From positions 1-24,660 of the IMG/VR virus record IMGVR_UViG_3300042516_000148: DNA of 24,660 bases. The stretch is one strand, 5' to 3'. The notes beneath the pieces were generated by a model that was not told the origin of the DNA, ran no database searches, and saw only the letters and a list, made by a program, of their open reading frames with translations. The translations under genes were made by a program, and so were the position numbers. Positions 1 through 24,660 of the stretch are shown piece after piece. The stretch is from a virus. The stretch's first letter is position 1. The number at the start of each line of letters is the position of its first letter.

Positions 1-72
1 CGGTGGTCGCCGTATCATTAGGTCGTTCGTTCGCACTCGCTTCCGCTAGCGTCAGCGCCGAATCGGCCTAAA

Positions 73-89
73 CCCTTGCGCCGCAAGGG
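73..89. repeat. Perfect inverted repeat, 8-bp arms
   Basis: CCCTTGCG is followed after a single C by CGCAAGGG. As RNA it would fold with a slightly larger loop. No T-tract follows on either side, so it does not read as an intrinsic terminator. Confidence 0.6.
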
Positions 90-100
90 GTCTCACGTGA

Positions 101-114
101 GTCTCAAATGAGAC
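101..114. repeat. Palindromic element GTCTCA-AA-TGAGAC
   Basis: Six-base arms are separated by AA. They overlap by one base the palindrome CTCACGTGAG at 92-101. The same arms with no spacer recur at 22535-22546. A protein-binding site is possible, but nothing in the window identifies the protein. Confidence 0.55.
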
Positions 115-176
115 GGCCTAAGACAGTTTAGGGCGGTTTAGCGGGAGTTAAGTTAACGCTAGATCGATTCAACTTT

Positions 177-710
177 GTGCTGGTCACGTTCGCTGAGTTT
201 GCAGCGATCAGAGGGTGCAGCAAGGGTGCTGTTACTCATGCGACGAAAAGCAGGATCGCTGACGCCGTTGTCGTGAAGGATGGCAAGCGTTGGCTGGATC
301 GTGATCTGGCGCTTGAACTGTGGAACAAAAACACGGTTGCCAATGCGCAGAGCAAGGTGAGCCGGCCGGATCCGGTGGAGGAGCCGGTCAGGGATGCGGA
401 TGAGTTGCGGCGTCGGGTGAATGGATTGCCGGATGATGCGATCCCGGATCTGAATGAGAGCAGGGCGAGGCGTGAGCACTATCAGGCGGAGCTGGCAAAG
501 CTGCAGGTGACGCAGCAACGGGGTGAGCTGGTGCCGGCAGAGGAGGTGAAGAAAGAGGCGTTTAAGGTTGGCCGCGGCGTGCGGGAAGCATTGGCGAATT
601 TGGCGGATCGGCTTAGCCATCAGCTGGCTGGTGAGACGGATCCAACGGTGATTCACCAGGTGCTGACGCAGGAGCACCGCAGTGCGCTGGTGGAGCTGTG
701 TGATGGCTAA
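177..710 (+). CDS. Terminase small subunit, lambda Nu1-like
   Basis: This is the DNA-recognition subunit of the packaging terminase, which binds phage DNA and recruits the large subunit. The 177-residue protein starts with a short winged-helix-like region (VTFAEFAAIRGCSKGAVTHA, residues 3-22, then a DGKRWLDRD wing-like stretch near 36-44). It continues as a charged helical region with the segment ARREHYQAELAKLQVTQQRG around residues 99-118, the usual Nu1/TerS layout. The start is GTG at 177: the frame upstream has no ATG, and no good Shine-Dalgarno site precedes it, so the N-terminus is uncertain. The stop overlaps the large terminase ATG by 8 bases. The assignment rests on both sequence pattern and position. 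Confidence 0.85.
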   Translation: MLVTFAEFAAIRGCSKGAVTHATKSRIADAVVVKDGKRWLDRDLALELWNKNTVANAQSKVSRPDPVEEPVRDADELRRRVNGLPDDAIPDLNESRARREHYQAELAKLQVTQQRGELVPAEEVKKEAFKVGRGVREALANLADRLSHQLAGETDPTVIHQVLTQEHRSALVELCDG

Positions 711-2562
711 CGCATGGCGCGATGGGTTTATGGATGGGCTGCGGCCTGAGCAGCCGCTAACGGTCAGCGAGTGGGCGGATCGTTATCGCAGGCTGAGCAG
801 TAAGGCGAGTGCGGAGCCGGGGCCATGGCGCACTGATCGGACGCCTTACCTGCGTGAGCCGATGGACTGCCTGAGCAGCGAAAGCACGGTGCAGCGAGTG
901 GTGATGATGTTTGCGGCGCAGACGGGCAAGACTGAGGCCGGCAGTAACTGGCTTGGCTACGTGATCGACCATGCGCCGGGGCCGATGCTGTGCGTCCAGC
1001 CGACTGTGGAGATGGCGAAGCGGCTGAGCAAGCAGCGGCTTGAGAGCATGATCACGGAGACACCGTGCTTGGCAGAGAAGATTGCACCGGCGCGGGCGCG
1101 GGATAGCGGCAACACGATGTTCAGCAAGGAGTATTCAGGCGGAATCATGTTGCTCACCGGGGCGAACTCCGCCACCGGCTTGCGATCAGCGCCATGCCGT
1201 TATCTGTTCTGCGATGAGGTGGATGGATTCCCGAGTGATGTGGACGGGGAGGGCGACCCGGTGGCGCTGGCGGAGCGACGGACGACGACGTTTGCGCGGC
1301 GGAAGATCTTGCTTACCAGCACACCGACCGTGAAGGATTTCAGCCGGATCGAGGCGGAGTATCTGCGCAGCGATCAGCGGCGGTTCTATGTGCCGTGCCC
1401 GAGCTGTGGCGCTATGGAGTGGTTGAAGTGGGGCCAGTTGAAGTGGGATGACGGACGGCCGGAGACTGCGCAATATCAGTGCGAGCACTGCACCGAGCGA
1501 TTCGAGGAGCTGCACAAGCCGGCGATGCTGCGCCGTGGTGAGTGGCGTGCGACAGCACCGGCTGGGAATGGCAGGACTGCTGGGTTTCAGCTGAGCGGTC
1601 TGTATAGCCCGCTGGGCTGGTGCAGCTGGGAACAGCTCGTGGAGGACTTCCTGCGGGCCAAGGGTGATGCGCCGGCGTTGAAGGCGTTTGTGAATACGCG
1701 GCTGGCTGAGACATGGGAGGAGGACTATGCGGCAAAGATCAGCGCCGATGGATTGATGGAGAGGCGGCTGGATTACAGAAGCGGGCTCTGCCCTGCTGGC
1801 GTGGTGCTGCTCACTGCTGGCGTCGACGTGCAGGACAACCGGCTAGCGGTAAGTGTGTGGGGATGGGGCGAGGGCGAGACGGGCTGGCTGGTGTGGCACC
1901 AGGAGCTGATGGGTGACCCGACGATGATCGAGGTCTGGGGGCAGCTCGATCAGGTGCTGGCGACTGAATGGGACACGGAGAGCGGCAAGAAATTGAAGGT
2001 GGCGCAGATGGCGGTGGACTCTGGTGGCCATTGCACGCATGAGGTGTACCGGTATGTACGCGACCGGGTGGGACAGGGCGTGATTGCGATCAAGGGCAGC
2101 AGCCGGCGCAACAGCGCTGCAGTTGGCAAGGGCAGCAAGGTGGATGTGAACTGGCGCGGCAGGGTGATCAAGCGCGGCGTGACGTTGTATCAGCTGGGCA
2201 CCGACACGATCAAGACCACGTTGTTCGGCCGGCTGCGCCACAACCAAGCGACGGGCGGGCTGCACTTCGGCATGGCTGCGGATGAGGATTACTTCAAGCA
2301 GGTGACCAGTGAACGACAGGCGTTGCGATATCACCGCGGCTTCCCGATTCGGGAGTGGGTGAAGAAAGCGGGGGATCGTAACGAAGCGTTGGATTGCTTG
2401 GTGTATGGCTACGCGGCGATGTTGCTTTATGGGCGGCGGATGAATCAGGCAACGATGTGGGAACAGCTGAGAGTTCAGTTAGAGGAGGGCAAGAAGGCAC
2501 CGCTAAGATCAAGGAAGAAAGCGGCGCCTGCCGCTCCGTCTGCGTTTGTCAGCAACTGGTAG
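703..2562 (+). CDS. Terminase large subunit, GpA family
   Basis: This is the packaging motor ATPase and nuclease that cuts concatemers and pumps DNA into the prohead. Numbered from the ATG at 703 (619 residues), an atypical Walker A AAQTGKTE is at about 71-78 and a Walker B YLFCDEVD at about 167-174. A zinc-finger-like pair CPSC...CEHC lies at about 232-235 and 260-263. The nuclease domain begins at AGVDVQDNRLAV near 372-383, with DSGGH and a late ALDCLVYGYAA motif. The frame is open to a GTG at 682, but ATG 703 is preferred: GGTGGAG lies 7 bases before it and it overlaps the small-subunit stop. The length and motif order match the lambda gpA group (Terminase_GpA). Confidence 0.95.
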   Translation: MANAWRDGFMDGLRPEQPLTVSEWADRYRRLSSKASAEPGPWRTDRTPYLREPMDCLSSESTVQRVVMMFAAQTGKTEAGSNWLGYVIDHAPGPMLCVQPTVEMAKRLSKQRLESMITETPCLAEKIAPARARDSGNTMFSKEYSGGIMLLTGANSATGLRSAPCRYLFCDEVDGFPSDVDGEGDPVALAERRTTTFARRKILLTSTPTVKDFSRIEAEYLRSDQRRFYVPCPSCGAMEWLKWGQLKWDDGRPETAQYQCEHCTERFEELHKPAMLRRGEWRATAPAGNGRTAGFQLSGLYSPLGWCSWEQLVEDFLRAKGDAPALKAFVNTRLAETWEEDYAAKISADGLMERRLDYRSGLCPAGVVLLTAGVDVQDNRLAVSVWGWGEGETGWLVWHQELMGDPTMIEVWGQLDQVLATEWDTESGKKLKVAQMAVDSGGHCTHEVYRYVRDRVGQGVIAIKGSSRRNSAAVGKGSKVDVNWRGRVIKRGVTLYQLGTDTIKTTLFGRLRHNQATGGLHFGMAADEDYFKQVTSERQALRYHRGFPIREWVKKAGDRNEALDCLVYGYAAMLLYGRRMNQATMWEQLRVQLEEGKKAPLRSRKKAAPAAPSAFVSNW

Positions 2563-2565
2563 GCC

Positions 2566-3132
2566 GTGAACATCCCCAGCACAATCCAGGCCGGCGACAC
2601 GATCCAGTGGCGAGACGTTGAGGGTGCGGACAATCTGGGCAATGTGGTCAGCAGTGCGGACTATTCGCTGACGTATTGGCTGCGCACTAATACAGCGAGC
2701 GAAGGCAGCAGCGTTACTGGCACTGCTTACGGGACTGGCTGGGAATTCACGATCAGTGCAGCAACCAGCGGCGCGTTTGATGCAGGCACCTGGTATTGGC
2801 AGGCGATTGCCAGCAAGGCTGGATCTGTAATCACGCTGGGCGCTGGCCAGCTGACGGTTGAGCGGGCACTGAGCTATGCCGGCACACCGGGTGCGTTTGA
2901 TGGTCGGTCGCAAGCGCAGATCGATCTTGATGCTGTGCAGGCTGCGATCCGCACGATCATCAGCGGCGGCGCTAAGCAGTACACAATCGGCAGCCGCAGC
3001 TTTACGAAGCTGGATCTGGGTGAGCTGATGGAGCGTGAATCTAAGCTGAAGGCTGAGATCAAACGAGAGCAGATGGCGGAGCTGATCGCCAATGGTCTTG
3101 GCAATCCGCACAATCTGTTCGTGAGGTTCTGA
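2566..3132 (+). CDS. gpW-like head-completion protein with extra N-terminal domain
   Basis: This 188-residue protein sits between large terminase and portal, exactly where lambda has W. Its last 70 or so residues (AIRTIISGGAKQYTIGSRSF, then a KLDLGELMERESKLKAEIK helix and a GNPHNLFVRF end) follow the gpW pattern: helix, short beta hairpin carrying G.K.YTIG.RS, second helix, then an aromatic tail. gpW plugs the portal after packaging and prepares the tail attachment site. Lambda gpW has only about 68 residues. Here about 110 extra residues precede it, beta-rich and Thr/Ser-rich with GDTIQW and GTWYWQAIA, like a small immunoglobulin-like or carbohydrate-binding fold. The start is GTG 2566, three bases after the terminase stop, and the stop overlaps the portal start (TGATG). 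The gpW part is fairly secure; the N-terminal role is unknown. Confidence 0.7.
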   Translation: MNIPSTIQAGDTIQWRDVEGADNLGNVVSSADYSLTYWLRTNTASEGSSVTGTAYGTGWEFTISAATSGAFDAGTWYWQAIASKAGSVITLGAGQLTVERALSYAGTPGAFDGRSQAQIDLDAVQAAIRTIISGGAKQYTIGSRSFTKLDLGELMERESKLKAEIKREQMAELIANGLGNPHNLFVRF

Positions 3133-4712
3133 TGGGATTGCGCACGCGGCTATTCAGGGCGATGGGATTCGAGCCGGTGCGGCCGCGTGCTCGGGCGTAT
3201 CAGGGTGCTCGTGTCAGCAGGCTGACCGCTGACTGGGTGACCAGCGGCACCAGTGCTGATAGCGAAATTAAGAGCAGTTTCAAGGCGCTGCGCAACAGGG
3301 CGCGGCAGCTGTGCAGGGATAACGACTATGCGCGGCAAGCGTTACGGGCAATCCAGAACAACGTGATCGGCCACGGTATCCGCCATCAGGGGCAGGTGCG
3401 GATGCTGCGTGGCGGCCGGCTGGATGAAGCCATTAACGGCCAGATCCATGAGCAATGGGAGAAGTGGATGCACAAGAGCCGCTGCGATGTAAGCGGCATC
3501 CTTGGCTTCCACGATATTGAGCGCCTGCTGGTGCGCAGCTTGGCCGAGAGCGGCGAGGTCTTCGTGCGGATGATCCGGCGACCGTTTGGTGACAGCAAAG
3601 TGCCATTCGCGTTGCAGGTGCTGGAGGCGGATTACCTGATCGATGACGACGTGCCGCAAGCCAAGGAAGGCAACACGGTGCGGATGGGCATCGAGGTGGA
3701 TGGCTATCTGCGGCCGCAGGCTTATCACTTCTACGCGAACCACCCTGGCGATACTTATGCCGGCAACCCGCGCACCAATGGCCGCCGCGTGCGTGTTCCT
3801 GCTGATGAGGTGATCCATCTGTTCCTGCCGGAGCGGCCAGGACAGACCCGTGGTGTGACGTGGTTCGCGTCGGCGTTGATGCGGCTGCACATGCTGCAGG
3901 GCTACGAGGAGGCGGAAGTGGTGCGTGCTCGGGCCAGCTCGGCGCTGATGGGCTTCATCCAGTCGCCAGAGGGCGAGCTGGTGGGAGACGAGATCTATGA
4001 GGGTGAGCGCGTCAGCGAGTTTCAGCCTGGTGTGTTCAAGTATCTGGCGCCTGGTGAGAGCGTCACGGTGCCGGACCTGAATGCACCTGACGGCCAGCTG
4101 GAGCCGTTTACGCGTTCGATGCTGCGTGCTGTGGCGGCTGGCGTCGGCGTCAGCTTCGAGAGCATCAGCAAGAACTTCTCAGAGAGCAACTACAGCAGCA
4201 GCCGCCTGAGCCTGCTGGAAGAGCGGGACACCTATCGCGTGCTGCAGCGGTACATGGTGGAGAACTTCCACCAGCAGGTATTTGAGGCGTGGCTTGATAT
4301 GGCTGTGTTGAGCGGTGCGCTCAGCCTGCCTGGTTATGAGACAAACCCGGATCGGTATCGCGCCAGCCGGTGGGTGCCGCGCAGTTGGGAATGGGTGGAC
4401 CCGCAGCGTGAGGTCGATGCTTACAAGACCGCCGTGCGCTGTGGCTTCAAGACGCTGGGCCAAGTGATCGCTGAACAGGGCGGCGACCTTGAGGATGTGC
4501 TGGTGGCACGTCAGGCAGAACTGGCGATGCTGGATGAGATGGATATCGTTGTTGACACCGATCCAAGCGAGGTCAACAGCGGCGGCGGCGTACAGCCCCC
4601 GGTCGGGATGGGCGCGACGCCTGCGTTTGATGAGACCAATGCCCCAGTGGAGGAAGAGGAGTACGAAGAGGAGTCGGTCCTAGAGGATCCCACTGAGGCG
4701 TTTGAGGATTGA
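3132..4712 (+). CDS. Portal protein, lambda gpB type
   Basis: This forms the dodecameric ring at the unique capsid vertex through which DNA passes and to which terminase and tail bind. The 526 residues match the usual length of the lambda family (Phage_portal_2). The N-terminal signature RNRARQLCRDNDYARQALRA followed by IQNNVIGHGI (about residues 51-80) is typical. Conserved blocks RALAESGEVFVRM-like, VLEADYLIDDD and VIHLFLPERPGQTRGVTWFA are also present. The C-terminus ends in a very acidic tail (EEEEYEEES). The ATG shares bases with the preceding stop and the next gene starts on its own stop, so translation is coupled through terminase, gpW-like, portal and capsid genes. Confidence 0.95.
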   Translation: MGLRTRLFRAMGFEPVRPRARAYQGARVSRLTADWVTSGTSADSEIKSSFKALRNRARQLCRDNDYARQALRAIQNNVIGHGIRHQGQVRMLRGGRLDEAINGQIHEQWEKWMHKSRCDVSGILGFHDIERLLVRSLAESGEVFVRMIRRPFGDSKVPFALQVLEADYLIDDDVPQAKEGNTVRMGIEVDGYLRPQAYHFYANHPGDTYAGNPRTNGRRVRVPADEVIHLFLPERPGQTRGVTWFASALMRLHMLQGYEEAEVVRARASSALMGFIQSPEGELVGDEIYEGERVSEFQPGVFKYLAPGESVTVPDLNAPDGQLEPFTRSMLRAVAAGVGVSFESISKNFSESNYSSSRLSLLEERDTYRVLQRYMVENFHQQVFEAWLDMAVLSGALSLPGYETNPDRYRASRWVPRSWEWVDPQREVDAYKTAVRCGFKTLGQVIAEQGGDLEDVLVARQAELAMLDEMDIVVDTDPSEVNSGGGVQPPVGMGATPAFDETNAPVEEEEYEEESVLEDPTEAFED

Positions 4713-7342
4713 TGGCAACCGTTGGAGGCGAGCAGATTGATCTGATGCCAACCGATGGCATGAGGGAAGAGGCGCAGCGATATCGAGATTGGAAAGCAGA
4801 CGGCGAGGCGGGTGGCACTGATGTTGCGGCACGGCGTGCATCCCAGATCCTGAGCGGCGATGAGTTGACCGCCGACACTGTGATCACAATGGCGGCATGG
4901 TTCGCACGCCATGAGGTCGACAAGCAAGGCGAGGGATTCAGCCCCGGAGAGGATGGCTATCCATCAGCTGGCCGTGTTGCATGGGCGGCATGGGGTGGCG
5001 ACCCTGGGCAGAGTTGGGCTACAGCGAAGGCGGATAGAATCAAGGCATTGCAGGATAGAAAGATGGAAGAGGCGCGGCCTTATCCCAATGAACATGCTGC
5101 ACGGATGACAGATCCGGCGCAGTATGACGAACTGCGGAGAGAGAACAACGCTGGCGGTGAAGGCGTTGATTTCATCTATGGCATTAAGGAAGGCGAAAGC
5201 GAGATCCAAGCAGTCCGGTTCGATGCTCAACAGTTCAGCGTTGAAGAGGCGCGGCAGTGGTTAGCCGATAACGAGATGGATCCGATCATGTTTGAAGAGG
5301 CGACAGGTGAACAGCGCGTGCTGCGTGCTGAACCTGACGAGCTGACTGAGGGTGACTTTGTGCAGTGGGATTCGAGCGGCGGCACTGCCCGCGGCCGGAT
5401 CGAGCACGTGATGCGCGAGGGCACGCTCGGCGTTCCTGAAACTGAGTTCAGTATTGAGGCAACGCCAGAAGATCCCGCTGCATTGATCCGCATCTATGCA
5501 GAAGGCGAGGATGGCTGGGCCGCAACTGAAACCTTGGTGGGTCATAAATTTTCAACGCTCAGCAAGATCGCTGAGCTGCGTGCCATGCCCGGCATTGGCC
5601 GCCATCAGCGGGCTGAGATCACAACCTTTGATGAGGTTGAGGATCGCACCTATGAGTTTCCGTTTAGCTCTGAGTTTCCTGTTGCTCGTTACTTCGGCAA
5701 CGAGATTCTCAGCCATGAAGCAACGGCTGCCGATCTCGGCCGCTTGAACGATGGCGCACCGCTGCTGTTCAACCACAACCCTGATCGCGTGATCGGGGTG
5801 GTCGAGCGTGCATACATCGATAGCAAGCGCCGTCGTGGCTATGCACGTGTGCGGTTCAGCCGCAATCCATTCGCTCAGGAAATCCTGAACGATGTGAAGG
5901 ATGGCGTTTTGCGGAATGTCTCCTTTGGCTACTCCATCGACAAAATGGAGGAGCGCGGCAGTGGCGACTTTGTTGCTACTGCCTGGTCTCCTTATGAGGT
6001 TTCGGTTGTATCGGTGCCGGCTGACCCCGGCGTTGGTATCGGCCGATCCCTTGAGGCCGAGCAAGCTGCCTCGGCAGCACCTACACCTGATCCCATTCCT
6101 GCAATGGAAAACTCCACCACCGATCTGGCCGTGGTGCGGGCCGAAGCCGCTGAGGCTGAGCGCTCCCGCATCGCTGGCATTTCTGCACTGTGCGACAAGC
6201 ACAACATGGCCGACCTTGGCCGCCAGCTGATCGAATCTGGTCGTTCTATCGACGAGGCTCGCGCTGCTGTGCTCGATAAACTCGACATCAAACAGGAGCC
6301 TGTGAACATGAGCGCCGCTGAAATCGGCCTGACTGAGAAGGAAAGCCGCAGCTTCTCCTTCCTGCGTGCCATCAACTATCTCGCCAACCCGACTGACCGC
6401 GCTGCACGTGAGGCTGCCGCGTTCGAGATCGAGGCGTCTGAGGCTGCAGCTTCCAAGCTTGGCCGCCAGTCCCGCGGTATCACCATCCCTCAGGATGTGC
6501 TGCGCCGCGATCTGAACGTCGGCGCTGCTACTGCTGGCGGCAACTTGGTTGCCACCGATCTGGACGCTGGCAGCTTCATCGATCTGCTGCGTAACGCATC
6601 CGCACTGGATCAGGCTGGCGCGACCGTGCTCACCGGCCTCACCGGCAACGTGGCAATCCCCCGTCAGTCCGGCGCTGCTACCGCCTACTGGGTGGCTGAG
6701 TCTGGTGCCCCCACCGAGTCTCAGCAGACCGTGGATCAGGTGAGCCTGACTCCTAAGACTGTGGCCGCTTACACCGACTACAGCCGTCGCCTGATGATCC
6801 AGTCGTCTATCGACGTGGAGAACATGGTGCGCTCCGATCTGGCCAGCGTGCTTGCTCTCAAGATCGACCTGGCCGGTCTCTACGGCACCGGTTCCAGCGG
6901 CGAGCCCCTTGGCCTGAAGCTGACCACCGGCATCGGCACCGAGAACTTCGCTGCTGACGCACCTACCTTCGCTGAGGTGGTGGCACTGGAGAGCGACGTG
7001 GCAACTGCCAACGCTCTGCTGGGCAGCCCCGTTTACCTGATGAACGCTGCAATGCGTGGTTACCTGAAGACCACCAGCAAGGACACCGGTTCCGGCATGT
7101 TCATCATGGAAGGTGGTGAAGTGAACGGCTACACCGGCGTTCTCTCCAATCAGGTGGCAGCTGGCGATCTGTGGTTTGGCAACTTTGCCGACCTGATCAT
7201 CGGTTACTTCTCCGGCCTGGACATCATGGTCGACCCCTACACCAACAGCACCAGCGGCACCGTTCGCGTGGTTGCGATGCAGGATGTGGACATCGCTGTT
7301 CGCCATCCTGAATCGTTCAGCCGCGGCAACAACAACCTCTGA
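4712..7342 (+). CDS. Prohead protease-scaffold-major capsid fusion polyprotein
   Basis: This 876-residue protein combines several head-assembly functions. Residues 1-120 carry a domain ending in RVAWAAWGGDPGQSWA. Residues about 122-200 hold a PYPNEHAARM module seen in other phage head-protease proteins. Residues about 210-285 (EGDFVQWDSSGGTARGRIEH) look like a small Tudor/HVA barrel. A caudoviral prohead serine protease follows from about 292, with likely catalytic His355 (LFNHNPDRV) and Ser404 (NVSFGYS) and a YEVSVVSVPADP block near 428-439. Residues 465-532 are a charged helical scaffold or delta segment. Residues 533-876 are an HK97-fold major capsid protein (NVAIPRQSG, AYWVAESGAP, VRHPESFSRG). 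ATG 4712 overlaps the portal stop; a TTG at 4709 is less likely. The capsid part uses strongly C-ending codons. An internal start at 6308 is described separately. Confidence 0.85.
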   Translation: MATVGGEQIDLMPTDGMREEAQRYRDWKADGEAGGTDVAARRASQILSGDELTADTVITMAAWFARHEVDKQGEGFSPGEDGYPSAGRVAWAAWGGDPGQSWATAKADRIKALQDRKMEEARPYPNEHAARMTDPAQYDELRRENNAGGEGVDFIYGIKEGESEIQAVRFDAQQFSVEEARQWLADNEMDPIMFEEATGEQRVLRAEPDELTEGDFVQWDSSGGTARGRIEHVMREGTLGVPETEFSIEATPEDPAALIRIYAEGEDGWAATETLVGHKFSTLSKIAELRAMPGIGRHQRAEITTFDEVEDRTYEFPFSSEFPVARYFGNEILSHEATAADLGRLNDGAPLLFNHNPDRVIGVVERAYIDSKRRRGYARVRFSRNPFAQEILNDVKDGVLRNVSFGYSIDKMEERGSGDFVATAWSPYEVSVVSVPADPGVGIGRSLEAEQAASAAPTPDPIPAMENSTTDLAVVRAEAAEAERSRIAGISALCDKHNMADLGRQLIESGRSIDEARAAVLDKLDIKQEPVNMSAAEIGLTEKESRSFSFLRAINYLANPTDRAAREAAAFEIEASEAAASKLGRQSRGITIPQDVLRRDLNVGAATAGGNLVATDLDAGSFIDLLRNASALDQAGATVLTGLTGNVAIPRQSGAATAYWVAESGAPTESQQTVDQVSLTPKTVAAYTDYSRRLMIQSSIDVENMVRSDLASVLALKIDLAGLYGTGSSGEPLGLKLTTGIGTENFAADAPTFAEVVALESDVATANALLGSPVYLMNAAMRGYLKTTSKDTGSGMFIMEGGEVNGYTGVLSNQVAAGDLWFGNFADLIIGYFSGLDIMVDPYTNSTSGTVRVVAMQDVDIAVRHPESFSRGNNNL
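6294..6298 (+). promoter_or_regulatory. Internal Shine-Dalgarno site within the protease-capsid fusion
   Basis: AGGAG lies 9 bases before the in-frame ATG at 6308, exactly at the scaffold/shell boundary. An alternative in-frame ATG at 6104 (MENSTTD) has no such site. Confidence 0.55.
6308..7342 (+). CDS. Major capsid protein from a likely internal in-frame start
   Basis: Inside the fusion frame, ATG 6308 is preceded by AGGAG at 6294-6298 with 9 bases between, a better ribosome site than that of most genes in the window. Starting here gives a 344-residue protein beginning MSAAEIGLTEKESRSFSF and containing the whole HK97-fold shell domain without protease or scaffold. Capsids need hundreds of shell subunits but few protease copies, so a second start would solve the stoichiometry, much as lambda Nu3 starts inside C. 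The motif is visible; that it is used is inference. Alternatively shell subunits come only from proteolysis of the 876-residue precursor. Confidence 0.6.
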   Translation: MSAAEIGLTEKESRSFSFLRAINYLANPTDRAAREAAAFEIEASEAAASKLGRQSRGITIPQDVLRRDLNVGAATAGGNLVATDLDAGSFIDLLRNASALDQAGATVLTGLTGNVAIPRQSGAATAYWVAESGAPTESQQTVDQVSLTPKTVAAYTDYSRRLMIQSSIDVENMVRSDLASVLALKIDLAGLYGTGSSGEPLGLKLTTGIGTENFAADAPTFAEVVALESDVATANALLGSPVYLMNAAMRGYLKTTSKDTGSGMFIMEGGEVNGYTGVLSNQVAAGDLWFGNFADLIIGYFSGLDIMVDPYTNSTSGTVRVVAMQDVDIAVRHPESFSRGNNNL

Positions 7343-7344
7343 TC

Positions 7345-7551
7345 ATGTTGATCCGCGTCCTTAGGCAGACGATGCTGAGCGGACGTGTGGCAAACGTCGG
7401 GGAAGTCCTAGAGGCTTCCCCCTCTGACGCCAGGCTTCTGATCGGTATTGGCAAAGCTGTTGAAGCTGCTGCCGCACCTGTCAAGATTGAAGAGCCAGTA
7501 GAGGCTCCCACCCCAAAATCAGCGCCCAAGCGCAGGAGATCTACCCAATGA
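7345..7551 (+). CDS. Small post-capsid protein of unknown function
   Basis: The 68-residue protein has an N-terminal part MLIRVLRQTMLSGRVANVGE followed by a VLEASPSDARLLIGIGKAVE helix. The low-complexity C-terminus is rich in Pro, Ala and Lys and ends KRRRSTQ. Short proteins of this pattern (a VRFL/KTVLV-like strand, a 'G.V...GEV.E' turn, then 'A..LI..GKA') often follow the capsid gene in siphoviruses, and some have been annotated as head-tail or packaging accessory proteins. I cannot assign a role. It starts two bases after the capsid stop and overlaps the next gene by ATGA. Confidence 0.7.
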   Translation: MLIRVLRQTMLSGRVANVGEVLEASPSDARLLIGIGKAVEAAAAPVKIEEPVEAPTPKSAPKRRRSTQ

Positions 7552-7937
7552 CCATCCACAACCTCGGATCGAAAACCGATCTGCTTGAGCTGCACAACAA
7601 CGCAGTGGTCGCTTCCACTGGTGCCGGCACCCCCGCCTATGTCGACCTGATCGACTATGAGGGTGATGTGGCCTTTGTTATTGATGCTGCTGCTGCTGGT
7701 GCTGGCGTCACCCTGACTGCCAAGATCCAAGACAGCGCCACTACCACCTCTGGTGATTTCGCTGATGTGACCGGTGGCGGCTTCACTGCTGCTGCTGCTA
7801 ACACTGCCTTCCAGCAGAAGATCTACCTGAACAGCAACGACCTGAAGCGCTACGTTCGCGTGCTCTTCACCGTTACCGGTGGCACTGGCACCGGCGCTGT
7901 CTCGGTGGTGGCCCTCGGCTCTAAGAAGTACAGCTGA
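7548..7937 (+). CDS. Probable capsid decoration/stabilisation protein
   Basis: This 129-residue protein is mostly beta strands and Gly/Ala/Thr loops. It starts MTIHNLGSKTDLLEL, has a central VTLTAKIQDSATTTSGDFAD and a C-terminal DLKRYVRVLFTVTGGTGTG. The pattern 'strand, KIQ/KLQ-D-S, FADVTGG, KRYVRV' recurs in small proteins next to capsid genes, thought to decorate the shell or contribute to head stabilisation. No gpD-like trimer motif is seen, so the decoration role comes from position and fold style only. Codon use is as C-ending as the capsid part, which fits a protein made in large amounts. Start and stop overlap both neighbours. Confidence 0.6.
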   Translation: MTIHNLGSKTDLLELHNNAVVASTGAGTPAYVDLIDYEGDVAFVIDAAAAGAGVTLTAKIQDSATTTSGDFADVTGGGFTAAAANTAFQQKIYLNSNDLKRYVRVLFTVTGGTGTGAVSVVALGSKKYS

Positions 7938-8215
7938 TGGCACTTACGGAAGATCTGGATATCTTCCTGGCAGACTTCGGCGTCAGCTGCACAGCTGGCG
8001 CCGTTACTGCACTGGGCATCTTGGACATGCCGAGCCAAGTATTGGCTGATGGCATGGTGCTGAGCACTGACTACACACTGACGGCTAAGGCGTCCGATTT
8101 CGGGAACCTAAGCCGCGGCAGTTCTATCACTGTCGCAACGGTCGCCTACACCGTGCGTGACGTGATGCTGCTAGACGATGGCAAGTTTGTTCAGATCGGG
8201 CTTCAGAAGACATGA
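7937..8215 (+). CDS. Head-tail connector, lambda FII-like
   Basis: The 92-residue protein follows the gpFII/ATP-binding-sugar-transporter-like connector pattern. It has an N-terminal helix (DLDIFLADFG), a GILDMPSQV turn, then a strand block DYTLTAKASDFGNLSRGSSI, then VAYTVRDVMLLDDGKFVQIG. In lambda, FII sits below gpW and bridges the head to the tail terminator. The 'T..V...D...L.RG..I.V....Y.VR.V...D.G....L' signature is visible throughout. It is somewhat shorter than lambda FII (117 residues), lacking part of the disordered N-terminus. It overlaps the previous and next genes by one and four bases. Confidence 0.75.
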   Translation: MALTEDLDIFLADFGVSCTAGAVTALGILDMPSQVLADGMVLSTDYTLTAKASDFGNLSRGSSITVATVAYTVRDVMLLDDGKFVQIGLQKT

Positions 8216-8850
8216 GCAGCCCATTCAAGGTCAACAGCAAAAGCCAGTGGTCGACGCTGAATCCAGTGTTGATGGCAGGAGAGCCTGGCTTTGAGAGCAT
8301 CGATAACAATCTGAAGATTGGCGACGGTAAGACGCCATGGAATCAGCTCCCCTATTTCGGTGGACCTGGGTATTGGGCCAGCTTCTGGGATAGCACCTCG
8401 CAAACAGCGACGGCTAATACTCCAACCTCAATTCTGCTGCGCTCTGCTGATACCGATAATCGTGGCATCAACATTGCCAGTCAGTCTCGGATCACGGTTG
8501 ACCATACGGGCATCTATAGCTTCACCTTCTCGATCCAGTTCAGCAATACTGACACCAGCATTCACGACATCAATGTCTGGTTGCGCAAGAACGATAGCGG
8601 TGCGTCAGGGGATGTGCCCGCTAGTGACAGCAAGTTCAGCATCATCTCAAGCCATGGCGGCACAGCTGGCAACGTGATCGGCACTGTGAACTTCGTGTTG
8701 AAGCTGCAGGCCCGTGACTACATCGAGTTGATCTGGGCGACCAGCAATGCCGCCGCATATATCCATGCAGAAGGTGCGGCCACCAGCCCGTTCGCGCACC
8801 CCAGCATTCCAGGCATTATCTGCACAGTGGTTCAGGTGGCATCAGCATGA
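8212..8850 (+). CDS. C1q-like fibre-type virion protein in the head-tail joining block
   Basis: This 212-residue protein begins with a short fibre-attachment motif: QWSTLNPVLMAGEPGFES, then NLKIGDGKTPWNQLPYFG. The same motif opens the tail fibre at 16300. Residues from about 65 form a jelly-roll-like beta domain with SRITVDHTGIYSFTFSIQFS, DINVWLRKNDSG and DYIELIWATSNAAAYIHAEG. That is the C1q/TNF-like fold common in cyanophage fibres and appendages. The gene lies where lambda has Z (tail completion) but shows no Z character. It may be a neck or capsid fibre, or a displaced adhesin. Overlaps of ATGA type at both ends keep it inside the coupled operon. Confidence 0.65.
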   Translation: MSSPFKVNSKSQWSTLNPVLMAGEPGFESIDNNLKIGDGKTPWNQLPYFGGPGYWASFWDSTSQTATANTPTSILLRSADTDNRGINIASQSRITVDHTGIYSFTFSIQFSNTDTSIHDINVWLRKNDSGASGDVPASDSKFSIISSHGGTAGNVIGTVNFVLKLQARDYIELIWATSNAAAYIHAEGAATSPFAHPSIPGIICTVVQVASA

Positions 8851-9275
8851 CAACCAAGCGCGAATCAATCCTGGCTCAGATCGCTACAACGCTGGCTGGC
8901 ACCACTGGCGTTAGCACGCGGATCTACCGCAGCAGGGTTGAACCGTTGGCGCGTGGCGAAAGCCCGGCCATCGTGATCGAACCGATCAATGACACAGCTG
9001 AGCAGAACACGAGTTTGCCCACGCTGGATTGGAGTCTGACGGTGCGGATCGCTGTGATCGTGCGCGGCAACGTGCCAGATCAGCAGGCTGATGCCACGGT
9101 GGAATCGCTGCACAGCAAGATCATGGCGGACCTGACGCTCGGCGGTTATGCCATTGATGTGCAACCGCGATCTGTCAGCTTTGAGATGGTTGAAGCCGAT
9201 CAGCCAGCTGGCGTGATTGGCTGCGAATATCTTGTGCGTTATCGCACTTCAGTGACGAATCTGACTACAAGCTGA
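8847..9275 (+). CDS. Tail terminator, gpU-like
   Basis: The 142-residue protein has the tail-terminator layout. An N-terminal helix (RESILAQIATTLAGTTGV) is followed by IYRSRVEPLARGESPAIVIE, a strand LDWSLTVRIAVIVRG, a helix ATVESLHSKIMADL, then GVIGCEYLVRYRTSV. In lambda, gpU caps the growing tail tube and joins it to the head connector. Its place between the connector block and the tail tube fits. I see no catalytic motifs. It ends before the only sizeable gap in this block (9276-9317). Confidence 0.75.
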   Translation: MTTKRESILAQIATTLAGTTGVSTRIYRSRVEPLARGESPAIVIEPINDTAEQNTSLPTLDWSLTVRIAVIVRGNVPDQQADATVESLHSKIMADLTLGGYAIDVQPRSVSFEMVEADQPAGVIGCEYLVRYRTSVTNLTTS

Positions 9276-9284
9276 GCCAGCTAC

Positions 9285-9305
9285 GATGGATTGAAAGATT
9301 CCATC
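9285..9305. repeat. Small inverted repeat before the tail tube gene
   Basis: GATGGA at 9285-9290 pairs with TCCATC at 9300-9305 around a 9-base loop. It lies in the 42-base gap between tail terminator and tail tube, the longest gap from 703 to 18405. With no T-tract, it may be an RNA-processing or attenuation element rather than a terminator. Confidence 0.35.
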
Positions 9306-9317
9306 CGGCCTTAAGCC

Positions 9318-10256
9318 ATGCCGCTGCTTTCTCGCCGCCAGCTGCTGCTGGCTGAACTGGAGGTTACTTACGGGACGGACCCTACACCGACCGCTGGTAG
9401 CAACGCGATCCTGGTTCGCAATATCGAAGTAACGCCGCTTGAGGCTGAGACCGTTAGCCGTGAATTGATCCGGCCTTATCTGGGCCAGTCTGAGCAGCTG
9501 TTGGCACAGACTCGGGTGTTGATAAACTTCGAGGTTGAGCTGGCAGGGTCCGGCACTGCTGGCACCGCCCCCGCTTACGGCCCCTTGCTGCGTGCTTGCA
9601 GCTTCACTGAGACCGTGAGCGCTGGCGTGAGCGTCACCTACGAACCCAACAGCGACGCCGCTCCCAAGTCGGTCACCATCTATTTCAATAACGATGGTGT
9701 GCTGCATAAGGCCACTGGTTGCCGCGGCACGTTCTCGCTGAACTGCGTAGTCGGCGAGATCCCCACCATCGCGTTCGAGTTCACTGGCATCTACAACACG
9801 CCTACGGACGTGGCACTGGGTAGCCCCACCTACGCCAACCAGGCCGACCCTGTGGTGTTCAAGCAGGGCAACACCAGCGGCTTCCAAGTGTTCAGCTATG
9901 CCGGTTGCCTGCAAAGCTTCAGCCTTGAGCTGGCTAATGAGATCGTCTACCGCGAGCTGGTGGGCTGCACCAAGGAAGTGCTGATCACAAACCGCGCCCC
10001 CGCGGGTGAGGTGATGATCGAGGCCGTACCCGTTGGCACGCACAACTTCTTCAGTGATGCCACCGGCAACAGCACCGGCAACCTGACCTTCCAGCATGGC
10101 CAGACCGCCGGCAACATTGTGACCTTCACGGCCGGGCAGATCGATCTGGGCAATCCCTCCTACAGCGATGAGGACGGCATCCAGATGCTTACGCTGCCGT
10201 ACATTGCCACCCCGACCGATTCGGGCAATGATGAGCTAGAGCTCGTCTACACCTGA
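9318..10256 (+). CDS. Major tail tube protein
   Basis: This 312-residue beta-rich protein matches the tail-tube family of siphoviruses with large tube proteins. It begins MPLLSRRQLLLAELEVTYGT, then DPTPTAGSNAILVRNIEV and an RELIRPYLGQSEQL block. Hydrophobic strands alternate with glycine turns and it ends ELVYT. It polymerises into stacked hexameric rings around the tape measure. The position just before the frameshifted chaperone pair and tape measure is diagnostic. C-ending codons are enriched, as in the capsid gene, consistent with high expression. ATG 9318 has no strong Shine-Dalgarno, which is odd for such an abundant protein. Confidence 0.85.
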   Translation: MPLLSRRQLLLAELEVTYGTDPTPTAGSNAILVRNIEVTPLEAETVSRELIRPYLGQSEQLLAQTRVLINFEVELAGSGTAGTAPAYGPLLRACSFTETVSAGVSVTYEPNSDAAPKSVTIYFNNDGVLHKATGCRGTFSLNCVVGEIPTIAFEFTGIYNTPTDVALGSPTYANQADPVVFKQGNTSGFQVFSYAGCLQSFSLELANEIVYRELVGCTKEVLITNRAPAGEVMIEAVPVGTHNFFSDATGNSTGNLTFQHGQTAGNIVTFTAGQIDLGNPSYSDEDGIQMLTLPYIATPTDSGNDELELVYT

Positions 10257-10260
10257 TCGC

Positions 10261-10641
10261 GTGGCTTTTGTCCTAAAGCAGTCCGATTCCTACACTTGGC
10301 CGGTGAGCATTAAGCTGCCGGCCAACGGTGGCAAGCGGGAACGGCAGAGCTTTGATGCTGAGTTCAAGCGCCTACCTCAGAGCCGGATCAATGAGATCCA
10401 AGAGCTGGTGCAGAAGCGCCTAAAGGCTACGGAACGGGGCGAGGAACCGGCTGTTGATATCAGCGATCAGAGCATTGCAGACGAAATCTTGGTCGGATGG
10501 GAGGGCATCATCGACGGTGACGGCGAGCCTGTGCCATTCAGCCAAGCCAGTAAGGCCATGCTGCTGGATGTGCCGATGATGGCCCCGGCGCTGATCAATG
10601 CGTTCTTTGAGTCGCTGGTTGAGCTGAAAAGAAAAAACTGA
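10261..10641 (+). CDS. Tail assembly chaperone, G-like short form
   Basis: The 126-residue protein binds the tape measure and delivers tube subunits in the siphovirus assembly scheme. Features are KLPANGGKRERQSFDAEFKR near the N-terminus, a helix RINEIQELVQKRLKA, EILVGWEGIIDGDGEPVPFS, and a final SLVELKRKN. The 'W.gI.d.dG.pvpfs' block is characteristic of tail assembly chaperones. It starts at GTG 10261 four bases after the tail tube stop. The final codons AGA AAA AAC TGA contain a slippery heptamer at 10632-10638, so a fraction of ribosomes should continue into the next frame (to 10961). Confidence 0.85.
   Translation: MAFVLKQSDSYTWPVSIKLPANGGKRERQSFDAEFKRLPQSRINEIQELVQKRLKATERGEEPAVDISDQSIADEILVGWEGIIDGDGEPVPFSQASKAMLLDVPMMAPALINAFFESLVELKRKN
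10632..10638 (+). promoter_or_regulatory. -1 programmed frameshift site, A AAA AAC
   Basis: The heptamer is in the correct register for tandem slippage: zero frame AGA-AAA-AAC, then TGA at 10639-10641. After a -1 shift, reading continues CTG ATC GGG GCC GCT GAG CAC and runs directly into the downstream frame ending at 10961. I see only a short GCCG/CGGC pairing downstream, not a strong stimulatory hairpin. Confidence 0.85.
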
Positions 10642-10961
10642 TCGGGGCCGCTGAGCACTGGGTGGCCGGCACTGAGATCGACGAGACGGCAAAGGATGCA
10701 GCCGTGTTCGGCATCGCGCCACCACCCAGCAAAGCGGCCAAGGATTACGAGGTGCTTGAGGAGGCATGGCCTGCTGTGCGCATGTTCCTAAAAGTGCAGA
10801 CACAATGGCGTGCTGATAGCGGCGCGATCATTGGCCTGGACTATTCGGCAGTGCGTTGGGCGTTTGAGCTGTATGGCGCCGACAATCCAGCTGAGCTGTT
10901 GAATGATCTGCAGATCATCGAGGCTACAGTGGTGGCAGCCGTCAACAAGCGCAAGAGCTGA
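10638..10961 (+). CDS. Tail assembly chaperone extension, T-like, made by -1 frameshift
   Basis: This frame is expressed as the C-terminal 107 residues of a roughly 233-residue G-T fusion beginning at 10261. The fusion reads VELKRKN followed by LIGAAEHWVAGTEIDETAKD. It contains YEVLEEAWPAVRMFLKVQTQ and YSAVRWAFELYGADNPAEL, the helical pattern of lambda T-like extensions that bind the tape measure. An independent start at GTG 10662 is possible but has no clear ribosome site. The conserved arrangement (tube, G, frameshift, T, tape measure) makes the fusion far more likely. The tape measure starts 3 bases later. Confidence 0.8.
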   Translation: MIGAAEHWVAGTEIDETAKDAAVFGIAPPPSKAAKDYEVLEEAWPAVRMFLKVQTQWRADSGAIIGLDYSAVRWAFELYGADNPAELLNDLQIIEATVVAAVNKRKS

Positions 10962-10964
10962 CCT

Positions 10965-12887
10965 ATGGCGCTGGACCTGACATCTGCATTAACAATTAAG
11001 GCGACTGTCGATGGTCTCAGTAAGATCCTCGGTCTGCAAAAGGCCTTGGCCGGCGCAGATAAGGAAGCCAATAGCTTGGGTGCAGCATTCAGCAAGCTAG
11101 GCGGTATGGCCGGCAAAGCGGCCGCGGCCATGACTGCGCTCGGCACAGCTGCTGTTGGCGGCCTCGCAGTGCTAGGTAAAGGCGCCATTGATGCTGCCGA
11201 CAATATCAATGACATGAGCCAGCGCACTGGCGTTGGCGTTGAAACCCTGAGTAAGTTCGGCGCTGCGGCTGAAGATAGCGGCAGCAGCTTGGAGGAAGTT
11301 GGCAAAGCAATGGGAAAGCTTGCCAAGGGTATTGTTGATCCTGCATCTGCTGCAAATGAGGCGTTGAGATCGATTGGCATCAGCTCTGTTGACGCCAGCG
11401 GCAAGGTGCGCACTGTTGATGCAGTGATGCTGGACATTGCTGACAAGTTCAGCAAGCTGCCAGATGGCGCACAGAAGACCGCGTTAGCCATGGAGATATT
11501 CGGCAAGTCAGGCGCCAACCTAATTCCGATGTTGAATGGTGGCCGTGAGGCAATGAGCCAATACAGCGCCACCATTACAACCGAAATGGCGCAAGCGGCC
11601 GATCAGTTCAATGATGCGTTGAACATGATCATGCGCGAGCTGGCTGGGCCATTCAATCAGGCCATTACAGCCGCATTGCCGTATATCACGCAGTTAGCGC
11701 AGCAGCTTGGGGAGTCACTCCCTGGCGCCATTGCGGCCCTGACGCCAATCATCACCGGACTGCTGCAGGGTCTGACGCAGCTTGGCCAGTGGTTCAGCAC
11801 GCTTAGCCCGCAGGCGCAGACCTTTGTGATCAGCGCTGCTGCGCTGACTGCTGGCTTCATTGCGTTGGCCCCCGCAGTGACAGCGATTGTGGCTGTGTTC
11901 ACAACGCTTGGCCCGCTGATCGCAGGCATTGGTGCAGCCATCGTCGGCATTCCTGCTGTGATAGCAGGTTGGGCCGGTGCAATCGCGCCCTTGGCTGCTG
12001 GTCTTACAGGATTGGGGCAGGTTCTGATTGCTGTGTTCAGTGGCCCGGTTGGCTGGGTTGCGCTGGCTGTAGCTGCTGGCGCGGCTATCTATGCCTTCCG
12101 CGATCAGATCAGCGCTGCGTTTCAAGCCATCGGCTCAGCTATTGGCACAGCTGCAGCAGCGTTTAAGACTGTCTTTATCGACCCAACTATTCAGCTTGGC
12201 CAGCAGGTGATCCAGTTCTTTACGCAGAGTTGGGCGCAGCTGGCTGAATATCTCAAACAGCCATTCGAGCTGGCATGGCAGTGGATACAGCAAAGCTTCA
12301 TTGCGCCACTGCAAACCGCCTTTCAGCAAGCTGTTCAATTCATCCAAAACGCATGGGCCAACATGCAGCAGATTATTGCTTCGCCTTTTACTGCTGCGCT
12401 GAACATCGTGAAGGGTGCCCTCAATGGCATCATGGCAGCCATTGAAGGCGGCATTAACGGAGCTGTGCGGGCGATCAATGCACTGATCGCCGCAGCCAAC
12501 CGCGTGCCTGGCGTAAGGATTCCGACCGTTAGTCCAGTCAAGCTCCCTCGCTTTGCTGAAGGTGGCATGGTCACTGGCCCAACCATTGCAATGGTCGGTG
12601 AAGGCGGCGAACCTGAATACATCGTGCCTCAGTCCAAGGCAAGCAAGTTTGCAGCCAACTGGATGGCCGGCGTCCGTGGCGCGGCTGCTATTCCGCGCTT
12701 TGCTGAGGGTGGCGTGGTGATGCCCAGTGCAAGCGTGAGCATTCAGACTGGGCCAGTCACGCAGATGAATGGCACCAACTACGTCACGACGCAAGATCTT
12801 AGCCGCGCAGTGCAGGCCGGCGTTAATCAAACGCTCAGTCTGATTGCCGGTGATGGCAGCGTGCGCCGCCAGTTGGGGATGGCCTGA
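10965..12887 (+). CDS. Tail tape measure protein
   Basis: The 640-residue protein sets tail length and fills the tail tube before ejection. The N-terminal part has GMAGKAAAAMTALGTAAVGG and a conserved block NINDMSQRTGVGVETLSKFG, then DKFSKLPDGAQKTALAMEIF and GKSGANLIPMLNGG (about residues 80-195), a signature of phage tail tape measure proteins. The centre (about 270-390) is very hydrophobic with several potential membrane segments, as expected for a protein that may reach the host membrane. Near the C-terminus PRFAEGGMVTGPTIAMVGEG and a second PRFAEGGVV occur. At roughly 1.5 angstrom per residue the tail would be about 95 nm; this is a rule-of-thumb estimate. Confidence 0.9.
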   Translation: MALDLTSALTIKATVDGLSKILGLQKALAGADKEANSLGAAFSKLGGMAGKAAAAMTALGTAAVGGLAVLGKGAIDAADNINDMSQRTGVGVETLSKFGAAAEDSGSSLEEVGKAMGKLAKGIVDPASAANEALRSIGISSVDASGKVRTVDAVMLDIADKFSKLPDGAQKTALAMEIFGKSGANLIPMLNGGREAMSQYSATITTEMAQAADQFNDALNMIMRELAGPFNQAITAALPYITQLAQQLGESLPGAIAALTPIITGLLQGLTQLGQWFSTLSPQAQTFVISAAALTAGFIALAPAVTAIVAVFTTLGPLIAGIGAAIVGIPAVIAGWAGAIAPLAAGLTGLGQVLIAVFSGPVGWVALAVAAGAAIYAFRDQISAAFQAIGSAIGTAAAAFKTVFIDPTIQLGQQVIQFFTQSWAQLAEYLKQPFELAWQWIQQSFIAPLQTAFQQAVQFIQNAWANMQQIIASPFTAALNIVKGALNGIMAAIEGGINGAVRAINALIAAANRVPGVRIPTVSPVKLPRFAEGGMVTGPTIAMVGEGGEPEYIVPQSKASKFAANWMAGVRGAAAIPRFAEGGVVMPSASVSIQTGPVTQMNGTNYVTTQDLSRAVQAGVNQTLSLIAGDGSVRRQLGMA

Positions 12888-13396
12888 TGGCTCAGTACGA
12901 TCTGCTGTGCTTTCTTGAATACTACGCCGACCGCACGAGCGTGTACGACATCAGCACCGGCAAGCGTGCGCCAACGCGGCGCTGGCAGAACTTCTACCAA
13001 GTGCCGCAAGATCTATCTACCGTAGATTCTGATGTGCAAGGTTCGTTTCAATATATTCCCTTTACCGCTGAGGGATTTACGCTTCGGCCAGCGAATAGCA
13101 TTGGCGAGCTATCCATTGAAATCGCCGCCACTGCAGACATTATCGACTTGACTGATACAGCTATCGGTGCCGGACGCCTTGTGATCGCATCGCTTTACCT
13201 TCAAGATGCTGGCGAGGACGCCCTTGATCCTGCCAGCGCCGTGCTTGTTAGCCGCTACATTGGCGGCATTGATGGCGCTGAAGTAAACGACACATCAGTT
13301 AGCTGGTCGGTTAGTCCAGTGGTCGACAAAAGCAAGCCGCAAATTCCAACCCGCAAAGTTGCATCTGATTTGATCGGGAGGTTTACAGGATCATGA
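12887..13396 (+). CDS. Minor tail protein, possibly gpL-like
   Basis: This 169-residue protein follows the tape measure. The segment FQYIPFTAEGFTLRPANSIG with ELSIEIAATADIID resembles the lambda gpL pattern (a 'Y.P..i.a.GF' strand followed by a 'P.L.i.n' strand), and its place before the tail hub agrees. It probably forms part of the tail-tip ring linking the tube end to the J-like hub. Lambda L is longer (232 residues) and has a C-terminal iron-sulfur cysteine motif. Here I see a single Cys (LLCFLEYYADR), so the cluster is absent. An unrelated distal tail protein is the main alternative. Confidence 0.5.
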   Translation: MAQYDLLCFLEYYADRTSVYDISTGKRAPTRRWQNFYQVPQDLSTVDSDVQGSFQYIPFTAEGFTLRPANSIGELSIEIAATADIIDLTDTAIGAGRLVIASLYLQDAGEDALDPASAVLVSRYIGGIDGAEVNDTSVSWSVSPVVDKSKPQIPTRKVASDLIGRFTGS

Positions 13397-15429
13397 CAAG
13401 ACCCGATGTGCAACAGAAAGCCAATTGGATGCAGTCAGAGCTAACACGGCTCAACCCTGGCACGTCATGGGTGCAAAGGAAACTACCCGGCGGCGCAATC
13501 CAAATCGTGCGCGGCAACGCACAAGACAAAACCAAACCAAATCAGTCAGCATCACAGCGCGATAGATCTCCCGGTAACCGCAAAACGCCACAGGCTGACC
13601 TGGGAGCACAGCAAAAGATTGCAACAGCAGGCGAAACGGTGCCAATCGTATTTGCAAAGCGTGTAAGCAGTAACGGCGGCGTATGGGTGCAGCCATCACT
13701 GGTCAAAGCAGGATCGCAATCATTCAAAGGCAGCTTTCTTTTTCCGATCAGTCAAGGCCAAGTAACAAGCTCGCCGGCGAAAATCTCGGCTTGGGTAGGG
13801 TTGCGCAATATGGCGCACCTTGCTGATCAAACGATCACGCTGAGCCATATCTACAACAGCGCCGCGACTATTGCTGCATCCCCTGGCACTTGCCCAGTAA
13901 TCGGCTCTGGTATGTATTGCGGTACTGATACCTATTCCTATTTGGCTGGTGGTCTTGGTGATAGCGGCACATGGACACACCGGCAGGATTATTTAGCGAC
14001 CAGCTACTGGGGGCTGCGAACGCAAACCACCGGCGTTGGTGATACCAGCAACTCAATCATTAACGCATCAGTGGAGGTGTTTGATAATGTCACCGGCACC
14101 GACCTAACTACTGCTTATTACAACGCATTGGGCTTGACTGTGGGCAGCAGCTTTGCATTCAACGCTGTTTACGACGGTTCCGGCAATATCATCGGTGGAT
14201 ATAACGCTGGAACCATTGTCGACACAATTGCCCTTACTGGTTACGTTGCGCCCAATCCAGCGTTTTGGTCTGGGCTTGGATCTTCCGGGAGTGTAACGTT
14301 TACATACACAGTTCAAAACGTAGACGATCAAATCAATCCATCCCTGCCCGCTAGCACTGGTACGCTTACCGGCATTCGCTTCGAATATGTTGTAAGCAAA
14401 TATGCCGATCCAGCCAGCACACCAACGGCAGACAACTCGTCCTATGGCGACATAACATTTCTGAAAATTGTAGGCGACATTTACGATCCCCCTGATTCGG
14501 GTTCATTCCCCACCACAACGCGCCAGCTTTCGATTTACTACGAGCAGGGCGTCACTGTTGATCTTTACAGTGCCGGCTTGGTTGGCGGCAGTTACACGCA
14601 AGGGGCCAGCAATCAGCTAGTTGATCTGGCCATGTATCTATTCAAGATTTACAAGCGCGTAAGCGCAACGGATCCAGATGTAGCGGCGCCAATTTACACA
14701 GACAACATGGAAGATATTGCCACATTCTGCGACGAATACAATCTTCACTTCAATGGGTTGATCTCTGAGGCGCTGAACATTGTTGAGTTCCTTAGCGAAA
14801 CAGCTCCTTACTTTCTTTTGTCATTTCAGTCCAATGGCGGGCAGTATCGTTTTGAACCGTTGTTGCCGCTTAATGGCAGTCAAGAGATTGATGCAGCTGC
14901 GTTGACGCCTGTGGCTACGTTTACAGAAGATGATATTCTTCCAGGATCATTCAGCAAAACCTACGTTCCAGCCGCAGACAAGACCGACGTTAATGCAGTG
15001 ATGCTGTATCGCAAGAACGATCCAGATACTATTGGTACACAGCAAACGGTACAGGTGCGCTACAGCGGCGTTGCATTGGACGCGCCTGTAGAGCAATTCG
15101 ATCTGACCGATTTCTGCGCCAGCCGCGATCACGCCATCATTTATGGCAAGCATTATCTGGCGCGACGCAAGTATTCTGTTCATGCGATCAGCTTTGCAAC
15201 GCCGCTTTCAACTGCTGGCCTGAAGCCGACCGACATCATCAAAGTCGACCGCCAGCGCATCACCAGCACGGGCGACAACCGCAGTGAGATTGAGTGGTAT
15301 CAGATCACCGCGATCAATCACCAGACCGATGGCACCACCAGCATTCAGGCGTCGCAGTTCCCGGTCAACAGCAGCGATGAAGCCGTGATGAGCGATCAAG
15401 TGCTGAACGGCACGTTTACAGTAGTGTGA
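13393..15429 (+). CDS. Tail tip/central hub protein, J-like
   Basis: The 678-residue protein is the best candidate for the tail hub that closes the tail tip. Near residues 70-115 it carries an assembly motif ETVPIVFAKRVSSNGGVWVQ like the N-terminal region of J-family tip proteins. From about 400 there is a baseplate-hub-like stretch: NQLVDLAMYLFKIYKRV, then DNMEDIATFCDEYNLHFNGL and APYFLLSFQSNGGQYRFEPL. It ends with a DIIKVDRQRITSTG strand block. It is much shorter than lambda J (1132 residues) and lacks fibronectin repeats, so receptor binding is probably passed to the downstream fibre and lectin-like protein. GGGAGG at 13376-13381 lies 11 bases before the ATG. Composition is lower in G+C than the terminase genes. 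Confidence 0.75.
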   Translation: MTRPDVQQKANWMQSELTRLNPGTSWVQRKLPGGAIQIVRGNAQDKTKPNQSASQRDRSPGNRKTPQADLGAQQKIATAGETVPIVFAKRVSSNGGVWVQPSLVKAGSQSFKGSFLFPISQGQVTSSPAKISAWVGLRNMAHLADQTITLSHIYNSAATIAASPGTCPVIGSGMYCGTDTYSYLAGGLGDSGTWTHRQDYLATSYWGLRTQTTGVGDTSNSIINASVEVFDNVTGTDLTTAYYNALGLTVGSSFAFNAVYDGSGNIIGGYNAGTIVDTIALTGYVAPNPAFWSGLGSSGSVTFTYTVQNVDDQINPSLPASTGTLTGIRFEYVVSKYADPASTPTADNSSYGDITFLKIVGDIYDPPDSGSFPTTTRQLSIYYEQGVTVDLYSAGLVGGSYTQGASNQLVDLAMYLFKIYKRVSATDPDVAAPIYTDNMEDIATFCDEYNLHFNGLISEALNIVEFLSETAPYFLLSFQSNGGQYRFEPLLPLNGSQEIDAAALTPVATFTEDDILPGSFSKTYVPAADKTDVNAVMLYRKNDPDTIGTQQTVQVRYSGVALDAPVEQFDLTDFCASRDHAIIYGKHYLARRKYSVHAISFATPLSTAGLKPTDIIKVDRQRITSTGDNRSEIEWYQITAINHQTDGTTSIQASQFPVNSSDEAVMSDQVLNGTFTVV

Positions 15430-15800
15430 TGGCCACCTTCCCCTCGCTGGCACCGCGCACTCGGTCGCTCACGTTGGGCGATATCCCGCAGCAGATCTAT
15501 GTGGGCACCAGTGGCGGTGAGGTGCGCTTTAAGCAGGGCAGCAGCTACATCGCGCAGCAGCTGACACTGGGCTATGAGTATCTGACAGAATCAGAAACGC
15601 AGCAAATCCTGGATCATTACGCTGGCCAGCAGGGCAGTCTGATTCCCTTCGATCTATCCGCTGCAGTATGGGGCGGCTACACCAGCCCGCCGGTTAGCAG
15701 CGTGGCGTATCAGTGGCGCTATACCGGGCCGTTTGACGTGAGCATTGCATCGCCACGCCGTTACAGCCTGACGGTTGAGCTTGAAACCGTGCCGATCTGA
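15429..15800 (+). CDS. gpM-like minor tail protein, copy 1
   Basis: The 123-residue protein shows the fold pattern of the phage minor tail M family. An N-terminal strand is followed by GEVRFKQGSSYIAQQLTLGY, LTESETQQILDHYAGQQGSL, and a C-terminal strand YSLTVELETVPI. The family normally reads 'vrFgdGY.Q.......' then 'lt..e...i..ff....G...F'. The next gene is a clear paralogue with matching blocks (GDIPQQ versus GDVPQQ, SAAVWGGYTSPPV versus SAEVWNGYVTPPV, WRYTGP versus WRYAGP). ATG 15429 overlaps the hub stop; a GTG at 15426 is less likely. The order (after J rather than before L) differs from lambda. Confidence 0.55.
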   Translation: MATFPSLAPRTRSLTLGDIPQQIYVGTSGGEVRFKQGSSYIAQQLTLGYEYLTESETQQILDHYAGQQGSLIPFDLSAAVWGGYTSPPVSSVAYQWRYTGPFDVSIASPRRYSLTVELETVPI

Positions 15801-15802
15801 TC

Positions 15803-16303
15803 ATGGCCTTTCCTGCCCTTATCCCATCAGCCCGCGTCTACATCCCTGGTGATGTGCCGCAACAGCAGCAGGTGGCGCTATCTGGCGCTAACAGCGGCTA
15901 CCGGCAGGGCAATCGTCGCATTGGGCAGACCTTAGGGCTGAGTTTCAACAACATCACTGAGGCCGATCTCGATCTGATCAAGGCGCATTATCAAAGCGTT
16001 GATGGGACATTTGGCATCTTCTTTCTATCTGCTGAGGTATGGAACGGTTACGTAACGCCACCCGTCCCACTGCTCAGCGATTACGCATGGCGCTACGCGG
16101 GTCCGCCATCGATCACAGATGGATCGTGCGATCTGTGGAGCATTGAACTGGAGCTGACGACTTATGCCATTGATCTCAGCGACCTAATCATTGATGGTCT
16201 TACAGCTGCTGCGACGCCAGCCCGTGAGTATATTGTTGAAGGTGGTGCAGCATCCGCGACGCCAGCGCGTGACTATGTGATCAACTCAGGTGCAGCAGCA
16301 TGA
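15803..16303 (+). CDS. gpM-like minor tail protein, copy 2, with repeat tail
   Basis: Residues 1-125 are a diverged copy of the preceding protein, with the same order of motifs (GDVPQQQQV, SGYRQGNRRIGQ, LDLIKAHYQSVDGTFGIFFL, WRYAGPPSI). The extra C-terminal 40 residues contain two 15-residue repeats, ATPAREYIVEGGAAS and ATPARDYVINSGAAA, encoded by 21-base repeats 45 bases apart (16211-16231 and 16256-16276). This tail resembles a short flexible linker and may serve to attach the fibre whose gene follows. Two paralogues could form a heteromeric ring or adaptors for different appendages. The start is 3 bases after the previous stop and the end overlaps the fibre start. Confidence 0.55.
   Translation: MAFPALIPSARVYIPGDVPQQQQVALSGANSGYRQGNRRIGQTLGLSFNNITEADLDLIKAHYQSVDGTFGIFFLSAEVWNGYVTPPVPLLSDYAWRYAGPPSITDGSCDLWSIELELTTYAIDLSDLIIDGLTAAATPAREYIVEGGAASATPARDYVINSGAAA
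16211..16276 (+). repeat. Two in-frame 21-base repeats, period 45
   Basis: Copies at 16211-16231 and 16256-16276 match at 19 of 21 bases, both encoding ATPAR(E/D)Y in the C-terminal tail of the second gpM-like protein. Confidence 0.8.
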
Positions 16304-18405
16304 GCATCACCCTTACAGCTCTTCAAAAGCAACGCCGCGATACCGCTGCAAACTGGACGGCCCAGAACCCAACGCTGTTGGCTGGTGAAATTGGCGTCGA
16401 GAGCGATACGGGTTATTGGAAGATCGGGACCGGCGCTGCAGCATGGAACAGCCTTGGTTACGTGCGTGGCACTCAGCTGAGCGCCTATCCCATCGTTAAT
16501 GCTGACATTGCGGCGACTGCCGAGATTGCTGTCAGCAAGTTGGCTGATGGCACAGCCCGGCAACTGCTGCAGACCGATGCAGCAGGGACTGGCGTTGAAT
16601 GGACAAGCAACGTAGATGTACCTGGCACGCTGGACGTGACCGGGGCAGCGACGTTTGACGGCAACGTGACGGTGCAGGGTGACCTAACCGTTAACGGAAC
16701 TGAGGTCATCATCAATACTCAGACGCTTGAAGTTGAAGATAAAAACGTCATCATCGGCAAGGTTGCCACACCAACCGATGTGACGGCTGATGGCGGTGGC
16801 ATCACCCTGAAAGGCAGCACCGACAAAACGATCACATGGCTAGATGCCACTGATGCGTGGACGCTGAGCGAGCACGTCAACATTGCAAGCGCCAAGGAGT
16901 ACCGGATCGCAGGCACCAAGGTGCTTGATGCCACAAGCTTGGGCAGTGCTGTTGTTAGCAGCAGCCTGACCAGCGTTGGCACGATCACTAGCGGCACATG
17001 GCAGGGCACCGCAATAGGCGCCAGCTATTTAGACGCCAGTGTCGTCACCACTAGCAGCAGTGGCGTGGTGACCAGCACCATGATCACTGACGGCACCATT
17101 GTTGATGGTGATATCAGCGCCACTGCTGAAATCGCTGTTAGCAAGCTTGCCGATGGCACAGCGCGTCAATTGCTGCAGACTGACGCGGCTGGTACGGGTG
17201 TTGAGTGGACTAGTGATGTTGATCTACCAGGAACCCTGACCGTTGCTGGCGCCGTTGTCTTTGCAGACAAAGCCATTGAGATTGGCGCTGTTGCTTCGCC
17301 ATCAGATACAACCGCAGACGGTGGCGGCATCGTGCTGCAAGGCACCTTGCCCAAACTGTTGCTGTGGTCAAATTCCACAGATGCATGGACCAGCAGCGAA
17401 CACATTGATCTAGCAAGCGGGAAGAGCTACTACATCAACGGCACGGCGGTTTTGTCGGGTTCTGCTTTGGGCTCTGGCGTCACCACTTCAAGCCTTACCA
17501 GCGTTGGCACTATTGGCACTGGCGTGTGGAATGGCACCACCATCGGCGCGGGCTATGGCGGCACAGGACAGACCAGCTACACCAATGGTCAGCTGTTGAT
17601 CGGCAAGACAGATGGCACGCTGGCAAAGGCAACGATCACGGCTGGCTCAGGCGTCACGGTCACCAATGGCGATGGCAGTATAAGCATTGCAACCACAGGA
17701 TTACTGCCAACGACTGGCGGCACGATGACTGGAGATATTATATTTTCTGGGACTCAAACATTTCCTGGTACAGGATCAGGCACGGTCACCAGTGTCGATG
17801 TAACTGGTGGCACAGGACTGACAAGCAGCGGTGGGCCAATAACCAGCAGCGGCACTATTACAGTTGACCTTGATAACACTGCAGTAACACCAGGCAGCTA
17901 TACATACGCCAGCATTACTGTTGATCAACAGGGACGTTTAACTGCCGCTAGCAGCGGAACAGCGCCACTAACAAGTTCCGATATTGGGGTCACAGTTCAA
18001 GGCTACGACGCGGACACCGCAAAACTAGATGTAGCCCAAACGTTTACAGCAGTTCAAACGCTGACCGATCCGGCTATCATCGGCACGGTATTGGAAGACG
18101 TTTACACCATCACTGATGGTGTAGCGTTTGAGGTTGACCCCGGTAATGGCAGCATCCAACTAATCACGCTGGGTGCTAACCGCACACCAAAGGCCACCAA
18201 CTTTGCAGCAGGTGAAGCTGTAACGTTGATGGTTAATGACGGCAGTGCCTACACGCTTACATGGACCGACTCAACATGGGGTAGTGGTGGGCTAATATGG
18301 GTTGGCGGTAGTGCGCCTACGCTTGAAACTAGCGGGTACACTGTTATACAGCTATGGAAAGTTAGCAGCCAAGTCTACGGCGCTTTAGTGGGAGGTGTAG
18401 CATGA
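16300..18405 (+). CDS. Tail fibre protein with internal duplicated module
   Basis: This 701-residue protein opens with a fibre-attachment motif (RRDTAANWTAQNPTLLAGEI, then DTGYWKIGTGAAAWNSLGY, about residues 12-54) also found in the protein at 8212. It then has two long repeats. Each contains ATAEIAVSKLADGTARQLLQ, a VxLPGTL-type strand, VATPTDVTADGGGI or a variant, SEH(V/I)(N/D)(I/L)AS, and SSLTSVGTI. A GGTGQTSYTNGQLLIG segment follows near residue 420, typical of phage fibre shafts. The C-terminus (about 590-701, GNGSIQLITLGANRTPKATN onward) is a small beta domain seen at fibre ends. Low-complexity Thr/Ser/Gly content and repeats fit a trimeric beta shaft. It presumably forms a side or tip fibre binding the host surface, together with the next gene. 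Confidence 0.8.
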   Translation: MSITLTALQKQRRDTAANWTAQNPTLLAGEIGVESDTGYWKIGTGAAAWNSLGYVRGTQLSAYPIVNADIAATAEIAVSKLADGTARQLLQTDAAGTGVEWTSNVDVPGTLDVTGAATFDGNVTVQGDLTVNGTEVIINTQTLEVEDKNVIIGKVATPTDVTADGGGITLKGSTDKTITWLDATDAWTLSEHVNIASAKEYRIAGTKVLDATSLGSAVVSSSLTSVGTITSGTWQGTAIGASYLDASVVTTSSSGVVTSTMITDGTIVDGDISATAEIAVSKLADGTARQLLQTDAAGTGVEWTSDVDLPGTLTVAGAVVFADKAIEIGAVASPSDTTADGGGIVLQGTLPKLLLWSNSTDAWTSSEHIDLASGKSYYINGTAVLSGSALGSGVTTSSLTSVGTIGTGVWNGTTIGAGYGGTGQTSYTNGQLLIGKTDGTLAKATITAGSGVTVTNGDGSISIATTGLLPTTGGTMTGDIIFSGTQTFPGTGSGTVTSVDVTGGTGLTSSGGPITSSGTITVDLDNTAVTPGSYTYASITVDQQGRLTAASSGTAPLTSSDIGVTVQGYDADTAKLDVAQTFTAVQTLTDPAIIGTVLEDVYTITDGVAFEVDPGNGSIQLITLGANRTPKATNFAAGEAVTLMVNDGSAYTLTWTDSTWGSGGLIWVGGSAPTLETSGYTVIQLWKVSSQVYGALVGGVA
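16513..16608 (+). repeat. Tail-fibre module repeat, copy 1 core
   Basis: Encodes a 32-residue segment beginning ATAEIAVSKL that recurs without any amino-acid change at 17119-17214. The surrounding modules are related over a longer range (roughly 16490-17040 and 17095-17560). Confidence 0.9.
17119..17214 (+). repeat. Tail-fibre module repeat, copy 2 core
   Basis: Encodes the same 32 residues as 16513-16608, but 20 of the 32 codons differ synonymously. Confidence 0.9.
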
Positions 18406-19061
18406 GACATCCGCACGGACTTAGGGCAGCTGCTGGAAACATTGAGGGATTCCCGAGTATTGGCGATGCCTACGAAGGCGGCTATTATGCTGGCTTAATA
18501 AGCCATTCTGCTGATGGCGTTGCAACTCACGCTTTAATTGTTGCCCCCGCAGCTACTGGTGCTAGCGGCACTGGATATACAATCACAACTAATTTGGCTT
18601 GGCAATCCACCACAAGTACAACAGGAGCCACAAGCCCATACGACGGCGCTGCTAATACTGCTTTGATGAGCAACTCGCCCGCTGCTAATTTTTGCACTGG
18701 CCTGTCTATCGGTGGATATAGCGATTGGTATTTGCCGGCTCGGTATGAATTAGAGATTGCATATTACAATTTGAAACCAACAACAACCCTTAATGTAACC
18801 ACAGTGGGCACCAACGATTATTCAGTCCCCAAGCGAACATCTAATTACACAACCACGGATCCGGCTCAGACGCTTAGCGCAATCTTTCAGTCTGGCGGTG
18901 GCGAAGAATTTCAGTCCTCTGGCACAACTGATCACTGGACATCGACAGAAACATCTTCCACCAACGCATGGCTAATACGATTTTCTAGTGGAACACAAAT
19001 TAACACTATTAACAAAGGGAATGCTAGGCGGGTTCGCGCTTTTCGCAAGATAGCACTCTGA
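18402..19061 (+). CDS. DUF1566/Lcl-type lectin-like protein, receptor-binding candidate
   Basis: The 219-residue protein carries a DUF1566 (Lcl C-terminal) pattern. Blocks are ANFCTGLSIGGYSDWYLPAR with YELEIAYYNLKP (about residues 95-125), DHWTSTETSSTNAWLIRFSS (about 175-195) and a final NARRVRAFRKI. This fold is related to C-type-lectin/FGE-like domains used for surface binding. Directly after the fibre gene, a tip adhesin role is likely. GGAGG lies a few bases before the ATG, which overlaps the fibre stop. The gene is visibly richer in A+T than its surroundings (22 of 60 bases are G or C in 18961-19020), suggesting a swapped-in module. Some diversity-generating retroelements target domains of this fold, but no reverse transcriptase or template copy is visible here. 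Confidence 0.7.
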   Translation: MRHPHGLRAAAGNIEGFPSIGDAYEGGYYAGLISHSADGVATHALIVAPAATGASGTGYTITTNLAWQSTTSTTGATSPYDGAANTALMSNSPAANFCTGLSIGGYSDWYLPARYELEIAYYNLKPTTTLNVTTVGTNDYSVPKRTSNYTTTDPAQTLSAIFQSGGGEEFQSSGTTDHWTSTETSSTNAWLIRFSSGTQINTINKGNARRVRAFRKIAL

Positions 19062-19093
19062 GTGTCCTAGTATTATTGCATTGCCCTAAAACC

Positions 19094-19564
19094 ATGTACG
19101 TTTTTGCTCCCAATCAAACCGTTGAGATTTTTCCTTACTCAGTTCAAGCCTTAAAGCGTGACAACGCCAACACTAGCTTCCCCCTCAGTCCATCGGATGC
19201 GGTACTGGCTAAATGGAGCGTGTTTCCCGTTAAACCACAAGAGCCACCTGATTTTGATGCGGCAACTGAAAACCTAATTCAGGTTAATCCAACCTTCGTG
19301 AATAATCAATGGTTGCAGTCTTGGCACGTTGCTAAGGCCAGCCCTGAAGAGATTGCAGAAAGAACGCAAAATAAGGCCACTGCTATACGCGAGGACCGCA
19401 ATGCACGTCTGGCGGCCTGCGATTGGACACAGCTTGCCGATAGCCCGCTGGATCCTGACGGCAAAGGAGCCTGGGCGCTGTACCGCGAAACGCTGCGCAT
19501 GGTACCTCAACAGGAGGGATTCCCTTGGGATGTGCAGTGGCCCCCCGTACCTGGTACTAACTGA
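19094..19564 (+). CDS. Tail assembly chaperone, Phage_tail_APC type
   Basis: The C-terminal half of this 156-residue protein has a pattern common at the end of phage tail-fibre operons: IREDRNARLAACDWTQLADS, then LDPDGKGAWALYRETLRMVP and GFPWDVQWPPVPG. That is the Phage_tail_APC-like signature, thought to help fibre folding or attachment. The N-terminal half is variable (FAPNQTVEIFPYSVQALKRD). ATG 19094 is preferred over a TTG at 19076, which would lie close to the preceding stop. A 32-base gap separates it from the lectin-like gene, and its stop overlaps the next small gene by TGATG. Confidence 0.7.
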   Translation: MYVFAPNQTVEIFPYSVQALKRDNANTSFPLSPSDAVLAKWSVFPVKPQEPPDFDAATENLIQVNPTFVNNQWLQSWHVAKASPEEIAERTQNKATAIREDRNARLAACDWTQLADSPLDPDGKGAWALYRETLRMVPQQEGFPWDVQWPPVPGTN

Positions 19565-19701
19565 TGGCAGTCAAGAGCAAGACCGGCACCGGCAGCCTCC
19601 AGCATCAATCCGGCCCACCTAAAACCACACGCCAAGGCTATGGCCAGCGATCACGGCCTAGGAGGCGCGGGCGCAAGCCTTTGCGTGGGCAGGGCCGGTA
19701 A
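19564..19701 (+). CDS. 45-residue strongly basic peptide of unknown function
   Basis: ATG 19564 shares bases with the preceding stop, and the frame runs 45 codons to TAA 19699-19701. The peptide begins MAVKSKTGTGSLQHQSGPPK and ends RRRGRKPLRGQGR. It has 9 Arg and 4 Lys among 45 residues and no acidic residue, so it is likely to bind nucleic acid or another acidic partner. I recall similar tiny proteins ending RGQG(K/R) in cyanophage genomes but know no function for them. Its overlap with the upstream gene and lack of frame interruptions support a real gene. Confidence 0.7.
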   Translation: MAVKSKTGTGSLQHQSGPPKTTRQGYGQRSRPRRRGRKPLRGQGR

Positions 19702-19725
19702 GCTGGATCTGTAGCCGTTGCCGCC

Positions 19726-19977
19726 ATGATCGAGATCATTGCCGCAGTGGCTGGCGCATCAATCACAGTGGCCGCTATGGGTGCAGCAGGCGCCAGCCGG
19801 CGCAATGATCAGGCGCGTGATGCAGTGATCAGGCTCACCTCAGCTGTGGAGCACATCGCCACGCAGCTAGAGGTGCTGCATAAAGACATAAAGGAAGATC
19901 GCCGCGAGACCTTTGGCCGGCTATCGACGGTTGAGCAGCGCGTATCTAAGTTGGAGGCACGTCCACCATCGTGCTGA
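19726..19977 (+). CDS. Small membrane-anchored coiled-coil protein, lysis-region
   Basis: The 83 residues fall into a hydrophobic N-terminal segment (MIEIIAAVAGASITVAAMGA, then AGASRRN) followed by a heptad-like helix from about 30 to 80 (VIRLTSAVEHIATQLEVLHK through TVEQRVSKLEA). A single N-terminal membrane anchor plus external coiled coil is the architecture of inner-membrane spanins, and some small holin-associated proteins look similar. It lies two genes before the endolysin. No lipobox partner (outer-membrane spanin) is visible. The assignment to lysis is inferred from topology and place. Confidence 0.6.
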   Translation: MIEIIAAVAGASITVAAMGAAGASRRNDQARDAVIRLTSAVEHIATQLEVLHKDIKEDRRETFGRLSTVEQRVSKLEARPPSC

Positions 19978-19979
19978 TT

Positions 19980-20126
19980 ATGGATCAGGCAACCACCATT
20001 GCGGTGATCGCCATCATCGTTGCAGCAGGCAGCGAGATCATTGCAGTGTCACCGCTGAAATCGAACAGCTGGATTCAGCTGCTAGTAAAGGTGCTGCAGA
20101 TGGCCTTCCCAAAGCAGCGCCGCTGA
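19980..20126 (+). CDS. 48-residue membrane peptide, holin-like candidate
   Basis: The frame from ATG 19980 to TGA 20124-20126 encodes 48 residues. A short polar start (MDQATT) leads to a hydrophobic helix IAVIAIIVAAGSEIIAV, then SPLKSNSWIQLLVKVLQMAF and a basic end PKQRR. One membrane helix with an amphipathic second segment and positive C-terminus fits a small holin or antiholin. I also recall the 'SPLKSNS..QL...VL...FP' pattern from small cyanophage proteins of unknown function. It lies 2 bases after the coiled-coil gene and 3 bases before the endolysin start, completing a holin/spanin/endolysin-like cassette. Confidence 0.65.
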   Translation: MDQATTIAVIAIIVAAGSEIIAVSPLKSNSWIQLLVKVLQMAFPKQRR

Positions 20127-20129
20127 ATC

Positions 20130-21212
20130 ATGGCCAACGACGCGCCCATCAGCCTGCAGCAGCTGTTCAGGTATTACAAGGCGCTGCCGCACCAGACCGC
20201 CGCGATTCAGCAGCTAGAGACCGATCTGGCCGCCAACGGCTACGACGCCGTGATGCGCCGCGACCGCGAGTGGTTTCAGACGTGGAGCCAAGACGGCAAG
20301 CAAAGCGACTTAAGCGCCGCGATCAGCTTGATTAAGGAGTTTGAGGGCTGCCATCTCTCGGCATACCCTGATCCGCTCAGCGGCGGCGACCCTTGGACGA
20401 TTGGCTATGGCACAACGCGCTACAGCGGCGGCGTGCCTGTGAAGCGTGGCGACAAGATCAACGTGATCGAGGCCGACATGCTGCTGCGGCTGGAGGTGGA
20501 TCGCATCGCTGAGAAGCTGCGCACCACCATCCCGCACTGGAAGGTGATGGATGATCAGCAGCGATCAGCGCTGGTGAGCTTCGCCTACAACCTTGGCGCT
20601 GGCTTCTATGGCGCCGCTGGATTCGAGACGATCACACGATGCCTACGTGACCGTGATTGGGCTGCAGTGCCTGCTGCGTTTGAGTTGTACAGGAACCCTG
20701 GCACCAACGTAGAGGCTGGCCTGCTGCGGCGGCGCCGTGCAGAGGGCAAGCTATGGGGGCAGCACCAGGCCGCGGCTGAACCCGAAACTGCCAAGCTGCG
20801 CCCTAGCAGCCCATTTAATGCACGGATCACGCCGCACATTCGGCTGGGCGAGTTTGCGCTCGATCAGGAGGCGCGGCGGTTCCAGCATCAGTATCAGCTG
20901 GACACTGCAGCGGAGCTGGCTGCATTCTTGGAGCGTGCCCGGACGGCATTCGGCGGGAAGCCGATCATCATCACAAGCGGCTTCAGGCCGCCAGCCGTGA
21001 ATCGATCAGTTGGCGGAGCCAGCGGGAGCGAGCATCTTTACAACGCACCAGGCGTTGGCGCGGTCGACTGGTACATCCAAGGAGTCGACATCCACAAGCT
21101 GCAGGAGTGGTGTATCAAGAATTGGCCGTACAGCACCGGCAAGGGAGCGCCTAAAGGATTTATTCATACCGGCATCCGGCAAGGGCGGCCTAAGGTCGTT
21201 TGGGATTACTGA
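20130..21212 (+). CDS. Bifunctional endolysin: GH24 lysozyme plus M15 peptidase
   Basis: This 360-residue protein cleaves peptidoglycan at two kinds of bond. After an N-terminal helical stretch (about 1-60) comes a GH24 muramidase: LIKEFEGCHLSAYPDP with likely catalytic Glu72 and Asp81, then PWTIGYGTT, SFAYNLGAGFYG and a GLLRRRRAEGKLW end (to about 209). The C-terminal domain (about 230-360) is an M15A-type zinc peptidase: IIITSGFRPPAVNRSVGG, SEHLYNAPGVGAVDW with likely zinc ligands His301 and Asp312, and GFIHTGIR with His345. No signal peptide is visible, so export needs a holin. One enzyme carrying both glycosidase and peptidase domains is sometimes seen in phages of cyanobacteria. Residue numbers are approximate by one. 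Confidence 0.9.
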   Translation: MANDAPISLQQLFRYYKALPHQTAAIQQLETDLAANGYDAVMRRDREWFQTWSQDGKQSDLSAAISLIKEFEGCHLSAYPDPLSGGDPWTIGYGTTRYSGGVPVKRGDKINVIEADMLLRLEVDRIAEKLRTTIPHWKVMDDQQRSALVSFAYNLGAGFYGAAGFETITRCLRDRDWAAVPAAFELYRNPGTNVEAGLLRRRRAEGKLWGQHQAAAEPETAKLRPSSPFNARITPHIRLGEFALDQEARRFQHQYQLDTAAELAAFLERARTAFGGKPIIITSGFRPPAVNRSVGGASGSEHLYNAPGVGAVDWYIQGVDIHKLQEWCIKNWPYSTGKGAPKGFIHTGIRQGRPKVVWDY

Positions 21213-21219
21213 GCGCCTG

Positions 21220-21735
21220 ATGCTGCTAGCTGACCATGAAATCCGCCGGCTGTGCCAACGGCACGGAATGGTGAGCCCATACAACGAAGCTCAGCTGAAC
21301 CCAGCCAGCTATGACGTGACGCTCGGCGGCCAGATCATGATGGAAGTTGCCAGTACAGCGGAGCTGCAGAAAGTGCAGCTGCATGGCCATACGCAACAGG
21401 ATCCGTTCTGGATTCAGCCTGGTGAGTTCTTTCTGGCCGAGACGCAGGAGATCTTCAACCTGCCTCATCACGTCGGCGCTCAGTTCGTGCTGAAGTCTTC
21501 CCGCGCACGTGAGGGCTGGGATCATGCTGAAGCGGGCTGGTGTGATCCGAGCTGGTATGGCAGCCGCCTAACCATGGAATTATGCAATCAACGGAGACTC
21601 CATCCCCTGCCGATTTGGCCGGGCCTTCGCATCGGTCAAATGAAGTTCTTGCTTGTGAGTGGCGAGCCTGAAATCGGATATGACAAAAAAGGGCGCTATA
21701 ACTGCGATCTCGGAGTGACCAGCAGCAAGGGCTAG
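21220..21735 (+). CDS. dCTP deaminase-like enzyme
   Basis: The 171-residue protein belongs to the dCTP deaminase/dUTPase-fold family. It shows NPASYDVTLGG (about residues 26-36), WIQPGEFFLAET, KSSRAREG (the Ser and Arg of the active-site loop), AGWCDPSWYGSRLTMELCN containing the Glu that acts as general base in Dcd (in TLEF/TMEL), and LRIGQMKFLL. The end KKGRYNCDLGVTSS matches the triphosphate-closing tail. It would convert dCTP to dUTP, feeding dTTP synthesis during phage replication. I prefer Dcd over dUTPase because of the Glu in TMEL. ATG 21220 begins 7 bases after the endolysin stop; the open frame extends upstream inside the endolysin gene but that part is not homologous. Confidence 0.8.
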   Translation: MLLADHEIRRLCQRHGMVSPYNEAQLNPASYDVTLGGQIMMEVASTAELQKVQLHGHTQQDPFWIQPGEFFLAETQEIFNLPHHVGAQFVLKSSRAREGWDHAEAGWCDPSWYGSRLTMELCNQRRLHPLPIWPGLRIGQMKFLLVSGEPEIGYDKKGRYNCDLGVTSSKG

Positions 21736-21742
21736 GATTGTT

Positions 21743-21769
21743 GGGCTGCGGCGCGTCAACGCCCAGCCC
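21743..21769 (+). terminator. Stem-loop after the dCTP deaminase gene
   Basis: GGGCTG and GGCG pair with CGCC and CAGCCC around loop CGTCAA, giving 10 base pairs with one bulged C (21749). No T-tract follows, so it is either a weak or factor-dependent terminator or an mRNA 3'-end stabiliser. Confidence 0.45.
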
Positions 21770-21790
21770 CCGACCACTGCCTTATCAGTG

Positions 21791-22249
21791 ATGACTGAAT
21801 CCTACGGCGCTGAGCGCTGGCTGCCCGTTCCCGGGTTCCAAGGCTTGTACGAAGTCTCCGATTGTGGTCGCGTGCGAAGCGTGGACCGAGTGATCGCACT
21901 GAACAATCATCCCAAGCTCAAACAGCGAACCATGCGGGGGCGATTGCTTTTTCAAAAGACAAATCTGCCGTCTGGCCGTGGCTACAAACGCAAGCTGGTT
22001 TCGCTTTGGAAGGAAAACCGCGAATTCACAGTGAATGTGGCCAGGCTAGTGGCAGAAGCTTTTTTGCCAAATCCAGATCAAAAGCCCTTTGTCTTGCATT
22101 TGAACGATGACGCCACCGATAATCGGCTTCAGAACCTGCAATGGGGCGATCATGCTGAAAACGTGCGGCAAGCAATAGAACGTGACAGGTTTCCGATGGG
22201 CTCACGGCATCACAATTACATCCATGGCAAATACGCCAAGCGCCGCTAG
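21791..22249 (+). CDS. NUMOD4-HNH homing-type endonuclease
   Basis: The 152-residue protein has a NUMOD4 DNA-binding motif at its start (ERWLPVPGFQGLYEVSDCGR, then VRSVDR). The HNH_3 nuclease region lies near 80-125: VNVARLVAEAFLPNPDQKPF, VLHLNDDATDNRLQNLQWGD. The usual family reads 'V.HiNGd..DNR.eNLeW', so the catalytic His and Asn are kept while the Gly is replaced by Asp. It ends in a basic tail. Free-standing HNH genes of this type cut at or near their own insertion site and spread as selfish elements. It is bracketed by the hairpin at 21743-21769 and the terminator at 22275-22304. ATG 21791 is preferred over GTG 21788; no ribosome site is evident. Confidence 0.8.
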   Translation: MTESYGAERWLPVPGFQGLYEVSDCGRVRSVDRVIALNNHPKLKQRTMRGRLLFQKTNLPSGRGYKRKLVSLWKENREFTVNVARLVAEAFLPNPDQKPFVLHLNDDATDNRLQNLQWGDHAENVRQAIERDRFPMGSRHHNYIHGKYAKRR

Positions 22250-22274
22250 CGTTTGCAGGGAAAGTCGAGGCATC

Positions 22275-22304
22275 AAGCGCCGGTCAAGCCGCCGGCGCTT
22301 TTTT
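22275..22304 (+). terminator. Strong intrinsic terminator after the HNH gene
   Basis: AAGCGCCGG (22275-22283) pairs perfectly with CCGGCGCTT (22292-22300) around an 8-base loop and runs into six T (22299-22304). It should end rightward transcription of the late operon or of the HNH gene. On the opposite strand the T-run is missing, so it would not efficiently stop the leftward gene next to it. Confidence 0.85.
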
Positions 22305-22484
22305 CATCGGGTGCGCTAGCGGTGCCATGCGCAGCCGGTAGATCTTGTCGGGTGCCTCGGCTGGATCATCCATCGGCAGCATCATGTAATCGTCGCAGCC
22401 ATGGCTTTCAGCAAAGTGGCTGGCGGCTTGATGGGTCGGGAATGGCCCGATGTGCCACGGGCCGATGCGCAGTAGGTATTGCAT
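22284..22484 (-). CDS. Small hypothetical protein
   Basis: The 66-residue leftward frame begins at ATG 22484 (MQYLLRIGPWHIGPFPTHQA), with ASHFAESHGCDDYMMLPMDD in the middle. It could be extended six codons to TTG 22502. The 'IGPW.IGPF.T...AS.FAE.HGC.DY..LP.DDP' rhythm looks like a real small domain with an alpha/beta pattern rather than random coding, and I recall similar short proteins in picocyanobacterial phages and prophages. No function can be given. It runs opposite to the surrounding genes and its end lies inside the terminator hairpin of the HNH gene. Confidence 0.5.
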   Translation of the reverse strand: MQYLLRIGPWHIGPFPTHQAASHFAESHGCDDYMMLPMDDPAEAPDKIYRLRMAPLAHPMKKAPAA

Positions 22485-22580
22485 GGCGGGACCGTAGCGC
22501 AATTCTTACCGCTGAATCCCGTAGCAATTCTGCAGTCTCATGAGACGCAGTGGCGACCGCTACCGTATGCCAAGCGGCGC
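22485..22580. promoter_or_regulatory. Divergent intergenic region with repeat and palindrome
   Basis: Between the leftward gene and the rightward gene at 22581 there is an imperfect direct repeat (CCGTAGCGCAATTCT at 22492-22506 and CCGTAGCAATTCT at 22519-22531) and the perfect palindrome GTCTCATGAGAC at 22535-22546. The palindrome extends to CTGC/GCAG arms (22530-22550) with one extra A. This looks like an operator region, though no certain -10/-35 was identified. Confidence 0.45.
22535..22546. repeat. 12-bp perfect palindrome GTCTCATGAGAC
   Basis: It has the same half-sites as the element at 101-114 but with no spacer. Flanking CTGC and GCAG lengthen the arms to 10 pairs if A22534 is skipped. 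Confidence 0.7.
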
Positions 22581-22772
22581 ATGGTCATGCAGGGCTATTT
22601 CCTGGAGATCAACGCAAAGCTGTTCATACGGTCCAATACGTCCGCAGATGATCTGCCGGGCGATATCTACAGCCACATGGCTGAGTTCATTCGATCCGAT
22701 GAGGACATCATCGATATCGAGGTGAACGCGGTGCCCATCCCGCCAGACCTGTGTGGACCGCCATCGGATTGA
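22581..22772 (+). CDS. Small hypothetical protein
   Basis: The frame encodes 63 residues starting MVMQGYFLEINAKLFIRSNT; ATG 22587 would give 61. The middle reads DDLPGDIYSHMAEFIRSDED and the end IDIEVNAVPIPPDLCGPPSD. A beta strand, a helix and a second strand are plausible, and no known motif is seen. The frame stays open upstream to 22479, but that part crosses the operator-like repeats and is unlikely to be coding. It overlaps the following HNH gene by 20 bases, which suggests coupled expression. Confidence 0.5.
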   Translation: MVMQGYFLEINAKLFIRSNTSADDLPGDIYSHMAEFIRSDEDIIDIEVNAVPIPPDLCGPPSD

Positions 22773-23070
22773 TGAGACGCGGCTGGTCACACGGCGATCA
22801 GCGCGTGATCAGATCCTGCTGGCATGGAACTATCAGTGCGCCTACTGCGGCGCAGAGCTAGGCCGCAGCCCAACCATTGATCACGTGATCCCTAAGGCGC
22901 ATGGCGGCACAACCACGCCATCGAACCTGGTGGCCTGCTGCATGGGATGTAACTGCAGCAAGGGCCATAAGCCATGGGTGGACTGGTATCGCGCCCAGCC
23001 TTTCTGGTCCGCATTAGGCGAATGGGCCATTGCGCATTGGCTGCAGGATGACGCTACGCTTTCGGCCTAG
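22753..23070 (+). CDS. HNH endonuclease, McrA-like
   Basis: This 105-residue protein contains an HNH nuclease with zinc-binding cysteines: CAYCGAELG (about residues 29-37), then TIDHVIPKAHGGTTTPSNLV with the DH and N of the motif, then ACCMGCNCSKG. A short C-terminal helix (PFWSALGEWAIAHWL) follows. Small HNH proteins of this kind accompany terminase in many phages and can assist packaging; others are restriction-like or homing nucleases. It starts at GTG 22753; no ATG is available before the zinc motif and no ribosome site is clear. A hairpin (23065-23090) covers its stop codon. Confidence 0.75.
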   Translation: MDRHRIDETRLVTRRSARDQILLAWNYQCAYCGAELGRSPTIDHVIPKAHGGTTTPSNLVACCMGCNCSKGHKPWVDWYRAQPFWSALGEWAIAHWLQDDATLSA

Positions 23071-23090
23071 ACCTTTTTCGAGGGCTAGGC
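23065..23090. repeat. Hairpin across the HNH stop codon
   Basis: GCCTAG-A-CCT pairs with AGG-G-CTAGGC around loop TTTTCG: nine pairs and one A/G mismatch. It may act as a 3'-end structure for the HNH mRNA. Confidence 0.5.
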
Positions 23091-23093
23091 GGT

Positions 23094-23114
23094 ACCGCAG
23101 CGGCCGGCTGCGGT
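23094..23114. repeat. Perfect 8-bp stem-loop
   Basis: ACCGCAGC at 23094-23101, loop GGCCG, and GCTGCGGT at 23107-23114. It lies 3 bases after the hairpin at 23065-23090. Confidence 0.65.
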
Positions 23115-23235
23115 GAGGTGGGCACCGCGTGAGGACCCGCCACCGGCCACCCCTATTAACGAAGGTGACTACGAGGGTCGGCTGAGAGGCATCATTTCGC
23201 CGTACATGACGCCATCCTCTAATGACCCAAGGACA

Positions 23236-23256
23236 AAGCATCCCCAGTAGATGCTT
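23236..23256. repeat. Perfect 7-bp stem-loop
   Basis: AAGCATC at 23236-23242 and GATGCTT at 23250-23256 flank loop CCCAGTA. On the minus strand only three T follow, so it is at most a weak terminator for the leftward operon. Confidence 0.6.
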
Positions 23257-23335
23257 GACCGCCCCGTATAAGGATCAACAAAAGGATGCGTGACACTGTT
23301 ACACCAGTGGATCGGCCCAACGTGTCCGTGGTCAG

Positions 23336-23373
23336 AAGTGATTTGCATAGTGCAGCAAGTGACTTGATTAGTG
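23336..23373. repeat. Imperfect 17-base direct repeats, period 21
   Basis: The copies at 23336-23352 and 23357-23373 match at 14 of 17 bases. The second overlaps the TGATTAGTGG junction sequence also found at 23702-23711. Confidence 0.5.
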
Positions 23374-23380
23374 GAAGCGA

Positions 23381-23698
23381 CTATTCGTTGCCGGGAAGTT
23401 GCTCCAATGCGCGGCGGATGATGTCAACGCCCTTAAAGCCTTCAAGTTCAGCAGCAGCAGCCAAAGCCTGCTCCTTCAAACTCGGCGGCTTGGAGCGGCG
23501 GGCGGCGCGGAGTGCATTGATGTAGTTGGTCGGCGTCTCGTCCGCCATCCATTCACAGCACGCCTTCAGCTCCTGATCTGCGCCCCATTGGGCGGAGCGG
23601 GTGGCGATGCGGCTGATCACATTTGGGCCGCCTTCGTCAGTATCAATCCACTCGCCAATCAGCTCATCTGACGGGGTGATGGGATGTTGTTGTGTCAT
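23381..23698 (-). CDS. WGADQEL-motif protein of unknown function, paralogue 1
   Basis: The 105-residue protein shares its plan with the gene at 23911-24264: HPITPSDELIGEW near the start, AQWGADQELKACCEWMADET (about residues 36-55), then LRAARRSKPPSLKEQALAAA and a helical end (GVDIIRRALEQLPGNE). It is predicted to be helical, soluble and cytoplasmic. I recall this family from picocyanobacteria and their phages, where it is uncharacterised. It starts at ATG 23698, 19 bases after the small membrane gene's stop, without a Shine-Dalgarno site, so translation may depend on coupling. Confidence 0.7.
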   Translation of the reverse strand: MTQQHPITPSDELIGEWIDTDEGGPNVISRIATRSAQWGADQELKACCEWMADETPTNYINALRAARRSKPPSLKEQALAAAAELEGFKGVDIIRRALEQLPGNE

Positions 23699-23701
23699 GG
23701 G

Positions 23702-23722
23702 TGATTAGTGGTAATGACTACT
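23702..23722. repeat. Gene-end junction repeat (partner at 23365-23385)
   Basis: TGATTAGTGG, a short variable part, then GACTA occurs here and at 23365-23385. In both places the CTA is the complement of a leftward TAG stop, so two genes of the operon end in the same short sequence. Confidence 0.6.
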
Positions 23723-23918
23723 GTGGCTGACTGCGGTCGTCTCGCCAAGCCTCGACAATCACAGGCAACCCCTCTGCCATGAAGCCACGAATCGCGGAAA
23801 ATACAAGCAGAAAGGGCAGAGCAATCGGCACAGCTAAAAGAATGTAAAGCCTGCGCATGTAAACGTTACGCAGCCAGCGTCTATAGCTTGAGTTTGGCAA
23901 GAATACTGATTTAGGCAT
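23718..23918 (-). CDS. Small membrane protein between the two paralogues
   Basis: The 66-residue protein starts MPKSVFLPNSSYRRWLRNVY, followed by a membrane segment RLYILLAVPIALPFLLVFSA (about residues 22-41) and a polar tail ending RDDRSQPQ. Positive charges before the segment predict an inside N-terminus. ATG 23918 overlaps the preceding gene's stop by 8 bases (ATGCCTAA), a typical coupled arrangement. An upstream start at 23975 would lie inside the neighbour and is less likely. No family was recognised; it could be a membrane partner of the paralogous soluble proteins. Confidence 0.55.
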   Translation of the reverse strand: MPKSVFLPNSSYRRWLRNVYMRRLYILLAVPIALPFLLVFSAIRGFMAEGLPVIVEAWRDDRSQPQ

Positions 23919-24264
23919 CGAGCTTCTCCACGGCACGGCGAAGATCTTGCAGGATCTCAGGCAGGTAATACCCATCCCGCTCCATCACGTCTAAATGCTT
24001 CAGGGATTGCTCCTTCAGTGTTGCGGGTTTCGGGCGGCGGGCGGCGCGGAGTAGCTCAATCAGTAGCTCAGGATGCTCTAGTCCGTGCCAGGCAGAGATC
24101 CAGTTGATGCACGCCTCCAGCTCCTGGTCGGCGCCCCATTGGGCAGCCTGCTCTGCTATGTAGCTTTCGTAAAACCACGTATCTCCGTCGTACTCGGTGC
24201 GCTCCATCCACTGCCGCACCAGCTCCGGTGGTGGGGTTATCGGGTGCTTGTAATCTTGAGTCAT
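23911..24264 (-). CDS. WGADQEL-motif protein of unknown function, paralogue 2
   Basis: This 117-residue protein is a diverged copy of the gene at 23381-23698: HPITPPPELVRQWMERTEYD, AEQAAQWGADQELEACINWI (about residues 36-55), LIELLRAARRPKPATLKEQS, and a helical C-terminus. Conserved Trp, Asp, Gln and Arg positions suggest a protein-protein or nucleic-acid interface rather than an enzyme. ATG 24264 has a strong Shine-Dalgarno (GGAGG, 8 bases before) and heads the leftward operon. A promoter lies at 24326-24354. Paired retention with sequence divergence suggests different partners. Confidence 0.7.
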   Translation of the reverse strand: MTQDYKHPITPPPELVRQWMERTEYDGDTWFYESYIAEQAAQWGADQELEACINWISAWHGLEHPELLIELLRAARRPKPATLKEQSLKHLDVMERDGYYLPEILQDLRRAVEKLDA

Positions 24265-24289
24265 CGTCGATCCTCCAATCGGCGGTCAC

Positions 24290-24320
24290 GGGGGCAGGGT
24301 GTTAGCGCACCGCTGTCCCC
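24290..24320. repeat. Long hairpin in the leader of the leftward operon
   Basis: GGGGGCAG and GGTG (24290-24301) pair with CACC, a bulged G (24312) and CTGTCCCC (24308-24320). This gives 12 pairs including one G/T, around loop TTAGCG. In the minus-strand RNA the G/T becomes an A/C mismatch, still a stable hairpin. It sits at the predicted 5' end of the operon transcript. Confidence 0.65.
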
Positions 24321-24325
24321 ACCAC

Positions 24326-24354
24326 CTTATACCACGCAACGCCCGCTGTGTCGT
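24326..24354 (-). promoter_or_regulatory. Promoter for the leftward operon
   Basis: On the minus strand, ACGACA (24354-24349) and TATAAG (24331-24326) are spaced by exactly 17 bases. The -10 matches the sigma-70 consensus at five of six positions and the -35 at four. The predicted start is about 24319, giving a leader of roughly 55 bases before ATG 24264. Confidence 0.55.
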
Positions 24355-24433
24355 TCAGGGGGCAACTGAACACTGATGCAGAGATTTCGTCACATCGCAG
24401 GACTGAGATCGACTGCGGTGGAACGGGTTTGAG

Positions 24434-24464
24434 GTATTGGCTCACTGCGCAAATTAGCCAATAC
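24434..24464. promoter_or_regulatory. 9-bp inverted repeat, operator-like
   Basis: GTATTGGCT (24434-24442) and AGCCAATAC (24456-24464) are perfect inverted copies separated by 13 bases. They end exactly where the -35 box at 24465 begins, so a dimeric regulator bound here could touch RNA polymerase. A cruciform or RNA hairpin is the alternative. Confidence 0.55.
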
Positions 24465-24493
24465 TTGCAAATAGATGGGCCACGCGCTACAGT
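24465..24493 (+). promoter_or_regulatory. Rightward sigma-70-like promoter
   Basis: TTGCAA (24465-24470) and TACAGT (24488-24493) are separated by 17 bases. The predicted start is near 24500. Confidence 0.5.
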
Positions 24494-24499
24494 TCTTCG

Positions 24500-24576
24500 G
24501 CTGATCAGAAAGCAGCAAAGCGGCTGGGGTGAGATCCAGTTGCAAGAGCGGCGGGGGTGACATCCTGCCGCTTTTT
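24500..24576 (+). ncRNA. Candidate small RNA of about 75 bases
   Basis: A promoter at 24465-24493 and an intrinsic terminator at 24547-24576 enclose about 75 bases with no credible reading frame. Inside, AGCGGCTGGGGTGAGATCC (24519-24537) is repeated as AGCGGCGGGGGTGACATCC (24547-24565), 17 of 19 bases alike. The second copy forms the 5' arm and loop of the terminator. A short CTGG/CCAG hairpin is also possible. This may be a regulatory RNA; only the signals are visible, not its expression. Confidence 0.45.
24547..24576 (+). terminator. Intrinsic terminator
   Basis: AGCGGC at 24547-24552 pairs with GCCGCT at 24567-24572, the stem continuing inward with G/T, G/C and G/C pairs, followed by five T (24572-24576). 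Confidence 0.75.
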
Positions 24577-24660
24577 AATGAGTGGCCCCCTGGTTTGTGC
24601 GTCATCCGGCGTCCCGGAGCTAGGCATATGGGGTGTTATTCGGGGAGACGTTAACGGACG

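Follow-up and report, generated by a model that had tools for sequence, protein, structure and literature searches.

Layout of the locus

The window, the whole 24,660-base stretch of DNA analyzed here, comprises an entire IMG/VR-type virus record and is probably a piece of a tailed-phage genome. Its plus strand carries, in order, small and large terminase genes, head and tail genes, an endolysin, a dCTP deaminase, and two HNH genes; a run of minus-strand genes follows. The closest named relatives are the Synechococcus phages S-CBS3 and S-CBS1 (large terminase 52% identical), and the window terminase was placed in PF05876 through its relation to S-CBS3. A 45-base direct repeat at 16209–16275 lies in a coding region (TPAREY/TPARDY units) before a tail-fibre-like gene. 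Two minus-strand genes of the family phrog_32006 (23381–23698 and 23911–24264) are adjacent to the unit that is the subject of this study. The nearer one (23911–24264, E value 2e-25) is divergent from the unit and lies outside it.

The unit begins with promoter signals and ends with a terminator. An operator-like dyad, GTATTGGCT-N13-AGCCAATAC, spans 24434–24464 with perfect 9-bp arms (24434–24442 and 24456–24464), and its last base directly precedes a weak -35-like hexamer, TTGCAA (24465–24470, plus strand, 4/6 matches). A 17-nt spacer separates this hexamer from TACAGT (24488–24493, plus strand), which is part of an extended -10 region, CGC-TACAGT (24485–24493). A small RNA of ~77 nt is predicted on the plus strand at 24499–24576, with its start deduced from the -10 hexamer. 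The predicted fold contains three hairpins in order: SL1 (24500–24516; GCUG-AUCAGAAAG-CAGC), SL2 (24520–24543; loop GUGAGA at 24529–24534), and SL3 (24544–24575; loop GUGACA at 24557–24562), the last of which is the intrinsic terminator stem and is followed by the T-run TTTTT (24572–24576). SL2 and SL3 contain the two copies of a direct repeat (24519–24537 and 24547–24565, 17 of 19 positions matching), so that the second copy lies inside the terminator stem. A preliminary description of the locus had listed the inverted repeat, the 17-base promoter spacing, and the direct repeat running into a terminator, and all three are present as described.

The direct repeat and the fold exceed chance. 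Elsewhere in the window, two copies matching at 17 of 19 positions within 60 nt are found just once, at the tandem repeat in coding sequence near 16209, and three shuffles contained none; the count of the two-copy motif with up to three mismatches was reached in none of 100 shuffles, and the fold energy of -39.5 kcal/mol corresponds to z = -4.6. Nine-bp inverted repeats taken alone were not beyond chance, with three in the window vs one to four per shuffle. A promoter and terminator scanner run on the window returned zero promoters and zero terminators. Both hexamers match at 4/6 positions, under the scanner threshold, and the terminator was probably missed because the T-run is partly paired in the extended stem. 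What raises the unit above chance is that it was found again in other phages.

A conserved unit in viral contigs

The unit at 24485–24576 was identified in 71 other viral contigs. A covariance model (R1), built from 30 distinct sequences, produced 79 matches with E values from 2e-24 to 2e-9; removal of six loci overlapping others on the same contigs left 73 places on 72 contigs, the window included. Contigs were de-duplicated by name, and some of these fragments are near-duplicates of one virus. The number of distinct aligned sequences is 45. Separate queries using the repeat, the terminator half, the promoter with the 5′ half, the 5′ pattern, a variant hairpin, and the promoter alone led to one and the same unit. 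The promoter plus six bases, with the body left unconstrained, was found in 55 contigs, and the same RNA followed in every non-redundant body listed.

Full-length copies of the window's class are 90%–99% identical to the window across the RNA block, and a second class is 76%–79% identical. Identity of the flanks on both sides is mostly 20%–40%, which is the level expected by chance, and the block boundaries fall at the promoter and the terminator. A T-run is present in 68 of 69 copies and TTTTT in 67. The preliminary description of a self-contained small-RNA gene thus holds, since promoter, RNA body, and terminator are conserved together in 72 contigs whose flanking sequences are unrelated. 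In 19 carrier contigs between 26 and 87 kb long, the unit is present exactly once, indicating that it behaves as a gene and not as a dispersed repeat; contig L082 has two copies. Two short open reading frames cross the unit (24348–24560 on the plus strand and 24390–24605 on the minus strand; 70 and 71 amino acids) and neither has a Pfam match. Both are broken by 1-nt length differences between relatives, and the unit is for this reason regarded as noncoding.

Carriers encode terminases of at least three families: PF05876 (L115), phrog_38 (L119 and L122), and phrog_2 (L130 and L182). In the 31-kb contig L115, which has a full-length PF05876 terminase, the RNA lies at 24784–24863, close to its position in the window. 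That phages whose terminases differ carry the block nearly unchanged suggests that it has moved between phages sharing picocyanobacterial hosts. No carrier was found among phage isolates at the sensitivity used, and the stretches from S-CBS2, S-H1, and S-CBS3 gave no match to model R1. An exact pattern search of GTDB genomes gave 51 matches in scattered phyla; seven of these are followed by a sequence resembling the terminator or the loop, and on inspection none of the seven proved to be the element.

Promoter and upstream elements

The conserved part of the promoter is an extended -10 element, TGC-TAnnnT. All 69 copies have TAnnnT (TACAGT in 66, TAGAGT in two, and TACAAT in one), and 68 have TGC directly before it; the window has CGC. 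The hexamers of the originally proposed promoter are both at their reported positions, but TTGCAA is not common to the relatives, whose sequence at the -35 position is unrelated to that of the window.

An operator had also been proposed for the inverted repeat. That repeat is within chance when considered alone, but 29 other copies have an equivalent dyad, GTATT-N21-AATAC, at the corresponding position (30 of 69 with the window). In these copies the dyad spans 31 nt, as in the window, and its end is separated from the start of the RNA by 32 nt (34 nt in the window). Elsewhere in the examined loci the pattern occurs a handful of times, about as often as expected by chance. Comparison among copies suggests that a regulator acting at the dyad probably controls the RNA promoter. 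The other main promoter class carries a different upstream element, GGGCAGG...CTGCCC, so that upstream control of the RNA is of at least two kinds.

Two further features of these upstream regions were recorded. A sequence at 24290–24325 of the window, GGGGGCAGGGTGTTAGCGCACCGCTGTCCCC, is located upstream of the phrog_32006 gene and resembles the element found directly before the RNA promoter in the other class; the window RNA is ~170 nt further from this type of element, behind the dyad. In L085 (6250–6310) and similar loci of the common promoter class, there are three related decamers, GCTGATTCCTG, CAGGTAATAC (inverted), and GCTGATACCTG, an arrangement reminiscent of a multi-site operator.

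Predicted structure and variants

Base pairing was evaluated using the 45 distinct sequences. Paired positions are compatible with pairing in 99.8% of cells, compared to only 39%–65% in slid controls, a result favored by an alignment fitted to the model's own structure. Changes on both sides of a pair were observed in 31 cells vs 10.7 expected from shuffles, and covariation in SL2 and SL3 was above all 500 shuffles and above the slid controls. The compensatory changes are confined to three pairs and probably trace to few events; one of them, a change from U-A to G-C in the SL2 stem, is found in 15 distinct sequences.

The loops are kept while the stems of SL2 and SL3 change. Of the 43 sequences with letters at the SL2 loop, 42 have the GUGA core and most read GUGANAU, and the SL3 loop has GUGANA in 39 of the 44 sequences with letters at that position. 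The two repeat copies of the preliminary description are present, and what is conserved in them is a pair of stem-loops with covarying stems and GUGANAU loops. SL1 has the loop CAGAAA and is kept in most copies; in the L071/L250 class it is shortened, and its sequence is not kept. The L071-type class also has no GGGG in SL2. A natural variant in L088 (6486–6536) is missing one repeat unit, leaving a single hairpin and the terminator, as recombination between the repeat copies would be expected to produce.

Search of cyanobacterial genomes

Model R1 was used to search 386 cyanobacterial genomes, and one genome (G363) produced a match by sequence and not merely by a GC-rich stem. Other low-scoring cyanobacterial matches (L198 excepted) were set aside, as the alignments listed match mainly through the GC-rich terminator stem. 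The G363 match consists of GCUGACAGAAAGCAGCA and, after it, a hairpin with a T tail and the loop GGUGAGAU, and the same arrangement was found in three more genomes of the family using a pattern that did not include the hairpin loop. A rough, after-the-fact estimate puts the chance of the 5′ stretch and the loop occurring jointly at ~1e-3. The corresponding loci (L207, L208, L210, and L218; 1499–1563) contain a candidate host RNA with three hairpins and the terminal loop GGUGANAU, and the genomes appear to be picocyanobacteria of the Cyanobiaceae.

The candidate host RNA resembles the phage RNA in its 5′ stretch GCUGACAGAAAGCAGCA, which agrees with the phage consensus, its T-tailed hairpin, and its loop GGUGANAU. 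It differs in having an unrelated middle hairpin, a single GUGANAU loop, and an upstream sequence that does not match the phage promoter. The phage RNA has its 5′ hairpin and terminal loop in common with four of these genomes but not its middle hairpin, and the wider host family detected with model R2 is variable in its 5′ hairpin as well as in its loop. From these sequence comparisons, we tentatively consider either kinship or mimicry between the two RNAs.

Interpretation of the RNA and its alternatives

The ~77-nt stretch is almost certainly a real small regulatory RNA gene, nearly unchanged in unrelated picocyanobacterial viruses. Taken as a whole, the evidence is best explained by an autonomous cyanophage gene for a trans-acting small RNA at 24485–24576, a reading that we regard as likely. 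Host RNA polymerase would start at the extended -10 promoter, near 24499, during infection, probably under the control of a regulator bound at the upstream dyad. The product would be a noncoding RNA of ~77 nt with three hairpins that ends at its own terminator, as comparative sequence evidence suggests. It would act in trans, and the twin GUGANAU loops and the CAGAAA loop of SL1 may bind a host RNA or an RNA-binding protein during infection.

Protein titration is a sub-case of this reading, and our confidence in the two overlaps for that reason. In this sub-case, which we consider less likely than not, the two GUGANAU loops would bind and sequester one host or phage RNA-binding protein in the manner of CsrB/RsmZ. 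The same loop displayed twice on covarying stems is typical of protein-binding repeats, but there are only two sites, one of them within the terminator stem, and L088 is a natural variant with a single hairpin. The window loop also has no CsrA-type GGA core, and the binding protein is hypothetical. Membership in the CsrB/RsmZ family itself was rejected, as the loops are GUGANAU and not multiple GGA loops; the mode of working may be similar.

A doubtful extension of the trans-acting reading is that the phage RNA imitates the host small RNA. By this account, a phage-exchanged RNA with the same 5′ hairpin and GUGANAU loop, and with the loop doubled, would outcompete or over-act its host counterpart.

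It is unlikely that the RNA works in cis, as an antisense RNA or insulator made against the minus-strand run with phrog_32006 that limits read-through or expression of its neighbors. Among isolated phages, phrog_32006 is found only in five Synechococcus phage records, S-CBS2 and S-H1 being carriers of the family. It is a large multicopy family in the phages studied here, and 87 distinct genes start with CCC ATC ACC CCA CCG CCG GAG CTG, a string in which the preferred codon differs at successive prolines; this suggests nucleotide-level constraint or frequent exchange. Its arrangement fits a cis role: across 51 loci, all 125 phrog_32006 open reading frames within 4 kb of the RNA are on the opposite strand, with a member ≤400 nt upstream in 24 loci and ≤900 nt downstream in 32, and the RNA end is often within ~20 nt of the end of the opposing gene. 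Strong conservation, on the other hand, is found in the RNA body, structure, and loops and not in overlap with any neighbor, and in some carriers the downstream gene is a tail-fibre gene.

Predicted pairing with the neighboring genes likewise gives no support to a cis role. The preliminary description had suggested that the repeat could be two antisense target sites, and UCACCCC in the phrog_32006 starts (..CCC ATC ACC CCA CCG CCG..) is indeed complementary to GGGGUGA. Pairing of GGGGUGA with this adjacent multigene family is nonetheless no better than random; antisense control of these genes is not supported, and the two target sites are putative. The longest pairing run to phrog_32006 starts was 8.8 vs 9.2 in random 90-nt stretches, duplex energies between the RNA and phrog_32006 gene starts were no better than for other gene starts (P = 0.89), and the complementary heptamer was equally common in non-carriers (39 of 51) and carriers (27 of 36). 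Loss of the SL2 GGGG from the L071-type class also disfavors antisense control of phrog_32006.

A conserved terminator or mobile mini-element with no regulatory product would account for the strong terminator hairpin, sharp boundaries, and unrelated flanks, but is very improbable: conservation of the promoter is as strict as that of the terminator, carrier contigs have a single copy each, loop conservation exceeds what a terminator needs, there is no T-run on the opposite strand, and the block ends at transcription signals.

Two other candidates were considered and rejected. A type III toxin-antitoxin RNA, which would have tandem repeats before a same-strand toxin gene, does not fit, as the two-repeat array ends in the terminator; in the neighborhoods examined, the same-strand open reading frame families that recur behind the RNA resemble shadows of genes on the opposite strand. 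Mimicry of a Shine-Dalgarno or 16S rRNA sequence (GGGGGUGA vs GGAGGUGA), judged by eye, is not supported as a selected feature because two additional bases interrupt the conserved loop (GUGA-NA-UCC) and the SL2 G-run is missing from one class.

Relation to known phage RNAs and significance

All 4,227 families of Rfam 15 were compared to the window, with no match at the gathering score and only chance miRNA-like matches in a permissive search. The open-access papers searched here contained no described RNA matching this one. RNAs named for cyanophages include CfrI, abiF, wcaG, manA, and glnA (PMC12197685, a review of phage small RNAs; PMC9964418, on S-CREM1). Trans-acting small RNAs encoded by phages include sar of P22, c4 of P1/P7, and AgvB of prophage Sp5 (PMC12197685). 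The window RNA is similarly a short structured phage RNA outside protein-coding genes; unlike those RNAs, it is nearly unchanged across terminase families, displays the same loop twice, and has no Rfam relation. CfrI of cyanophage S-PM2 is summarized as a ~225-nt cis-antisense RNA at psbA (Millard et al. 2010, via PMC12197685). As far as that summary goes, both are noncoding RNA genes of Synechococcus phages, but the RNA described here is ~77 nt and intergenic, has a separate conserved structure, and is found in a window without psbA. The wcaG, manA, PhotoRC-II, and glnA RNAs are cis-regulatory leaders of cyanophage genes (PMC2864571, PMC9964418). These are likewise structured RNAs of cyanophages and metagenomes, whereas the window RNA has its own promoter and terminator and no Rfam match.

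Cyanophage RNAs in the open-access papers covered here have so far been cis-antisense RNAs, gene leaders, and single database matches. The strict conservation of the RNA in 72 contigs, with terminases of at least three families, suggests that unrelated phages of the same hosts need its function. The RNA can be tested directly because of its small size, its clear boundaries, and its natural variants (two-hairpin, one-hairpin, and altered 5′ end). If imitation of the host RNA proves true, unrelated phages would be passing a common RNA tool among themselves like an auxiliary gene. The RNA would also offer a sequence handle on how phages and picocyanobacteria are linked through regulatory RNA.
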